64,000 nucleotides of DNA from Actinomycetota bacterium (GTDB lineage Bacteria; Actinomycetota; Actinomycetes; Nanopelagicales; Nanopelagicaceae), in the NCBI GenBank assembly GCA_009699205.1, contig WLOP01000001.1:124001-188000 (forward strand), given 5' to 3'. Positions within the stretch are counted from its first letter, which is position 1. Every line of letters starts with the position of its first letter. This document shows positions 1 through 64,000 of the stretch, one piece after another. The notes beneath the pieces were generated by a model. That model did not search any database and was not told the DNA's origin. It worked only from the letters and a program-made list of their open reading frames with translations. The translations under genes were made by a program, and so were the position numbers.

Positions 1-1
1 T

Positions 2-160
2 GTCTGGAATTTCTGCCTTAATAAGAAAGTTTCAGATATTTCAGGTGCAACCGTAGCCATGACCACTGTGAGCGGATCGGTAACTGTAATCGCGACCGAT
101 CCGGCTAATACGCATTCATGTGTAGGAATACTCGTGGGACCCGAGAAGATAATTGGGTAA
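2..160 (+). CDS. C-terminal end of an unidentified protein (partial, runs off the left edge)
   Basis: The frame that starts at base 2 stays open for 52 codons and ends in TAA at 158-160. It is rich in Val, Thr, Ser and Gly and ends in ILVGPEKIIG, which looks like the beta-rich end of a secreted or surface protein. It converges on the next gene with only 15 bases between the stops, a spacing typical of this window. No family is recognised. The short length means chance openness cannot be excluded, so this is a tentative call. Confidence 0.4.
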   Translation, partial: VWNFCLNKKVSDISGATVAMTTVSGSVTVIATDPANTHSCVGILVGPEKIIG

Positions 161-175
161 TTCCAACACTATTGC

Positions 176-661
176 TTAAGCTAAGGATTCATCCAATGTG
201 GGATCGTATGTGTCACCTGAAGTGTCGGGGTAATACACAATAAAGAAGTTGTTTGATGAGGTCCCTTTTTGTCCGTTAGCGGCTACGACAAGGACGCGAT
301 ACTTAAATTCGCCATCGCAATAGACTCCATCGCAATAGGGATTGAAATCCAAAATTGCAGTCCCTTTTGCGTTCGTCTTTGCGGTTGATTCGGTTTTCCA
401 TTTCTTGTCGAAAAACTGTAATCGAACTTCTCGGACCGGTTTGAAAGGTTTTATCGCAACGGAGATATAACAGCTCCAGTCGACCTCGGATTCGAAAAAG
501 GCATACTCGCCTTCTTCATCATAATAATCAGAGCAATCACCGTTGATATAGTACGAAACTTTTTGAGCGGTAACCGCTGAAGCCAACGTTGGAGAGTTAT
601 AGGAGATCGCAAATAAGAGAGCCACTAATAGGGCAATCCTTTTCTTACGAGCTAAAATCAT
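176..661 (-). CDS. Small secreted protein of unknown function
   Basis: A 161-residue protein with a clear Sec signal peptide: basic start MILARKKR, hydrophobic core to about residue 22, then an Ala-Ser cleavage region near SPTLASAVTA. The mature part is acidic and aromatic with four to five cysteines (DCSDYY, DWSC, YCDGVYCDG) that may form disulfides outside the cell, and predicted beta-strand character. The start at 661 was chosen over the longer upstream frame because a GGGAGAA ribosome binding site lies just before it and the signal peptide begins there. I do not recognise the family. It follows the cytochrome oxidase genes on the same strand, in the place where qcrCAB often sits in other actinobacteria, but nothing links it to respiration. 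Confidence 0.75.
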   Translation of the reverse strand: MILARKKRIALLVALLFAISYNSPTLASAVTAQKVSYYINGDCSDYYDEEGEYAFFESEVDWSCYISVAIKPFKPVREVRLQFFDKKWKTESTAKTNAKGTAILDFNPYCDGVYCDGEFKYRVLVVAANGQKGTSSNNFFIVYYPDTSGDTYDPTLDESLA

Positions 662-725
662 TTTTTCTCCCTTTTCGCAGCAGGTATTAGCCAATCCTAA
701 ACTGAGAATGAACTGAGAGCAAGCA

Positions 726-1124
726 TTAATGAGATGGCGAAGGCTTTTCATATTCAGTAACAAATCCAATGATGCTGATCACTAGCGCACCGACGGCAAT
801 AAAGGTGAGCCACCATCCGATAATCAAACCTAACCCAGCAGCACAGGCAGATAAGGCCACTGGTAGGGGCCACCATGAGTGAGGGCTGTAGAACCCTAAT
901 TCGCCTGCTCCATCTGCAATTTCGCCTTGAAGATTATCTTCGGGCAATACCCCACCTAATCGGCGGTGCGAGAACCAAAGGTAGAAGGCAACAAGGCCTG
1001 CGAGGGCACCACTCAAACCCATGGCGGTGATGCCAACCGCTTCGCCACCTATCTGCCAATAGATGATGGTCATCATAAAATAGAAGAGCGTTAAACCAAG
1101 AAAGAGACGGTAACTAACTTTCAT
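726..1124 (-). CDS. ctaF: Cytochrome c oxidase subunit IV (actinobacterial CtaF)
   Basis: A 132-residue membrane protein with about four transmembrane segments: two hydrophobic stretches near residues 5-45, a loop containing PEDNLQGEIADGAGELGFYSPHSWWP, and two more near the C-terminus. The length, the loop with YSPHSWWP and the position directly after ctaD fit actinobacterial subunit IV of the aa3-type oxidase, a small subunit that stabilises the complex. The start at 1124 lies 4 bases beyond the ctaD stop, so the two are translationally close; the longer upstream frame overlaps ctaD and is not needed. Third gene of the ctaC-ctaD-ctaF operon. Confidence 0.88.
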   Translation of the reverse strand: MKVSYRLFLGLTLFYFMMTIIYWQIGGEAVGITAMGLSGALAGLVAFYLWFSHRRLGGVLPEDNLQGEIADGAGELGFYSPHSWWPLPVALSACAAGLGLIIGWWLTFIAVGALVISIIGFVTEYEKPSPSH

Positions 1125-1128
1125 CGGA

Positions 1129-2787
1129 TCAATGCCCTTCAGTCTTGATGTCGGGGTGATGGAGGTCAAAAGCCGGACGCTCGGTACGAATACGTGGCAT
1201 CGAAGTGAAGTTATGGCGAGGCGGTGGGCAAGACGTGGCCCATTCAAGAGAAGCTCCATGGCCCCAAGGATCGTCAACGTTCACCATTGGTGATTGGCGT
1301 GTGATCCACACGTTCACCAAAAAGGGAATCATCGACGCAGCCAGCAAGAAAGCGCCAATGGTAGAAATACCATTCATAAAGGTGAAGCCGTCGGTAGGCA
1401 AATAATCTGCATAACGACGAGGGAAGCCCTTAATTCCAAGCCAATGTTGAATGAGGAATGTGAGATGGAAACCGAAGAAGGTCATCCAGAAATGAACTTT
1501 GCCTAAGCGCTCATTGAGCATCTTGCCTGTCATCTTTGGCCACCAGAAATAGAACCCTGCGAACATCGCGAAAACAACGGTTCCGAACAAGACGTAATGA
1601 AAATGAGCTACCACGAAATATGAAGCTGAAACAGCAAAATCCAACGGTGGTGAAGCCAGAATAATTCCTGTCAAACCACCCATAAGGAAGGTAATAAGGA
1701 AGCCGACAGTCCATAGCATCGGAGTTTCGAAAGTTACTGAACCTCGCCACATAGTGCCGATCCAGTTGAAGAACTTAACGCCTGTCGGAACACCAATTAA
1801 GAAAGTCATGAACGAGAAGAAGGGAAGAAGTACTTGCCCTGTTGCAAATAAATGGTGAGCCCAGACGGATACAGAGAGAGCTGCAATCGCAATCGTTGCT
1901 GCGATAAGCCCTTTGTAACCGAAGATAGGTTTGCGGCTGAAAACCGGAAGAATTTCAGTGGCAATGCCAAAGAAAGGTAAGGCCAAAATATAGACCTCAG
2001 GGTGACCGAAGAACCAGAAGAGGTGCTGCCAAAGCATCGCTCCCCCATTTGCCGGGTCAAAAATATGGGAACCAAATAAGCGATCTGATTCAAGCCCAAG
2101 GAAGGCCGCTGCCAAAGGTGGGAATGCGAGAAGGACAAGTATAGAAGTTAAGAGAATGTTCCAAGAAAAGATCGACATACGAAACATCGTCATTCCTGGT
2201 GCTCGCATTGTGAAAATTGTCGTAATGAAATTCACGCCACTGAGAATTGTTCCAAGCCCACCCATTGCCAAACCTATGACCCACAAATCCCCACCGATAC
2301 CTGGTGAAAATTGCGAGTTAGCTAGGGGTGCGTATGCGGTCCAACCAAAAGATGCTGCTCCACCAGGTGCTAAGAAGCCACCGAAGGCCATTGTTCCACC
2401 GAAAAGATATAGCCAGTAAGAAAGCATATTCAGTCGAGGGAATGCAACATCCGCAGCACCAATTTGTAACGGCATGATGACGTTGGCAAAACCAACAAAA
2501 AGCGGCGTCGCAAACATCAGCAACATAATGGTTCCGTGCATGGTGAATATCTGGTTGTACTGCTCCAAACTCCAGAATTGCAGGCCGGGACGCGTTAATT
2601 CGATGCGCAAGAAGAGAGCCAAAATTCCGCCGATAAGAAACCAGGCAAAAGAGGTAATCAAATACATATAACCGATCGTTTTGTGATCGGTGGAGGTAAT
2701 CCATTTAACGAACAAGCGCCCTTTGTTGGCCGGTGCAGCAGAACTGCGCACGGGAGCTAGAAGTGGAGGATGTGCCAGTGTTGTCAT
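1129..2787 (-). CDS. ctaD: Cytochrome c oxidase subunit I (aa3-type)
   Basis: A 552-residue, roughly 12-helix heme-copper oxidase subunit I that reduces O2 to water and pumps protons. Visible hallmarks are the heme a ligand in FTMHGTIM (His84), the CuB His-Tyr pair in FFGHPEVYI, the tandem CuB histidines in [10 protein letters not shown], the heme a3/a region HFHYVLFGT, and ADVAFPRLN of the D channel. Length and motifs are those of A-type oxidases. The ATG at 2787 overlaps the ctaC stop by 4 bases, indicating coupled translation. It works with CtaC and CtaF in the cytoplasmic membrane, taking electrons from the bc1 complex, whose genes are not in this window. Confidence 0.97.
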
Positions 2788-3542
2788 GATTGCGCCGCCT
2801 TAAGTTCGAGCAAATAACTTTGGTACTCAGCAGGTGTGACAACTTTTACACTGAAACGCATCTCGGAGTGATCGCGCCCGCAGAGGATATTGCAAAATCC
2901 TTTATAGGTTCCAATTTTATTCGCTGTAAATTCAAGGTGATTTGTTACACCAGGAAGATTTTGTAACTGAATCATGAAAGCCGGAATCCAGAACCCATGC
3001 ACCACATCACTAGAGGTGAGGGTGAATCGAACTCGCTCTCCCACCGGTACGTACAACACTGGCGGCTGTGATGGAGTTCCAGTAACTGTCACATTAGAAC
3101 CAGCTTCAGGGTATGTGAACTGCCATGACCATTGAATACCATTAACAGAAATGTCGTGCATCACGGTATTGCTGGCTGGGGTTGTTATTCGCGATTGATC
3201 GCGCGCGGTGTAAGCGAAGAGAACTGCAACGATAAGCAGTGGGACCAATGTATAAACAACTTCAATAGGAATGTTGTACTGCGTTTGCTTCGGAAATGCT
3301 GCACTCTTCTTCCGATGGAAAATAGCAACCCAAAGAATCAGCCCCAAAGTGAAAAGCCCGACAACTGCTGCTGTAATCCACGCTCCTTGCCAGAGCGGCA
3401 AAGTGGTCTCGTTAACGCTTGAGAGACCTTCTTCGTATCCAAACCCAGGGATCTTGGCGCAACTAGTAAGCAGGAATACGGGAGCAAGCAATGTGCTTGC
3501 ACGCACAACTTTCATAAGTCGCGAGCGGGGCTGTTTTGGCAT
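2784..3542 (-). CDS. ctaC: Cytochrome c oxidase subunit II, lipoprotein
   Basis: A 252-residue subunit II. A basic N-terminus and lipobox LTSC (Cys28) mark a lipoprotein; two transmembrane helices follow, around residues 50-75 and 90-112. The extracytoplasmic cupredoxin domain has the WSWQF aromatic patch for electron entry and the CuA site [12 protein letters not shown] (Cys, Cys, His, Met) near residue 217. There is no fused cytochrome c domain. A TATCCT element sits 7 bases before the ATG at 3542 on the minus strand, so the transcript is probably leaderless, which supports this start over Met10. The promoter is back-to-back with that of the desulfurase-like gene at 3602. Confidence 0.96.
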
Positions 3543-3601
3543 GGGCTCAAGGATAGGGGGTCACGTGCAACTTCACCGCTTAAAGCGCTAGCCTAGGTCG
3601 G

Positions 3602-4681
3602 GTGGTTCCACTCACAAAGAATTTCCAAGTCGCCTCCCCGCTGCACCCAAAAGCCCGGGAGATCTTGCTCGATGCCATGGATCAAGGTTGGGCTGACCCC
3701 AGAAAACTTTCACAGGCCAGTGCAAAGGCTCGAAACCTCCGCGCGCGCGCTCTGGAGTCTTTGGCAGAGAATTTGGGTCATCATCCAGATCGTTTGGCAA
3801 TTGTCGGAGAGAGCGCTCTAGCTAACTATTTTGCCCTCGCAGGTATCGCCCGTGGAACCTCAACATTCATTCACTCCGCTATCGATCGTAAAGAAGTCTT
3901 CGCCTTTGCGAGTACATGTAAGGCCCCTGTAGAACAGCCTGTAGACCGCCTAGGCCATATCCAGTTCCCCACACCACCAATCGATACGCCAGAAACTCTT
4001 GTGGCCCTCCAAGGTGCAAATATTGAAACGGGAACAATTCAACCTTTAGAGAAGATTCTTACAGTATTGACCCGGGCAAAAATCGCACTTGATTTCACCT
4101 CTAGCCCGACGTTGCCACTGCCTTCCAGATGGAGCACTGTCGCTTACAACGCTCACTCGTGGCAGGGACCCGAAGGAATAGGACTCATTGCAATCGCGCA
4201 ACCGCAATTATGGACAAACCCGCTTCCTCATCTTGGACCAGAAAGAGTTCCTGAATCTTTCTCGTTGCCCTTGTTATTGGCAGCTGCCGTAGCGCTAGAG
4301 CATTGGATTGTCGAAGAAAAGCAGGAACATGAACGTATCCGTCAACTCTCTAAACTTCTTCGTCAAAGTTTGAGCACCCGTATTAAGGATTGCGATATTG
4401 CGGGAGATCCGGATTCCTCGCTCCCTCACATTTCTTCGATTTCATTTCTCTATGTTCACGGCGAGGAAATCCTCCGTCAATTGGAATTACAGGGTTTCAG
4501 CGTTGATTCAGGATCGGCTTGTAGCGCCGATAATTTGCAACCAAGCCACGTGCTCGCCGCGATGGGCGTACTGACTCACGGGAATATCCGCGTCACTTTG
4601 CATCATGGAGTGCAGGAAAAAGATCTCCTTGGACTTGTAGAGGCGATCACAACCGCCGTATCAACTTTGCGATTGCAATGA
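3602..4681 (+). CDS. Class V aminotransferase fold, cysteine-desulfurase-like protein lacking the PLP lysine
   Basis: A 359-residue protein with the IscS/NifS fold. The C-terminal active loop SGSACSADNLQPSHVLAAMG is well conserved, with the sulfur-accepting Cys at 307. The cofactor site is not: the SxHK motif that carries the Schiff-base lysine reads NAHSWQGPEG (Ser186 replaces Lys), the His that stacks on PLP is Arg96, and the Gln of DATQ is Ser167, while Asp164 remains. It overlaps the tusA-like gene by 4 bases. In other actinobacteria I recall a desulfurase-TusA fusion beside ctaC that keeps AHK; here the two are separate genes and the lysine is gone. It may be a sulfur-relay scaffold rather than an active desulfurase. 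GTG start; TAGCCT lies 7 bases upstream (leaderless). Confidence 0.85.
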   Translation: MVPLTKNFQVASPLHPKAREILLDAMDQGWADPRKLSQASAKARNLRARALESLAENLGHHPDRLAIVGESALANYFALAGIARGTSTFIHSAIDRKEVFAFASTCKAPVEQPVDRLGHIQFPTPPIDTPETLVALQGANIETGTIQPLEKILTVLTRAKIALDFTSSPTLPLPSRWSTVAYNAHSWQGPEGIGLIAIAQPQLWTNPLPHLGPERVPESFSLPLLLAAAVALEHWIVEEKQEHERIRQLSKLLRQSLSTRIKDCDIAGDPDSSLPHISSISFLYVHGEEILRQLELQGFSVDSGSACSADNLQPSHVLAAMGVLTHGNIRVTLHHGVQEKDLLGLVEAITTAVSTLRLQ

Positions 4682-4893
4682 AAGAAGTCAACTGCATCGG
4701 CAAGCGCTGTCCTCAGCCGATAATCGATATCGCCAAAGAAGTAGCGCAATTGGAGATGGGTGAAGATATTGTTCTGCTGGCCGATGACCCGGCAACCCTG
4801 CCGGACCTGCGCGCATGGGCGCGAATGACCGGTAATGCAGTTACTGTTGAATCTGCAACACGTTTTCTCGTTACGCGCCAAAACCAAAGCTAG
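4678..4893 (+). CDS. TusA-family sulfurtransferase
   Basis: A 71-residue TusA/SirA-fold protein with the signature CIGKRCPQPI near the N-terminus; the Cys of the CPxP motif (CPQP) is the persulfide carrier in the family. Its start overlaps the stop of the desulfurase-like gene (ATGA), so the two are coupled and probably work as a pair. In the family the partner desulfurase loads sulfur on TusA for tRNA thiolation or cofactor synthesis; because the partner here lacks its PLP lysine, the sulfur source is unclear. The last 23 bases overlap the convergent PfkB-type gene. Confidence 0.88.
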   Translation: MKEVNCIGKRCPQPIIDIAKEVAQLEMGEDIVLLADDPATLPDLRAWARMTGNAVTVESATRFLVTRQNQS

Positions 4894-5863
4894 GTAAACC
4901 TAAACCAATTTCATTAGAAGCTTCATCTCCGTAAGCGCCTGCTAAACGGGTTAGAAATTCTGCACGCGAAAAGCGATATTCCTGCGTACCTTTTGTTTCG
5001 ATTACATATGTTGCGAGCATTGAACCAAGTTGGGCGCAGCGTTCATGGTTAAGCCCAGCAGCAAGACCTGCGATAAATCCCGAGCGAAATGAATCTCCGA
5101 CTCCAGTGGGATCTACCTTCGCTTTCTCTTGTGGCACTCCGACGACGATAGTGGGAAGACCTTTTTCTTCCACTTTCGCACCGTTAGATCCCAAAGTGAC
5201 AATTCGCACCTGCACGCGTTCAAGTATCTCTTCATCACTCCAGCCAGTTTTTTGAATTGCAAGAGCAAGTTCGTATTCATTTAAGAAAAGGTAAGCAGCG
5301 CCATCAATCAGGCGACGAATTTCGTCGCCATCCATTCGTGCCATCTGCTGGGAAGGGTCCGCTGCAATAGATATCCCACGTTCTTTAGCGATCTCAGAAT
5401 GGCGCAACATCGCTTCAGGATCGTCAGGGGAAATGACTATCAAATCTAATCCCCCCACCTTTTCTAGAATGGGTTGCAATTCGATATCACGAGCCTCGCT
5501 CATGGCACCCGGAAAAAAGGATGCGATTTGATTGAGTTCGGTATCTGTTGTAACCATATATAGGGCTGTGAGATTTCGTTCTGAAATTAGGACGTGCGAG
5601 GTATCTACCCCATGGCGCGATAACCAGGCTTCATAATCTTCCCAATCGCGCCCTACTGCGGCAATGAGAATTGGGTTGAGTCCAAGGGCACCCATACCGA
5701 AAGCGATATTTGCCGCGCAACCGCCACGGCGAATATCTAAACCATCAACTAAAAAAGAGAGTGAAACCTTTTCTAGAGAACCAGCAACGAGTGAGTCAGT
5801 GAATTTTCCAGGAAAAGTCATAAGGTGATCGCGACCGACCGAACCTGCAACGCCGATCTTCAT
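4871..5863 (-). CDS. PfkB-family carbohydrate/nucleoside kinase (adenosine-kinase-like)
   Basis: A 330-residue ribokinase-fold enzyme. The N-terminal GVAGSVGRDH and glycine-rich RRGGCAANIAFGMGALG bind the sugar moiety, and the C-terminal DPTGVGDSFRSGF is the PfkB anion hole with the catalytic Asp. It should use ATP to phosphorylate a sugar or nucleoside; the gene order with hesB and nadA is that of the actinobacterial PfkB protein often annotated as adenosine kinase, but the substrate cannot be read from sequence. ATG at 5863. Its 3' end overlaps the tusA-like gene by 23 bases tail to tail. Confidence 0.88.
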   Translation of the reverse strand: MKIGVAGSVGRDHLMTFPGKFTDSLVAGSLEKVSLSFLVDGLDIRRGGCAANIAFGMGALGLNPILIAAVGRDWEDYEAWLSRHGVDTSHVLISERNLTALYMVTTDTELNQIASFFPGAMSEARDIELQPILEKVGGLDLIVISPDDPEAMLRHSEIAKERGISIAADPSQQMARMDGDEIRRLIDGAAYLFLNEYELALAIQKTGWSDEEILERVQVRIVTLGSNGAKVEEKGLPTIVVGVPQEKAKVDPTGVGDSFRSGFIAGLAAGLNHERCAQLGSMLATYVIETKGTQEYRFSRAEFLTRLAGAYGDEASNEIGLGLPSFGFGA

Positions 5864-5923
5864 GAATCCCCAAATCCCTACTCGCTGGAGCTAACTTCGT
5901 AAGATTGAAACTTCAGTTGCGAC

Positions 5924-6268
5924 TTAGTGGAAAGAATCCCCACATGCGCAAGATCCGCCTGCATTGGGATTGTCGATAGTGAATCCCTGCTTTTCAATCG
6001 TATCCACGAAATCAATTGATGCACCGGATAGATAAGGATCACTCATCTTGTCGACAACTACTTTGACGCCGTCGAAGTCGCGGGTGATATCTCCTTCTTG
6101 GATACGGTCATCAAAGAAAAGTTGGTAGCGAAGGCCTGAACATCCGCCGGGTTGAACCGCTACACGTAGAGCCAGGTCATCGCGTTCTTCTTGGGCCAGT
6201 AACGCGGCAACTTTAGTCGCGGCTACAGGTGTCAAGGTTATTCCAATAGTTGTTGTTTCAGTACTCAT
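5924..6268 (-). CDS. A-type iron-sulfur carrier (HesB/IscA/ErpA family)
   Basis: A 114-residue Fe-S assembly carrier. The three family cysteines are visible: one in QPGGCSGLRY and two in the C-terminal GGSCACGDSF (CxC). These bind an Fe-S cluster or iron for delivery to client apoproteins; the neighbouring quinolinate synthase NadA is a 4Fe-4S enzyme and a plausible client, though that is inference. A TAGGAGAGG ribosome binding site precedes the ATG at 6268. It is divergent from nadA, with about 100 bases between starts. Confidence 0.93.
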   Translation of the reverse strand: MSTETTTIGITLTPVAATKVAALLAQEERDDLALRVAVQPGGCSGLRYQLFFDDRIQEGDITRDFDGVKVVVDKMSDPYLSGASIDFVDTIEKQGFTIDNPNAGGSCACGDSFH

Positions 6269-6368
6269 AGAGCCTCTCCTAAATTCACCAGCCGGTGTGC
6301 CACATCACGTGAACGTTTACTCCGTAAGCCTACTCGCAGGATTGCCCGGAAGCAGACACAATAGGCGC

Positions 6369-7508
6369 ATGGCACTGAGTGATCTATTAATCCTCGGTCG
6401 AGATTCCGACCTAGGAAGCGAACGGGGCGTCTCATGTACCGGCGCTTTGCCAGAAGCGAGCGACCCTCAGCTAATCGAACGCGCTAAAAGTGCACGTGCG
6501 AAATTGGGCTCACGAGCCCTGATACTCGGGCATCACTATCAACGTGACGAAGTTATCGCCTTTGCAGATATCACTGGCGATTCTTTTAAACTCGCTCAAG
6601 CAGCTGCCAACAACCCAGACTCGGAATTCGTCATCTTTTGCGGTGTTCATTTCATGGCCGAAAGCGCCGACATTCTCACTGCTCCTCATCAAAAAGTTAT
6701 CTTGCCAGATTTAGCAGCGGGTTGTTCTATGGCAGACATGGCAACAGCTAATCAAGTTGCCGAATGCTGGAATGCATTAGAGAAAATTGGAGTTGCCAGT
6801 AAAACAATCCCCGTTACTTACATGAATTCATCTGCCGCTATCAAAAGTTTTACAGGTGAAAATGGTGGAACGATTTGTACTTCGTCGAATGCGATGAAAG
6901 CGATGAGCTGGGCATTTGAACAGGGAGAGAAGATTCTCTTCCTTCCCGATCAACATCTCGGGCGAAATACTGCAGTCCTGAGCCTTGGATTGTCCTTAGA
7001 AGATTGCGTGCTGTGGAATCCATGGAAACCTATGGGAGGTTTAACCAAAGAAGAAATCCTCGCCGCCAAAGTATTTCTCTGGCGAGGTCATTGTTCGGTG
7101 CATGGGCGTTTTTCTCTCGATAACGTCAACACAGTTCGGAAAATGATTCCAGGGGTTAATGTGCTTGTGCATCCAGAGTGCCAGCACGAGGTAGTTTCCA
7201 ACGCTGATGTAGTCGGTTCAACGGAGATGATCATCCGCACCATCGACGGAGCAAGTCCCGGTTCGGCATGGGCGATTGGTACCGAATTAAACCTAGTGCA
7301 GCGCTTAGCCAAAGCGCACCCAGATAAAACAATCGCTTTTCTCGATAAAACGGTCTGCTATTGCTCAACCATGAACCGAATCGACCTCCCCCATCTAGTC
7401 TGGGCAATGGAATCTTTAGTCGCAAGCCACATTGTTAACCAAATAACTGTCGAACCTGAAATAGCCCGTTACTCCAAAATGGCGCTCGAACGGATGCTGG
7501 CTCTATAG
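6369..7508 (+). CDS. nadA: Quinolinate synthase
   Basis: A 379-residue NadA that condenses iminoaspartate with dihydroxyacetone phosphate to give quinolinate for NAD synthesis, using a 4Fe-4S cluster. Family motifs seen are ILGHHYQRDEV near the substrate site, the cysteines in VIFCGVHFMAE, LVHPECQHEV and KTVCYCSTMN, and WRGHCSVHGRF. I chose the ATG at 6369 rather than the longer frame from 6297: the extension looks unlike protein, and a CACAAT -10-like element lies 6 bases before this ATG, suggesting a leaderless transcript. No nadB or nadC is adjacent, so iminoaspartate formation must be encoded elsewhere. Confidence 0.95.
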   Translation: MALSDLLILGRDSDLGSERGVSCTGALPEASDPQLIERAKSARAKLGSRALILGHHYQRDEVIAFADITGDSFKLAQAAANNPDSEFVIFCGVHFMAESADILTAPHQKVILPDLAAGCSMADMATANQVAECWNALEKIGVASKTIPVTYMNSSAAIKSFTGENGGTICTSSNAMKAMSWAFEQGEKILFLPDQHLGRNTAVLSLGLSLEDCVLWNPWKPMGGLTKEEILAAKVFLWRGHCSVHGRFSLDNVNTVRKMIPGVNVLVHPECQHEVVSNADVVGSTEMIIRTIDGASPGSAWAIGTELNLVQRLAKAHPDKTIAFLDKTVCYCSTMNRIDLPHLVWAMESLVASHIVNQITVEPEIARYSKMALERMLAL

Positions 7509-7516
7509 TTTCATTT

Positions 7517-8068
7517 ATGAGCCCACAGAACCCAGAGAAGAACGACGATAAAACTCCTGAAACAAAAGGACGTGCAACCCCGTCGCGTAAAGAGGCACAA
7601 GCTAAGAGAATCACTCATTCATTGGCTCCTGCAACTAACCGCGAAGAACGCAAGAAAGAGAAGCTACGCGTTCGTCAGGCTCGTGGTGCCGTAAGGATCT
7701 CTTATATGAACGGCGATGAATATGCTCTGCCGGCTCGAGACAAAGGACCCGCACGACGTTTTGTAAGAAATTATGTTGACTCACGACGCTCTGTCGCCGA
7801 ATACCTACTGCCTTTGCTATTTATCGTTTTGATTATTTCCAGAATCACATTTTTGCAAATCGCTTCCATACTCTTGATGTATGTAGTTTTCCTTGGAGCA
7901 ATTGTTGAAGGATTTTTATTAAGCAGGAAGATAAAGAAGGAAGTCCTGCTTCGATTCCCGGAATCTTCGACAAAGGGTTTGGGCATGTACGGATGGTCTC
8001 GTTCAACGCAGATTCGTCGTCTGCGCGCACCTAAGCCCCAGGTAAAACCTGGTGACACACTTCCTTAA
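7517..8068 (+). CDS. DUF3043 family membrane protein
   Basis: A 183-residue protein: about 90 charged, Lys/Arg-rich N-terminal residues (REERKKEKLRVRQARG), then two transmembrane helices at about 95-138, and a basic C-terminus with GLGMYGWSRSTQIRRLRAPKP. This architecture and the site beside nadA and hesB match the actinobacterial DUF3043 family, whose function is unknown. A TATAGT element overlapping the nadA stop lies 7 bases before the ATG, so it may have its own leaderless promoter in addition to read-through from nadA. Confidence 0.85.
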   Translation: MSPQNPEKNDDKTPETKGRATPSRKEAQAKRITHSLAPATNREERKKEKLRVRQARGAVRISYMNGDEYALPARDKGPARRFVRNYVDSRRSVAEYLLPLLFIVLIISRITFLQIASILLMYVVFLGAIVEGFLLSRKIKKEVLLRFPESSTKGLGMYGWSRSTQIRRLRAPKPQVKPGDTLP

Positions 8069-8086
8069 AGTGTTTTAAGCTTGATG

Positions 8087-8104
8087 GCCCTTAAAATTAA
8101 GGGC
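8087..8104. terminator. Short palindrome between convergent genes, possible bidirectional terminator
   Basis: A perfect inverted repeat, GCCCTTAA-AA-TTAAGGGC, lies between the DUF3043 gene and the convergent aldo-keto reductase and includes the stop codon of the latter. No long T tract follows on either strand, so termination may be weak. Confidence 0.5.
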
Positions 8105-9098
8105 GTGGGTTTGGGCTTGCGCTCAAAGAAGCATCTGTCTCTGGCAACATACCCAAAGCTTTATCAATGGCACGCATAGTCTCAGAAGAGAGTTTCACTC
8201 CTGAAGCTTTTGCATTTTCCTTCACTTGGGCTGGTTTCGTTGCGCCGATAATTGCGCTTGATACATTTGGATTCTGCAGAACCCAGGCAACAGCCAATTG
8301 AGCCATGGTGAGCCCAACATCTGCAGCGACAGGGCGTAAATGCTCAACTGCCGTGAGAACTTCATCGCGCATCCAACGGGAAATCATGCCCGCGCCATTT
8401 TTCTTATCTGTCGCTCTAGAACCCACTGGCGGACGCTTGCCCACTTTATATTTACCCGAAAGAACTCCTTGGGCCACAGGAGACCAAACAATTTGTCCGA
8501 TGCCTTCTCGCATAGAAAGGGGTACTACTTCAGCTTCGATAACGCGCCACAGCATTGAATATTGAGGTTGATTGGAAATGAAGCGGTCATAACCGCACGC
8601 ATCTTGAATTTCTAGAGCACGTGATATTTCGCTAGCGCTCCATTCGGAGGTACCGATGTAGTTCACTTTTCCCGCACGAATTAGATCGTCGAAAGCGCGG
8701 AGAGTTTCTTCAAGTGGGGTTTCGTAATCAAAGCGATGGGCTTGATAAAGATCTATGTGATCTGTTTGCAATCTCCTAAGGGATGCATTGCATGATTCCA
8801 TGATGTGCTTCCGTGAAAGCCCACGATCATTTTTGCCTTCACCTGTCGGCCAATATACCTTAGTAAATAATTCATAAGATTCGCGGCGCTCGGCTTTAAG
8901 CGCCTTTCCAAGGATTGTCTCTGCACGAGTTGCTGCGTAGACATCTGCCGTATCGAAAGTAGTAATTCCAACGCTGATTGCAGCTTTCACACACGCGATT
9001 GCGGCCGCTTGTTCGACTTGAGAACCATGGGTGATCCAGTTTCCATAAGATATTTCAGAAACGTACATTCCTGTACTACCTAAACGGCGGTATTCCAC
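8097..9098 (-). CDS. Aldo/keto reductase (potassium-channel beta-subunit-like subgroup)
   Basis: A 333-residue TIM-barrel oxidoreductase using NADPH. Catalytic Asp and Tyr are seen in FDTADVYAATRAE, the Lys in FTKVYWP and the His in YQAHRFDYETP; NADPH-binding residues are in GATKPAQVKENAKASG. The order of motifs and the length fit the AKR subgroup that includes Kv-beta and YghZ. The substrate is unknown. The GTG at 9098 is preceded by an AGGGGACA ribosome binding site. It is divergent from the cobalamin-riboswitch operon and ends in the palindrome at 8087-8104. Confidence 0.9.
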   Translation of the reverse strand: MEYRRLGSTGMYVSEISYGNWITHGSQVEQAAAIACVKAAISVGITTFDTADVYAATRAETILGKALKAERRESYELFTKVYWPTGEGKNDRGLSRKHIMESCNASLRRLQTDHIDLYQAHRFDYETPLEETLRAFDDLIRAGKVNYIGTSEWSASEISRALEIQDACGYDRFISNQPQYSMLWRVIEAEVVPLSMREGIGQIVWSPVAQGVLSGKYKVGKRPPVGSRATDKKNGAGMISRWMRDEVLTAVEHLRPVAADVGLTMAQLAVAWVLQNPNVSSAIIGATKPAQVKENAKASGVKLSSETMRAIDKALGMLPETDASLSASPNPRP

Positions 9099-9184
9099 TA
9101 TGTCCCCTTTTTGGTCATCGAACTGCTCCGTATGCGGATTACACCCTACGTCAGCGCGAGCCTGATTGCCATTCGGCTGGAACT

Positions 9185-9300
9185 ATGGTTTGGTTCGCAA
9201 ACAACTTCATAAGTGATCTTTCAGGGGAAGTTCGGTGAAATTCCGGCGCTGACCCGCAACCGTAAGGCACTCCCAGTGCTAAGTCGGATTACCTGCAAAG
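9185..9300 (+). ncRNA. Cobalamin (B12) riboswitch aptamer
   Basis: The leader carries the conserved blocks of the cobalamin riboswitch in order: AGGGGAAGTTCGGTGAAA-like core near 9222-9240 followed by TTCCGGCGCTG, the B12 box GACCCGCAACCGTAA (9251-9265), and the closing segment AGTCGGATTACCTGC (about 9282-9296). It sits upstream of a secreted protein and ECF transporter genes, so it should lower their expression when adenosyl- or other cobalamin is abundant. The outer P1 boundaries are approximate. Confidence 0.93.
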
Positions 9301-9358
9301 AGCGCTTCCAACGAAACCACCCGCCGAGGTTTGCGGGGCGTTCGCCCAAAAAAGAAAG

Positions 9359-9390
9359 ATTTGTTGCCCCACAACAAATATTTTCATAAA
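9359..9390 (+). terminator. Expression-platform hairpin of the B12 riboswitch, terminator-like
   Basis: Downstream of the aptamer, ATTTGTTG and CAACAAAT (9359-9366 and 9372-9379) form an 8-bp stem followed by ATTTTC. A second hairpin with TGAG-TCCC and GGGACTCA arms (about 9396-9427) could hide the ribosome binding region. Either or both could convert ligand binding into an off state; which is used cannot be told from sequence. Confidence 0.5.
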
Positions 9391-9431
9391 GGTCGCACCC
9401 CTGTGAGGCTCCCAAACTAGGGACTCACTAG

Positions 9432-9977
9432 ATGAAAAAGATTAACTTCTTCTCGATTTTCTTACTCTCTTGCGTATTGATTTCATTCCAATTAGTCACC
9501 CCATCTTTCGCTGGCGAAAAAGGTTATAGATATTGGGGATATTTCCAAGCCCCCACCGGGGTAAAACCTTGGGTTAGCGCCATGACTGGACCAACCACAG
9601 TAGTTCCTGATGGATCTGTCGAAGGTTGGGCATTCACTTTTAGTAGCGACAGCGTGCCGGATGCACTACCACCACGTAGATTGCCAAATTTCGGGAAACT
9701 ATGCGCAACATTCAAATTCAATATCGCAAATCAAAAACGAGTTGGCATTGTTGTCGATTTTGGCCGAGCAGTTCTTCGTCCTAAAAACGAGAAAGAACCC
9801 AATCTAATCGCCACGTGTGTGGTTATCGATGCTCAAGCAACGGGATACGAAATCATGGCCAAGATAGTGAAAATCAAATCGGATGCTTCGGGATTGATCT
9901 GCTCACTGAATGCGTATCCCGCAAAAGAATGTGGAGCTGAAATCCTCACACCACGAAGTTTGATTCCGAAGAAATAG
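9432..9977 (+). CDS. Secreted protein of the B12-regulated ECF operon (SCO2322-like)
   Basis: A 181-residue protein with a Sec signal peptide (MKKINFFSIFLLSC through TPSFAGEKG) and a mature part starting YRYWGYFQAPTG, a feature I recall from the SCO2322 family encoded with cobalt/cobalamin ECF transporters in streptomycetes. It has an internal disulfide candidate (LICSLNAYPAKEC). It is first in an operon with ecfT, ecfA and an S component, 6 bases before ecfT, and follows the cobalamin riboswitch. A role in capturing or presenting a corrinoid or cobalt outside the membrane is inferred from context only. ATG at 9432. Confidence 0.8.
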   Translation: MKKINFFSIFLLSCVLISFQLVTPSFAGEKGYRYWGYFQAPTGVKPWVSAMTGPTTVVPDGSVEGWAFTFSSDSVPDALPPRRLPNFGKLCATFKFNIANQKRVGIVVDFGRAVLRPKNEKEPNLIATCVVIDAQATGYEIMAKIVKIKSDASGLICSLNAYPAKECGAEILTPRSLIPKK

Positions 9978-9983
9978 TTACAA

Positions 9984-10793
9984 ATGAAAACTCTGCACCC
10001 CTTAACGTGGTGGATATGGACCTTCTCTCTCGTTATTGCCTTGGCTCGCGCCAACTCTTCAATTCTTGCGATTGTTCTGCTTGCAATTGTTAGTTTCGTC
10101 GTGTGGCAGAAGGCTGATGCAACGCCTTGGGGCAGGAGTTTTCATTGGGCCCTACGGATGGGCTTATTGGTATTTCTCATCAGATTATTCACTGGGGTTC
10201 TCATCAGCGTTGGAGCTCCTGGAAAAGTTCTGTTTACCTTACCTAAAATGCCCCTACCCAATTTTATGGTTGGTATTCGAATCGGAGGCGAAGTCACACT
10301 CGAAAGAATTTCTGCCACCGCACATCAAGGGTTGATTCTTGGAGTAATAATTGCGCTCCTAGGAGCGGCATCGTCTCTCACATCACCACATAGAATTTTA
10401 CGATTAATCCCAATCATGGTTTATGAATTCGGGATAATTGTAGTAATTGCCACAACGGTGCTGCCCCAATTAGTTGCTGGGATCGCGCGAGTTCGCCAAG
10501 CACGGTTATTGCGTGGACACAATGTGAAAGGTTTATCGCAATGGCCCGCAATGGTCATTCCCGTCCTTGAGGATTCTTTATCGCGGTCATTAGATTTGGC
10601 CGCTGCTATGGATTCTCGTGGGTACGGTATTTCGCGCAAACGTTCTCGCTACCGTCCAGAAAAATGGGGAGCCGTCGACGCCCTGATGTCTTTGGCTGCA
10701 CTGATCTGTATCTTCATTCCGAATCCATTGGTAATCGCCACAGCGCTGCTTCCTCTGGCGTTATCGCCAAATCCAATCGAGGTGAGAAATTGA
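9984..10793 (+). CDS. ECF transporter transmembrane (T) component, CbiQ family
   Basis: A 269-residue membrane protein with about five to six transmembrane helices and the two Ala-Arg-Gly coupling motifs of EcfT: QARLLRGHN near residue 172 and AAAMDSRGYG near residue 209. These link the S component to the ATPases. It lies 6 bases after the secreted-protein gene and overlaps the ATPase start, within the B12-riboswitch operon. The riboswitch implies cobalamin, a precursor or cobalt as substrate. Confidence 0.92.
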   Translation: MKTLHPLTWWIWTFSLVIALARANSSILAIVLLAIVSFVVWQKADATPWGRSFHWALRMGLLVFLIRLFTGVLISVGAPGKVLFTLPKMPLPNFMVGIRIGGEVTLERISATAHQGLILGVIIALLGAASSLTSPHRILRLIPIMVYEFGIIVVIATTVLPQLVAGIARVRQARLLRGHNVKGLSQWPAMVIPVLEDSLSRSLDLAAAMDSRGYGISRKRSRYRPEKWGAVDALMSLAALICIFIPNPLVIATALLPLALSPNPIEVRN

Positions 10794-12379
10794 TTACCTT
10801 CTCCAATGTTTCGCTGATTTACCCACAATCGGTTAGTACGGTTTTAGAAAATCTTGATTTAGAGATACAAGAAGGCGAATTTGTTCTCGTCATTGGCCCC
10901 ACGGGATCTGGTAAATCATCGCTTCTTCGCCTTATCAATGGATTGGTACCCCATCACACCGGAGGGATCCTTGCTGGGGCTATTACCGTTGATGGGATTT
11001 CTACGCAGAATATGAAACCTGGCGGATTTGCCCAATTAGTAGGAATCGTAGGACAAAACCCATTAAACGGATTCGTCGCAGATAAAGTTGAAGAAGAGTT
11101 GGCATTTGGGATGGAAGCCCACAATGTTCCGCCAGAAACTATGCGCAAGCGCATTGAAGAGGTTCTTGATCTCATGTCATTAACGCCATTACGAAATAGA
11201 TCAATTGATACTTTAAGTGGCGGCGAACAACAGCGAGTCGCAATTGCAAGCGCCCTCGTTATGCACCCTAAAGTCCTTGTGCTGGATGAACCTACAAGTG
11301 CGTTAGATCCCATCGCGGCCGAAGAGGTCCTCTCGATTTTGCAACGTTTGGTGCACGACTTAGGGCTAACGGTCATAGTTGCCGAACATAAGCTTGAACG
11401 AGTAATTCAATTTGCTGACAGAGTTTTGCATATCGTAGGCGACGGGCAAACACGTATCGGGACACCCCGCGAGATTTTTGCCGATTCTGCAATCGCTCCC
11501 CCAATCGTGCACTTGGCACGTGCGCTAAAGCTCCCAGAAGTCGGTCTCACGGTAAGAGATATGCGGCGCATGACCGAGAATTTAAGAAATACTTTGCCGG
11601 AACCTAAAGCGAACCCTGCTGCAGAGAAATTGCCTCTCATCGTCGAAGCACAATCACTCTCATTCTCATACGGAGAAAATGAAGTCCTAAAGGATTTCAC
11701 CATTCATATACAAGAGGGCGAAATCGTTGCCATTATGGGAAGGAACGGAGCGGGAAAAAGCACGGCTCTACGTGCAATTGTGGGAGCCGCCGAGATAAAA
11801 ATTGGAAGCATAAAAGTTTTGAACCAAGATCCAAGCAAACTCCAGGGAATTGACCGTCGTAGGAATGTCGGGTACATCCCGCAAGAGCCAAGTGATTTAC
11901 TCTACGGTCAAAGCGTTGAGCAAGAGTGCACCAACGCCGATAATGATAATCAGGTGACCAAAGGAAATACTTTCGCTTTGCTACAAACTCTTGTACCTGG
12001 AGTTTCTATCCACGCGCATCCTCGCGATCTTTCCGAAGGACAGCGTTTAGCGCTGGCTTTGAGCATTGTTTTATCAGCTAAACCAAAATTGCTCGTACTT
12101 GATGAACCCACAAGAGGTTTGGACTACAGCGCAAAGAGCGCCTTAATCAAATCTTTATCTGATTGCACCGTTCTTCTTGCTACCCACGACGTTGAACTCG
12201 TCGCCGAAGTCGCAACGCGAACTATATTCATTGCCGATGGTGAAATCGTTGCAGATGGGCCGACGATAGATGTACTTCTTTCTTCCCCAGCGTTCGCACC
12301 TCAGGTAGCAAAAGTTATGTCACCTGGCCCATGGTTAACGGTCAGTAGCGTTATCAAATCCTTAGAGGGCTCTGCATGA
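10790..12379 (+). CDS. ECF transporter ATPase, two fused ABC domains (A-A')
   Basis: A 529-residue protein carrying both ATPase domains on one chain. Domain 1 has Walker A GPTGSGKSS, signature LSGGEQQRVAIA and Walker B VLVLDEPTSALD; domain 2 has GRNGAGKST, signature LSEGQRLALAL and LLVLDEPTRGLD, with H-loop residues in AEHK and ATHD. A TTG start at 10790 was chosen because it overlaps the ecfT stop (TTGA), follows a GAGGTGAG ribosome binding site and opens the ABC fold at ITFSNVSLIY; the frame open upstream lies inside ecfT. It powers the riboswitch-controlled vitamin transporter. Confidence 0.92.
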   Translation: MITFSNVSLIYPQSVSTVLENLDLEIQEGEFVLVIGPTGSGKSSLLRLINGLVPHHTGGILAGAITVDGISTQNMKPGGFAQLVGIVGQNPLNGFVADKVEEELAFGMEAHNVPPETMRKRIEEVLDLMSLTPLRNRSIDTLSGGEQQRVAIASALVMHPKVLVLDEPTSALDPIAAEEVLSILQRLVHDLGLTVIVAEHKLERVIQFADRVLHIVGDGQTRIGTPREIFADSAIAPPIVHLARALKLPEVGLTVRDMRRMTENLRNTLPEPKANPAAEKLPLIVEAQSLSFSYGENEVLKDFTIHIQEGEIVAIMGRNGAGKSTALRAIVGAAEIKIGSIKVLNQDPSKLQGIDRRRNVGYIPQEPSDLLYGQSVEQECTNADNDNQVTKGNTFALLQTLVPGVSIHAHPRDLSEGQRLALALSIVLSAKPKLLVLDEPTRGLDYSAKSALIKSLSDCTVLLATHDVELVAEVATRTIFIADGEIVADGPTIDVLLSSPAFAPQVAKVMSPGPWLTVSSVIKSLEGSA

Positions 12380-13209
12380 TTCGCACTCCGAATATTTTCA
12401 AATTTCGCACTAGTACAGTTCTCGCCCTACTTCTATCTTCTTTGGTCGGTTGCATCGGCTTTCTCTCCCCTTTCCTTGGCATAGAAAACGCATGGTTTGC
12501 TTGGGTGACGGCGCCTATCGCATTAGCGTTATTGATCTCTGAAATAAGCAATCAACGTATCGATGGTAAATCGGTCGCTCTTTTAGGGGTGCTTACTGCT
12601 TTAACGGCTGCGTTACGATCCCTTGGAGCCGGTGCCGTCGGCGTAGAACCAATGTGGTTTCTGCTCATCCTTGCCGCGCGAGTTTTTGGGCCTTCTTTTG
12701 GATTTATCCTCGGAATCAGTTCGCTTTTCCTTTCGGCTTTTTTAACAGGCGGGTTCGGCCCTTGGCTGGCATTCCAAATGTTTGCAGCCGGCTGGATTGG
12801 AATGGGCGCCGGTTTATTGCCACAGCGCGTTGCAGGGTTTTTGATTCGAAAGAGAGGCGAGTTGGTATTGCTTGTTTTTTATGGAATTTTTTCTTCGTTC
12901 ACTTTTGGATTTCTCATGGATCTTCAATTTTGGCCGTGGGCGCTAGGTTCCAATACACAGCTTTCGTACTTGCCTAATGGCAGCCTTGGTGAAAATTTCC
13001 ATCGATTCATCACCTATCATTTTGCATCATCCATGGCTTGGGACATTCCGCGCGCATTTATCACCTCCGCCCTTGTACTCATGGCAGCTCCTGCAGTGCT
13101 CAATACGCTGCGCAGAACACTACGCCGAGCTTCTTTTTTCGCACCAATCGAGTTTGCCCAGAATAGGGATCTAGCTATCGCACATGCGAAGCAACAAATG
13201 GAAGTTTAA
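12376..13209 (+). CDS. ECF transporter substrate-binding (S) component, cobalamin/cobalt related
   Basis: A 277-residue membrane protein with about six hydrophobic segments, conserved-looking stretches ALLGVLTALTAALRSLGAG and ILAARVFGPSFGFILGISS, and an amphipathic C-terminus. The overlap with the ATPase gene (ATGA) and the B12 riboswitch upstream identify it as the S component of this ECF system, similar in layout to SCO2325-type proteins. The substrate is inferred from the riboswitch, not from residues. Its last 35 bases overlap convergent gcvT, an unusually long coding overlap. Confidence 0.88.
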   Translation: MIRTPNIFKFRTSTVLALLLSSLVGCIGFLSPFLGIENAWFAWVTAPIALALLISEISNQRIDGKSVALLGVLTALTAALRSLGAGAVGVEPMWFLLILAARVFGPSFGFILGISSLFLSAFLTGGFGPWLAFQMFAAGWIGMGAGLLPQRVAGFLIRKRGELVLLVFYGIFSSFTFGFLMDLQFWPWALGSNTQLSYLPNGSLGENFHRFITYHFASSMAWDIPRAFITSALVLMAAPAVLNTLRRTLRRASFFAPIEFAQNRDLAIAHAKQQMEV

Positions 13210-14263
13210 CAATTTCCATTTCGCAATCACGACCACGCACATCGATAACAATTCTGTCTCCAGGGAATAACTTCTCAGCGCTGAAACCAAGTGCGATCCC
13301 GTTCTTCAACGTGGGTGAAAAAGTTCCGCTTGTAACTTCTCCTAATATTTTGCCATCCACCGATTTGATTGACATCCCTGCCCGCGGAATTCCTTTACCA
13401 ACAACAAGCATTGCGTAGAGATTCTTTGGAGCGCCATTTTCACGTTCATCTCGCAATACATTCTCGGCAGTGAAACCGGATTTCTTCCATCCAACTGCCC
13501 AATTAGCACCTGCCTGGATGGGCGTAATTTCCAGAGAGAGTTCATGTCCGTGCAATGGATAACCCATCTCGGTGCGCAGAGTATCTCGAGCCCCAAGTCC
13601 GCAAACCATTCCGTCAAATGCTTTCATTGCGGTAACCAAAGAATCCCATACCTGCAACGCATCATCCCATCGAGGCAATAACTCAAATCCGTATTCTCCT
13701 GTGTAACCCGTTCTACAGAGAATAACTTCTGCGCCACCGATATTTGCGTGGGAGAAATTCATGTAATCCATCTGGGTCTCTACTCCAAGAGAGTGAAGAA
13801 CTGCTAATGAGTCGGGACCTTGAATCGCGATGACACCATATTCTTCATGGAGATTGACGACTTCAATTCCAGATGGCGCATTTTTTTTGAGAGTTGCAAC
13901 AACATCGGCAGTATTTGATGCATTAGGAACAAGAAAGAAATCCTGAGCGCTTTTCCGATAAACAATCAGATCGTCAATCACTCCACCGGCGTCATTACAT
14001 AACATCGTGTATTGAGCTTGACCATCAACAATTCGATTCAAATCATTTGTTAAAGCACTATTGAGGAATTCCAGCGCGCCCTTGCCTTTGACCGATGCTT
14101 TGCCGAGGTGGGAAACATCAAATAGGCCCACTCGCTCACGAACCGCGGCATGTTCTGCCAGGGTCCCAGTATCTGGATAATCAATGGGCATCAGCCAGCC
14201 CCCAAAATCGGCCATTTTGGCCCTGGCTTGGCGGTGGCGGCTATCCAGCGGCGAGAGTTTCAT
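13175..14263 (-). CDS. gcvT: Aminomethyltransferase (glycine cleavage T protein)
   Basis: A 362-residue GcvT that transfers the methylene of aminomethyl-lipoyl H protein to tetrahydrofolate and releases ammonia. Seen are the N-terminal KMADFGGWLMPIDY, FDVSHLGKASVKG near the folate site, and CRTGYTGEYGFEL and GLGARDTLRTEMGYPLHGHE downstream. I chose the ATG at 14263 (MKLSPLDSRH) over that at 14290, because TAGATT lies exactly 7 bases before it, the leaderless spacing seen at many genes here. gcvP and gcvH are not adjacent. It ends inside the convergent ECF S gene. Confidence 0.94.
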   Translation of the reverse strand: MKLSPLDSRHRQARAKMADFGGWLMPIDYPDTGTLAEHAAVRERVGLFDVSHLGKASVKGKGALEFLNSALTNDLNRIVDGQAQYTMLCNDAGGVIDDLIVYRKSAQDFFLVPNASNTADVVATLKKNAPSGIEVVNLHEEYGVIAIQGPDSLAVLHSLGVETQMDYMNFSHANIGGAEVILCRTGYTGEYGFELLPRWDDALQVWDSLVTAMKAFDGMVCGLGARDTLRTEMGYPLHGHELSLEITPIQAGANWAVGWKKSGFTAENVLRDERENGAPKNLYAMLVVGKGIPRAGMSIKSVDGKILGEVTSGTFSPTLKNGIALGFSAEKLFPGDRIVIDVRGRDCEMEIVKLPFVASHVR

Positions 14264-14324
14264 ACCTACCAATCTATCGCCTAGGCTCATACCTGCTGAA
14301 CAACAGATTCAAGGGGGAAAATTC

Positions 14325-15833
14325 GTGGCGAAGGTCCAATTAACCGATGCAGCAGTAAGCGAAGAGATACTCGTAGTCGGACTGGCTTATAAAGAAGGTT
14401 CACCTGCGCACCTTAAAATTGAATCCGGAAATCTCTCCCTAGACGAGAAAGAGCTTCTCGTAGCGCTCTCTGACTTAGGGGCGACGGGCAAATCAGATGA
14501 AATAACCAAATTACCGGGGACATCTACCCGCTTGATCGTTTTTACTGGTTTAGGAAAAGCTCACAAGTCCTACCCCCACGAAACTTTGCGCAGAGCCAGT
14601 GGTGCGGCAACACGTGCGCTGGCCGGCAACACCTCACTTGCGATTGCGCTACCAACCAACGTTGCTGAAGATGTTGCAGCGATCGCCGAGGGTGCGTTAT
14701 TAGGTGCCTATTCATTCGATGAATTTCGCGGCGCAACAAAAGCTGAACAGAAAAGCCCCATTCAAAACATCACAATTCATACAAAATTGGCTAAATCAAC
14801 GGAAGCGAAGGCGCTCGCTAAGCGAGCACTGGTCATCGGCCAATACACCACTCTTGTTCGAGATCTCATCAACATGCCACCGAGTCACCTCACCCCCGAT
14901 TCTTTTACAAAAATTATTTCTCAAGCAGTAACTCTCGCTGGTGGAGCAAGTGCAGGGTTGAAGGTTTCAATTCTTGATGAAAAACAATTGCGCACTCAAG
15001 GCTTTGGCGGGATCACCGGAGTAGGACAAGGGTCGGCCAATCCACCACGGCTTTTGCATGTTTCCTATACGCCTTCGAAATCCAAGAAAAGATTTGCTTT
15101 CGTTGGAAAAGGAATCACATTTGATTCAGGGGGCTTAGCACTTAAGCCTGCACTTGGCATGGAAGCAATGAAATCGGATATGAGCGGTGCTGCCGCAGTT
15201 TGCGCCGCTGTGATGGCAATTGCTACTTTGAAATTGCCCGTTGCCATTGATGCATGGGCGCCGCTTGCGGAAAATATGGTGAGCGATACCGCCACACGTC
15301 CGAGCGACATCATCACCATCTATGGTGGAAAGACTGTAGAAGTTCTCAATCCTGATGCAGAAGGACGGTTAGTTCTCGCTGATGCATTGATCAAAGCAAT
15401 TGAGGTCGGGAATAAAGGAAAATCACATCTTGATGGAATCGTTGACGTTGCTACCTTGACCGGTGCACAAGTTGTAGCCCTCGGAACTCGTACAAGCGCA
15501 GTGATGACCAATAACGAAGAATTTAACTCGAAGTTCCTGAAAGCCGCCCAAACATCGGGCGAAGCATTTTGGCCAATGCCGCTACCAGAAGAACTGCGCG
15601 CATCACTTGACTCACCCGTTGCCGATCTTGCCAATATCGGTGAGCGCATGGGTGGCATGCTCGTCGCTGGCTTGTTCCTGAAAGATTTCATTCCCAATGA
15701 ACTTCCATGGTTACATTTAGATATTGCTGGCCCAGCATTCAATGAAGGCGAAGCTTTTGGCTACACCCCCGTGGGTGGAACCGGAATTGCGATGAGAACC
15801 CTCATCGCTTTGGCAGAACGATTAGTTAAGTAG
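14325..15833 (+). CDS. pepA: Leucyl aminopeptidase (M17 family)
   Basis: A 502-residue cytosolic M17 aminopeptidase that releases N-terminal residues from peptides with two metal ions. The catalytic domain shows VGKGITFDSGGLALKP with metal and catalytic residues, MKSDMSGAAAV, and the M17 signature NPDAEGRLVLADAL; the C-terminus has the expected GGTGIAMRTL region. A GTG at 14325 after AAGGGGGAA is the best start; the frame open upstream covers the divergent gcvT start. Downstream comes lpd after 42 bases. Confidence 0.95.
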   Translation: MAKVQLTDAAVSEEILVVGLAYKEGSPAHLKIESGNLSLDEKELLVALSDLGATGKSDEITKLPGTSTRLIVFTGLGKAHKSYPHETLRRASGAATRALAGNTSLAIALPTNVAEDVAAIAEGALLGAYSFDEFRGATKAEQKSPIQNITIHTKLAKSTEAKALAKRALVIGQYTTLVRDLINMPPSHLTPDSFTKIISQAVTLAGGASAGLKVSILDEKQLRTQGFGGITGVGQGSANPPRLLHVSYTPSKSKKRFAFVGKGITFDSGGLALKPALGMEAMKSDMSGAAAVCAAVMAIATLKLPVAIDAWAPLAENMVSDTATRPSDIITIYGGKTVEVLNPDAEGRLVLADALIKAIEVGNKGKSHLDGIVDVATLTGAQVVALGTRTSAVMTNNEEFNSKFLKAAQTSGEAFWPMPLPEELRASLDSPVADLANIGERMGGMLVAGLFLKDFIPNELPWLHLDIAGPAFNEGEAFGYTPVGGTGIAMRTLIALAERLVK

Positions 15834-15875
15834 ATTCCTTACCAATCCTTTGATCTATCCTTTGAAAGGTGACCC

Positions 15876-17243
15876 GTGGCTGAGTTTGATGTTGTGATTT
15901 TGGGTGGCGGCAGCGGTGGATACGCATGTGCGCTTCGCAGCGCCCAATTAGGCAAATCTGTTCTTCTCATTGAGTCTGGCAAATTGGGTGGAACTTGTCT
16001 TCACCGAGGTTGCATTCCTACAAAAGCTCTCCTCCACTCAGCTGAAATCGCAGACAATTCCCGCGATGCAAACCACTATGGAGTAAATGCACAATTTCTT
16101 TCAATGGATATGCCGGCAGTTAACGCATATAAAGATGGTGTTGTTTCAAAGCTACACAAGGGTTTGCAGGGGTTAGTTAAATCGCGCAATATCACCTACG
16201 TAGAAGGTCACGGCAAACTTGTTTCCCCAAACACAGTGGAAGCAAATGGCGAGAAATATGTTGGCAAGAACGTCGTGCTTGCCACAGGATCCTATGCTCG
16301 TACTTTGCCAGGTTTAGAAATCAACGGGAAAACCATCATCACAAGTGATCACGCGCTCAATCTCGATTTCGTTCCTAAAAGCGTCATTGTGCTCGGTGGT
16401 GGTGTTATCGGTTGCGAGTTTGCTTCCGTCTGGAAATCTTTCGGAGCTGATGTCACAATTATCGAAGCACTGCCACATCTGGTAGCCCTAGAGGATGAAT
16501 CGTCAAGCAAGCAATTAGAGCGCGCATTCCGTAAGCGCGGAATCAAGTTTGAATTGGGCGATCGTTTCAAATCGGCCCTCGATAGCAATGATTCAGTGAC
16601 AGTAACTTTGGAAAACGGGAAAGAATTCACGGCTGACTTACTCCTTGTAGCTGTAGGTCGCGGGCCCGTATCGGCAAATCTCGGATACGAAGAACAATCC
16701 ATCACAATGGATCGCGGATATATTCTCGTAGATGACAAATGCCGCACAAATATCCCCGGCATTTGGGCAGTCGGAGATTTGATTCCTACATTGCAACTTG
16801 CGCACGTTGGTTTCGGAGAGGGAATTCTCGTTGCCGAAGAGATCGCAGGACTGAACCCACAACCGATAAATTATGATGGCGTTCCTAGAGTCACATATTC
16901 TGATCCAGAAGTAGCTTCCGTTGGCTTAACAACTGCGATCGCTAAATCCCGCGGGCATGATGTAGTTGAATTAACGTATGACTTGGCTGGAAACGGTAAA
17001 GCGCAGATTCTTGGCACTTCAGGCTCTATAAAATTAGTTGCCGAAAAGAATGGTCCAGTCCTGGGTATTCATATGGTGGGAGCGCGAGTTGGCGAACTTC
17101 TCGCCGAGGCCCAATTGATCTTTAACTGGGAAGCCACTGCCGCTGATGTTGCGCCACTTATTCACGCCCACCCCACTCTTTCTGAAGCTATGGGCGAAGC
17201 TCATATGGCCTTGGCAGGGAAACCTCTGCATGCGCATGGGTAA
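15876..17243 (+). CDS. lpd: Dihydrolipoamide dehydrogenase
   Basis: A 455-residue E3 flavoprotein that reoxidises dihydrolipoamide with NAD+ in 2-oxoacid dehydrogenase and glycine cleavage complexes. FAD-binding GGGSGGYACALRSAQLG is at the N-terminus, the redox disulfide in GGTCLHRGCIPTKA, the NAD-binding VLGGGVIGCEFASVW in the middle, FAD contacts in IWAVGDL, and the catalytic His-Glu in HAHPTLSEAMGE. GTG start at 15876 after a GAAAGG site. It precedes the E2 acyltransferase gene and probably serves it and GcvT's complex. Confidence 0.96.
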   Translation: MAEFDVVILGGGSGGYACALRSAQLGKSVLLIESGKLGGTCLHRGCIPTKALLHSAEIADNSRDANHYGVNAQFLSMDMPAVNAYKDGVVSKLHKGLQGLVKSRNITYVEGHGKLVSPNTVEANGEKYVGKNVVLATGSYARTLPGLEINGKTIITSDHALNLDFVPKSVIVLGGGVIGCEFASVWKSFGADVTIIEALPHLVALEDESSSKQLERAFRKRGIKFELGDRFKSALDSNDSVTVTLENGKEFTADLLLVAVGRGPVSANLGYEEQSITMDRGYILVDDKCRTNIPGIWAVGDLIPTLQLAHVGFGEGILVAEEIAGLNPQPINYDGVPRVTYSDPEVASVGLTTAIAKSRGHDVVELTYDLAGNGKAQILGTSGSIKLVAEKNGPVLGIHMVGARVGELLAEAQLIFNWEATAADVAPLIHAHPTLSEAMGEAHMALAGKPLHAHG

Positions 17244-17300
17244 GAATTCACTTACAATCTGCACAGTGCCTTTTCGTGAAGTAATAAAGGGAGAAAAGCG

Positions 17301-18923
17301 ATGACCTATTCAGTCACTATGCCTGCTCTAGGCGAGAGCGTCAGCGAAGGCACTGTTACTCGCTGGCTCAAAGCTGAAGGCGACCATGTTGCAATCGACG
17401 AGCCACTCCTTGAAGTCTCTACAGACAAAGTCGATACCGAAATCCCGTCGCCTGTTGCCGGAATTCTCCAAAAGATTGTTGTAGGAATTGATCAGACAGT
17501 TTTAGTTGGCGCGGAATTGGCAATAATCGCAGATAGCGCGGCAGCTCCATCTACTCCACCTCCTGTAGCAGCTCCTGTAGCTGCGCCAGTTCTTCCAACT
17601 CCGGCCGCGGTTGTGGCTGCTCCCCCAGTTGTACCTGTTGCCGCTCCCGCCACCCAGAATTCAACAAACGGAACTGTGATTTCAATGCCGGCACTCGGTG
17701 AATCAGTTTCTGAAGGAACTGTTACTCGCTGGCTAAAAAATGTTGGAGATTCGGTTGCAATCGACGAAGCATTGCTAGAGGTATCCACCGATAAAGTTGA
17801 TACAGAAATTCCTTCGCCAGTTGCCGGAACTCTTCTCTCCATCGACGTTCAGGTTGATACAACAGTTCCTGTCGGTGCACGTTTAGCCCTCATCGGTACC
17901 TCTTCTGCTGTTGCTCCAGCGCCCGTAGTTGCAGCGCCCATAGTTGCAGCGCCCGTAGTTGCAGCTCCCGTAGTTGCAGCGCCCGTAGCACGTGTTACTT
18001 CGGAAAACGCTTACGTTACTCCACTAGTCAGAAAATTAGCTGCGCAACTAGGCGTCAATCTAGCCACACTCGTAGGAAGTGGAGTGGGCGGCAGAATTCG
18101 CAAAGAAGATGTGGAAGCAGCTGCAGTTAAGCCTGTTGCTGTGCAAGCACCTGTCGCAACTCCTTCGCGTCCGCAAGCAACGAGTACCCACATAGCTGGC
18201 TCCCCTTTGCGCGGCCAAACAATTACGATGTCTCGCCTTCGTAAAGTGATTGCCTCCCGAATGGTCGAATCACTACAAACCAGCGCGCAGCTCACCACTG
18301 TCGTTGAAGTTGATGTCACTAAAATTTCGCGCCTGCGCGATAACGCAAAAGGCAATTTTGAAATCCGTGAAGGCGTCAAACTCACCTTCCTACCATTCTT
18401 TGCAGTAGCTGTCTGCGAAGCGCTCAAGCAACATCCAGTGTTGAACTCATCTGTCGAAGGCGATCAAATTACATATCACGCCGCAGAACATCTAGGTATA
18501 GCAGTCGATACCGAACGTGGACTCCTCGTACCAGTTATCGCTAATGCAGGCGATCTCAACATGGGTGCAGTTGCCCGAAAGATTGCTGACCTTGCTCTAC
18601 GCACTCGTGAAAATAAAGTGAGCCCCGACGAACTTGGCGGAGGAACATTTACTCTCACTAACACTGGTAGTCGAGGAGCGCTTTTTGATACACCCATCAT
18701 TAATCAACCGCAGGTGGCAATCTTGGGCCTAGGTTCAATTGTTAAGCGCCCAATGGTTGTTAAAGGCGAAGATGGTGGCGAATCTATTGCAATTCGCTCA
18801 ATGGTTTACCTCGCACTCTCATACGACCATCGCGTTGTGGATGGTGCCGACGCCGCACGATTCCTCACCACTTTGAAAGAGCGTTTAGAAATTGGGTCAT
18901 TCGAGTCAGATCTAGGTCTTTAA
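17301..18923 (+). CDS. sucB: 2-oxoacid dehydrogenase E2 acyltransferase with two lipoyl domains (SucB/AceF type)
   Basis: A 540-residue dihydrolipoyl acyltransferase. Two lipoyl domains, each with the lipoylated Lys in EVSTDKVDTEIPSP, occupy roughly residues 3-75 and 125-200, separated by Ala/Pro/Val linkers. A peripheral-subunit-binding domain follows (VTPLVRKLAAQLGVNL and GSGVGGRIRKEDVEAA), then the catalytic domain ending in the active-site SYDHRVVDGADA. Whether it is the succinyl or acetyl transferase, or serves both complexes as in some actinobacteria, cannot be settled here. An AAGGGAGAAA site precedes the ATG; it lies 57 bases after lpd and abuts the next gene. lipB and lipA, needed to lipoylate it, are nearby. 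Confidence 0.94.
   Translation: MTYSVTMPALGESVSEGTVTRWLKAEGDHVAIDEPLLEVSTDKVDTEIPSPVAGILQKIVVGIDQTVLVGAELAIIADSAAAPSTPPPVAAPVAAPVLPTPAAVVAAPPVVPVAAPATQNSTNGTVISMPALGESVSEGTVTRWLKNVGDSVAIDEALLEVSTDKVDTEIPSPVAGTLLSIDVQVDTTVPVGARLALIGTSSAVAPAPVVAAPIVAAPVVAAPVVAAPVARVTSENAYVTPLVRKLAAQLGVNLATLVGSGVGGRIRKEDVEAAAVKPVAVQAPVATPSRPQATSTHIAGSPLRGQTITMSRLRKVIASRMVESLQTSAQLTTVVEVDVTKISRLRDNAKGNFEIREGVKLTFLPFFAVAVCEALKQHPVLNSSVEGDQITYHAAEHLGIAVDTERGLLVPVIANAGDLNMGAVARKIADLALRTRENKVSPDELGGGTFTLTNTGSRGALFDTPIINQPQVAILGLGSIVKRPMVVKGEDGGESIAIRSMVYLALSYDHRVVDGADAARFLTTLKERLEIGSFESDLGL
17919..17993 (+). repeat. 15-bp tandem repeat in the second interdomain linker of the E2 gene
   Basis: The 15-base unit GCGCCCGTAGTTGCA occurs four times in a row (17919-17978) with one-base differences, then a partial fifth copy. 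It encodes AlaProValValAla repeats of the flexible linker between the second lipoyl domain and the subunit-binding domain. Near-identical DNA suggests recent slippage, so copy number may vary between strains. Confidence 0.85.
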
Positions 18924-19820
18924 ATGCCAGCGCTCCAAAGAATTGTAGTCTCGGGATCTTCGGGACTTATCGGTGGGGCGTTAGTCGCTTATTTGAAATC
19001 CGAAGGACATACGGTTCAACGACTAGTGCGTCGGGCAACGGTTACACCTGATGAAATCACTTGGAATCCAAAGAATGGAACCGTTGACCTCGAAGCACTC
19101 GCGGGAGTAGATGCGGTAATTCATCTCGCTGGTGCAGGTGTTGGCGACAAACGCTGGACCAAAAGATACCGTAGCGAAATATTGAATTCACGTTTGCTTG
19201 GCACTACAACAATTGCTCAAGCAGTCGCAACAGTGAAACCAAAAGTTTTCATTTCTGCCAGCGCTATGGGTTGGTATGGAGAAACAGGCAATCGCGCTGT
19301 CACTGAATCAGATAGAGGCGGCGATGATTTCTTAGCCGCTGTATGCCACGAATGGGAGAATGCAGCAGATCTTGCTGGAGATGTCCGCACAGTAAAACTA
19401 CGTACAGGTTTAGTTTTGGACCCTACTGGCGGAGCACTCGGAAAAATGATTCCACTTTTTCGCTTCGGAATTGGCGGTCGGTTAGGTTCAGGCAAGCAAT
19501 GGTGGTCATGGATCACTCTTCACGATGTGGTCAGGGCAATTGCCTTCGCACTAGAAGCTCCGGTCGCCGGCCCAATAAATTTGACTGCACCTAACCCAGT
19601 GACCAATCAAGAATTCACCGCCGCCCTTGCGCGGGCAATGCACCGCCCCGCAATTTTTCCAGTGCCAAGTATCGCGCTAAGAATTGCATTCGGTGGCTTT
19701 GCCAGCGAGATGCTCGGTTCCAAGAAAGTTATGCCTGAAATTCTTACCAATGCAGGATTCACCTTTGATTACCCCCACATTGGAGCAGCCTTAGAAGTGT
19801 TGGTCGATAGCCAGGCTTAA
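18924..19820 (+). CDS. TIGR01777 / SDR39U1 family epimerase-like protein
   Basis: A 298-residue extended SDR protein. The N-terminal VSGSSGLIGGALVAYL is the nucleotide-binding glycine motif; ISASAMGWYGETGN holds the tyrosine region, VKLRTGLVLDPTGGALGKM and GSGKQWWSWITLHDVV are typical of this family, whose natural substrate is unknown. The ATG at 18924 directly follows the E2 stop codon, so the two are co-transcribed. It ends in a TTAA that it shares with the convergent MMPL gene. Confidence 0.88.
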   Translation: MPALQRIVVSGSSGLIGGALVAYLKSEGHTVQRLVRRATVTPDEITWNPKNGTVDLEALAGVDAVIHLAGAGVGDKRWTKRYRSEILNSRLLGTTTIAQAVATVKPKVFISASAMGWYGETGNRAVTESDRGGDDFLAAVCHEWENAADLAGDVRTVKLRTGLVLDPTGGALGKMIPLFRFGIGGRLGSGKQWWSWITLHDVVRAIAFALEAPVAGPINLTAPNPVTNQEFTAALARAMHRPAIFPVPSIALRIAFGGFASEMLGSKKVMPEILTNAGFTFDYPHIGAALEVLVDSQA

Positions 19821-22021
19821 CTATCTTTAAGTTTTGAGGGCCACCAAACTTTGCCACCGATATCGTGAACGAGAGATGGCACCAAAATCGACCGAACAAT
19901 AATCGTGTCGAGAAGTACCCCAAATCCGACTGCAAAGCCAAGTTCGGCAAGGAATACCAAAGGCAAAATCCCCAACACTGCAAAAGTTGCGGCTAGTACC
20001 ACACCAGCAGAGGTAATTACCCCGCCAGTCACCGTTAGCCCCTTAATGACTCCGGCACGTGTACCGATCTTTGCGCTCTCTTCGCGTACGCGAGTCATCA
20101 AGAAAATGTTGTAATCGATTCCCAGCGCTACAAGGAATACGAATGCAAATAGAGGGAATGAAGTATCGGCTCCTGGGAAGTGGAAGATGTTGTGGAAGAC
20201 AAGTTGGCACACCCCAAGAGTGGCAGCATAAGAAAGCACCACTGTCAGAAGTAATAAACCTGCTGCTACCAAACTACGTAGGAGAAGCGAAAGAATGATT
20301 CCAATCAAAACGAGAACTACCGGAATGATCAAACGATTATCGTGGCGTGAAGCTTGGTCAACGTCGTAGGAAACAGCGCTGCTTCCGCCTACCAAAATAG
20401 TTGGATCAATGGCGTGCACAACCTTGCGTAAAGTAGGAATCAATTCGCGAGCAGATACAGAATCAGGCGCAAAATCAAGAGTGGCGTTGAGGACTACATT
20501 GCCATCCATTACCTTCACTGCAGGAGTTGGCGCGCCAGAGACTAGTGCAGAAACACGGAGTGGTTCCACACTAGCGATTCCTGGAACTGCCACAAGAGCC
20601 GCAGTTACCTGACCTATTTGAGATTCCTTAACAATCACTTCAGTTGGTTGTCCTTCTCCACCTGGGAAGTGTGTAAGAAGAAGATCTTGGCCGACCACTG
20701 ATTCAGGTCGAGTGGTAAATGATTGCGAAGTTGAAAGGCCATTCGCTTGAAGAGTTGTTGCAAAACCAGCCAAGATTAAAAGCCCTGTTGCTGTAGCAAT
20801 CCAAAGTTTGCGGGGACGCTTTGCCACTTGAGCTCCAACTTTCGACCAGATGCCTTGCAAGTTAGCGTCAGCATCATCGAAGCGCGGAATTCGTGGCCAA
20901 AATATCCAACGACCAAAAACCACTAGTAGAGCGGGCAGGAGAGTCAGAATCGTGAGCATCGCAGAAACAATTCCAATCGCTCCAACTGGACCCAAACCTC
21001 TATTGCTCCCAAGATCGGACAGCAGCAGAACTAGCAAACTGATCGCAACAGTCGAACCCGAAGCTAAAATCGGTTCGAATACTCCCCTGTACGCCGCCTT
21101 CATCGCATCAAATCGTGAAGCATAGTGATGCAACTCCTCCCGATATCTAGCGATAAGCAAGAGCGCATAATCTGTTGCTGCACCCAGAACAAGAACTGAG
21201 AGAATCCCTTGGGATTGACCATTAAGTTTTATGAAATCGTTCTTAGTTAAAATATAGATAACTCCACCTGCGGTTGAAAGAGCAAAAACTGCAGATAACA
21301 GCGGCAGAATCCATAAAACAGGTGATCGATATACGAGTATCAAAATAAAAGAAACGACTCCCAGGGTTGCAAGCAAAAGACTGGAGTCAATTCCACCGAA
21401 CGCACCGAAAAGGTCGCTAAAGAGTGCGCCTATTCCCGTCACGTGGCTAACAAAACCATTTGCCTTAGCCCAGGCATTCATATCGGTACGAATTGTTTTA
21501 ATCATTGCAGTGAGTACTGGTTTATCGTTCTTCAAGAGCGCACCTGCAACATCAGAAGTTACTGGAAGATTGATCAAAATGGCTTTGCCATCAGTTGACG
21601 GGAAAGCGAAAAGTGAAGAACCTGGTACAAAATATTTCGAGAGTGGAACACCCGTATCTAATGTGCCTTTATAGGGGCTTAAATACTCAATGTTCTTGGA
21701 TGGAAGGGTCTGCAGGTGGGCGTTGATACTTGCCAACTTGGCAACATCGACGCTTCCCTCTAATAAAACTAGAGTGGGAATTTGAGTATTTGCGTCTTTG
21801 GAGAACCCAGCGATAATGAGTGAGGCCCTAGTTGATTCTGCGCTGTCGGGTAGAAATGCAGAGTTATCGTTCTCTTGAACGGTCGAAAGCTTGCCAAAGA
21901 GTGGGCCGAATACACCGCTTGCTCCAAACCAGATGAAAATGACCAAAATCGCGCTCCAGAATCTGCGACGGTTGGGTTTGCGCGGTTGTGACGCAAGGCT
22001 TACTCCTGTGGAATTCGACAC
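19817..22021 (-). CDS. MMPL/RND-family transporter
   Basis: A 734-residue membrane protein of the actinobacterial MMPL type. It has two repeats, each with one N-terminal helix, a large extracytoplasmic loop and five more helices (about 12 in total). Family motifs include GAATDYALLLIARYREEL in the first half and VALGIDYNIFLMTRVREE in the second, containing the Asp-Tyr pair needed for proton coupling. Such proteins export lipids, drugs or toxic compounds; the cargo is not known. GTG start at 22021 with AAAGG upstream. It is divergent from lipB and ends in a stop tetranucleotide shared with the epimerase gene. Confidence 0.92.
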   Translation of the reverse strand: MSNSTGVSLASQPRKPNRRRFWSAILVIFIWFGASGVFGPLFGKLSTVQENDNSAFLPDSAESTRASLIIAGFSKDANTQIPTLVLLEGSVDVAKLASINAHLQTLPSKNIEYLSPYKGTLDTGVPLSKYFVPGSSLFAFPSTDGKAILINLPVTSDVAGALLKNDKPVLTAMIKTIRTDMNAWAKANGFVSHVTGIGALFSDLFGAFGGIDSSLLLATLGVVSFILILVYRSPVLWILPLLSAVFALSTAGGVIYILTKNDFIKLNGQSQGILSVLVLGAATDYALLLIARYREELHHYASRFDAMKAAYRGVFEPILASGSTVAISLLVLLLSDLGSNRGLGPVGAIGIVSAMLTILTLLPALLVVFGRWIFWPRIPRFDDADANLQGIWSKVGAQVAKRPRKLWIATATGLLILAGFATTLQANGLSTSQSFTTRPESVVGQDLLLTHFPGGEGQPTEVIVKESQIGQVTAALVAVPGIASVEPLRVSALVSGAPTPAVKVMDGNVVLNATLDFAPDSVSARELIPTLRKVVHAIDPTILVGGSSAVSYDVDQASRHDNRLIIPVVLVLIGIILSLLLRSLVAAGLLLLTVVLSYAATLGVCQLVFHNIFHFPGADTSFPLFAFVFLVALGIDYNIFLMTRVREESAKIGTRAGVIKGLTVTGGVITSAGVVLAATFAVLGILPLVFLAELGFAVGFGVLLDTIIVRSILVPSLVHDIGGKVWWPSKLKDS

Positions 22022-22109
22022 GATGGGTGACCTTTCTGAGGGTTTTCTCCGGGCTCAATCGTTAATCGAGCTCTCCTGGCAGGTAAGAAGGTAATCCTAC
22101 CTTTAGGCT

Positions 22110-22772
22110 GTGGCAGTGCCAGTTAAGAATGCTCCCGCCGAGTCGCCCATCGCTTTTGCCAGAACTGGGGTACTCGACTACCAAAAGGCCTGGCAAATTC
22201 AGCGCACCATGCATAGCGAAATCGCCGATGGCCTGCGCCCTAATACTTTGATTCTCCTTGAACATCCATCCGTCTATACAGCCGGGCGCAGAACCCTGGA
22301 TTCCGAACGTCCCGTGGATGGGACACCAGTCATTGACGTAGATCGTGGCGGAAAAATCACGTGGCACGGCCCCGGTCAAATTGTGGGTTACCCCATTGTC
22401 CGGTTAGCAAAACGCCACGATGTAGTTGGCTTTGTTCGCGAAATTGAAACTGCTCTCATCGATGCGTGCAAAGAATTCGGAATCAACGCAGAAAGATACT
22501 GTGAGCGATCGGGTGTCTGGATCCGCGATAGTAAAGGCGATCGCAAAATCGCCGCAATAGGAATCCGTTTTGCCAAGGGCGTGACGATGCATGGGTTTGC
22601 ACTCAATGTGAATCCTGATTTGTCATCTTTTGATCGCATTATTCCTTGCGGTATTCCCGACGCAGATGTCACATCAATGTCTCAAGAATTGGATCGAGAA
22701 ATCACCGTCGAAGAAGTTGTGCCAGTGGTAGAGCGTCATATTTACGAAGCGCTGCAGCGGGTGAGCACATGA
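22110..22772 (+). CDS. lipB: Octanoyltransferase (lipoate biosynthesis)
   Basis: A 220-residue LipB that moves octanoyl from acyl carrier protein to lipoyl domains of E2 and H proteins. The family residues are in [33 protein letters not shown], and the catalytic pair in [22 protein letters not shown] (Lys) and [13 protein letters not shown] (Cys). A TACCTT element lies 6 bases before the GTG, so translation is probably leaderless from 22110. The 3' end overlaps lipA by 4 bases. Confidence 0.96.
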
Positions 22773-23701
22773 GCATCGCACCTGAAGGACGTAAATTATT
22801 ACGAATTGAAGCCCGTAACTCTCAGACCCCCATTGAGCGCAAACCTGAATGGATTAAAACCCGGGCAAAGATGGGGCCTGAATACACACGCCTACGCTCA
22901 TTAGTTAAATCAGAGGGCCTGCATACTGTGTGTCAGGAAGCAGCATGTCCCAATATTTTCGAATGCTGGGAAGATAGAGAAGCCACATTCTTAATTGGAG
23001 GCGAAGCTTGCACTCGACGTTGCGATTTTTGCAATATCGACACTGGCCGCCCGCAGCCGTTAGACCGAGATGAACCACGCAGAGTTGCCGAATCAATTAG
23101 AACAATGGATCTTGCTTACGCAACTATCACTGGTGTAGCCCGCGATGATCTCGATGACGAAGGTGCTTGGCTATATGCCGAAACTATTCGTAAAGTCCAC
23201 GAACTCAATCCCAACACCGGCGTTGAAATGCTCGCACCAGATTTCAGCGGAAATATTGATTTGCTCAACCTAGTATTTGAAACGAAACCTGAAGTTTTCG
23301 CACACAATGTTGAAACAGTCCCTCGAATCTTCAAGCAGATTAGGCCTGCATTTACTTACGAACGCTCTCTAGGTGTCATTACTGCCGCTCGAGATTTCGG
23401 GCTTATTACGAAATCAAATTTGATTCTAGGTCTCGGTGAAACTCGCGAAGAAGTGAGCCAAGCGCTAAAGGATCTCAATGCAGCTGGATGCGACTTGATC
23501 ACCATTACTCAATACCTGCGGCCATCACCTAAACATCACCCTGTCGAACGATGGGTGAAGCCTGAAGAATTTGTTGAACTTGCAGATGAAGCAACGGCAA
23601 TTGGTTTCTTAGGCGTTATGAGTGGACCATTAGTTCGTTCTAGTTTCCGCGCTGGACGTTTGTATAAGCAAGCAATGGCGGCAAAGGTCACTCATGGCTG
23701 A
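22769..23701 (+). CDS. lipA: Lipoyl synthase (radical SAM)
   Basis: A 310-residue LipA that inserts two sulfurs into the octanoyl chain. The radical SAM cluster motif CTRRCDFC is present, the auxiliary cluster cysteines are in [14 protein letters not shown], and the C-terminal RSSFRAG provides the conserved serine. The ATG at 22769 overlaps the lipB stop (ATGA); a longer frame inside lipB is not needed. Second gene of lipB-lipA-plsC-DUF4191. Its targets include the E2 protein encoded at 17301 and the glycine cleavage H protein. Confidence 0.97.
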
Positions 23702-24392
23702 CGTGGTATATCCCCCAATAATTTCAGCAGTTAAACTATTTTGGCGTTACTTGGGATTGAAAATTGATATCACGGGCGATGAAAATATCCCTCATGATGG
23801 CGGCGCAATACTCGCAATCAACCACATCAGTTATCTTGATTTCGCTCTAGCTGGAACCGCTGTATTACCAACCAAGCGTTACGTGCGATTTATGGCGAAG
23901 AAGGAAATCTTCGATAACAAAGTTGCAGGTCCTCTCATGCGCGGAATGCACCACATCAATGTCGACCGTGCTAACGGTTCTGCATCCTTTGTTGCCGCTC
24001 TTCGTGCGTTACGTTCTGGGGAGATCGTTGGCATCTTTCCAGAGGCCACGATCTCTAAGAGTTTCGAAATCAAAGAGATGAAAACTGGCGTTGTGCGCTT
24101 AGCTATGGGCGCTGGCGTCCCTGTAATTCCAGTCATTATTTGGGGAAGCCAACGAATTTGGACGAAAGGCGTCCCACGCAATCTCAAAAGAAATCGAACC
24201 CCCATCACAATCACCATCTGCGAACCCATGCTTTTCGAGAAGGATCAAGATGTCGCACTCGCTGAAAACGCTCTTAGGGCCAAGATGATCTCCACATTGC
24301 ACGAAATCCAGCGCAATTACCCCGATAGCCACGAAGGTCAACGTTGGGCTCCCCTACGTCTTGGTGGTAGCGCACCTGCTCCCCTAAACTAA
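23694..24392 (+). CDS. 1-acylglycerol-3-phosphate acyltransferase (PlsC family)
   Basis: A 232-residue acyltransferase with the HX4D box [10 protein letters not shown] near residue 43, a block around INVDRANGS, and FPEATISKS in place of the usual FPEGTRS. It likely adds the second acyl chain in phosphatidate synthesis at the inner membrane face. The start overlaps the end of lipA by 8 bases. This is one of two PlsC-type genes in the window (the other at 55372), and the Glu-Ala change in the third block suggests a distinct acceptor or acyl preference, although that is inference. Confidence 0.88.
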
Positions 24393-24396
24393 AACC

Positions 24397-25086
24397 ATGG
24401 CAAATATTTTCAAGCGCAAGAACAAGGTCGCTGGCGAAACAAAAGAGCCTCGTTTCAAAACTATTCGCGAGGCCTATAGCGTTACCAAGAGCGTGAAACC
24501 TTGGATCGGTGCAGCCCTTGCCGCTATTTTTCTCGTTGTCTGGGTTATCGGAATTTCTCTTGGCGCCCTGTGGGGCCATCCGGTGTACGCGGCATTTGTA
24601 TCGCTACCCATGGCTATTTTGGCAGCTCTCTTCTTCTTCACCCGTGTTGCCGGACGCGCTGCTTACTCTTCCATTGAAGGACAGATGGGCGCAGGTGCAA
24701 GTGTCTTGATGGCAATTCGCAAGGGATGGACAACAACTCCAGCGGTTGCAGTCAATCGAAATCAGGAAATGGTTCACCGCTCTATTGGTCGAGCCGGAAT
24801 TGTTTTAGTAGGCGAAGGTGGATCAGGGGTTCGGGGATTGTTGCTCGATGAGAAAAAGAAAGTTGAACGTTTTGCTCCAGGTGTACCCGTGCACGAAGTA
24901 ATTATGGGCGACGAGAATGGACAAGTTCCTCTCCGCAAACTTCAACGCCATCTTGCTAAATTGCCGAAGAAATTAAGCGCTGCGCAAATGCGCGAAGTGC
25001 GCAACCGCCTCAAAGCTGTTGGCGGGCTTTCTATGCCAATTCCTAAAGGACCAATGCCAAAGAACGTTAAAGTTCCGAAACGCTAA
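24397..25086 (+). CDS. DUF4191 family membrane protein
   Basis: A 229-residue actinobacterial protein with two transmembrane helices at about 37-58 and 66-86, followed by a cytoplasmic domain with GRAGIVLVGEGG and VRGLLLDEKKKVERF, and a Pro/Lys-rich tail. It fits DUF4191, regularly found just after lipA; the function is unknown. The ATG is 4 bases after plsC and has TAAACT 6 bases upstream, so an internal leaderless promoter is possible. Stop shared (CTAA) with convergent RDD gene. Confidence 0.86.
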   Translation: MANIFKRKNKVAGETKEPRFKTIREAYSVTKSVKPWIGAALAAIFLVVWVIGISLGALWGHPVYAAFVSLPMAILAALFFFTRVAGRAAYSSIEGQMGAGASVLMAIRKGWTTTPAVAVNRNQEMVHRSIGRAGIVLVGEGGSGVRGLLLDEKKKVERFAPGVPVHEVIMGDENGQVPLRKLQRHLAKLPKKLSAAQMREVRNRLKAVGGLSMPIPKGPMPKNVKVPKR

Positions 25087-25439
25087 TTTCCTTTGTAAGC
25101 CAGCACCGTTCCGCTTAATCGTTCGTGTGGCGCACGCCCATCTTCATCAAAGGTTATTGCTGTCACGACTAAACAGAGCAAGAAAGTTCGCACGAGGGCC
25201 TGATAAGCGGTGGGAGCTCCTCTATCGGTAAACCTTTGCACGCGGATTCCTAGAACTCGCTGACCAGCTGAAGCTCCTTGAAGGGCCACAAGCACCCATA
25301 CTTCGAGGAAGAAAACTAAAAGCGGGCCAAACTGGCGAAATCCCCCGCTCTTTGGCAAGAGCGCCCACGCTACCGCCATCGACATAGCCCAATCCAAGGA
25401 GAGAGCACTCACTCTTGACCGCATTCCCACACGTCTCAT
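25083..25439 (-). CDS. RDD family membrane protein
   Basis: A 118-residue protein with about two to three transmembrane segments and RDD-family features: an Arg/Asp at the first helix (SALSLDWAMSMAVAW), then GQRVLGIRVQRF and a C-terminal DEDGRAPHERLSGT, the common HDxxAxTVV-like ending. The family's role is poorly known. The start at 25439 is supported by TAGGCT 7 bases upstream, the leaderless spacing; a 14-residue longer frame exists. Its place between DUF4191 and glnA is conserved in actinobacteria. Confidence 0.85.
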   Translation of the reverse strand: MRRVGMRSRVSALSLDWAMSMAVAWALLPKSGGFRQFGPLLVFFLEVWVLVALQGASAGQRVLGIRVQRFTDRGAPTAYQALVRTFLLCLVVTAITFDEDGRAPHERLSGTVLAYKGN

Positions 25440-25619
25440 AATCAGAAGCCTAAACCTAAAGCAGGTAAGAATCGCCCTCAATTTCTTAACATGGCTGTAA
25501 CACCGCAGTTATCACCTTTTGACCTTACAGACCTATCCTTACACCAGATTTAGAGCTCAAAGGCGAGCATATCGAGAGCGCTCCGCATCTTGCGGACCTG
25601 GTCGGTCAATGGGAGACAC

Positions 25620-27050
25620 ATGTTTAAGAACTCAGCAGAAATATTTGCATACATCAAGAAAGAAGATGTCAAATTAATTGACGTCCGATTTATTGATCTT
25701 CCCGGTATCCAACATCACTTCAACGTGCCCGTTGAATCATTCGACGAAGCAGTTTTCACTGAAGGTCTGATGTTTGATGGTTCATCTATTCGCGGTTTTC
25801 AAGCGATTCATGAATCGGATATGAAACTCCTTCCCGTTCCGGAATCAGCATTTATTGATCCATTCCGTAAAGAGAAGACCCTCATCATAAACTTCTCTGT
25901 TCACAATCCCGTTGACAATTCCGCATATAGCCGTGACCCACGTGGAATCGTCGCAAAAGCAGTTGAATTCATGCGCGGAACAGGAATTGCAGATACTGCA
26001 TTCTTCGCTCCAGAAGCAGAGTTCTATGTCTTTGATGCAGTTCGATTCTCCACAGGAATTAACGAAGCTTTCCACCACATCGATTCTTATGAAGGTGCCT
26101 GGAATACCGGCATCGAAAAAGATGCTGATGGAACTCCTAACCGTGGTTACCGCACTCGCGTCAAAGGTGGATATTTCCCAGTCTCCCCCACTGACCAATA
26201 TGCGGACCTTCGCGACGAAATGGTCATGAACCTAGGCAAGGTGGGCCTACTTGTTGAACGCGCACACCACGAAGTTGGTACAGCTGGTCAGATGGAGATC
26301 AACTACCGTTTCAGCGACATCCTGCATGCCGGTGATGACCTTATGAAATTTAAGTACATCATCAAAAACACTGCTTGGCAGGGTGGCAAAACCGCAACAT
26401 TTATGCCAAAGCCGCTCTTCGGAGATAACGGTTCAGGAATGCACGTTCACCAATCACTCTGGAAAGATGGCAAGCCACTCTTCTGGGGCGAAGGTTACGG
26501 AGATCTTTCTGACATGGCTCGTTGGTATGTCGGTGGATTGCTCAAGCACGCACCATCATTGCTTGCCTTCACTAACCCAACCGTTAACTCTTATCGCCGC
26601 TTAGTGCCTGGATACGAAGCACCTGTAAACCTTGTTTACTCGGCTCGTAATCGTTCGGCATGTATCCGCATTCCAATCACGGGTTCAAATCCAAAAGCCA
26701 AGCGCATTGAATTCCGTTGCCCTGATCCTTCTTCTAATCCATACCTAGCCTTTGCAGCAATGCTCATGGCTGGTCTTGATGGAATCATGAACAAGATCGA
26801 ACCACCACTACCGGTCGATAAAGATCTCTACGAATTAAGTGCGGAAGAAGCAGAATCAATTCCACAGGTACCAGGTTCACTTGACGCAGTACTTGATAAC
26901 TTGGAACGCGACAATGACTTCCTGACTCGTGGCGGCGTCTTCACAAAAGACCTCATCGATACATGGATTAAATTCAAGCGTGAATCAGAAGTTGATTATG
27001 TTCGCTTGCGTCCACATCCCGCAGAGTTCGAGCTCTACTTCGACCTCTAG
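25620..27050 (+). CDS. glnA: Glutamine synthetase type I
   Basis: A 476-residue GS-I that forms glutamine from glutamate, ammonia and ATP. Seen are the N-terminal [10 protein letters not shown] (the Asp50-like substrate loop), catalytic EAEFYVFD, the ATP-binding [16 protein letters not shown], the Glu flap region [23 protein letters not shown], and [15 protein letters not shown] with the tyrosine that is adenylylated in GS-I beta enzymes. The ATG at 25620 follows GGGAGACAC; the frame continues upstream without a protein-like sequence. The gene is monocistronic, ended by the hairpin at 27065. A small CCGC-ATCTT-GCGG hairpin sits in the leader. Confidence 0.97.
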
Positions 27051-27064
27051 AAGCTTAGTAAATA

Positions 27065-27094
27065 ACCCCCGTCAGGAAACTGGCGGGGGTTTTT
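27065..27094 (+). terminator. Rho-independent terminator after glnA
   Basis: ACCCCCGTCAG and CTGGCGGGGGT form an 11-bp stem with one G-U pair and a GAAA loop, followed by TTTTT. It lies 14 bases past the glnA stop and could also act on the convergent PTS operon, which ends at 27109. Confidence 0.95.
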
Positions 27095-27108
27095 GCTTAC
27101 TATTTTTA

Positions 27109-28785
27109 TCAGCTCCCTATAACTTTTTCTCTGGCAGCCGCTGCGCTGGTAGCTGACAAAGCAATAAGAGCCAACTTTTGAGCATCGGCCAAAGAATGTT
27201 TGGACAATTCTGCTCTTACATCTACTAATGCCGCTGGAGCCATTGAGAGCGTAGTAGCTCCTAGCCCCACAAGGACAACTGCAAGCAAAGGATCTGAAGC
27301 TGCCTCACCGCAAACACCTACAGGTTTACCTACATGAGTTCCCGCATCGCCAATCAATTTGATAAGGCGTAGAACTGCAGGATGCCATGGGTTTTGATAC
27401 GAGGCAGTTGTATTCAATTCGCGGTCGGCAGCCATGGTGTACTGCGTAAGGTCATTTGTTCCGATGCTAACGAAATCAGCTTCTGCAAGAATTTGTTCTG
27501 CGACTAAGGCTGATGAAGGAATTTCTGCCATAACACCAACAGTTTTGAGGCCATATTCCTTGGCAATTTTTGTGAAATACGCCGTTTCGGCGGCATCTGC
27601 AACCATAGGCGCCATGACCCAAAGATCAGCATCGGTCTCTTGATCTGCTTTTGCGAGTGCCTCCAATTGTTGGCGCATAATATTTTCTGCACGACGCATC
27701 GCGCGCAAACCACGTATACCAAGTGCAGGATTTCCTTCATTGTCTTGTTGCAAAAATGCAAGAGGTTTATCGGCTCCCGCATCGAGAGTTCTGACGACAA
27801 CTTTCTTTCCTGGGAACGATGCCAATAGGCGACGATAATCTTCTGTTTGCGATTCTAAACTTGGTGCGCTCTGTTCATCGAGGAAGAGGAATTCAGTGCG
27901 GAACAACCCAACTCCTTCGGCGCCTAAAGTTACAGCAGCCTCTATCTCATCTAAGGAACCCAAATTGGCAAGGAGTGGGATACGAGTTCCATCCGAGAGC
28001 TCACCAGGCGTTAAAGGGGCTACAACATCTTTCTGAGTTAATTGTCGTTCGCGTGCATTGGCTAATTCAATATCTGTAGGTTCAAGATAAATGCAACTAG
28101 CAGCGGCATCGATAATTACTTGCGCACCCGTAGAGATCGATTCAGCGCCATGTGCGGCAACAATTGCTACTAACCCTTTGGATCTTGCCAAGATTGCTGT
28201 ATGGGCCGTGGGTCCTCCGCCGCTTGTAACTAACGCCAGAATCTTTGAAAGATCCAACATGGCTGTATCTGCAGGAGCAAGATCATTTGCTACCAAAATA
28301 AAAGGATGGTCAGAATTTGGAATACCAGGTGCAGGGACACCTATGAGATGGGCAATCACGCGATGCGCTACATCATCTAGGTCTGCTGCACGTTCGGCCA
28401 TATAGCCGCCCATCTGCAATAGAGCACTCTGGAAATTTCTGAATGCTTCAAAAACTGCCCGTTCAGCAGTCTTACCGGCTTCTATAAGGGAACGAACATC
28501 GTCAAGAACTGTGGGATCGCCGACGATGAGACTTTCGGCAACTAAAACATCTTGTGCTTCTCCACCTACGAGCGCACCTCGCCTTACCAACTCAGCTGCA
28601 GTAGCAGCAACAGATTCTTCTACGCGTTTGATCTCATCGGAAACCGAAGCAGTTCGACGTAAATCCTGAGGATCTTCAATGGGATCGGGCATGCGAATAA
28701 CAGAGCCGATCGCAATCCCTCGACCAATACCTATTCCGCTGATTCGACTAGTGATGCTCTGTCCCTTCATCCAATTCTTTGGCAA
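27109..28785 (-). CDS. ptsI: PTS enzyme I (phosphoenolpyruvate-protein phosphotransferase)
   Basis: A 558-residue EI that passes phosphate from PEP to HPr. The phospho-His is in SGGGPTAHTAILARS (His195), the PEP site in FRTEFLFLD, and the catalytic Cys in GVCGEAASDP. Length is normal for EI. The N-terminus ISGIGIGRGIAIG fits the family; the start may be 28785 or Met6 at 28770, both overlapping ptsH. Last gene of a ten-gene leftward operon with HPr and a mannose-family enzyme II. Having EI and HPr inside the EII operon suggests that the phosphorelay serves mainly this transporter. Confidence 0.95.
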   Translation of the reverse strand: MPKNWMKGQSITSRISGIGIGRGIAIGSVIRMPDPIEDPQDLRRTASVSDEIKRVEESVAATAAELVRRGALVGGEAQDVLVAESLIVGDPTVLDDVRSLIEAGKTAERAVFEAFRNFQSALLQMGGYMAERAADLDDVAHRVIAHLIGVPAPGIPNSDHPFILVANDLAPADTAMLDLSKILALVTSGGGPTAHTAILARSKGLVAIVAAHGAESISTGAQVIIDAAASCIYLEPTDIELANARERQLTQKDVVAPLTPGELSDGTRIPLLANLGSLDEIEAAVTLGAEGVGLFRTEFLFLDEQSAPSLESQTEDYRRLLASFPGKKVVVRTLDAGADKPLAFLQQDNEGNPALGIRGLRAMRRAENIMRQQLEALAKADQETDADLWVMAPMVADAAETAYFTKIAKEYGLKTVGVMAEIPSSALVAEQILAEADFVSIGTNDLTQYTMAADRELNTTASYQNPWHPAVLRLIKLIGDAGTHVGKPVGVCGEAASDPLLAVVLVGLGATTLSMAPAALVDVRAELSKHSLADAQKLALIALSATSAAAAREKVIGS

Positions 28786-29053
28786 TCAAATCAGCCATCA
28801 CTTTGACATCGTCCTGTGCGCTCTCACCTACGGCACGCAGAATTATTCGATCGCCTTGATGTATGCCGCCCGTAAGTAACGACATGATGCTTCGGGCATT
28901 TATCACTGGTCCGTCATCTTTTTGGATGGTGATAGCAGCTTGCAACTTGCTCGCTGTTTGGACGACTATTGCAGCAGGCCTTGCATGAAGACCTGCTGCT
29001 GAGCCAACAACTACTTCGCACATTGCACTGAGTGCTGCACTCGAATCGGGCAT
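28748..29053 (-). CDS. ptsH: PTS phosphocarrier protein HPr
   Basis: A 101-residue HPr with the phospho-His in AGLHARPAA (His23) and the regulatory-serine region INARSIMSLLTGGI (Ser55). It is about ten residues longer at the N-terminus than usual, so Met11 (29023) is an alternative start; a GAAAGG site 10 bases before 29053 favours the longer form. It overlaps ptsI and accepts phosphate from it for IIA at 35873. Conservation of the serine could point to HPr-kinase-type control, but no such kinase is in the window. Confidence 0.93.
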   Translation of the reverse strand: MPDSSAALSAMCEVVVGSAAGLHARPAAIVVQTASKLQAAITIQKDDGPVINARSIMSLLTGGIHQGDRIILRAVGESAQDDVKVMADLIAKELDEGTEHH

Positions 29054-29074
29054 ACGTATTTAACCTTTCGTAAA

Positions 29075-30559
29075 CTAGATGCGAGTGGGATTAATGCGCG
29101 TGAAGATATTCTTAGTTTGGAGGTACTTTTCAATACCTACAGCGCCAAGTCCACTGTGTTTGTAACCTCCGGATGGAGCTTGCAAAACACCGGGAGCAAA
29201 CCACTGATTGATATAAACCTGTCCCGCTTGCAGCGCATTAGCCACTACTGCCGCTCGATTGAGGTCTTGGGTGAAAACACCTGCTGATAAACCGAAATTT
29301 GAACCATTGGCAATTGCCAAAGCTTCATCGATCTCGTCAAAAGGGGTGAGGGTCACTACTGGACCAAATATCTCTTCGCAGGCAATCTCACAGGTGCTGG
29401 CTACATCAGCAAAGACTGTTGGTTTGATAAACCATCCCTTGCTTCTGAAATCATCGGTGTAAGGGGTTCCTCCGGTGAGCAGTTTTCCTTGCTTATTTGC
29501 AATTGCGCTATCGATGTATTCCCAAATCTTCTTGAAATGAGTTTCACCTACAACTGATCCCATGAAATTGGATTCATCTAGTGGATCGCCCACACTGAGT
29601 TTCTCAACATCAGCTACGAATCGTGAAACAAACTCTTCGTAGATTCCGCGCTGAATGAGAATTCTTGAACCGCTGACACAGATTTGACCCGAGTTAGCAA
29701 AAGCCCCCATCACGCTCCACATAAGGGTCGAATCCATATCGGCATCGTTGAGGATGATATTTGGGTTCTTTCCGCCAAGTTCGAGCGAAACAGTTTTGAT
29801 TTGATGAGCAGTATCGCGCAACACTTGAGCACCAGTTTCAACGCTGCCCGTCAAAGAAACCATATCGATATCAGGGTGGGTCGTTAATTGTGCGCCAACT
29901 TTCGAGCCAGAGCCAGGAAGTACCGTCAGCACTCCAGCAGGCAAAAGATCGGCAATTAAACTAGCAAGATAAGTGAAAGATACTGATGCAATTTCAGCTG
30001 GTTTAATAACTGCGACATTTCCGGCAGCCAAGATTGCGGCCATACGTTGCACGCCAGTCCACAGTGGTCCATTCCACGGCAGAACTTCTAGCACCGTTCC
30101 AAAAGGTTCAAGGCGTGAGCGATGGAATACATCAGCGGTCCCCACCTCTTTACTGGTACCAGCTAGATCTTGAGCGCGACCAGCGAAGTAAGAGAGAGAA
30201 TCCAAAGAGATCGGTAAATCGCTATAACGCACGCCTGTCACCGGCTTACCTACATCAATTGCTTCAAGGAATTCGAACTCTTTTTGATGGGATGAAATCG
30301 CATCTGCAATTTGCATCAGAATCTTCGCGCGGTCTTGTCCTGTCATCTTTGACCATGGACCACTTTCACCGGCCTTCTTTGCCGCCGCTACTGCACGATT
30401 GACATCATCTTTGGAAGCAACCGCAATTTTCCCGACAACTTTCTTATCCCGAGGAGAGACCACATCTGTGGTCTCTCCATCGTTAATAAGTTTGCCGTCG
30501 ATAAGCATTGGGAAGGTTTTATCAAAGAGCTCCCAATAGCCACTCGTCTCCGGGGACAT
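29075..30559 (-). CDS. NAD(P)-dependent aldehyde dehydrogenase in the PTS operon
   Basis: A 494-residue ALDH-superfamily enzyme that oxidises an aldehyde to a carboxylate. Seen are the catalytic Cys in ANSGQICVSGSR, the general-base Glu in VSLELGGKNPN, the cofactor-binding VIKPAE and LTGSVETG, and EIFGPVVTL near the C-terminus. It sits 5 bases after the aldolase gene and before ptsH. In this setting it could oxidise the aldehyde released by the aldolase, for example glycolaldehyde, glyceraldehyde or lactaldehyde; the exact substrate is inference. Confidence 0.92.
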   Translation of the reverse strand: MSPETSGYWELFDKTFPMLIDGKLINDGETTDVVSPRDKKVVGKIAVASKDDVNRAVAAAKKAGESGPWSKMTGQDRAKILMQIADAISSHQKEFEFLEAIDVGKPVTGVRYSDLPISLDSLSYFAGRAQDLAGTSKEVGTADVFHRSRLEPFGTVLEVLPWNGPLWTGVQRMAAILAAGNVAVIKPAEIASVSFTYLASLIADLLPAGVLTVLPGSGSKVGAQLTTHPDIDMVSLTGSVETGAQVLRDTAHQIKTVSLELGGKNPNIILNDADMDSTLMWSVMGAFANSGQICVSGSRILIQRGIYEEFVSRFVADVEKLSVGDPLDESNFMGSVVGETHFKKIWEYIDSAIANKQGKLLTGGTPYTDDFRSKGWFIKPTVFADVASTCEIACEEIFGPVVTLTPFDEIDEALAIANGSNFGLSAGVFTQDLNRAAVVANALQAGQVYINQWFAPGVLQAPSGGYKHSGLGAVGIEKYLQTKNIFTRINPTRI

Positions 30560-30564
30560 AACCT

Positions 30565-31332
30565 TTATCCCTTATGTGATTCTGCGATTTTGACAGCATC
30601 TGCTACTGATGCTTTTTCGTGCAAGATGGCAGTAAGCCCGCGAACAACTCCACCTGGGTTCTTTGACGTCCAGATATTTGTTCCAATAGCCACGCCCGCA
30701 ACACCAGCATGGTTGATTGCATCAAATACTTCTTGATACAGCTCACCAAGATTTGCTTTTGCGTGTCCGCCAAGAATGATCACTGGCACAGATGCGTAAT
30801 CAACCACTAGACGCATAGTCTTTGGATCGCCCGTGTAGAAAGTCTTAACGAAATCTGCCCCTGCTTCGGCTGCTACGCGAGCACCAGCTGCGATGATTTC
30901 AGGAGAGCGCATATCGACTCGTGAGAAACCGCCAGGAATTGGCTCGGATAAAAATGGCATTCCGACTGCAGCTGCTTGAGCAGCGATAGCTGCAGAACGA
31001 TTAATGCTGTCATCATCACCGAATGGATAAACCATCGCCTTTACTGCATCCGCCCCAATTGCTCGGGCATGGGCTACTGCATCAGCACCAAATGGAAGCG
31101 CGGTATCGATACTGGTGATAATCGCGGCTCCACCAAATTCCTCTGCATATCGTTCGGAAGATCCAGTTGGTGACAAGAAAGCATCTGCGCCGGCTGCGAC
31201 AGAGGCTTTTACCGTTTCTCCGTATGCAACAAGCCCATCCAGCGGCTTATCTAGGAAGGCGGTATGGTCCATTGCGACAATCAGGATACGTTGATCATCC
31301 CGGAATAGGCGTCGCATTTGTCTTTTCATCAT
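30565..31332 (-). CDS. Class I aldolase of the DeoC/FbaB/LacD superfamily
   Basis: A 255-residue TIM-barrel aldolase. VAMDHTAFLDKPLDG opens the barrel, AVKAMVYPFGDD and the Schiff-base lysine region DFVKTFYTGDP follow, and VIILGGHAK plus GVAIGTNIW form the phosphate-binding end, as in DhnA-type fructose-bisphosphate aldolases and LsrF. It probably cleaves a keto-sugar phosphate made from the PTS product. A strong AAGGAGAA site precedes the ATGATG start. It lies between the dehydrogenase and the aldehyde dehydrogenase, which suggests a path oxidise, cleave, oxidise. Confidence 0.9.
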   Translation of the reverse strand: MMKRQMRRLFRDDQRILIVAMDHTAFLDKPLDGLVAYGETVKASVAAGADAFLSPTGSSERYAEEFGGAAIITSIDTALPFGADAVAHARAIGADAVKAMVYPFGDDDSINRSAAIAAQAAAVGMPFLSEPIPGGFSRVDMRSPEIIAAGARVAAEAGADFVKTFYTGDPKTMRLVVDYASVPVIILGGHAKANLGELYQEVFDAINHAGVAGVAIGTNIWTSKNPGGVVRGLTAILHEKASVADAVKIAESHKG

Positions 31333-31377
31333 TGTAGTTCTCCTTTGTTGTTGTAGGTAAAACTTTTTTAGTTGGGT

Positions 31378-32439
31378 TTATGGTTGAACGATGATGCGAT
31401 AGCAACCTGGGGTTATTGACTGATCTAAAGCTGCTGATAATTTCTCTAACGGGTATCGTCCTTGAATCAAGGGCGATACATCAACCAATCCATATCGGAT
31501 CAATCGAGCGGCAATATAGAAATCTTCTTTTTCAGAAGATAAGACTCCAAGAATCTTCTTCTCGTTGTTGTGCCACTTGTTTGGAGAGATTTCGATAGGT
31601 GTTTCCGGGTGCGCAGAAGCAAAAAGGACCAATGTTCCTCGTTGAGCCAACATTGCAAGACCTTGATCGTTTGCAACCTTGTGACCAATTGCAGTAACAA
31701 CCGTGTCAGCGCCTCGTCCTTCAGTTAGTTCCTTCACGGCTTCGACAGGATCGACAGCAGAGGCATCAATGCAGATATCTGCGCCCATTAATTTCGCCAT
31801 CGCAAGGCGCCCAGCATCAACTTCGGAAACAATTACTCGAGCGCCTCTTTGCTTAAGGGCGAGTACATTCATTAACCCCATGGTGCCAGCACCGATTACA
31901 ACTACATCCGAACTCACTTTTACATCTGCGAGGCGGGCAGCATGCACTGCGCATGAAAGCGGTTCTGTTAACGAAGCAACATCAGCTGCGATATCTCCCA
32001 CAAATGCCAATCCATCGGAAGGATGGATCTTGTATTCAGCGAATCCGCCAGGTCCCCAACCACAATCGTAGGAAACCGACCCTGAATAGTGCCTAGTACA
32101 TACCCGATCTTGATTTGTAAGGCACCAATGACAGGCACCGCACGAAGCTCCTCCCACTGCGACGCGATCGCCTTCTTTGAGAGGCCCGCGATAATCTGGG
32201 CCAAGGGCAACAACTATTCCGGCCGATTCATGGCCGCCAACAAATGGAAATTTATTCTCTTGAGCGCCGCTGTAACTGCGCTGCTCCCACGTACAGATAG
32301 CGGTCGCTTCAATCCGCACGAGCGCTTCACCATATCCCGGTTTCGGCGTTGGTACCTGAACGATGTCGATACCGCCAGGTTTTGTCATTGACCCCACAGC
32401 AAATGTTGCTGGCAGTGGTTGAATAGATGACGTTGTCAT
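31378..32439 (-). CDS. Zinc-dependent medium-chain dehydrogenase (polyol/sorbitol type)
   Basis: A 353-residue MDR-family enzyme. Catalytic zinc ligands are visible in ATAICTWEQ, VGGHESAG and LTEPLSC; the structural zinc site is SCGACHWCLTNQDRVC (four cysteines), and the Rossmann motif is VIGAGTMGLMNVLA. The Glu after His and Glu-Pro in place of the second Cys are typical of polyol dehydrogenases. Overlaps the DMT permease gene by 4 bases. It may oxidise a polyol phosphate delivered by the PTS to a ketose phosphate. AAGGGAGAAG-like spacing before the ATG is seen. Confidence 0.92.
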   Translation of the reverse strand: MTTSSIQPLPATFAVGSMTKPGGIDIVQVPTPKPGYGEALVRIEATAICTWEQRSYSGAQENKFPFVGGHESAGIVVALGPDYRGPLKEGDRVAVGGASCGACHWCLTNQDRVCTRHYSGSVSYDCGWGPGGFAEYKIHPSDGLAFVGDIAADVASLTEPLSCAVHAARLADVKVSSDVVVIGAGTMGLMNVLALKQRGARVIVSEVDAGRLAMAKLMGADICIDASAVDPVEAVKELTEGRGADTVVTAIGHKVANDQGLAMLAQRGTLVLFASAHPETPIEISPNKWHNNEKKILGVLSSEKEDFYIAARLIRYGLVDVSPLIQGRYPLEKLSAALDQSITPGCYRIIVQP

Positions 32440-33419
32440 AACTTCTCCCTATCTATATTTAGATTTTTGTTGAGATATTTCGGACCTAGTTGGCCCAGTA
32501 AAACACCGCCAAGGACAGCGGATGCACCCATGAGGAAAGTTGGTTGGATGCTCTCTCCGAAAACTAACCGCGCTGTAAACAATCCGAACACAAGAACTAA
32601 ACTTAAAATCATTGAAACATTCGCCACGTTAGTGAATTTAACTGCCAAAGTAACCGAAGCGATTGCTAGTGCATTGACGCAACCTGCCCCAAGTAAAACG
32701 GTAACTTGATGAGATGTAATTCCAGGCCAAAGGTTGGCAAAATTTCCGTGAGCTCGGATAAGTACTGCGAGAGCTAATGCGCACACTCCACCAATATTGG
32801 TGATAGCAAGGGCCACGAGAAAAGTCCCGCCCTTCTTCTGTACCGAACGGCTCGCTGCATTACTTATAGTGAAGAAAACGCCAGCTGAAAAACTCACCAC
32901 AAAACCCAAGATCGCCAAGGCGCCTTGATTAATCGAGGAGATAGCTGGAGCCGCGGTGAGCGCTATTCCGCACGCCACAACCGCGATTCCTACTCTCTGC
33001 CAACCCACAGGAGGCTCTTTCATAACGAAAGTTGATATCGCCGCTCCACCTAAAACTAGCCCTCCTTGGCTTGCTGCCACCGCCACTGCTAAGCCCACCC
33101 AATTTAAACCAGCAAAGAGAAGAATGTTGCCAATGCAAAAACTTCCCACTCCAGCTACGAAAAGTAAACGCAAAAGTGGAAGCCCCAAATATTTATCACT
33201 TCTAGGTCGAAGTGAAGTGGGCCGAACGGCCAGAATAAAAATAGTCGCCATGAGAAATAGTGGTATCTGACGAATCAGAGAGCCGACGTAGGGATCTATC
33301 CCTTTTGCAACTGATCGCTGTAAAGCGTTAACAGTTGCGTAAGAGAGAGCTCCGGTAAGGGCGAGTAATTCGCCCTTACCGATAAGACTCCTACGTGCGA
33401 CTCTCTGATTGCGTGTCAT
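32436..33419 (-). CDS. DMT superfamily (EamA-type) permease
   Basis: A 327-residue protein with ten predicted transmembrane helices in two EamA-like halves (GELLALTGALSYATVNAL in the first, ALAILGFVVSFSAGVFFTIS in the second). These proteins export or import metabolites. Its position inside the PTS operon, overlapping the dehydrogenase gene by 4 bases, suggests that it moves a product, perhaps the carboxylate formed by the aldehyde dehydrogenase, or an alternative form of the substrate. This is inference; the sequence does not show the cargo. Confidence 0.88.
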   Translation of the reverse strand: MTRNQRVARRSLIGKGELLALTGALSYATVNALQRSVAKGIDPYVGSLIRQIPLFLMATIFILAVRPTSLRPRSDKYLGLPLLRLLFVAGVGSFCIGNILLFAGLNWVGLAVAVAASQGGLVLGGAAISTFVMKEPPVGWQRVGIAVVACGIALTAAPAISSINQGALAILGFVVSFSAGVFFTISNAASRSVQKKGGTFLVALAITNIGGVCALALAVLIRAHGNFANLWPGITSHQVTVLLGAGCVNALAIASVTLAVKFTNVANVSMILSLVLVFGLFTARLVFGESIQPTFLMGASAVLGGVLLGQLGPKYLNKNLNIDREKL

Positions 33420-33446
33420 TAACTTTGTTTCGTTATCGCCTCACTA

Positions 33447-34397
33447 CTACTTTGCGACCGGATCGGCACAAGGACCATATGGCTGCAAAATTGAAGATCC
33501 GCACTGATCAGTAATCCACTGTGGAGCAGGTCCCATAAATGGAACTGCGCCCAAGATGCAGATAACTAAGTAGATGACAAGGAGCTTGATTGGATGAAGT
33601 CCGCGCTTCAAAATCCACCATGTAAAGAGCACGAAAGCCAATGGCAAAATTCCTGGCATTATCTTGTCAAGGAAATCTTGCTGAGCACGTACTTTTTGAG
33701 CACCGATTTGTACATCGAATGCTAAGTAGATTGTGATGAATTTTGCGGCTAAGCCACCAAGTACCAAGTTACCAAGAACACCAGCACCAACAATTACGCG
33801 ATCTATCAACCCGCTCTTAAATACAGAGGTAACAAGCTTTCGTCCTTGGACGTAACCTTGCATAAAGGAGAAGTAGGTTAATGAGAGGGAGTAAATGGCG
33901 ATCAAGACTAGGAAGAGAATAGGTCCTAGGACATTTCCCTTGATTCCCGTGAGATCACCAGTGGTGTTAGTTGTGCTCAAGCCTGTGATGCTGATACCCA
34001 GAGCAAGAAGCAATGGAAGCACGATGCCTTGAGTAAGGGTGTCGCCTACACCTGCAAGAGGACCCATAAGTCCGCTCTTAGTGGAGTTGATCGCCGTATC
34101 AGTAATAGGCGCTCCATTTGCTTTCTCTTCTTCCATGGCAATCGTAATTCCGTGGATAACAGCTCCAATTTCTGGTTCTGTATTGAAGAAAACAAGGTGG
34201 CGCTTAAGGGCAGCGCGAGTGGCTTCCTTATCGCCGCCGTAGAGGCGTTTGATAATTGGAACCATCGAATGCGCAAAGCCAGTGGCTTGTAGGCGTTCGT
34301 AGTTGTAGTTCGAGTGGGAGAACATCGTCCACAAGAACCAGGACTTCAATAGGTCGCTTCTTGTAATAGAGCGATCTCCTGCTGGTGTATTACTCAT
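33447..34397 (-). CDS. PTS mannose-family IID component
   Basis: A 316-residue IID protein. The N-terminal ITRSDLLKSWFLWTMFSHSNYNYERLQATGFAHSMVPIIK and the middle GLMGPLAGVGDTLTQGIVLPLL are hallmark stretches of ManZ-type subunits (given here only as location guides at residues 10-50 and 110-131). C-terminal helices anchor it. With IIC it forms the membrane channel that takes up sugars and hands them to IIB for phosphorylation. Overlaps IIC by 4 bases. Confidence 0.93.
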   Translation of the reverse strand: MSNTPAGDRSITRSDLLKSWFLWTMFSHSNYNYERLQATGFAHSMVPIIKRLYGGDKEATRAALKRHLVFFNTEPEIGAVIHGITIAMEEEKANGAPITDTAINSTKSGLMGPLAGVGDTLTQGIVLPLLLALGISITGLSTTNTTGDLTGIKGNVLGPILFLVLIAIYSLSLTYFSFMQGYVQGRKLVTSVFKSGLIDRVIVGAGVLGNLVLGGLAAKFITIYLAFDVQIGAQKVRAQQDFLDKIMPGILPLAFVLFTWWILKRGLHPIKLLVIYLVICILGAVPFMGPAPQWITDQCGSSILQPYGPCADPVAK

Positions 34398-35344
34398 TCG
34401 GAACCACCTCCATTAGAAGCTCCTGAGGGTGCTTTCTGGACTGCGTGTTGTGAAACACGATCTCCTAACAATGTGACATGAAGGAAAGCCAGTGCAACTC
34501 CCACAATTGCGAGAACCATGATCGACATCTGAGCGCCACCTGCAACGATTCCAAGATAACCAAGGAAGAAATATGGGGCTGCAGAACCGCGGAAAATGAA
34601 ACGCATATTCATTGCAATACCAATTGCAGGGAGTACGCCTCCGCAGATTGCCAAACCTGACAATAGCCAGATTGGGAAACCATTAATCAGGTCAGTAATG
34701 AATTTAGTTCCAAGGTAAACAAATGTTGTAACTGGAACTGCTGTAATACAAAAGAGGAAAATCTGGGGATACATAATATTGGCTCTAACAACTCCACCAA
34801 TATCTGCTTCGTCAGCTGCTTTATCTGCCATGTGAACGAAGATTGAGTCAACCGTCATTCTTGCATTCCAGATAACTGTTCCGAGAAGACCTAGAGGAAC
34901 AGCAAGTGCTAAAGCTGCTCCATAATTAAGTCCACCGGCCAGTGCGATGGTGGTACCAACCCAACCTGCTAAAGCTGGATCTCCTGGCAACGAACCGCCT
35001 GCGGAGATGAAGCCCAGATAGATAAGGTTGATTGCGGCACCAATCAAGGCGCCTTGACCTGGATCTCCCATGATCAAACCAACGATGAAACCAGCGACCA
35101 ATGGTCGATAGAGTGTAAAGAATCCTAAGCCAACCAACCATGGTGACTGAGACAAGTAATAGCCCAAACCAATGAGGATAGCTTGGATAAGACTGACGCT
35201 TGTGATTTCAGCAGTGGCAACATCTCCACGGGAAAAAGCACTTGCGACACTCGGAAAACCGATTGCCACAATTAGCGTTGATGCAAAAAGAGTTAGCGCC
35301 GTTGCTGCGCGCGAACCCCTTCGCGTCAATGTCGGACGTTTCAT
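34394..35344 (-). CDS. PTS mannose/sorbose-family IIC component with N-terminal extension
   Basis: A 316-residue IIC membrane subunit with about eight to nine helices. Family stretches include QAILIGLGYYLSQSP, PLVAGFIVGLIMGDPGQG and GALIGAAINLIYLGF. The first 45 residues form a basic, signal-peptide-like segment (RRGSRAATALTLFAS to PSVASAFSRG) that is not usual in ManY-type proteins; the core begins near TSVSLIQAIL. A Gly/Ser tail ends the protein. Overlaps both IIB and IID by 4 bases, so the three are translationally coupled. Confidence 0.92.
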   Translation of the reverse strand: MKRPTLTRRGSRAATALTLFASTLIVAIGFPSVASAFSRGDVATAEITSVSLIQAILIGLGYYLSQSPWLVGLGFFTLYRPLVAGFIVGLIMGDPGQGALIGAAINLIYLGFISAGGSLPGDPALAGWVGTTIALAGGLNYGAALALAVPLGLLGTVIWNARMTVDSIFVHMADKAADEADIGGVVRANIMYPQIFLFCITAVPVTTFVYLGTKFITDLINGFPIWLLSGLAICGGVLPAIGIAMNMRFIFRGSAAPYFFLGYLGIVAGGAQMSIMVLAIVGVALAFLHVTLLGDRVSQHAVQKAPSGASNGGGSE

Positions 35345-35841
35345 AACACGCTCCTTGCTGCTTGGGCAAGATCGAGAGAGGCAAAGGCAACGGGAGAATC
35401 ATCAGCAACGATGCGTATTTCTACTTTCGTTCCCAAATCTTCTAGAGTGTTCATAGCCGCGACCTCGGAGTCACTTGCGGATATATTTTTGTAGAGCTTT
35501 TTGCGGTCTGCTGCCGCCCCAATACCGCCGACGTTGAGAACCGGCAGACTGAGGCCATTCTTAACTAGTGCTAACGCAGTTAGGGGGCTGCGCATGAGGA
35601 GAAATATTTTCTTTGGCGATTGCGCTAACTCTTTCAAGCGCGGGACAGAATCAGCAGCCGAATAAACCTCGACCGATACTCCTGGGGGACCCGCAAATTG
35701 CAAGAGCTCAGATAAGAACTCATCTGCTGCTGTTTCATCATCGGCGATCACAATGATCTCCGGCGATAGCTTTCGTAGCCAGACAGCAATTACCTGTCCA
35801 TGAATCAATCGATCATCTACTCTGGCCAAACTAAGCACCAT
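35341..35841 (-). CDS. PTS mannose-family IIB component
   Basis: A 166-residue cytosolic IIB with the phosphorylated histidine in LARVDDRLIHGQVIAVW (His14), the family signature. It accepts phosphate from IIA and gives it to the incoming substrate. Encoded as a separate protein rather than fused to IIA. Overlaps IIC by 4 bases and lies 31 bases after IIA. Confidence 0.94.
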   Translation of the reverse strand: MVLSLARVDDRLIHGQVIAVWLRKLSPEIIVIADDETAADEFLSELLQFAGPPGVSVEVYSAADSVPRLKELAQSPKKIFLLMRSPLTALALVKNGLSLPVLNVGGIGAAADRKKLYKNISASDSEVAAMNTLEDLGTKVEIRIVADDSPVAFASLDLAQAARSVL

Positions 35842-35872
35842 TTAGATCTCCTCTTTGAGATTTAATTAAGGC

Positions 35873-36271
35873 TTACTGCGTACTCGTTTCTTCACAACGA
35901 TGACGTAATACTCCTTTGGATATATCTAGCGCGCGTTCGATTATGGGGAGGTCGATTTCCTCTTCACACATCGCTAGTTCGATAAGAAGTGGCAGCGAAA
36001 CTCCAGCCAGTACCCACTTTGATGGGAACTGTTTGGCAAGCACATTGATCACGTTGTCGGGCGTTCCGCCAACCAGATCAGTGATTACTAGATGGGGCGC
36101 TTGTGTTGCATAGGCCGCGAGAACTCGCTCACGGAAAGCGCTGGGTGATTCTTCGGGTTGCAGACCCAAAGTCGAGACATGAGAAAGGGAGCCACATATG
36201 AGACGAGCGCTAGCTAGAAGCGCTTCAGGGAAATCTCCGTGCCCCACGACCAAAATTTGGTGCGTAGCCAT
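35873..36271 (-). CDS. PTS mannose-family IIA component
   Basis: A 132-residue IIA with the phospho-His in VVGHGDFPEALLAS (His11) and the dimer-type fold ending in VITDLVGGTPDNVINVLA and VLAGVSLPLLIELA. It receives phosphate from HPr. First gene of the ten-gene PTS operon. The ATG at 36271 follows GGAGAAAGAGGG. A promoter and repeat elements lie upstream at 36295-36359. Confidence 0.94.
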   Translation of the reverse strand: MATHQILVVGHGDFPEALLASARLICGSLSHVSTLGLQPEESPSAFRERVLAAYATQAPHLVITDLVGGTPDNVINVLAKQFPSKWVLAGVSLPLLIELAMCEEEIDLPIIERALDISKGVLRHRCEETSTQ

Positions 36272-36294
36272 CTACCCTCTTTCTCCTACCGTCG

Positions 36295-36359
36295 CCTTGA
36301 TAAAAAATCAATCTTGGTTTCGGTAAAGAAACAGTCGCACTCGATCAAGGTGATGTCAA
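36295..36359 (-). promoter_or_regulatory. Likely promoter and operator region of the PTS operon
   Basis: On the minus strand a perfect TTGACA (-35) lies at 36359-36354; 17 bases on is a weak GACTGT -10. CCTTGAT occurs between these elements and again as its inverted copy nearer the gene (36344-36350 and 36295-36301), and TTGAT-AAAAA-ATCAA (36297-36311) is a perfect 15-base palindrome just before the ribosome binding site. Such placement fits a repressor operator. No regulator gene is next to the operon. Confidence 0.5.
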
Positions 36360-36594
36360 TATTACTCATCAGTATTTAATTTAGGAGAAGGGGCTATCCC
36401 TCATATATTGCAAAACACGTAAGCAATTTTGCGAAAACTCTTTATTTCTTACCCCGGTCGTGTAACTCTATGGCCCTCACATTGTGAGTGAAAAGAACAA
36501 CACTTAAGCCCCGACTCCCCGTATGGGTTGGGGCTTAAGTGTGCTTAAAGGGCCCAAAAGCATTGAATACGGGCGCTTCTTATATCCTTCTCCT
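36360..36594. other. Intergenic region between divergent PTS operon and nhaA with unexplained hairpins
   Basis: No protein gene is seen here. It holds CTCACA-T-TGTGAG (36476-36488), a 13-bp inverted repeat with arms ACACTTAAGCCCC and GGGGCTTAAGTGT (36500-36512 and 36530-36542), and GCAAAA/TTTTGC arms near 36410-36432. No T tract follows the large hairpin on the plus strand; the minus side reads GTTGTTCTTTTC. The nhaA promoter element TATCCT is at 36583-36588. Confidence 0.6.
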
Positions 36595-37599
36595 ATGGTT
36601 CGAAAAGTCTCTGACGCTATTCGCGGTTTTCTCGCTACCGAAAGCGCTGGAGGAATTCTTCTCCTTATCGCAACTTCGATAGCGATCGTCAGCGCCAATA
36701 CTTCACTATCTACAAATTATCTAAAATTCTGGAACCCGCTACAGAATTTTGCAAATACCTGGCTCATAAGTCTCTTCTTCTTTTTAGTCGGACTTGAGAT
36801 CAAGAGAGAATTTCTTTCTGGGAATTTACGTTCGTTCAAATCCGCTTCCCTCCCAATCTTCGCGGCTATGGGTGGAATGATCACGCCTGCTCTTATTTTC
36901 TCTTATATGAACCGTGCAAATGAGGCGGGACGGGGATGGGCAATTGCGATGCCTACCGACGTTGCCCTCGCAATAGGCATGCTTGCTCTCTTAGGTTCAC
37001 GTATAAATATCTCACTAAAGATATTTCTTCTCACTTTAGCCATAGCTGATGATCTAGGTTCGATCTTCATAATGGGAATCTTCTACTCGCAATCGATACA
37101 TCTCTCTGAAATCGCTTCAACTTTTGGCGCGGTAGCCCTGGCATGGGTGCTTCCATCTCGAGGGAAAATCACCACTGATCGACTCATCGAATTAATACAC
37201 CCTTGGAGCAGCTTCTTTGTTATTCCAGTTTTCGCTTTAGCGAATCTAGGAATCGCACTCTCTGGCCTCTCCCTCACCTCAGCTTGGGATTCACATGTAG
37301 TGCGAGGTTTGGTAGTAGCGCGGGTAATTGGCAAAATTGTTGGAATCACCTTTTTCGCTTGGTTTGTCGTGAAATTGGGCGTAGCTCGAAAACCAGATGA
37401 CTTAACTTTCATGGACATTGCTGGAGTCGGAGCCCTAGCTGGAATGGGGCTCACCGTTGCGCTCATTATCGCAAACTTAAGTTACCAATCCCCCGAGATG
37501 ATCTTGGATTCAAAAATTGGACTTCTTGTCACGGCGGTAATTTCGTCGGTTATTGGATTAGGAATTCTCTTGCTCTCTAATCAAACTCCTAGAAAGTAG
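36595..37599 (+). CDS. nhaA: Na+/H+ antiporter NhaA
   Basis: A 334-residue antiporter with about eleven to twelve helices that exports Na+ in exchange for protons. The Asp pair that binds the ion is in LTLAIADDLGSI; FFFLVGLEIKREFL and AMPTDVALAIGMLALLGSR are further NhaA signatures. ATG at 36595 was chosen because TATCCT lies 6 bases upstream (leaderless) and the Met precedes the family start; the upstream frame runs through the hairpin. Slightly shorter than E. coli NhaA. The last 42 bases overlap the convergent NCS1 permease gene. Confidence 0.94.
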   Translation: MVRKVSDAIRGFLATESAGGILLLIATSIAIVSANTSLSTNYLKFWNPLQNFANTWLISLFFFLVGLEIKREFLSGNLRSFKSASLPIFAAMGGMITPALIFSYMNRANEAGRGWAIAMPTDVALAIGMLALLGSRINISLKIFLLTLAIADDLGSIFIMGIFYSQSIHLSEIASTFGAVALAWVLPSRGKITTDRLIELIHPWSSFFVIPVFALANLGIALSGLSLTSAWDSHVVRGLVVARVIGKIVGITFFAWFVVKLGVARKPDDLTFMDIAGVGALAGMGLTVALIIANLSYQSPEMILDSKIGLLVTAVISSVIGLGILLLSNQTPRK

Positions 37600-38985
37600 A
37601 ATGTGTCCAAAAAATCCGATTACCAACGCTGCGATAACTCCGACATTTGCGTTGGCCCAAGATCCTGATTTGCCTCCTATCAGGCCCAACAAGAATCCCT
37701 GCCAAGATAACCACGATGCAAATGTATTAGTCACAAGACCCCAACCAATAACAGAGCCAACTATGACCAAAGCAATAGAACGCCTATTCCAGGCTCCATA
37801 ACGCCCATCAGCCTTAAACAAATCGGCCTCGCAATAATCTTCTCTACGCATGATGACATCCGCTACAAAAATCGCCGACCACACTGCGATTGGGACTCCA
37901 AGGGTTATTAAGAATCCCTGGAATGGGATTGCAAAATTAGGAGCAAACCAAACGATATAGATGGTTCCTAAACACATGATGACCGCATCGATAGACGCGG
38001 CAACATGCCTCTTCACCGGTACTCCGATAGAAACAAGTGCCAGACCTGATGAGTAAAGATCCAAAATCGCGCCACTTATTAAACCCAAAACCGCAACTGC
38101 AGCGAAGGGTAAGAGATACCACGCTGGAACCAAGGTTGTAAGTGCGCCAATCGGATCCATTCCGATCTTCTCGGCCAGCGAGGGATCGCTCCCTGACAGT
38201 GCTGAACCATAAATAACGAGGATCACCGGGACTATCGATGCTCCAAATACCGTCCAACCGATAACTCCCCTGCTGGATACGCTCCGTGGGAGATAGCGTG
38301 AATAATCCGCGGCAGAATTAACCCAACCTAAACCGATTCCGGTAATTCCAAATATTGTTGCTCCAACAACAGCTTGCACGGACCCGGGCTTGATTGCAGT
38401 GACTGCCTCCCAGTTCACGTAATGAAAAGTTAACCCGATATATCCGAGCGTCATAATTCCTGTTGCAACCGTCAATATCTTCTGCAGTTTCATGATCACA
38501 TGGAAGCCAAGGACTCCCCCAAATACAGTTAAGCTCACCGCAATAAGGAATCCAATTATTCTCGAAAGATTTGCCTCGACATTTCCAATGCGATTGAAAA
38601 CTGTCTCGGTAGCTAATGTCGCCAATGAAACTAAAACTGTCTCCCAACCCACAAATATCAAATACGACAGCACGGCGGGAAGAACGTTCCCTTTGACCCC
38701 GAATGCCGCGCGCGACAGAGTCATCGTTGGGGCATTTGATCTCTTACCTGCTAACGAACTCACTCCAACCAATAGAAAAGAGAGAACAACACCAATTAAT
38801 GCCGCAAAGGAAGCTTGTTGGAATGAAATTCCAAATCCTAGGAAGAAAGCGCCATAGGAAAGAGCCAACAAAGAGATATTCGCGCCGCACCATGGCCAGA
38901 AAAGATTGCGTGGGGTGCCCGATCTTTCGTTTTCGGAAATTACATTTATCGCATTACGCTCTATGCGAAAATCTGAATTCGTCAT
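37558..38985 (-). CDS. NCS1-family nucleobase/cytosine-type permease
   Basis: A 475-residue NCS1 transporter with about 12 helices. NLFWPWCGANISLLALSYGAF near the N-terminus, GKRSNAPTMTLSRAAFG, and GIGLGWVNSAADYSRYLPR are characteristic of CodB/Fur-type permeases for cytosine, purines, allantoin or related compounds, coupled to Na+ or H+. The substrate is not determined. GGGGAGAG precedes the ATG. Convergent with nhaA, sharing 42 coding bases; a Na+-coupled transporter beside a Na+ exporter is suggestive only. Confidence 0.9.
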   Translation of the reverse strand: MTNSDFRIERNAINVISENERSGTPRNLFWPWCGANISLLALSYGAFFLGFGISFQQASFAALIGVVLSFLLVGVSSLAGKRSNAPTMTLSRAAFGVKGNVLPAVLSYLIFVGWETVLVSLATLATETVFNRIGNVEANLSRIIGFLIAVSLTVFGGVLGFHVIMKLQKILTVATGIMTLGYIGLTFHYVNWEAVTAIKPGSVQAVVGATIFGITGIGLGWVNSAADYSRYLPRSVSSRGVIGWTVFGASIVPVILVIYGSALSGSDPSLAEKIGMDPIGALTTLVPAWYLLPFAAVAVLGLISGAILDLYSSGLALVSIGVPVKRHVAASIDAVIMCLGTIYIVWFAPNFAIPFQGFLITLGVPIAVWSAIFVADVIMRREDYCEADLFKADGRYGAWNRRSIALVIVGSVIGWGLVTNTFASWLSWQGFLLGLIGGKSGSWANANVGVIAALVIGFFGHILLSRSLIREQENS

Positions 38986-39072
38986 CTCTCCCCTTACGAC
39001 AATGGGACCATCCTACTTGCTCATCCTTTCCCGCGCGTATGCAGCAAACTTCCGTAGTAGTCTTGAGGACTT

Positions 39073-40812
39073 ATGTCTGTGATGAATCGCCTCGGTAACC
39101 GGACTCGAAGGACGCCATTTGATCACGTCCCTTTCGAAAATCCCGGGGTTCCAGACATATCTTCAGTTCCATCATTCCTTTTCTGGCTGGGTCGTAAGCA
39201 GTGGTGGATCATTCTTTCTGGCACTTTTTTTGGAATTATAAGTTTCTGCGCCTTAGCGATCATGCCTCGATTCTTAGGAAATGCGATTCAATCAATCACA
39301 GAAAAAGATTCCGCTTCAGTGCAACGGTGGGCGCTCACAATTATTGCGCTAGGTACCGTTCAATCATTTTCTGGCTTGTTCCGTCATCGACGAGCACTGG
39401 GCGGCTGGATTGTGACCGCAACGCGTTTACAACAAATCATTGCACGCAAAGCGGCGCAACTTGGCGCGGATTTGCCGCGTCTAGTTTCAACAGGTGAAGT
39501 GGTGGCAGTAAACAGTAATGACGTAGAACGTGTTGCCCGTGGATACGACATGATCCCCCGGTTAATTGGAGCGATTGTTTCTTTCATAGTTGTTGCGACC
39601 ATGTTGATCTCTGCTTCGCCAACAATCGGTTTGATGGTAACTATCGGTGTTCCAGTCATGGCAGTTGGAATCGCACCCATCATCAAACCTTTGCAAGCTC
39701 GTGAAACTGAGCAGAGGCGACGGTTGAGCATCGTTTCAAGTCTTGCGGCCGACACTGTTGCTGGCTTACGTGTTCTTCGAGGAATTGGCGGAGAAGATGC
39801 ATTTGTCGCACGATTTGAGAAAGCCTCTCAAGATGTGAGAGCGGCGGCTGTCCGAACTGCGCGAATGCGTTCCTTCCTAGAAGGGCTACAAGTAATACTT
39901 CCTGGTGCCCTCATTCTGGGTGTCATCACCCTTGGTGGATCAATGGTTCAAAAAGGGTCTATGCAGGTTGGAGAATTGCTTTCTTTCTACGGTTACAGCG
40001 CATTTCTTGTTTTGCCGCTAAAGGTTATGACTGAGAGTGCACAACGCCTTACCTCGGCGGTTGTTTCAGCTCGTCGAGTGATACATCTTCTTACCATTGA
40101 GCCCATCAATTTATGGGGCTCAGAGAAAACTCTCTCAGCCGACGCCACGTTGCTTGATCAGCAAACCGGGGTCGAAATTCAACCTGGTGAATCTATTGGA
40201 GTCGTGAGCGATGATTCAATCATTGCCGATGATCTTTGCGACCGACTCGGCGGGTATGTCAATGCAAATCGCGTTCTTTTTGGTGGCAAACCTCTGAGTT
40301 CATATACCCGAGAATTCATTCGTCAATCTATCTACGCCCACGAAAAAGATCCCGCAATCCTTTCTGGAACGATTGGATCGATTTTCGCAGTTCCACATTC
40401 AGGACGATTAACGATTCAAGACGCCCTAGATGCTGCATCAGGGCAAGACATTATCGATTCGTTGGAGGGAGAAGGCCTCGGGGCAGAAGTAGTAGAGCGG
40501 GGGCGCACTTTGAGTGGCGGTCAACGACAACGCCTGGCTCTGGCTCGCACTCTCTTCGTAGACGCACAGATTGCAATTTTGGATGATCCCACTAGCGCCG
40601 TAGATGCTCACACTGAAGTACGAATAGCTAAACGTGCCCTTGAAATACGTCAAGGTCTGAGCACTTTGATTTTAACAACCTCACCATTAATTCTTGATCG
40701 GGTTACACGCGTCATTCTTCTAGTCAATGGTGAAGTTGTCGACCAAGGTACCCACCTCGAACTCTTGGAAAGATCTGCGAAATATCGTGAGTTGGTGATC
40801 CGCGGTTCATGA
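39073..40812 (+). CDS. ABC exporter half-transporter, degenerate ATPase (no Walker A)
   Basis: A 579-residue type IV ABC exporter subunit: six-helix membrane domain (residues about 40-320) and an ATPase domain. The Walker A place reads GVVSDDSIIADDLCDRLGG, without the GxxGxGK[ST] loop. The signature LSGGQRQRLALAR is intact, Walker B is ILDDPTSAVD with Asp in place of the catalytic Glu, and the H-loop His is replaced (TTSPLIL). It overlaps the next half-transporter by 4 bases. So this chain should not hydrolyse ATP itself but supplies the signature motif to its partner's site. I recall similar Walker-A-less chains in other actinobacteria. Cargo unknown. Confidence 0.92.
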   Translation: MSVMNRLGNRTRRTPFDHVPFENPGVPDISSVPSFLFWLGRKQWWIILSGTFFGIISFCALAIMPRFLGNAIQSITEKDSASVQRWALTIIALGTVQSFSGLFRHRRALGGWIVTATRLQQIIARKAAQLGADLPRLVSTGEVVAVNSNDVERVARGYDMIPRLIGAIVSFIVVATMLISASPTIGLMVTIGVPVMAVGIAPIIKPLQARETEQRRRLSIVSSLAADTVAGLRVLRGIGGEDAFVARFEKASQDVRAAAVRTARMRSFLEGLQVILPGALILGVITLGGSMVQKGSMQVGELLSFYGYSAFLVLPLKVMTESAQRLTSAVVSARRVIHLLTIEPINLWGSEKTLSADATLLDQQTGVEIQPGESIGVVSDDSIIADDLCDRLGGYVNANRVLFGGKPLSSYTREFIRQSIYAHEKDPAILSGTIGSIFAVPHSGRLTIQDALDAASGQDIIDSLEGEGLGAEVVERGRTLSGGQRQRLALARTLFVDAQIAILDDPTSAVDAHTEVRIAKRALEIRQGLSTLILTTSPLILDRVTRVILLVNGEVVDQGTHLELLERSAKYRELVIRGS

Positions 40813-42650
40813 AAAGAAAATTTACTAATCAAGCTTATTTACCACCGAGTGCTTTCCCACCTCCACCACGAGGAACTGCAAGGGTCCCCAAGAATTTTGG
40901 ATTTGATCGTTCGTCCTCACGTCTTCCTATCGCCGGTAATAAGACTGTGAATAAGGAGATGTGGAACTTACTTAAATCACATCGCAAAGGATTTTTTATT
41001 GTCGCACTCTTAGAGCTAGGCACTGCTGGTTGCGCGCTAATATCTCCGAAAGTTTTTGGAAATCTCCTGGGTAAACTCTCTACTGATCCAAAGAGCGCGC
41101 AGATAAGTCTTACTGTTGCGATTGCAGGCGTTGCGCTTCTGTGCCAAACATTTTTTGCATACTGGACGCGAGTACAAGCCTCGACGTTGGGTGAATTTGT
41201 GCTCTCTTCTTTACGCGAAAGATTCCTAGAGCGGGTGGTCGAACTTCCTCCCAATATTGTTGAGCGTGCTGGTAGCGGCGAACTATTAAGTCGCACAACC
41301 ACAGATGTTGACCATGTGACCTGGGCAGTGAGGGATGCGATCCCAATCATCACCATATGCCTGGTATCAATAAGCACAATTGTTGTAGCCATTGGATTAA
41401 GTGCACCAATCTTTATGACTGCCGTGCTAGTTGGCTTACCATTTATCTTTGCAGCCTCGCGGCGTTATTTCAGGCGGTCCCCGCAGGCTTATCGTGTCGA
41501 ATCCTCATCGTATGCCCTCATGAATTCAGTTCTTGTCGAATCGACCGAATCTGGTCGCACCGTTGAAGCTCTCCGATTGGGTGAAAATCGAATCGAACGA
41601 AGCGATGCCGCACTTGGACGCTGGATCGAATGGGAACGCTACACACTTCGTTTACGTTCTCAATGGTTTCCCTTTGTTGAAATCAGCTACATCCTCCCTT
41701 TATCGGTAGTCATCCTCATTGGTTCTCATTACTTCGCCCTGGGTACGATGACAATCGCTCAGATAACAACTGCACTCCTATATTCACAAATGATGATCGA
41801 TCCACTTGAAGGGATTATGTGGTGGTTTGATGAATTGCAAAGCGGTCGTGCTTCTTTATCTCGAATTCTTGGTATTCACGAAGTTGATGAACGTGAAATT
41901 AGAGATTCCGATCCGGATGGATTTGATGTTCGTGGCAAAGATGTACGGTACGGATATAAACCTGGTATCGATGTACTCAAGGGACTCTCATTTCTGATTG
42001 AACCAGGAACCCGCGTAGCAATTGTTGGTCCCTCCGGTGCCGGTAAATCCACACTAGGGAAACTTCTGGCTGGTATTCAAACACCGCGCAGTGGTGAAGT
42101 GACTGTTGGTGGTTCGCAGATTGGCTACTTGCCCGTTGAGAAAGCGCGTACGCATGTAGCCCTGGTTACGCAAGAACATCACATCTTTGTGGGAACGCTA
42201 CGTCAAAATATTACACTCGCACATCCAGACGCTTCCGATCAAGAAGTTTGGGATGCGCTCACAGCAGTCGATGCTTTCGATTGGGCAAAGGATCTACCCC
42301 ACGGTCTTGAAACAATCGTTGGTACCGGCGGTGAAAGAGTCTTGGCGGCACAAGCGCAACAAATTGCACTTGCCCGCCTAGTTTTGGCCGATCCGCACAC
42401 GCTTATTCTTGATGAAGCTACTTCCCTGTTGGATCAGCGCGCTGCTCGACACCTAGAGTCTTCGCTATCAGCAGTCCTCAAAGGACGCACAGTTATAGCA
42501 ATTGCTCATCGCCTGCAAACGGCACATGATGCCGAGATCATTGCCGTCGTAGAAGATGGAAAGGTAACCGAGTGGGGTTCTCATGACCAATTAATGTTGG
42601 CGCAAGGTCCATACTCTCTTCTATGGCAATCATGGAGAGACGAAAGCTAG
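40809..42650 (+). CDS. ABC exporter half-transporter, catalytic partner
   Basis: A 613-residue partner subunit: about 70 N-terminal residues rich in Pro/Arg, six-helix membrane domain, then an ATPase with intact Walker A GPSGAGKST, Walker B LILDEATSLLD and switch His in AIAHRLQ. The signature is degenerate: VLAAQAQQIALAR instead of LSGGQxQRxALAR. Thus its Walker motifs pair with the good signature of the first subunit to make the only competent ATP site of the heterodimer. It shares its stop tetranucleotide CTAG with convergent sulP. Likely an exporter, by its fused architecture. Confidence 0.93.
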   Translation: MKRKFTNQAYLPPSAFPPPPRGTARVPKNFGFDRSSSRLPIAGNKTVNKEMWNLLKSHRKGFFIVALLELGTAGCALISPKVFGNLLGKLSTDPKSAQISLTVAIAGVALLCQTFFAYWTRVQASTLGEFVLSSLRERFLERVVELPPNIVERAGSGELLSRTTTDVDHVTWAVRDAIPIITICLVSISTIVVAIGLSAPIFMTAVLVGLPFIFAASRRYFRRSPQAYRVESSSYALMNSVLVESTESGRTVEALRLGENRIERSDAALGRWIEWERYTLRLRSQWFPFVEISYILPLSVVILIGSHYFALGTMTIAQITTALLYSQMMIDPLEGIMWWFDELQSGRASLSRILGIHEVDEREIRDSDPDGFDVRGKDVRYGYKPGIDVLKGLSFLIEPGTRVAIVGPSGAGKSTLGKLLAGIQTPRSGEVTVGGSQIGYLPVEKARTHVALVTQEHHIFVGTLRQNITLAHPDASDQEVWDALTAVDAFDWAKDLPHGLETIVGTGGERVLAAQAQQIALARLVLADPHTLILDEATSLLDQRAARHLESSLSAVLKGRTVIAIAHRLQTAHDAEIIAVVEDGKVTEWGSHDQLMLAQGPYSLLWQSWRDES

Positions 42651-43903
42651 ATCTTATGGGTTTTACGAAGTACTAAATAGAGAAATATACCTATACCAAT
42701 TCCCCAAATAAGGTCGATAGCTACGGTAGCTACTGCAGTGATAATCAAAACTGCAGCTTCTCCCTTGGTAGTCTGTAAAGATTCGCGAAGGGCTGCTGGA
42801 TTAAGAATTCGATAACTTGTTCCGATTAAAACACCTGCGATAGCAGCAGCTGGAATCTGACTGACCCAAGGCGCAGCAACTAGTGCGATGAAAAGAAGGA
42901 TGCACGCATGAACGATTGAAGCCATACGCGTTTTGGCGCGTGAACGAACATTCACGCTAGTTCGCGCGATTGCTCCAGTGGCCGGCAAACCTCCAAATAA
43001 GGAAGAGATTGCAGTGGCTACACCTTGACCGAATAATTCGCGATCTGGAGAAAAACGTGAGTCACCTTGCGCATGAACCATCCCGTCAGCTACGCGAGCC
43101 GATAGCAAAGATTCAATGGCGCATAGGAATGCAACTATGAACGCTGGCCACAGCAAATGGCCCAATTCGCCCAATTCGATTACGTTTCCACGCCAACTTC
43201 CGACGCTACGAGGGATTTCGCCGATTGTTTGTAGGGAGAGTGATCCGATTTTAACGACTACAAGAGCAACGACAATTGCCACGAAACTAGCTGGAATATG
43301 CATGCGAAATTTAAAGTGATGGGCCAATTTTGGGAAGGTAAACTTAACAACAAGGGTCAGAACTACTATTCCGATGCTTTGCCAATGAATGCCCAAATCG
43401 AGGGCGTTCTTTAAAGTGCCAAAGGCAATCGGTATGGTGCGGTCGCCGCTAGCTTTAGGAACACCAAAAGTTAATGGGATTTGTTGCAGAGCTATCACGC
43501 AAGCGATTCCCACTGTAAATCCTTCAACGACCCCCCAGGGAATTCGATTTATAGTGGCACCAAATCGCAGGAAAGCCATAAAAATAACCATCACTCCAGC
43601 TAGAAGTCCTAATGGGACCAAGGCCGTGATGCCGTATTTATTGATTATCGGAACAAGAATGACCGTCATGGCACCTGTAGGGCCACTCACCTGGTAATGA
43701 GACCCACCAAATATTGCCGCCAAAAACCCTGCGATAACTGCTGTAGTTAAACCCGCAGCGGCTGAAGCGCCAGAAGTAATTCCAAATCCTAAAGCTAAGG
43801 GCAGGGCTACAACTGCAACGGTAACTCCGGCGATTAAATCAGATAAAAAAGTTCGTTTCTTGAGATCGTAATCTTGGCGGCGCGGAAAAAGCTCTCTTAT
43901 CAA
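42647..43903 (-). CDS. SulP (SLC26) family anion transporter without STAS domain
   Basis: A 418-residue protein with the SulP membrane domain: FLSDLIAGVTVAVVALPLALGFGI, VSGPTGAMTVI and GLPATGAIARTSVNVRSRAKT are conserved. It ends at the last helix (LYLVLRKTHKI), so the usual cytosolic STAS domain is absent. It should transport sulfate, bicarbonate or a dicarboxylate. The ATG directly follows the stop of the CopC-like gene, so they share an operon. Compared with typical 480-570 residue proteins it is short, but the end looks natural and not frameshifted. Confidence 0.9.
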   Translation of the reverse strand: MIRELFPRRQDYDLKKRTFLSDLIAGVTVAVVALPLALGFGITSGASAAAGLTTAVIAGFLAAIFGGSHYQVSGPTGAMTVILVPIINKYGITALVPLGLLAGVMVIFMAFLRFGATINRIPWGVVEGFTVGIACVIALQQIPLTFGVPKASGDRTIPIAFGTLKNALDLGIHWQSIGIVVLTLVVKFTFPKLAHHFKFRMHIPASFVAIVVALVVVKIGSLSLQTIGEIPRSVGSWRGNVIELGELGHLLWPAFIVAFLCAIESLLSARVADGMVHAQGDSRFSPDRELFGQGVATAISSLFGGLPATGAIARTSVNVRSRAKTRMASIVHACILLFIALVAAPWVSQIPAAAIAGVLIGTSYRILNPAALRESLQTTKGEAAVLIITAVATVAIDLIWGIGIGIFLYLVLRKTHKI

Positions 43904-44515
43904 CTACTCTCCGCCTTCCGTCTCCTTACGTTTCCTCGTTGCTCGATACCATATCAGTACTGAAATAGTTCCCAAACTCAAAAAAATTGCGATATTCCCA
44001 TATGTACTCCAAAAATTTTTGGAATCGGACGGCATTTCCAACATCTCTTGAGGACTCATGGTCTCTGATGTAGTGACAGATGGAATTGCATCTGGAATAG
44101 CTGTAGTTGGATTTGTTACTTGAAAATAGTACTCCCCGGTGACGGGATGTCCGTCTTCTGAGACAATTCGAAAAGTTACATGAAATTTTCCCACGGGTGT
44201 CGTTTTTGAGAGCGTCACTTCTAATTTTCTACCGGCCACCTTTGAATCTTTATTATCAATTTGAACACCAGCTGAATCTTCTACAGTTATTGAATTTTCA
44301 CCCTTACCCAAGTCAATTAAATCGCCATCGAACTCAAGGACGACTGAGGCAGGGAGGGCGACCACCGTGCTGTCAGATTGAGGTGAACTCGAAATTAGGT
44401 CACCGTGGGCAGATGCGGGGACAGTTTGGAGCGCCAATAGAAGGGTTGTAAGAGCAAGTAGACGAAGATGCCGCCCAAAGAAGTTTTCTCTTTTCGCGCT
44501 CACGATCAAATGCAT
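43904..44515 (-). CDS. CopC-domain copper resistance protein, membrane anchored
   Basis: A 203-residue protein: signal peptide ending at VPASAHG, CopC-type beta domain starting HGDLISSSPQSDS with the N-terminal His expected to bind Cu(II), SEDGHPVTGEYYFQV with a second His, a Ser/Thr/Pro/Met-containing linker, and a C-terminal helix (IAIFLSLGTISVLIWY) with a charged tail. The start at 44515 is supported by TAACAT 6 bases upstream (leaderless). No CopD follows; instead the SulP gene follows directly. It may buffer copper for cytochrome oxidase, an inference. Confidence 0.88.
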   Translation of the reverse strand: MHLIVSAKRENFFGRHLRLLALTTLLLALQTVPASAHGDLISSSPQSDSTVVALPASVVLEFDGDLIDLGKGENSITVEDSAGVQIDNKDSKVAGRKLEVTLSKTTPVGKFHVTFRIVSEDGHPVTGEYYFQVTNPTTAIPDAIPSVTTSETMSPQEMLEMPSDSKNFWSTYGNIAIFLSLGTISVLIWYRATRKRKETEGGE

Positions 44516-44612
44516 ATCGGGATGTTATGGCATGCCTATGGCACCTGCATAATTCTCGCATTGAGCAAGTGGTGGTTTCCAAAATTGTGCCCTTCGTTGA
44601 TAAGGTTCCCGC

Positions 44613-44713
44613 AGGTCATGAGCGCCAGCGTTAAACCCCGGTTTGCTGGCCGACAACCCTCCATCGCGGTGGGGTGCTCCGGGTGAAGACCAGGTCATAG
44701 CGTTCGTTATGAC
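44613..44713 (+). ncRNA. SAM-IV riboswitch with adjacent hairpin
   Basis: The leader from GGTCATGAGCGCCAGCG (44614) through CGGTTTGCTGGCCGACAACC to GGTGGGGTGCTCCGGGTGA and GACCAGG (44693) matches the SAM-IV consensus known from actinobacterial sulfur genes: paired GGTC/GACC ends, the CCAGC/GCTGG stem and the GGGGTGC pseudoknot partner. A short hairpin GTCATA/TATGAC (44694-44713) follows and may be the expression platform. It should repress the amino acid transporter operon when S-adenosylmethionine is high. Confidence 0.92.
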
Positions 44714-44735
44714 AAGCGACGAAGAAAGGGAACTA

Positions 44736-45575
44736 ATGAAGATCTCGAAGAAAATTACAGTGGCTCTTGCCATCACTCTCTTAGCCACTGGGCTTGCATC
44801 TTGCGCAAAAGCAGAGCCAGTAGCTTGCTCCCCTGAAACAAATTCACTTGCCACTCTCACCCCAGGCACGTTAACCATCGCTACCGGCGAACCAGCCTAC
44901 GAGCCATGGGTTCTCAACGATGCTCCAGAGGCAGGCGAAGGCTTTGAAGCTGCAGTTGCTTACGCTGTGGCAAAACAACTTGGATTCGAAAACAAATGTG
45001 TGAAGTGGGTCCGCACTACATTTGATTCAGCAATCACACCTGGGGAAAAAACTTTTGACTTCAACATTCAGCAGTATTCGATTACTGATGAACGTGCGAA
45101 GGTTGTTGATTTCTCCAGCGCTTACTACTTCTCAAACCAAGCAATTGTTTCGGCCAAGGGAAGTAAAATTGAAGGCGTAACAACTATCGCTGGTCTCAAA
45201 GATGCCAAACTTGGCGCTGCCGTAGGTTCAACTTCACTGGACACCATTGAAGTTCAACTAGGGTTAAAAGCTCAAGTATTTAACGATAACGCTGCAGCGG
45301 TTGCGGCTCTCAAAAATGGCCAGATCGATGGTCTCGTTGTAGACCTTCCTACTGCTTTCTATCTAGCAGCAGCAGAAGTTGATAACGGAATCATCGTCGG
45401 TCAATTTGAAAATCGCGACGTTAATGACAAGGGCGCTGGATTGCTCCTTGCCAAAGACAGCCCTATCACTGCCTCTGTCACTGCAGCCCTCGATGCAATC
45501 CGCACAAGCGGTGAGCTTCAGGCAATTCAAGATAAATGGCTAACTACAGCAGCAGGAGCTCCGGTTCTTAAGTAG
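44736..45575 (+). CDS. ABC transporter substrate-binding lipoprotein (family 3, polar amino acid)
   Basis: A 279-residue solute-binding protein with lipobox LASC (residue 22 region, TGLASCAKAEP) and the family 3 fold: TIATGEPAYEPWVL, GFEAAVAYAVAKQLGF, DERAKVVDFSSAYYFSNQ, and LGAAVGSTS. These bind amino acids. The upstream SAM-IV riboswitch suggests methionine or a derivative, or cystine, as substrate. ATG at 44736 follows GAAAGGGAAC; the longer frame runs through the riboswitch. First gene of a four-gene operon. Confidence 0.93.
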   Translation: MKISKKITVALAITLLATGLASCAKAEPVACSPETNSLATLTPGTLTIATGEPAYEPWVLNDAPEAGEGFEAAVAYAVAKQLGFENKCVKWVRTTFDSAITPGEKTFDFNIQQYSITDERAKVVDFSSAYYFSNQAIVSAKGSKIEGVTTIAGLKDAKLGAAVGSTSLDTIEVQLGLKAQVFNDNAAAVAALKNGQIDGLVVDLPTAFYLAAAEVDNGIIVGQFENRDVNDKGAGLLLAKDSPITASVTAALDAIRTSGELQAIQDKWLTTAAGAPVLK

Positions 45576-45595
45576 AGCTGAAAACTAGCAACTCG

Positions 45596-46492
45596 ATGTC
45601 CAACATCAGCGAAGGCACGGCCCCCGACACTGGGGGTCGTGCTTTGGCTTGGACACCGAGTGGCCTTGAAATACAACGCCGCGCGATACGCAGAAAACAG
45701 AATCAGAGAAATACCCTCATAGCAATCATCTCAAGTGTTTTGGTCCTAGGCACACTTGCCATCGTTATGGTTTCCTCCCCTGGATGGAAAAGTCTGACCG
45801 ACACATTTTTCGCTTGGGCCTACGGTTTCGAAATACTTCCTAAAGTAATTTTGGGATTTTCGACCAATATCGGGTTAACAATTATTGCCGCCACCTGTGT
45901 GTCTATATTCGGAATGATCCTGGCGTTGACGCGAACATCGCGATCGCCTGCACTCGCCCCCTTTAGAATTTTGGCGACTATCTATGTAGATGTTTTCAGG
46001 GGTGTACCAATGCTCCTTATTATTTTGCTTGTAGGGTTTGGTCTTCCTGCCTTGCGCCTACCTTGGTTGACTAAGAATGTTCTTGTATTGGGAACAGTGG
46101 CGGTAATAATTACCTACTCGGCCTATGTTGCCGAAGTATTACGAAGTGGAATTCTGACTGTTCACCCCAGCCAACGTGCCGCAGCAAGATCCCTTGGACT
46201 CACCAATGGCCAAACTTTGCGACGGGTAGTTCTTCCTCAAGCACTGCGACGGGTAACTCCTCCACTTCTCAATGACCTTGTTTCGCTCATCAAGGACACA
46301 GGGCTCGTTTCTATCCTGGGCGTAACAGATGCGGTACGAGCAGCTCAAATCTCGAGCAGTCGCAGTTTTAACTACACGCCTTACGTAATGGCGGCGATTC
46401 TCTTCCTTTTGATAACCGTTCCATTAACTCGTTTTACCGATAGAACTATGCGAAAAGCCATTGAGCGCCAGAATGCGCAGGGCCTTGCATGA
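45596..46492 (+). CDS. ABC transporter permease (polar amino acid family)
   Basis: A 298-residue permease of the His/Glu/Gln/Arg type with an N-terminal helix after a basic region and about five core helices. The motif facing the ATPase is EVLRSGILTVHPSQRAAARSLGLTNGQTLRRVVLPQALR, near residues 180-218 (the EAA loop). It encodes a single permease, so it should form a homodimer. 20 bases after the binding protein; overlaps the ATPase gene by 4 bases. Confidence 0.93.
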   Translation: MSNISEGTAPDTGGRALAWTPSGLEIQRRAIRRKQNQRNTLIAIISSVLVLGTLAIVMVSSPGWKSLTDTFFAWAYGFEILPKVILGFSTNIGLTIIAATCVSIFGMILALTRTSRSPALAPFRILATIYVDVFRGVPMLLIILLVGFGLPALRLPWLTKNVLVLGTVAVIITYSAYVAEVLRSGILTVHPSQRAAARSLGLTNGQTLRRVVLPQALRRVTPPLLNDLVSLIKDTGLVSILGVTDAVRAAQISSSRSFNYTPYVMAAILFLLITVPLTRFTDRTMRKAIERQNAQGLA

Positions 46493-47250
46493 GTACCACT
46501 GACGTAATGCCTGTACTGAAAATTGAAAATCTTAGGAAGTCCTTCGGCAATGATGTCGTACTGCAAGATATCTCCATTGATGTACCCGTCCATACAGCGA
46601 CAGTCTTTATCGGTTCTTCCGGATCAGGTAAGTCGACTCTTCTGCGTTGTATCAATTTGCTTGATGCAATTGATGATGGAGTCATCAAGCTTGATGGACA
46701 AGATATTAGCGACCCTCGAGTCAATAGCGATGAGGTACGTCGCAAGCTTGGAATGGTTTTCCAATCATTCAATCTATTTCCTCACATGAGCGTTATCGAA
46801 AACATCACCCTCGCTCCAATCCACGTGCAAAAAATAGGTAAGGAAGAAGCTACCCAAAGCGCTCAACTCCTTCTTGAACGTTTTGGCTTGCTTGATAAGG
46901 CAAATACTTACCCAGATCGACTCAGCGGTGGGCAACAGCAACGGGTTGCAATCATTCGGTCATTAGCGCTAAAACCTAGGTTGCTCCTACTCGATGAGGT
47001 GACATCGGCTCTTGACCCAGTGCTTGTCAATGAAGTGCTCAGTACCGTTCGCGATCTCAAGCATGAAGGCATGACAATGGTCATTGCCACTCATGAGATG
47101 GGATTCGCCAAACAAGTAGCGGATGAAGTTTGTTTTTTGTATCAAGGGCGAATCGTTGAATTCGGTCCTCCCGAGAGAGTTCTTGAAAATCCTCTCGACC
47201 CACGAACTCAAGACTTCTTAAAGCGTGTGCATGAAGCTGGCCGCTTGTAG
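46489..47250 (+). CDS. ABC transporter ATPase (polar amino acid family)
   Basis: A 253-residue ATPase with Walker A GSSGSGKST, Q-loop VFQSFNLFPHMSV, signature LSGGQQQRVAI, Walker B LLLLDEVTSALDP and H-loop ATHEMGFA. Note Val in place of Pro in the usual DEPTSALD, common in some members of this family. Completes the SAM-IV-controlled importer. Two bases separate its stop from the next gene. Confidence 0.94.
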   Translation: MSTTDVMPVLKIENLRKSFGNDVVLQDISIDVPVHTATVFIGSSGSGKSTLLRCINLLDAIDDGVIKLDGQDISDPRVNSDEVRRKLGMVFQSFNLFPHMSVIENITLAPIHVQKIGKEEATQSAQLLLERFGLLDKANTYPDRLSGGQQQRVAIIRSLALKPRLLLLDEVTSALDPVLVNEVLSTVRDLKHEGMTMVIATHEMGFAKQVADEVCFLYQGRIVEFGPPERVLENPLDPRTQDFLKRVHEAGRL

Positions 47251-47252
47251 TT

Positions 47253-48041
47253 GTGACAGATATAAATTTTCACATAATCCCCGGCGATCCTCGCTCGTCA
47301 GTTATTTTGCATGTTCCCCACTCATCTCGCCTTATTCCATCTCACCTTCGAAGCCAGTTGCTTCTTGACGATCAAGCGCTCGACATTGAGCTCAATGAAA
47401 TGACTGACACCCATACCGAGGAAATTGCCAGAGAAAGTGCCAGCGGCAGCGCTATGAAACCGTGGCTCTTCATTAATAATTATTCGCGGCTAGTTATCGA
47501 TCCAGAGAGATTCCCTGACGCCCGCGAAAGCATGAATGCGGTGGGAATGGGAGCCGTGTATCTGAAAACCTCGGGTGGCCAAATTTTGCGCAACTCTAAT
47601 TCTCAACGCGACCAAGCTCTCATCGCAGAATTCTTTACTCCCTACGCAGGCGCGATCCAAGCCCTTGTTGGCGAACGTTTAGATAGCTTGGGCAAAGTCA
47701 CAATCATCGACACGCATTCCTACCGCCCAACCCCTCATCCAAGTTCGCTCAACCAAGAACAAAGGCGCCCAGAAATTTGTATCGGCACCGATGCTTTTCA
47801 TACGGCTGAATCCCTTTTGGCAAAAGCTCGCGAAGCATTCTCGGGCTTTTCTTCAGTTGTTGAGAACGAACCTTATGCCGGCACATATGTCCCACTTGCA
47901 TTCTACGAAATTGATAAACGCGTTCAGGCAATCATGATGGAGATCAGGGCAGATACCTTTTTAAATGAAGATTTATTGCCGCACCAAGGATTAACCAAAA
48001 TCGTTAAATCTCTCACTGATTTGATTGACTCAGTTAGCTAA
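47253..48041 (+). CDS. N-formylglutamate amidohydrolase family enzyme
   Basis: A 262-residue FGase/HutG-like metal hydrolase. Likely metal and catalytic residues are in LHVPHSSRLIP (His20, His23), TDTHTEE (Asp52, His54), NNYSRLVIDPERF (Arg79, Asp83, Arg86) and IIDTHSYRP (Asp153, His155). The family removes formyl or acyl groups from N-formyl amino acids. The GTG start is 2 bases after the ATPase stop, so it belongs to the SAM-IV-regulated operon. That control points to methionine: it may deformylate imported N-formylmethionine or another N-blocked sulfur amino acid. No other histidine-degradation gene is near, arguing against a Hut role. Confidence 0.87.
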   Translation: MTDINFHIIPGDPRSSVILHVPHSSRLIPSHLRSQLLLDDQALDIELNEMTDTHTEEIARESASGSAMKPWLFINNYSRLVIDPERFPDARESMNAVGMGAVYLKTSGGQILRNSNSQRDQALIAEFFTPYAGAIQALVGERLDSLGKVTIIDTHSYRPTPHPSSLNQEQRRPEICIGTDAFHTAESLLAKAREAFSGFSSVVENEPYAGTYVPLAFYEIDKRVQAIMMEIRADTFLNEDLLPHQGLTKIVKSLTDLIDSVS

Positions 48042-48043
48042 TA

Positions 48044-48874
48044 TCAATCAAGGAAGAAATCCATGAGAAAATCTTTCGTTCCTGGGACAACAGAATATTT
48101 CTCAAGGTCTGTGACTCCTTCAGAAGCGAGTACTTCATCATCTACAAAGAAATTGCCAGTGCAATCTGCAGATGATCGATTCAGGATGATGTAGGCCGAA
48201 TCGGCCAAAATTTCAGGAGTCCGACAGGTAGCAGTATCGATGCCAGGAATCATCGCCAGAGCTGCAGTGTCGATAGCCGTGCGTGGCCAAAGCGCATTGA
48301 CAGCAATCCCCTGTCGACGAAACTCCTCTGACATACCAAGTACGCACATGCTCATTCCGTACTTTGCCATTGTGTAAGCGACATGATTTTTGAACCATTT
48401 AGCTTTCATGGACAGCGGAGGCGAAAGGGTCAAAATATGAGGATTTCTGCCCTGTTCTGCCGAGAGTTGTAAATAGGGCAAAACCGCTTGAGAAGTCAAA
48501 AAGGTACCGCGGACATTTACATCGAACATCAAATCGAAACGTTTTGCTGGAGTTGCCTCGGTACGCGTTAAATTGATTGCACTTGCGTTGTTGATCAGAA
48601 TATCTATTCCGCCAAACTGAGCCGCAGCTTTTTCTACGGCAGCGGTGATTTGTTCTTCGTCGCGAATGTCGCATTGAATGGGAAGAGCCTCACCACCAGC
48701 GGCAACGATTTCGGCTGCTGCCGTGAAAATTGTACCTGGGAGTTTGGGGTTAATCTCAGCGGACTTGGCGGCAATGGCAACTTTCGCGCCATCGCGGGCT
48801 GCACGTAAAGCAATGGCTAAGCCGATCCCCCGTGAACCACCAGTAATAAAAATCCGCTTTCCTGCAAGTGTCAT
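48044..48874 (-). CDS. Short-chain dehydrogenase/reductase (HSDL2-like)
   Basis: A 276-residue SDR. Cofactor motif ITGGSRGIGLAIALRAARDG at the N-terminus, NNASAINL in the middle and the catalytic YTMAKYG; the Ser of the triad is in LTLSPPLSM. The AAKSAEINPKLPGTI and the P-rich LSPPLSM features resemble the HSDL2 subgroup, whose members act on lipid-like substrates. Overlaps the enoyl-CoA hydratase gene by 4 bases, so the two likely act on the same acyl or alkanol pathway. Confidence 0.9.
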   Translation of the reverse strand: MTLAGKRIFITGGSRGIGLAIALRAARDGAKVAIAAKSAEINPKLPGTIFTAAAEIVAAGGEALPIQCDIRDEEQITAAVEKAAAQFGGIDILINNASAINLTRTEATPAKRFDLMFDVNVRGTFLTSQAVLPYLQLSAEQGRNPHILTLSPPLSMKAKWFKNHVAYTMAKYGMSMCVLGMSEEFRRQGIAVNALWPRTAIDTAALAMIPGIDTATCRTPEILADSAYIILNRSSADCTGNFFVDDEVLASEGVTDLEKYSVVPGTKDFLMDFFLD

Positions 48875-49617
48875 TTCTTCTCGCCTCTCGTTGTGAATTT
48901 CATAAATGCTTCCATCGCTTCATCAGATTGCAAAGCCATCCGGAAGAGTTCTCCTTCAACTTCCATCACTTTTGAGACTGCTTCGTGAGAACGACTTTTA
49001 AGTAGAGCTTTAGTATTGATGACAGCAGTAGGTGGTTGTTCGGATATTTGCTTTGCCATCGCCATCGCTTGCTCTTGGGCATCATCGGCAACGATTGTTA
49101 CTAATCCCATTTCACGCGCTTCCTCGGCGCCAAAACTTTCGCCAGTGAGGAATATTCGAGCGGCTCTTTGATGACCGACCAACATAGGGAAGAGATAACT
49201 CGATCCGGCTTCAGGTACAAGCCCTAAGGAAACAAACGGCATAGAGAATCTAGCGGTTTGAGTAGCAAAGACGACATCGCAATGAAGAAGCATCGTAGTT
49301 CCGATACCAACGGCATTTCCTTGGACTATTGCGATCAACGGCTTGGGGAAATTATGGAGTTCCTGGAGAAATTGAAAACCTTCGGATTCCGGGCCAGTAG
49401 GAGGTGCGTCCATGAAGTCATGAATGTCATTTCCGGCGGTGAAGTTTGCACCTTCGCTGCGGATAACTACCGTGCGAATTCCGAAATCCCCCGCAGCATC
49501 ATGTAGGGAACGGAGAAGCTCGCCATACATGGCCCGAGTGATTGCGTTCATTTTGAGAGGACGGTTTAGGCTTAGGGTGAGGACTGCCCCATCCCTACTT
49601 GCAAAGATTTCATCCAT
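48871..49617 (-). CDS. Enoyl-CoA hydratase/isomerase family protein
   Basis: A 248-residue crotonase-fold protein. The oxyanion holes are in NFTAGNDIHDF and GNAVGIGTTM; the glutamate of the catalytic region is in LVPEAGSSYLFPML. Only one of the two hydratase glutamates is obvious, so isomerase or another crotonase activity is possible. First gene of a two-gene leftward unit with the SDR. The ATG at 49617 lies about 75 bases from the divergent LuxR-type gene. Confidence 0.9.
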   Translation of the reverse strand: MDEIFASRDGAVLTLSLNRPLKMNAITRAMYGELLRSLHDAAGDFGIRTVVIRSEGANFTAGNDIHDFMDAPPTGPESEGFQFLQELHNFPKPLIAIVQGNAVGIGTTMLLHCDVVFATQTARFSMPFVSLGLVPEAGSSYLFPMLVGHQRAARIFLTGESFGAEEAREMGLVTIVADDAQEQAMAMAKQISEQPPTAVINTKALLKSRSHEAVSKVMEVEGELFRMALQSDEAMEAFMKFTTRGEKK

Positions 49618-49692
49618 TGGGCAATCTTATGGGTCTTGGGCAGTAAAATATGGAGCACAATGGTGTCCTAGGCGGAGAGGCCGGCGAAACTG

Positions 49693-50010
49693 ATGGCGAC
49701 TGATATAACGATTGCGACAAGAGATTTAACCCCATTTGAGCGACTTGTCATGGATTTACTCTGTGAAGGTAAATCTAACGCTGCAATTGCAAAAGAAACG
49801 GCGCATACAGAAAAGGTTGTAGAAAATACTGTCAGCCGTACCGCTAAAGCTTTCGGAATTAAAGCCGATGGCGAAACCAACTTGCGCGTCCTTTTGGCTC
49901 TGGCCTATCGCACGCATTACGGAGATAAGGCTTTCGATCGACTAGCCGTTGCCTGTTCACACTATGAAGTTGGCCCAGATGGTCAATCTCTCTGTGCGCG
50001 CCACATTTAA
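49693..50010 (+). CDS. Stand-alone LuxR-type HTH protein
   Basis: A 105-residue protein made almost only of a LuxR/GerE-type HTH: LTPFERLVMDLLCEGKSNAAIAKE (helix 1-2) and VVENTVSRTAKAFGIKADGE (recognition helix region). No receiver or sensor domain exists. The C-terminal 35 residues contain two cysteines (VACSHYE, SLCARHI) and may sense metal or redox, or simply be structural. Could be an independent DNA-binding regulator. AGGCCGGCGAAACTG precedes the ATG. Confidence 0.8.
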   Translation: MATDITIATRDLTPFERLVMDLLCEGKSNAAIAKETAHTEKVVENTVSRTAKAFGIKADGETNLRVLLALAYRTHYGDKAFDRLAVACSHYEVGPDGQSLCARHI

Positions 50011-50146
50011 TCCTTTTCACCCGTTCATCCTTGATATAAATCACAGAGAGCAAAGGGCTACCACTCTGGTTTCTTGAAGTTCCTGATTTGGGCAGTAATA
50101 CCCTTTAATCGTTCTCAAGTGAGAACACTAAAGGAGAGAATTAAAA

Positions 50147-50728
50147 ATGAAACGTCGTACATTTGATGGAATCGTCACCCTTGTAGGTATGGGACTCAGC
50201 ATTTTTCTATTCATTGCCGCGGGTTTACTCAACTGGGGTTATAGCTTTGCAGATAGCGCAGTCTCTAGTCAGTTAGCTTCACAAACTATTACTCTTCCAG
50301 CATCCACAGGTAATGCTGATGAAGATGCAACAGTTACTCAGTTCTTTACCGACAATGGTGGAAAGCCAATGAGCACCGGTAAGCAAGCACAAATGTATGC
50401 CGATCACTATCTTGGCTATCACTTGTCAAAAATGCCGACCTACGCTGATGCATCAACAGCTAGTCGTTCAGCAGCAGGAGCACTAGCTTCTGACCCAAAG
50501 AATGCTGAACTGCAAGCTGCAGCAACTACAGCTAGCGCAACACTTGAAACAGTTTTCAAAGGAACCATGTTGCGCGGCACTCTCCTAACGGCTTATGCGT
50601 TCTGGGAGCTCGGACAAATTGCAAAGATTTCTGCAGGAGCAGTTCTTGTCGGCGGAATCTTATTACTCCTTCTATCGATTGCAGGGTGGTTGCACCTTCG
50701 TCGTACTCCACAAGAGGCGACGATCTAG
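50147..50728 (+). CDS. Two-helix membrane protein of unknown function
   Basis: A 193-residue protein: transmembrane helix at about 10-31, a roughly 120-residue outer domain rich in Ala, Ser and Thr (with NADEDATVTQFFTDNGGKPM), and a second helix at about 158-180 (ISAGAVLVGGILLLLLSIAG), then a short basic tail. Preceded by a strong AAGGAGAGAA site. Similar small membrane proteins with the same plan occur in actinobacteria, but I cannot name a family. It is a monocistronic unit closed by the terminator at 50755. Confidence 0.8.
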   Translation: MKRRTFDGIVTLVGMGLSIFLFIAAGLLNWGYSFADSAVSSQLASQTITLPASTGNADEDATVTQFFTDNGGKPMSTGKQAQMYADHYLGYHLSKMPTYADASTASRSAAGALASDPKNAELQAAATTASATLETVFKGTMLRGTLLTAYAFWELGQIAKISAGAVLVGGILLLLLSIAGWLHLRRTPQEATI

Positions 50729-50754
50729 CCCTCTACTCTCCGTGAGGGTGAAGA

Positions 50755-50788
50755 AAAACGCCCCCCGATTTCGATCGGGGGGCGTTTT
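50755..50788. terminator. Strong bidirectional terminator
   Basis: AAAACGCCCCCCGAT and its exact complement form a 15-bp perfect stem with a TTCG loop, followed by TTCTTT on the plus strand and TCTTC-rich sequence on the minus strand. It separates the membrane protein gene and ino1, which converge. Confidence 0.95.
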
Positions 50789-50813
50789 CTTTGCAACAAA
50801 ATAAAGGAAGGGC

Positions 50814-51911
50814 TTAACGTTCAACCGTTCCTGCAATGAACTCTTCAACGCGATTGTGCGCCTGCTCATCGGTGTACTGCACAGGTGGAGTCTTCATAAA
50901 GTAACTCGAAGGTGAAAGAAGTGGTCCACCGATTCCGCGGTCGAGACCAATCTTCGCGCAACGAAGTGCGTCGATGATTACTCCTGCTGAGTTTGGAGAA
51001 TCCCATACCTCTAACTTGTATTCCAAGTTCAACGGAACATCTCCGAATGCACGGCCTTCAAGGCGGACATAAGCCCACTTGCGATCATCGAGCCAAGGAA
51101 TGTAATCCGAAGGTCCGATATGAACATTCTTTTCGCCGAGATCGTGATCGAGTTGAGAAGTGACTGAATTAGTCTTTGAAATCTTCTTCGACTCAAGACG
51201 ATCGCGCTCCAACATGTTCTTGAAGTCCATATTTCCACCCACATTGAGCTGATAGGTGCGATCTAAGTGAACGCCGCGATCCTGGAAAAGTTTGGCCATA
51301 ATACGGTGGGTAATAGTTGCTCCCACCTGGCTCTTGATGTCATCTCCGACAATCGGTAATCCGGCTTTTGTGAATTTGTCGGCCCAGACTGGGTCGGATG
51401 CAATAAATACTGGAAGAGCGTTAACGAAAGCACATCCGGCATCGATCGCGCATTGCGCGTAGAACTTAGCTGCTTCCTCAGACCCCACAGGCAGGTAGCA
51501 GATGAGCACATCTACCGCTTCGTCTTTTAGAGTTTGGACTATATCGACAGATGGTGCAGTCGATTCAACAATTGTTTCGCGGTAATACTTTCCTAGTCCA
51601 TCAAGGGTCACGCCGCGTTGAACTTCGACGCCTGTCTTGGCAACGTTGGCAAATTTGATTGTGTTATTTTCACTTGCCCAAATAGCTGCAGCGAGGTCAA
51701 GACCAACTTTCTTGGCATCCACATCGAAAGCAGCAACAAATTTAACGCTGCTGATGTGATATCCCCCGACGACTGCATGCATCAAGCCGGGAATCTCTTG
51801 ATCGATGGCAGCATCTTGGTAGTAGGTAACGCCCTGGACGAGCGAATTGGCGCAGTTACCTACACCGATGATTGCAACACGAATGTCGCCTTTGCCTGTA
51901 GTGATCTTCAC
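50814..51911 (-). CDS. ino1: Inositol-3-phosphate synthase
   Basis: A 365-residue MIPS that isomerises glucose 6-phosphate to inositol 3-phosphate with NAD+. The NAD motif [16 protein letters not shown] is at the N-terminus; [28 protein letters not shown], and the C-terminal [17 protein letters not shown] are typical of the actinobacterial form. A GTG start at 51911 overlaps the padR stop (GTGA), a coupling common in actinobacteria. It supplies inositol for phosphatidylinositol and, with pimB at 61564, for mannosides. Confidence 0.96.
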
Positions 51912-52450
51912 ACTATTTTCCCTTCGGTTTTGATCATCTCTTCTAGCCAAGCGATTTCGCGCTCAGCCGATTCCAGAGAATGGCGTCGCCACTCTTCAAG
52001 ATATTTGTCGATTCCTACCGGGGATTTTTCAAGTTCCCCCCGGAGGATTTCTGCCTTCTCTTGCAGGCGGCGATTGCGCCCTTCAAGAATTCTTACGCGA
52101 TTAGTTCGCGATGTCGGGCTGAAAAAGGCGAAGCGAACTTCAAAGCCTTCGTCCTCCCATGTTTCTGGACTGACGGTTTCGGTAAGTTTGCTAAAACGGT
52201 CGCCGCCTTTTTTTGACAGGCAATAAACGATCCGCGAGCGGCGAGAGAGTCCGCCATCGCTAGCCACTGATTCTTCGATTAGACCTGCTTCGAGCATGCG
52301 ACGCAGTTGTGGGTAGAGAACAGAGAATGAGAGGGCGCGGAATGGCCCATAAATAGCTGTGAGACGTTTGCGCAGTTCATATCCATGCAAAGGACCCTGT
52401 GAGAGCAGCCCCAGGAGGGCAAACTCTAAGGATTCACTTCGCGAGCGCAT
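51908..52450 (-). CDS. PadR family transcriptional regulator
   Basis: A 180-residue PadR protein: winged helix with [23 protein letters not shown] and [20 protein letters not shown], wing residues [14 protein letters not shown], then a charged helical C-terminal domain for dimerisation. ATG at 52450 follows a GGGGAGTA site; a 9-residue longer frame exists. Translationally coupled to ino1, which it probably regulates together with itself. A candidate operator lies at 52483-52501. Confidence 0.93.
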
Positions 52451-52482
52451 TGATACTCCCCTGCCGGTTATTCCCAATTATG

Positions 52483-52501
52483 TATCGAATCGATATATCG
52501 A
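52483..52501. promoter_or_regulatory. Repeated TATCGA half-sites, candidate PadR operator
   Basis: TATCGA-A-TCGATA (52483-52495) is a perfect inverted repeat, and a further TATCGA (52496-52501) follows at once. It lies 33 bases before the padR start, between padR-ino1 and the uraA leader. The position suits autoregulation and possibly control of uraA; binding is not shown by sequence. Confidence 0.45.
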
Positions 52502-52509
52502 ATGCTTAT

Positions 52510-52671
52510 CTAATCCTACTCGGGGGCTCTTTGCAACCCGAAAGGGGGGATCTCCGACGGCGTGGCGTACCCGAAGGTAAGCACCCTTCCCAAATTGAGC
52601 GTTCTACCCTTATCGAGCACATTCACCAGCGAGCGCCACCCTGGGCGTTGGCACTTAGGAAGGAATGATCA
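52510..52671 (+). other. Unassigned 5' leader of the uracil/xanthine permease gene
   Basis: This GC-rich leader has GGAAGGAATGATCA just before the start at 52672, a TACC-CGAA-GGTA hairpin near 52567-52578 and GCGCC/GGCGT arms further down (about 52632-52653). No known riboswitch or PyrR-type motif was recognised. It may be structured and regulate the transporter. Confidence 0.4.
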
Positions 52672-53931
52672 ATGTCTCTACTCTCGTGGAAACTTCATGG
52701 CACCGGTAAAACCATCGGCGCAGGAGAAGTCGTTTCAACAGATGAGCGTTTAAGTTGGCCCCGCACCATCGGAGTTGGTATCCAACACATTGCCGCCATG
52801 TTTGGCGCCACATTCTTGGTCCCTCTGCTGACTGGCTTGCCAGCAACTACCACTTTATTTTTCTCAGGTATCGGCACCCTCCTCTTTTTGGCAATCACCA
52901 AAAACCGTGTTCCTAGCTACTTAGGTTCTTCTTTTGCATTCTTGGCCCCCATCGCAGCTGCAAAAGCTGGTGGAGGGATGTCTTATGCCCTTGGCGGCGT
53001 CGTGGCAACGGGTGTGATTTTGGCGCTTGTCGGTCTTATCGTGAAAGCTGCTGGCGTCGGTTGGATTAACTGGCTCTTGCCTCCACTAGTGACAGGCACA
53101 ATTGTGATGGTCATCGGCTTGAACTTGGCTGGAGCTGCAAAAGATAACTTTGTCCAAGGTCCTTCCTGCGCAATCATTACTTTGGCATCCATTGGCTTAA
53201 TTGCTGCATATTCCCGTGGCTTCATGGGACGCATCAGCATCTTCCTTGGACTAGTTGTCGGATACCTCGCTGCATACCTCATGGGCGATGTAAATACCGA
53301 TGCAATCAAAAGTGCGAAAATCTTTGCTCTCCCAACTTTCACTGCACCAACTTTTGATGGGAAGGCAATCGCCCTCTTCTTGCCTGTTGTACTCGTGCTC
53401 ATCGCCGAAAACGTTGGCCATGTTAAGGCGGTTGCGGCTATGACCGGCAAGAACCTTGATGATCAAATGGGAATGGCTCTCTTCGCTGATGGCGTAGCCA
53501 CAACACTTGCAGGCGCTGGCGGAGGATCAGGAACCACAACATATGCTGAAAACATCGGCGTTATGGCTGCAACTCGTGTCTACTCAACGGCTGCTTATTG
53601 GGTCGCTGGCGCTGGCGCAATCTTGCTCTCGCTCTCGCCTAAATTTGGTGAAGTTCTCCACTCAACTCCTGCCGGTGTTCTTGGTGGCGTGGGAGTAGCT
53701 CTCTTCGGAATGATTGGTGTGCTTGGTGCACGAATCTGGATCGAAGGCAAAGTTGATTTCTCTAAATCAACAAACTTAATTATCGCTGCCTCAGCGCTCA
53801 TCATTGGAATATCCAATATGGCTTGGACTAGCGGAGATTACAAATTCGAGGGAATCATCAATGCAACTTTGGTTACAGTCATTGGTTACCAAGTATTAAA
53901 TTCAGTTGCAAAATCTCGCGGAAATTCATAA
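52672..53931 (+). CDS. Uracil/xanthine permease (NCS2 family)
   Basis: A 419-residue NCS2 transporter with about 14 helices. IQHIAAMFGATFLVPLLTG opens the family fold, LGSSFAFLAPI and VLVLIAENVGHVKAV with the substrate-binding Glu, and GGGSGTTTYAENIGVMAATRV with a second Glu are NCS2 signatures. UraA-like and PbuX-like members cannot be told apart confidently; the TTTYAENIG form suggests uracil type. Start ATG at 52672 follows GGAAGGAA. Ended by the terminator at 53973. Confidence 0.92.
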   Translation: MSLLSWKLHGTGKTIGAGEVVSTDERLSWPRTIGVGIQHIAAMFGATFLVPLLTGLPATTTLFFSGIGTLLFLAITKNRVPSYLGSSFAFLAPIAAAKAGGGMSYALGGVVATGVILALVGLIVKAAGVGWINWLLPPLVTGTIVMVIGLNLAGAAKDNFVQGPSCAIITLASIGLIAAYSRGFMGRISIFLGLVVGYLAAYLMGDVNTDAIKSAKIFALPTFTAPTFDGKAIALFLPVVLVLIAENVGHVKAVAAMTGKNLDDQMGMALFADGVATTLAGAGGGSGTTTYAENIGVMAATRVYSTAAYWVAGAGAILLSLSPKFGEVLHSTPAGVLGGVGVALFGMIGVLGARIWIEGKVDFSKSTNLIIAASALIIGISNMAWTSGDYKFEGIINATLVTVIGYQVLNSVAKSRGNS

Positions 53932-53972
53932 TCGTCAGCTAATAACGACCTAATACAGCGTTAAGAAGTAAG

Positions 53973-54024
53973 AAGAACGAGCTCGGGAATGGATTCACAT
54001 CTATCCCGGGCTCGTTCTTTCTTG
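53973..54024 (+). terminator. Rho-independent terminator after the NCS2 permease gene
   Basis: AAGAACGAGCTCGGGA (53973-53988) pairs with TCCCGGGCTCGTTCTT (54004-54019), a 16-bp stem with one G-U pair and a 15-base loop, followed by TCTTG. The next gene's TATA-like element TAATAT starts at 54025, so its -35 region overlaps this hairpin. Confidence 0.9.
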
Positions 54025-54036
54025 TAATATTGGCAA

Positions 54037-54684
54037 ATGATTCCGAGTCGCTTTGGTGAATATCTCGCGACATCAATCGTCATCATCTTAGCGCCCGGTC
54101 CAAGTGTTCTTTTTATTATTGCTAGGGCCGTTGCATGGGGACGTAAAACTGCACTCTTTACCGTCACTGGGAATGCATTTGGTTCTTTTATTCTCTCCTC
54201 ACTCGTGGCCGTTGGTTTAGGCCCGATTCTGCAACGTTCAGATGTTGCCTTTGCCGCAGTTCAATGGGGTGGTGGTGCCTACCTGATCTACTTAGGTATT
54301 CAGGCTTACAGAGATCGCCATGCCAGCGCTGCCGAAATGACAACCAAAAAAAGTGAAGAACCTTCTGCTATTCAATCAATGCGCGAAGGATTTTGGGTAG
54401 CGGTCCTAAATCCCAAAACCCTCGTTTTCTATGCAGCGGTTTTACCGCAATTCATCGACCGTAATCGCGGAAACGCCACGACGCAATTGCTTTTCTTAGG
54501 AATCGTGTTCGTCCTCATGTGTTGGTTCTCCGACGGTATCTGGGGCCTTCTAGCTGGAACCGCCCGCGAATGGTTGGCAACCGATGCATCACGTTTGGTG
54601 CTCCTTCGCGCAATTGGTGGGTGGGTAATGATGGGGCTCGGCTCATTCGTGGTTTATGGTGCTTTAGCGAGCGCTCTCGGGTAA
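54037..54684 (+). CDS. LysE/RhtB family amino acid exporter
   Basis: A 215-residue LysE-type exporter with about five to six helices. APGPSVLFIIARAVAWGRKTA at the N-terminus and GFWVAVLNPKTLVFYAAVLPQF in the middle are signatures of RhtB/LysE proteins, which export amino acids such as threonine or homoserine. Substrate unknown. TAATAT lies 6 bases before the ATG (leaderless). It ends 10 bases before the nuclease-like gene. Confidence 0.9.
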   Translation: MIPSRFGEYLATSIVIILAPGPSVLFIIARAVAWGRKTALFTVTGNAFGSFILSSLVAVGLGPILQRSDVAFAAVQWGGGAYLIYLGIQAYRDRHASAAEMTTKKSEEPSAIQSMREGFWVAVLNPKTLVFYAAVLPQFIDRNRGNATTQLLFLGIVFVLMCWFSDGIWGLLAGTAREWLATDASRLVLLRAIGGWVMMGLGSFVVYGALASALG

Positions 54685-54694
54685 TACTTAAGCC

Positions 54695-55375
54695 ATGGCA
54701 AAACCACTCACACCCGCTCGCGAATTTATCGCTCCCTCTGATTTAACTTTTGGTTTATCGACGTGCAAGCGTTGCCTTTGGATTAAGTATTGGTACAAAT
54801 TGATTATGCCGGGACAATTCCCGTTGGTCGGAACTTTGGCAGAATCACAAGAAGAGCATTTCCGTAGAGCATCGATGCAAGATATCGATCCCACTCTTCA
54901 ACCGGGGGTTGTAAAACAATGGGGTCAATGGGTAAGAAGTGATTACATCAAAGTCGATGGAGCAACCACTCGTTGGAGAATTAACGGAAAATATGACTTA
55001 GTCGCCCATTACGAAGATGGATCAATTGGATTGATCGATTGCAAAGTAACCGATTCGGATCGTCACAACGGGGCGTTCTATGCACCTCAACTCGAAGCGT
55101 ATGCATTCGCCCTTGAGCACCCCTCCACTGGCAAAGCATTCACAGTCGCAACGATGGGGCTACTGGTGTGGAATCTCAATGGTGTCGCAGAGAATGCGGA
55201 TGCAAGTTATGGTTTTGGCGTCAACCAAAGTTATCTGCCCGTGGAACGGGATCAAGAAGGCTTCACAACAGTTATAAGCGATTTCATAAGATTGCTGGAG
55301 GCAGATATGCCGGCAGCTGGAAGCGAATGCCCCACATGTAACTATCTTTTAGAACGACTACAGATCGAAGACTAA
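54695..55375 (+). CDS. PD-(D/E)XK nuclease-fold protein with four cysteines (RecB/Cas4-like)
   Basis: A 226-residue protein with the PD-(D/E)XK core: RINGKYDLVAH (Asp101), IGLIDCKVT (Asp115, Lys117) and YAPQLEAYAFAL (the QxxxY helix, Gln132). CKRC (24-27) near the N-terminus and CPTC (212-215) near the C-terminus could together hold an Fe-S cluster or zinc as in Cas4/AddB-type nucleases. There are no CRISPR repeats or cas genes around. It probably cuts DNA in repair, but no substrate is shown. The order with convergent plsC shares the CTAA stop. Confidence 0.83.
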   Translation: MAKPLTPAREFIAPSDLTFGLSTCKRCLWIKYWYKLIMPGQFPLVGTLAESQEEHFRRASMQDIDPTLQPGVVKQWGQWVRSDYIKVDGATTRWRINGKYDLVAHYEDGSIGLIDCKVTDSDRHNGAFYAPQLEAYAFALEHPSTGKAFTVATMGLLVWNLNGVAENADASYGFGVNQSYLPVERDQEGFTTVISDFIRLLEADMPAAGSECPTCNYLLERLQIED

Positions 55376-56061
55376 TCCTCGTCAGTTATTTCAGCTTTAC
55401 GACGAGTGGCATAAATATCTACATACTCTTGACCCGAAAGCGCTTGCAGTTTGCGCATCAAGTCATCCGTTGCATCACGTAAAACTTGAAGATTGGTCGA
55501 ATCCCCTGTCAGATAGATTGGTTCGCCGAAGATCATTTTCACGCGCATAATCTTGGGAATTACTTTTCCCGTGGGTTGAATCTTTTCGGTATTAAACATC
55601 GCTACAGGAATAATCGGCGCACCCGATTCGATAGCCAATCGCGCAATTCCTGTCCTGCCCTTATACAAGCGTCCATCTGGCGAACGAGTTCCTTCTGGGT
55701 AAATACCTAAGCAATTACCTTCTGCTAATACTTTGAGACCTGTGATGAGGGCGGCCTCGCTTCGACGTCCCCCTGAACGATCAACAGGAACTTGCCCTAA
55801 GGCGATAAAGGTCAGTTTCTTAAGGAGGCCTTTAGGTCCAGGAGATGTGAAGTACTCGCTCTTGGCAAGAAAAGTCACTTTGCGCGGAACAACCAAGGGC
55901 ATAAAAATCGAATCGCTAAAGGAGAGATGGTTGGAAGCGATAATTACTGGGCCATGAATCGGCACATTTCGTAAACCTTTAACTTTTGGGCGAAAGGCCA
56001 CCATAAGAAAAGGCGTCAGAAAGGTACGCAACAAGCCATATGGAAGATTCTCCATAGCCAT
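55372..56061 (-). CDS. 1-acylglycerol-3-phosphate acyltransferase (PlsC family)
   Basis: A 229-residue acyltransferase with the HX4D box in ASNHLSFSDSIFM, GQVPVDRSGGRR, YPEGTRSPDGRL (third block) and SGAPIIPVAMF. These fit PlsC enzymes that acylate lysophosphatidate; in mycobacteria the corresponding gene (Rv2182c) sits in the same neighbourhood as the Pim-related genes. ATG at 56061 follows a strong AAGGAGGT site; a longer frame begins 8 codons earlier. Second PlsC homologue in the window. Confidence 0.92.
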   Translation of the reverse strand: MAMENLPYGLLRTFLTPFLMVAFRPKVKGLRNVPIHGPVIIASNHLSFSDSIFMPLVVPRKVTFLAKSEYFTSPGPKGLLKKLTFIALGQVPVDRSGGRRSEAALITGLKVLAEGNCLGIYPEGTRSPDGRLYKGRTGIARLAIESGAPIIPVAMFNTEKIQPTGKVIPKIMRVKMIFGEPIYLTGDSTNLQVLRDATDDLMRKLQALSGQEYVDIYATRRKAEITDED

Positions 56062-56147
56062 TTTTACCTCCTTGGATTCCGACACGTTGCCGCTTCTCTG
56101 AGTAGACCAATTTAGCCGCTCTGGAGCTCATATGACACTATGGGAAG

Positions 56148-57128
56148 GTGACACATCTCCCAAATACTCCACGTTTGGAGTTATTAGGCGGGGAAATTGG
56201 CATCCTTCTCCTGAATTCCTTTCCTGGAGCCAACTCCTGGGCCCACTCTCTCCACTCTGCGGGATATAGCGTTCTCGCACCAAATTTAAATCTGTCGCCT
56301 CTTACTTGGGATCACATTGACGCACGTGCATGGCAAGAGAAAATCAGCGAAGCTAAGGAAGCCTTTACATTTCTTCAAACTCGCTGTCAGAAGATTTTTC
56401 TCGCAGGGTTTGATTCTGACGGTTCGGTCGCATTGAAATTAGCCATCACTTTGGAAAACCAGATTGAAGGGCTAATACTGATCGAAACTTCATTGCCCCC
56501 AGAACGACGAGTATTCAAAAAATGGGGAAAAATAGATGAAGAACTCTTACTGATTGAACAACCCCTGCTCTTGCTATATTGCGAGAAGGAGCGGGATAAC
56601 AATCAAGACGATTCAATATTTATTGCCGACGAAGTTTCATCGCCATTTATTCGAGAAATTATCCTTGAGGAATCTTTTCATACATCCAAGGAAAGTCATG
56701 ACGGCCCTCTTTTGGTAGAGGAATCCATTGCTTTTATTAGCGAGATTTCTAGCGGAGTGTGGATTAACGATATAAATGATGACGATGATTCAGATTTGAT
56801 TGACGCTGAATTTGCATCAATCGTCGCTGGTCTTTCGCTTGATGAATCAACACCTTCCACATACCTCGATGAACTTGATCTCGAAGATCCCGATGAGCAT
56901 TTCACGCGTCCAAACCCACGACTCGAGCCGATCGCCGATAAGGGCGAAAGGAATGCAATCTTTGCAATGATCGCTGGGCCTATGTATGCAGTTGGAGCGG
57001 CGATTTTCTCCTTCGATCCATTTGGGATTGAACCCTGGCCCGGAGTGATTGCATTTTTTGCAGGGCTCTTTACTTTTCTTTATAAACTCCGCGATGACTT
57101 CCTGGATGACGACGGGGCGATACTTTAA
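56148..57128 (+). CDS. Alpha/beta-hydrolase-like protein with Asp at the nucleophile site and membrane tail
   Basis: A 326-residue protein. Residues 10-200 look like an alpha/beta hydrolase: IGILLLNSFPGANSWAH, the elbow LAGFDSDGSVALKLA with Asp89 at the nucleophile position instead of Ser, and a candidate His178 in EESFHTSKES. A long acidic linker (residues about 210-260, with DDDDSDLIDAEF) follows, then two transmembrane helices near 275-315 and an acidic tail. It could be a true Asp-type hydrolase or a binding pseudo-enzyme. GTG start at 56148; alternatives cannot be excluded. It shares TTAA stops with convergent glk. Confidence 0.7.
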   Translation: MTHLPNTPRLELLGGEIGILLLNSFPGANSWAHSLHSAGYSVLAPNLNLSPLTWDHIDARAWQEKISEAKEAFTFLQTRCQKIFLAGFDSDGSVALKLAITLENQIEGLILIETSLPPERRVFKKWGKIDEELLLIEQPLLLLYCEKERDNNQDDSIFIADEVSSPFIREIILEESFHTSKESHDGPLLVEESIAFISEISSGVWINDINDDDDSDLIDAEFASIVAGLSLDESTPSTYLDELDLEDPDEHFTRPNPRLEPIADKGERNAIFAMIAGPMYAVGAAIFSFDPFGIEPWPGVIAFFAGLFTFLYKLRDDFLDDDGAIL

Positions 57129-58069
57129 TTTCTTGCTAAATCTGCAGCGCCGATAAGTCCAGCTTGATTACCGAGTTGCGCCGGGACAATTCTTGGCGAA
57201 GGGTGTTTGCCGACAAAGGGCATGTAGCGTTCAACTGCCGCGCGAGTTGGCTCTAGCAAAATCTCACCTGCATCAATTACCCCGCCACCTACGACAACGC
57301 ATGCAGGATCAAAGAGAACTGCCAAAGAAGCGATTCCAGCACCTAACCATTGTGCGGTCGTATTGAAAGCCGCTAAGGCCACCGCATCTCCTGCACGCGC
57401 GCCATCGGTAATGTGTTGGCCAGAGAGCCCTTCGATAGTTCCATCTCCAAGAGCTAAAAGATTGCGTGCCATTTCAGGAGAAGCGCTGATTGCTTCACGG
57501 GCATGACGTAAAAGCGCATTGCCCGAGGCATATTGCTCGAAACATCCACGGGCACCGCAGCCGCAAAGGTGTCCTTCAGGAACTACGCGCATATGTCCAA
57601 ACTCTGCAGCGATTCCAAATGCTCCACGATGAAGGTGCCCGTCAATGACAATTCCCCCACCAATACCTGTACCAACTGTAAGCATCATCATCTGCGTTTC
57701 ATTGCAACCAGCACCAAATTTCGCTTCGCCCCAAGCAGCGGCATTTGCGTCATTTTCGATAACTACTGGCAGGCCAATGAGTGAACTCAATTCATGATCG
57801 AGATCTACACCGTTCCAATCGGCAATATTTGGAGTGGCGAGCATCGTTCTGCGATCAGAAGAGACGAATCCCGCAGCAGAGATCCCGACGGAAGAAGCTG
57901 AAAAATCTGCAAGGAGTTCGTGCGCGACTTCAGCAATAACGCTAGTCAGAACTTTTCCACCTTGGCGTGGAGTATCACGTCTTGCTTGAGCAAGAATATT
58001 TCCTTGAGTATCGACAACGCCGCCAAGAACTTTCGTTCCTCCGACATCGATTCCGATAGAAAAAGACAT
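57125..58069 (-). CDS. ROK family glucokinase
   Basis: A 314-residue ROK sugar kinase. GIDVGGTKVLGGVVD binds ATP phosphate, VIENDANAAAWGEAKFGAG contains the catalytic Asp, GTGIGGGIVIDG is the second phosphate loop, and CGCGARGCFEQYASG is the zinc motif of ROK glucokinases. It phosphorylates glucose with ATP, likely important because no glucose-PTS is evident besides the one in this window. The ATG directly follows the SRPBCC stop, so the two are coupled. Confidence 0.93.
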   Translation of the reverse strand: MSFSIGIDVGGTKVLGGVVDTQGNILAQARRDTPRQGGKVLTSVIAEVAHELLADFSASSVGISAAGFVSSDRRTMLATPNIADWNGVDLDHELSSLIGLPVVIENDANAAAWGEAKFGAGCNETQMMMLTVGTGIGGGIVIDGHLHRGAFGIAAEFGHMRVVPEGHLCGCGARGCFEQYASGNALLRHAREAISASPEMARNLLALGDGTIEGLSGQHITDGARAGDAVALAAFNTTAQWLGAGIASLAVLFDPACVVVGGGVIDAGEILLEPTRAAVERYMPFVGKHPSPRIVPAQLGNQAGLIGAADLARN

Positions 58070-58507
58070 CTATGCTTCCGCGTGAGCTTTCAATTGTTCA
58101 AGCGCTAAATCAATAGTTGATTGTTCAGCCTTCTTGCGCATCATCGCAGGCACAGGCATCGAGAGCGCAACAGTAAGTTCGTAGGTAACCGTTGTTGTAT
58201 CTTCATCATCGCTCTCGATGATGTATGCGCCGTCCATCTCTGTTAAAAGGTCAGCATCTGCGAGTGAAAACTCAAGGCGGTTCGGAGCGTTCGTCCAGTC
58301 ATAATCCAAAGTGACGCGATCTTTTAGCGCCCCTGCATCAATAGTGAGTTTGGCCGACGAGACTCGACCTTGTCCGTCGCTACTGAGTACCTCAGCCTTC
58401 TTGATTGAGGTGGACCATAATGGATAGTTGCCTATATCGAAGAGAATCTCCTGGACTCTTGCCACGGGAGCTTCGATTGTTATCTTTGCGTTCGAAATAT
58501 CAGCCAT
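58070..58507 (-). CDS. SRPBCC-fold protein (START/COQ10-like)
   Basis: A 145-residue lipid-binding-fold protein. ITIEAPVARVQEILFDIGNYPLW is the family's N-terminal strand-helix pattern; the C-terminal helix contains RKKAEQSTIDLALEQLK. Proteins of this type bind hydrophobic ligands such as quinones or polyketides. The start at 58507 has TAATCT 7 bases upstream (leaderless). It sits between glk and the divergent fadD, as in mycobacterial Rv2185c, supporting a conserved lipid-related block. Confidence 0.85.
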   Translation of the reverse strand: MADISNAKITIEAPVARVQEILFDIGNYPLWSTSIKKAEVLSSDGQGRVSSAKLTIDAGALKDRVTLDYDWTNAPNRLEFSLADADLLTEMDGAYIIESDDEDTTTVTYELTVALSMPVPAMMRKKAEQSTIDLALEQLKAHAEA

Positions 58508-58561
58508 GGTCGCAAGATTACCCCCTCCCCTTTGCTCCGAGGAACCGCTACCGTTGCGCCC

Positions 58562-60349
58562 ATGAACGAAGTGACCATACCCGCACTTGTACCCGCGGCC
58601 ACGGCCGGTAACCTCACAAATTTGATTGCAGAGCGCGCATGGTTTGAACCAGAGCGCATCATGCTCTCTCGCCCATTGGGTGATGGCTGGCAACCAGTTT
58701 CGGCTCGTGAATTCGAAGCAGAAGTTCGAGCTAGCGCCAAAGGTTTAATAGCAGCAGGAATCCAGATAGGCGATCGTGTAGCGATCATGGCTCGCACTCG
58801 CTACGAATGGACCATTCTTGATTTTGCGATTTGGTTTGCCGGCGGGTGCGTTGTCCCGATTTTTGAAACTTCTTCCGCCGAACAAGTTCAATGGATTTTA
58901 GATGACTCTGGAGCGGTGGGCTTAATTGTCGAAACTCCTGCGCATCGTGAATTGGTTTCGCCCATTCTTCCAGCGCATACAAAACATGTGTGGACTATCA
59001 CCGACGATGTCTTGCACACGTTGGCTACAACTGGCGCGCATATTTCGGATGATGAAATTGACCGCCGTCGCAACTCCTTAGTGCCAGATACTTTGGCAAC
59101 TTTGATTTATACCTCGGGAACTACCGGCAAGCCAAAAGGCGTACAGCTCACTCACGGCAATTTCCTTTCAGAGTGCGGCAATGTTGTTCAAGGTGCATCG
59201 GATCTATTTCTCAAACCAGGTGGATCAACACTTCTATTCCTACCTGTGGCTCACGTATTTGGTCGCATGGTCCAAATCGGAGCGATTCATGCTGGGCTAC
59301 ATATGGCGCACTGCAGCGATCCTGCTGGCCGTCTTCCCATTGACTTAGCGTCATTTAAACCAACATTCGTACTTGCTGTGCCCCGGATATTTGAAAAGAT
59401 TTACAACGGCGCCGAAGCTCGAGCAGAAGCAGCTGGAAAAGGAAATATTTTTCGCAAAGCCGCTGGTGTAGCAATTGCTTATAGCGAGGCGATGGATCAA
59501 AAACGCATTCCTCTGGGATTGCGTATCAAGCACGCGCTTTTTGACAAACTAGTTTTCGTAAAAATACGAACCGGTATGGGCGGAAATGTCGAGGCAGCAA
59601 TTTCTGGCGGTGCCCCACTTGGCGCGCGCTTAGGACATTTCTATCGCGGTGCAGGAATCCGCATCCTCGAAGGTTATGGACTCACTGAAACTACTGCAGG
59701 AGCAACACTTAATTTAACAACCCACCACCGCGTCGGTTCTGTAGGGCGCCCCATACCCGGTAACTCCATCGCTATCGCTGATGATGGCGAAGTGCTCATT
59801 AGAGGGCCAATCGTTATGCGTGGCTACTGGCAGAACGACGCAGCGAACGCTGAAGTATTCAATGGCGAACGTTGGTTTAAATCTGGCGATCTCGGACGTA
59901 TCGATGAAGATGGATTCCTTTATATCGTTGGCCGAAAGAAGGAACTCATTGTTACCTCCGGTGGCAAGAACGTCGCTCCTGCTGTGCTTGAAGATCGATT
60001 GAGAGCACATCCGCTTGTGAGCCAATGCATGGTCGTTGGTGACAACAAACCATTTATTGCAGCGTTAGTAACTATCGATGCTGATGCATTGAAATCTTGG
60101 ATTACCGTTAATAAAAAAGATGGAGCCACGGTCGCTTCCCTTACTCATGATCCAGACCTCATCGCTGTCATCCAAACTGGAGTAGACGAAGCTAATAAAG
60201 CTGTAAGCAAGGCAGAATCAATTCGGAAATTCCAAATCTTGCCCGTGGATTGGACCATCGCTGGAGGTCAGCTCACTGCCAAGCTTTCCATCAAGCGCCA
60301 TGTCGTATCGCAGCAATTCGCTTCTGACATAGAGGCGCTCTACAACTAG
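58562..60349 (+). CDS. Long-chain acyl-CoA synthetase (FadD15-like)
   Basis: A 595-residue AMP-forming ligase. Motifs are YTSGTTGKPKGVQLTHGN (A3 P-loop), LEGYGLTETTAGAT (A5), FKSGDLGRIDEDGFLYIVGR (A7) and the A10-like GRKKELIVTSGGKN. Like FadD15/Acs-type enzymes it should activate fatty acids to acyl-CoA. ATG at 58562 with TACCGT 7 bases upstream (leaderless); a 10-codon longer frame is less likely. Divergent from the SRPBCC gene. Confidence 0.93.
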   Translation: MNEVTIPALVPAATAGNLTNLIAERAWFEPERIMLSRPLGDGWQPVSAREFEAEVRASAKGLIAAGIQIGDRVAIMARTRYEWTILDFAIWFAGGCVVPIFETSSAEQVQWILDDSGAVGLIVETPAHRELVSPILPAHTKHVWTITDDVLHTLATTGAHISDDEIDRRRNSLVPDTLATLIYTSGTTGKPKGVQLTHGNFLSECGNVVQGASDLFLKPGGSTLLFLPVAHVFGRMVQIGAIHAGLHMAHCSDPAGRLPIDLASFKPTFVLAVPRIFEKIYNGAEARAEAAGKGNIFRKAAGVAIAYSEAMDQKRIPLGLRIKHALFDKLVFVKIRTGMGGNVEAAISGGAPLGARLGHFYRGAGIRILEGYGLTETTAGATLNLTTHHRVGSVGRPIPGNSIAIADDGEVLIRGPIVMRGYWQNDAANAEVFNGERWFKSGDLGRIDEDGFLYIVGRKKELIVTSGGKNVAPAVLEDRLRAHPLVSQCMVVGDNKPFIAALVTIDADALKSWITVNKKDGATVASLTHDPDLIAVIQTGVDEANKAVSKAESIRKFQILPVDWTIAGGQLTAKLSIKRHVVSQQFASDIEALYN

Positions 60350-60357
60350 AGCCAACC

Positions 60358-60933
60358 ATGACCAGCCGCGAGCGAATCCATCTGGCGCAAGAGCTTCACG
60401 ATGGAATCGCTCAAGATCTGGTTGGCGTTGCTTACTCTTTAGATTTGTTAATTGCTGCTACGAACACGCCAGCAGAAACAAGGGTAGAGCTAAGGACGCT
60501 CCGTTTTAGGATCTCTGCCTTAATCGAAAAAGTTCGGGAAGAAATGTTCAACTTACGTTCCCAAGACTCTGTGTCTTTGGCCAGGAAGATTCGTATTGTT
60601 CTCAGCACTCTTGAAGGCAGTCTACGGGTCGACGAGAAAATTGAAGAGGTAGACCTTCCCGAGGAAAGCGCCCAAGAAGTTTTCAGAATCGCCACTGAAT
60701 TGATTCGCAATGTGGTTTCGCATTCGCAAGCGACCATTCTCACCGTAGAACTTTCGCAAAATGCGCAATCAGTTCTACTAGTTATCTCGGATGACGGTAT
60801 CGGTGGCATCAATCACGAGACTTATGGTTATGGGATCACTGGAGTACAAGAGCGAGTCAAAAGCATTGATGGTTTTCTGAGTTGGGATTCGAACGAATCC
60901 GGCACGACTATTCGAATCAGCTTTCCGAATTAA
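60358..60933 (+). CDS. Sensorless NarL-type histidine kinase
   Basis: A 191-residue cytosolic kinase with only HisKA_3 and ATPase domains: phospho-His in LAQELHDGIAQDL (His14), N box ELIRNVVSHSQ, G1 SDDGIGG and G2 YGYGITGVQERV. It has no membrane segment or sensory domain, so it must read its signal through partner proteins or small internal changes. The ATG lies 8 bases after the fadD stop, so its transcription is likely linked to fadD. Works with the response regulator that follows. Confidence 0.88.
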   Translation: MTSRERIHLAQELHDGIAQDLVGVAYSLDLLIAATNTPAETRVELRTLRFRISALIEKVREEMFNLRSQDSVSLARKIRIVLSTLEGSLRVDEKIEEVDLPEESAQEVFRIATELIRNVVSHSQATILTVELSQNAQSVLLVISDDGIGGINHETYGYGITGVQERVKSIDGFLSWDSNESGTTIRISFPN

Positions 60934-60947
60934 GGTAAATAAATCTC

Positions 60948-61571
60948 ATGGACGAATCAAAAATATCCATTCTTGTTATCGATGATCATCAAGTGGTGCG
61001 AGAAGGATTGAAGAAAGCGCTAGAGGGCGCAGGATTCTCTGTTGTGGGAGAGGCGGCTAGTAAACACGAAGCTTTCGCTCAGATTGCACATAAGAATCCT
61101 CAAGTGATCATTGTTGATTTAAGGCTACCTGACGGAAGCGGATTGGAAATTGTCACCTGGGCTCGAGAAATTTCCCCCACCCTTGGGATAGTTGTACTCA
61201 CTCTTCAAGATGAAGATTCTTTCCTTTTGGCAGCTTTGCAGGCGGGTGCGAGTGCTTTCGTAGTGAAAAGCGCTCCACTTTCAGATGTGATCGCTGCAGT
61301 CTCACACTCCTTCTTGTCTCCATCGAGTTTTACCGCCAAGGGTCTGGGTTCCGCAATTAAAAGACGCAAAGAGGGTTTCAAGGTCACTAACCGAGAACTC
61401 CAAGTTCTCGCATTATTGCCACAGGGCAAAAGTTCAGCATTGATTGCGCAAGAACTTTTTATTAGCGAAACGACAGTGAAAACGCATCTAGCTTCAATTT
61501 ACCGAAAATTGAATGTAGCCAATCGTACCGAAGCTGTTGTCATTGCTCTAAAACATGGTTTAGTTACTTAG
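60948..61571 (+). CDS. NarL/LuxR-family response regulator
   Basis: A 207-residue regulator: receiver domain with Asp57 in VIIVDLRLPDGSG, acidic pocket Asp12-Asp13, Thr in VVLTLQDE and Lys in FVVKSAP; then a LuxR HTH (TNRELQVLALLPQGKSS and ISETTVKTHLASIYRKL). AAGGTAAATAA precedes the ATG, 14 bases after the kinase gene. It should activate or repress genes when phosphorylated by the neighbouring kinase. Its last 8 bases overlap the convergent pimB gene. Confidence 0.93.
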   Translation: MDESKISILVIDDHQVVREGLKKALEGAGFSVVGEAASKHEAFAQIAHKNPQVIIVDLRLPDGSGLEIVTWAREISPTLGIVVLTLQDEDSFLLAALQAGASAFVVKSAPLSDVIAAVSHSFLSPSSFTAKGLGSAIKRRKEGFKVTNRELQVLALLPQGKSSALIAQELFISETTVKTHLASIYRKLNVANRTEAVVIALKHGLVT

Positions 61572-62706
61572 CAAGAAGCGCTTTGGAAAATTCATTTGCC
61601 CACAAATCCCAGGACCAGTCACGTTCGATCCACTCCCGCCCAGCAATTCCCATTGCAATTGCCAATTGAGGATTTTCCAAAAGCTTGACGCAAGCTTGGG
61701 CAATTGCTGAAGTATTTACGCCATCTACAACAAAGCCAGTTTCACCTTCCAGCACAGCATCAGGTGCTCCCCCAGAATTCCCGGCGACGACAGGTAGCCC
61801 ACATGCACTGGCCTCTAGGTAAACAATCCCAAGGCCCTCAACTTCTAATCCATTAAATCGTGAACGAGACGGCATTGCAAAGATGTCACCAGCAGATATA
61901 TATCTTGGAAGTTCCTCGTATTTAATCCGCCCTTTAAAAGTAATTGCGTCCTCTACATTGCACTCTTTCGCTAGAGATTCAAGTTTCTGACGATACGGTC
62001 CTTCACCGATCAGGAGAAGGTGCACATTGGGTATCGATTGACGAATAATAGGTAAAGCACGAATAAGAAAATCTTGTCCTTTACGATGGACCAAACGCCC
62101 AACAGAAACAATCACTTTCTTATCTGTTAAACCCAATGAACTCCTAATTTCGCGAGAATCTGCAGAAGGAGAGAAATGTGAGGTATCAATGCCCGGGGCG
62201 ATTCTCACCATCGCAGCCCTAGCGTGCGCCGTTAAAGTCGGCGCGATTGCTGATTGCGTGAAATCCCCTAAGTAGGTCATCACATCAATGAATTTTCCTA
62301 CCCGACGAAGCGCCCAAGAAAATGGGAAAATTCGCGCCCACCAAACCTCATGACCATGCGTTAAAGCGAGAATACGCTGCACTCCGGCTCGGCGTAGAGA
62401 AGGTGCCAGCAAACCCAAAGGAACCGCCGCCCCAAAACAAGCTCTCTTTATCTGGCGCTCCTGCACAACTTTGCGCACTTTGCGGGCGACAAATGGAGTG
62501 GGCAAAAGAATTCTTGTTCGGTCGCGAATAACTTCTACTCCAAAATCGCTCTTCCACGCCGCATCGTATTGCCTTGTATCTCCTTGCGAGGATGTGTACA
62601 CGATGACGCTATCGCGCTTTTGACGTTCGATCAGGCCCATAAGAAAGGTTTCTATCCCACCTGCACGTGGACCAAAGTCATTAGTGATAAAAAGAACTTT
62701 CTCCAC
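61564..62706 (-). CDS. pimB: Phosphatidylinositol monomannoside mannosyltransferase (PimB-type GT4)
   Basis: A 380-residue GT4 glycosyltransferase. The N-terminal VLFITNDFGPRAGGIETFL matches the PimB start, LTHGHEVWW follows, then VGRLVHRKGQDFLI and the catalytic EVEGLGIVYLEA with the E-x7-E pair. It probably adds the second mannose to phosphatidylinositol monomannoside using GDP-mannose. The GTG at 62706 begins 1 base after the NlpC/P60 stop and gives the usual N-terminus; longer frames overlap that gene. It is inferred as PimB because of the similar mycobacterial order and because ino1 is also present. Confidence 0.85.
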   Translation of the reverse strand: MEKVLFITNDFGPRAGGIETFLMGLIERQKRDSVIVYTSSQGDTRQYDAAWKSDFGVEVIRDRTRILLPTPFVARKVRKVVQERQIKRACFGAAVPLGLLAPSLRRAGVQRILALTHGHEVWWARIFPFSWALRRVGKFIDVMTYLGDFTQSAIAPTLTAHARAAMVRIAPGIDTSHFSPSADSREIRSSLGLTDKKVIVSVGRLVHRKGQDFLIRALPIIRQSIPNVHLLLIGEGPYRQKLESLAKECNVEDAITFKGRIKYEELPRYISAGDIFAMPSRSRFNGLEVEGLGIVYLEASACGLPVVAGNSGGAPDAVLEGETGFVVDGVNTSAIAQACVKLLENPQLAIAMGIAGREWIERDWSWDLWANEFSKALLAK

Positions 62707-62707
62707 T

Positions 62708-63733
62708 TTAGAAACGTCGCGCAGCCACGAATCGTTCATTTCCGAACCATGACGAAAACGAATCCACTTTAACTCGCGCACCTGTGTGCGGTGCGTTCAC
62801 CATGCGATGATTTCCTAAATAGATTCCGACATGGCCAATCGGATTGCCAAAGAAGACTAAATCTCCAGGTTTCAGCGCATTTAATGGAACATACTTTCCG
62901 TAACGCGCTTGAGCTGCGGCAGAGTGAGGCATGGAGACACCAGCCTTTTGGTAAGCACGCATCGTCAAACCTGAGCAATCCCAATAAACCATACCGGCGG
63001 CACCAAAAACGTACCAATCTCCTATCTGAGCTAATGCAAATTTCAAGGCAACACCGGCACGACCAGAAATTCCTGAAGCAGATTTAGCAAATTTCAAGGA
63101 CGATGCGTGATCGGCGTTCTCTTTCATCAGGGCCAACTTAGCCAATCGTGCACGATCTGATTTCTTTAATTTAGTTAGCAAAATTTCCGCTGCCTTGAGT
63201 TTGTATTGCGCGGTAGCAAGTTGCTTTGTGATTCGCGCCTGTGCTGCAGCAACAAGAGCTAATTTGTCGTTAACTGTGAGAGTTGTTGCGTTGAGTCGTT
63301 GTTGAGCTGCGGCATATCGATGTAGTTGTAAAGATTTGCGTCGTGTGAGGGCGTCTAGAGAACCAGCTGCTGACAGATAGAGTGTCGGGTCAGCGGAGAA
63401 GAGGAGCTCTAGGCTTTGACTCAATCCTCCAGATTTATACTGTTCGATCGCTATAGCGCCGAGTGAAGCTTTGAGTTTGGCCACGGTAGAACCTTGTACC
63501 GCCGCTTCCTGCTTCACGCTCACGAGAGTCTTGCTGAGGTTGGCTAATTCAACTTTGGCAGATTGGGCCCCTTCCGCTGCAGAAGCTGCCTCTTCCTGCA
63601 AGAGTTGAACCTGCACCTGCACGTCAGCAAGGGAGGGCGCGGCCACGGCCACCGGCGGTGCTAGCAATAACGGGAGCGCTAAAAGCCCGACGGTAAGCCA
63701 GGGAAGGATGCGCCTACCCAGAGCAAATTTCAT
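62708..63733 (-). CDS. NlpC/P60 peptidoglycan hydrolase with coiled-coil N-terminus
   Basis: A 341-residue secreted endopeptidase. Signal peptide (GRRILPWLTVGLLALPLLLAPP, ending near VAVAAPSL), a long helical coiled-coil region to about 200 rich in Ala, Leu, Lys and Gln, then the NlpC/P60 domain with catalytic Cys253 in VYWDCSGLTMRA and His301 in IGHVGIYLGNH; a third polar residue is His316 in VNAPHTG. It cleaves peptidoglycan stem peptides, as RipA/RipC-type enzymes do in cell separation. TAGCCT is 6 bases upstream of the ATG (leaderless). Confidence 0.94.
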   Translation of the reverse strand: MKFALGRRILPWLTVGLLALPLLLAPPVAVAAPSLADVQVQVQLLQEEAASAAEGAQSAKVELANLSKTLVSVKQEAAVQGSTVAKLKASLGAIAIEQYKSGGLSQSLELLFSADPTLYLSAAGSLDALTRRKSLQLHRYAAAQQRLNATTLTVNDKLALVAAAQARITKQLATAQYKLKAAEILLTKLKKSDRARLAKLALMKENADHASSLKFAKSASGISGRAGVALKFALAQIGDWYVFGAAGMVYWDCSGLTMRAYQKAGVSMPHSAAAQARYGKYVPLNALKPGDLVFFGNPIGHVGIYLGNHRMVNAPHTGARVKVDSFSSWFGNERFVAARRF

Positions 63734-63796
63734 CTCGTTAGGCTAACGGGCTTTATAGGCAGAGCTCAACCTAAACGTGCGCCTAAATCCTGCGAA

Positions 63797-63979
63797 TTAT
63801 CCCGAAGAGGCCTCGATAAAGCGTAATGGTGGGCTCATTCCGCTCTCTGAGAGTAGATGGAGGGCGCGTTGGGTCTCGGGTGAGATATCAGGCGTTGCTG
63901 GGGCCTCGAGGAAGGCGCTTACTACGCACTCACCACAGGCGAGATTGCGCATGAGGCATGTGTTGCAATCAATGATCAT
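63797..63979 (-). CDS. Small conserved four-cysteine protein
   Basis: A 60-residue protein with IIDCNTCLMRNLACGECVV: four cysteines as CxxC at residues 5-8 and 15-18, typical of a metal-binding knuckle. The C-terminal part ends in a predicted helix and LRFIE. I recall a similar small protein upstream of NlpC/P60 genes in streptomycetes and other actinobacteria; the function is unknown. TAATCT is 6 bases upstream of the ATG (leaderless). It is separated from the NlpC gene by 63 bases. Confidence 0.82.
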   Translation of the reverse strand: MIIDCNTCLMRNLACGECVVSAFLEAPATPDISPETQRALHLLSESGMSPPLRFIEASSG

Positions 63980-64000
63980 ATAAATAGATTAAGGCCAGCT

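Follow-up and report, generated by a model that had tools for sequence, protein, structure and literature searches.

The window analysed here is a stretch of 64,000 nucleotides of actinobacterial DNA. Its minus strand carries ten open, co-directional genes forming a coding block from 27109 to 36271. Read from 36271 towards 27109, they encode IIA, IIB, IIC and IID of a PTS, a DMT permease, a zinc dehydrogenase, an aldolase, an aldehyde dehydrogenase (ALDH), HPr and EI (Table 1). The initial annotation had described ten genes in the same direction, had assigned each of them to a family and had stated that no sugar kinase or isomerase lies among them. The open frames, all on the minus strand, agree with the first of these statements, the Pfam and NCBIfam matches confirmed the families, and neither the gene list nor these matches contained a sugar kinase or an isomerase. 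The span originally given, 27109–36359, is right at its start but not at its end, as coding stops at 36271 and the remainder is about 90 bases of upstream DNA.

Table 1. Features of the ten-gene block and its borders (positions are those of the window)
Feature	Position	Strand	Remarks
PTS IIA, mannose class	35873..36271	-	PF03610; phospho-accepting His11
PTS IIB, sorbose subfamily	35341..35841	-	PF03830; His14
PTS IIC, EII-Sor	34394..35344	-	PF03609; sole EII-Sor found in genome
PTS IID	33447..34397	-	PF03613; not in the other 295 family genomes searched
DMT/EamA permease	32436..33419	-	PF00892
Zinc-dependent medium-chain dehydrogenase	31378..32439	-	PF08240 and PF00107; signature CTWEQR
Class I aldolase, DhnA/ADH-synthase group	30565..31332	-	PF01791; Schiff-base K163
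Aldehyde dehydrogenase, broad betaine/aminobutyraldehyde-type group	29075..30559	-	PF00171; C294, E260
HPr	28748..29053	-	PF00381; His23; sole HPr found in genome
PTS enzyme I	27109..28785	-	TIGR01417 above cut-off; His195, Cys492; sole EI found in genome
Intergenic region, presumed operon promoter	36272..36522	.	SorC gene absent here, unlike in relatives
Strong terminator-like hairpin	27064..27091	+	Between glnA (+) and the end of EI (-)

The genes are tightly packed. Three junctions (IIB/IIC, IIC/IID and that of the permease with the dehydrogenase) are 4-base overlaps, HPr and EI overlap by 38 bases when the EI start is taken as called (TTG), and the remaining gaps measure 5–45 bases. Because of these small gaps and overlaps, the ten genes are likely to form a single transcript. 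A scan for sigma-70-like promoters was uninformative, returning no site, fewer than in shuffled sequences. The 251-base gap 36272–36522 contains short inverted repeats (36292–36301 and 36344–36353, 90%), which could serve as an operator for a regulator other than SorC.

The PTS belongs to the mannose class: IIA, IIB, IIC and IID are separate proteins, all above the Pfam gathering score, and the relay from EI through HPr to the phospho-accepting histidines of IIA and IIB is complete, with every phosphorelay residue intact. In the genome (17 contigs totalling 1.42 Mb, 96% complete), a single HPr, a single EI N-terminal domain and a single EII-Sor were found, and all three belong to the block. 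As the assembly is not closed, a small chance of a further copy remains. The operon had been described as having its own EI and HPr; they are indeed there, and are more precisely the sole EI and HPr that the genome was found to contain. Because none of HPr, EI and EII-Sor turned up more than once, we rejected the idea of a second PTS beside a general one. EII-Sor was not found in any other genome among 119 relatives, and the search of the wider family for IID gave the same picture (Table 1). Some HPr is present in about half of the genus, so it is the EII-Sor type, and not the PTS in general, that is foreign to it. Judging from genome size and relatives, the host may be a streamlined aquatic actinobacterium.

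The block is situated between glnA and nhaA. Four relatives without the block keep the order of glnA, nhaA and an NCS1 permease gene, and in three of them the next gene, for an ABC protein, is kept as well. Since the flanking order is conserved and the GC3 of the block is similar to that of the neighbouring genes, the possibility of a contaminant contig was rejected. Three of the four cassette-free relatives have other genes between glnA and nhaA; with the flanks kept where the cassette is missing, this identifies the slot as a variable site. By eye, the slots of L159 (9108–11155), L161 and L164 hold two genes resembling a cytochrome b-type pair, of 205 and 311 aa, and that of L164 has an additional amino-acid-permease-like gene. 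No ORF of at least 70 aa was seen in the slot of L162. In a six-gene tree the supports around the window genome were 42 and 51, and neither its place nor the direction of transfer is settled.

The initial annotation had proposed a comparison of operon content in related genomes. A search with the aldolase led to three MAGs assigned to Microbacteriaceae (L030), Micrococcales (L031) and Homoserinimonas (L032), each with the ten genes in the same order, and when 400 genomes from the family of G199 were searched, the set grew to a total of seven cassette-type genomes; one distant aldolase was found besides. The ten-gene order is complete in six of these seven relatives and the seventh has nine genes in order, at protein identities of about 40–72%. 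Such recurrence is well beyond chance. In G199, G200 and G201 the HPr of the cassette is the only one found. Its EI is likewise the only one found in these three genomes and in G513, whereas G392 and G563 have others. A 1.4-Mb Microbacteriaceae-type genome, G230, has a second IIA-like gene (1161–1544 of locus L063) at the usual place of EI, and the one EI of this genome is on a different contig. In all seven Microbacteriaceae-type genomes there is a divergent regulator gene whose product is a homologue of the SorC-type protein of L032; Pfam confirmed PF04198 on the L032 copy. No SorC regulator was found in the window genome, including the region 36272–36522. Viral carriage of the aldolase was searched for and none was found; plasmid-borne aldolases were distant ones only (about 30–33%). 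From the shared gene order, the ten-gene block appears to be a portable unit common to a few unrelated bacteria.

None of the dehydrogenase, the aldolase, the ALDH and the permease reached an NCBIfam equivalog cut-off. The dehydrogenase has the catalytic zinc positions (C49, H70/E71, E159) and the structural cysteines (C100/103/106/114) of the polyol/sorbitol type, and the acidic end of strand beta-2 points to NAD as its cofactor. Threonine and sorbitol dehydrogenases are among its nearest solved structures; the top NCBIfam scores were those of threonine dehydrogenase models, far under the cut-off. The motif CTWEQR replaces the usual CGTD at the catalytic-cysteine region in 14 of 15 aligned cassette-type dehydrogenases, the fifteenth (L103) being truncated, and is a possible marker of a cassette-type subfamily. 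The ALDH keeps its active-site cysteine and glutamate (Table 1), and no SlaB-named model occurs among the 25 NCBIfam matches listed for it. The DMT gene is retained in all seven Microbacteriaceae cassettes and is also present near the Chloroflexi loci L100, L103 and L104.

The aldolase is of class I, with the PF01791 TIM barrel and an invariant Lys163. Its AlphaFold model is a confident barrel (mean pLDDT 90), and the closest structures are those of the ADH synthase of M. jannaschii (MJ0400) with DHAP or FBP, followed by the FBP aldolase of T. tenax and then LsrF. Identity in the structural alignment is about 33% to MJ0400 and 26–27% to the T. tenax enzyme; sulfosugar and LacD aldolases follow far down the list at 14–17%. 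The general base, phosphate ligands and Schiff-base lysine of LsrF are Asp57, His58, Lys203, Gly226, Gly227, Gly253 and Arg254 (PMC2728841), which align with Asp22, His23, Lys163, Gly188, Gly189, Gly217 and Thr218 of the window aldolase. Thus the base Asp22, the phosphate contacts His23, Gly188, Gly189 and Gly217 and the Schiff-base Lys163 are conserved, and the phosphate-contacting arginine is replaced by Thr218. All eight actinobacterial cassette members and three close Chloroflexi sequences have Thr at this position; four others have Asn, and the remaining sequences listed have Arg. The catalytic tyrosine of the T. tenax aldolase and MJ0400, thought to be the proton donor, is also replaced, by Ile132; most relatives have Val, Leu or Ile here, and LsrF likewise is without the tyrosine (PMC2728841). 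Glu130, invariant in an alignment of 13 sequences, may take over proton transfer from the missing tyrosine.

The aldolase scored 130 bits against TIGR01949 (2-amino-3,7-dideoxy-D-threo-hept-6-ulosonate synthase; equivalog cut-off 299) and 74.8 bits against the LsrF thiolase model PRK08227 (cut-off 297). With both scores under the cut-offs, membership in the ADH-synthase and in the LsrF/AI-2 families was rejected. Sequence and model together make it likely that a phosphorylated ketose is cleaved with DHAP as a product. A DHAP-type reaction is not certain, because both the arginine and the tyrosine are replaced.

We also looked at the aldolase group in 400 genomes of the phylum of an Anaerolineae MAG (G203), the Chloroflexi, where it is common, and examined 30 neighbourhoods. 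These loci were picked by aldolase similarity and not at random, and several contigs are short, so that the absence of a gene is weak evidence. Many of the 30 neighbourhoods have the dehydrogenase and aldolase genes together, with varying partners. L100 has the dehydrogenase–aldolase–ALDH triad beside IIB, IIC, IID and the DMT gene; two further triads are present in L101 and L102, and in L103 the triad has a DMT gene next to it, as well as the end of a frame that by eye is IID-like. PTS genes are found in L099 and L104 together with an aldehyde:ferredoxin oxidoreductase that replaces the ALDH (families confirmed). The PTS of L104 and that of L123 are accompanied by HPr and EI. In L106, L107, L110, L111 and the actinobacterial L064 the PTS is replaced by an FGGY kinase, confirmed by Pfam for L107 and L064, and in L034 the dehydrogenase–aldolase pair occurs with an ABC importer and a xylose-isomerase-like protein. 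In L104 (4590–7890), the PTS/aldolase genes are separated from the oxidoreductase gene by genes for a corrinoid-binding protein and an MttB-family methyltransferase and by an ornithine-cyclodeaminase-like gene. Related aldolases in the Chloroflexi loci L108, L109 and L120 are accompanied by an RbsB-like ABC importer, an FGGY kinase and a D-lyxose-isomerase-like gene, and would represent another pathway of the same aldolase group.

The initial annotation had proposed a sequence of phosphorylation, oxidation, cleavage and aldehyde oxidation. This scheme gains from the exchange of the PTS for an FGGY kinase and of the ALDH for an aldehyde:ferredoxin oxidoreductase, which support a phosphorylated substrate and the oxidation of an aldehyde, and from the similarity of the aldolase model to structures with DHAP or FBP; the two replaced active-site residues weaken it. 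Among these points the partner swaps, which are neighbourhood evidence, give it the best support. PEP would phosphorylate EI and then HPr, IIA and IIB in turn, and IIC/IID would take up a sugar alcohol or similar polyhydroxy compound and phosphorylate it. The zinc dehydrogenase would oxidize the phosphorylated product with NAD to a ketose phosphate, which the aldolase would cleave via a Schiff base on Lys163, most likely to DHAP and a short aldehyde. The ALDH would convert the aldehyde to a carboxylic acid, and this acid may exit through the DMT permease. We infer the order of reactions, the carbon positions, for which the initial annotation had proposed C1 (phosphorylation) and C2 (oxidation), DHAP, the export and the substrate. 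That the block is a portable, self-sufficient catabolic PTS cassette performing import with phosphorylation, oxidation, aldol cleavage and aldehyde oxidation is, in our judgement, rather probable.

Enterobacterial galactitol and sorbose operons (GatABC/GatD; SorFBAM/SorE with SorC) likewise combine a PTS with a zinc dehydrogenase that acts on the phosphorylated product. The sorbose operon is laid out with a SorC-family regulator, a sorbose/mannose-class PTS and a zinc dehydrogenase, and SorE reduces L-sorbose 1-phosphate in Klebsiella. The cassette could work in a similar way: the imported substrate would already be a ketose, yielding a ketose 1-phosphate, and the dehydrogenase would be a reductase or would adjust the stereochemistry by oxidation–reduction epimerisation before aldol cleavage. 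The cassettes of the relatives fit this, as they pair a divergent SorC-family regulator with the same class of PTS and a zinc dehydrogenase. However, no SorE-type family is among the dehydrogenase matches listed, the block is without a SorD-like second dehydrogenase, and the dehydrogenase–aldolase pair was found with FGGY kinases and an ABC importer as well, so that we regard a sorbose-like route as unlikely. The enterobacterial galactitol and sorbose systems supply hexose 6-phosphates, depend on the general EI and HPr of the host and have no aldehyde dehydrogenase; unlike them, the cassette carries EI, HPr and an ALDH. Signal consumption is a much more remote option, which we consider very improbable: the aldolase, being related to LsrF, would have a dione phosphate, of the AI-2 type or another, as its substrate, and the operon would remove a signal molecule rather than a nutrient. 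The substrate would be phosphorylated by the PTS, and LsrR, like the regulator of the relatives, belongs to the SorC family. But the LsrF score is about half that of the ADH-synthase subfamily model (74.8 vs 153.2 bits), LsrG and LsrK are missing from the block, and the dehydrogenase and ALDH, always present, are not needed for AI-2.

Two further known routes share parts of the proposed pathway. The degradation of L-fucose and L-rhamnose employs a kinase, a ketose-1-phosphate aldolase and the aldehyde dehydrogenase AldA, so that, as proposed for the cassette, a phosphorylated ketose gives DHAP and an aldehyde that is oxidized to an acid; its aldolase is of class II, and an isomerase and a kinase take the place of the PTS and dehydrogenase. 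The ydj cluster of E. coli (YdjI aldolase, YdjH kinase and zinc dehydrogenases) also joins a dehydrogenase, phosphorylation and aldol cleavage, but with a class II aldolase, a kinase for the PTS and an aldehyde that is probably reduced and not oxidized. That a ketose 1-phosphate can be processed by a class I aldolase, aldehyde oxidation and export in actinobacteria is known from the oxidative sulfo-EMP pathway of Arthrobacter, with a YihV/YihT-type kinase and class I aldolase, SlaB and an exporter (PMC12890257). The cassette resembles this pathway in the proposed cleavage to DHAP and an aldehyde that is oxidized and exported, and differs from it in that the PTS would supply the phosphate, there is an additional polyol-type dehydrogenase, and the aldolase lies on another branch of PF01791 and is not of the YihT (LacD-like) type. 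The cassette might serve a substrate with a group that makes half of it unusable, such as a sulfonate or deoxy end, keeping DHAP and exporting the oxidized odd aldehyde through the DMT permease as in oxidative sulfoglycolysis. Apart from the Arthrobacter precedent, in which SlaB is an oxidising SLA dehydrogenase, the presence of the ALDH and a permease in one operon and of a DMT gene near the oxidoreductase in L104 speaks for this. We nevertheless judge it improbable, given an aldolase on the ADH-synthase/DhnA side with its low identity to sulfosugar and LacD aldolases, the fact that no sulfonate-specific gene was seen, and the extra dehydrogenase step, which sulfo-EMP does not have. The nearest solved structures, MJ0400 and the T. 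tenax aldolase, both retain the active-site arginine and tyrosine that are replaced in the cassette aldolase.

Returning to the catabolic cassette, no description of a cluster of this kind was found in the one literature library searched. PTS permeases normally rely on a general EI and HPr encoded elsewhere. The unusual point here is a mobile unit bearing its entire PTS relay: with its own energy-coupling proteins the block can work in cells without another PTS, and such a cassette can open PTS nutrition to streamlined lineages that have no PTS. More tentatively, and at somewhat less than even confidence, we propose a hitherto undescribed catabolic pathway for a phytoplankton- or plant-derived polyol or modified sugar, with a new aldolase subfamily (signature EP[IV]PGGF...GTN), carried on a mobile unit of ten genes by which genomes with no PTS gain a complete one. 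The comparative set, with either a PTS or a kinase and either an ALDH or a ferredoxin-dependent oxidoreductase, provides a short list of enzymes to assay, and the cassette would represent a new sugar-acid pathway whose range of substrates can be tested.
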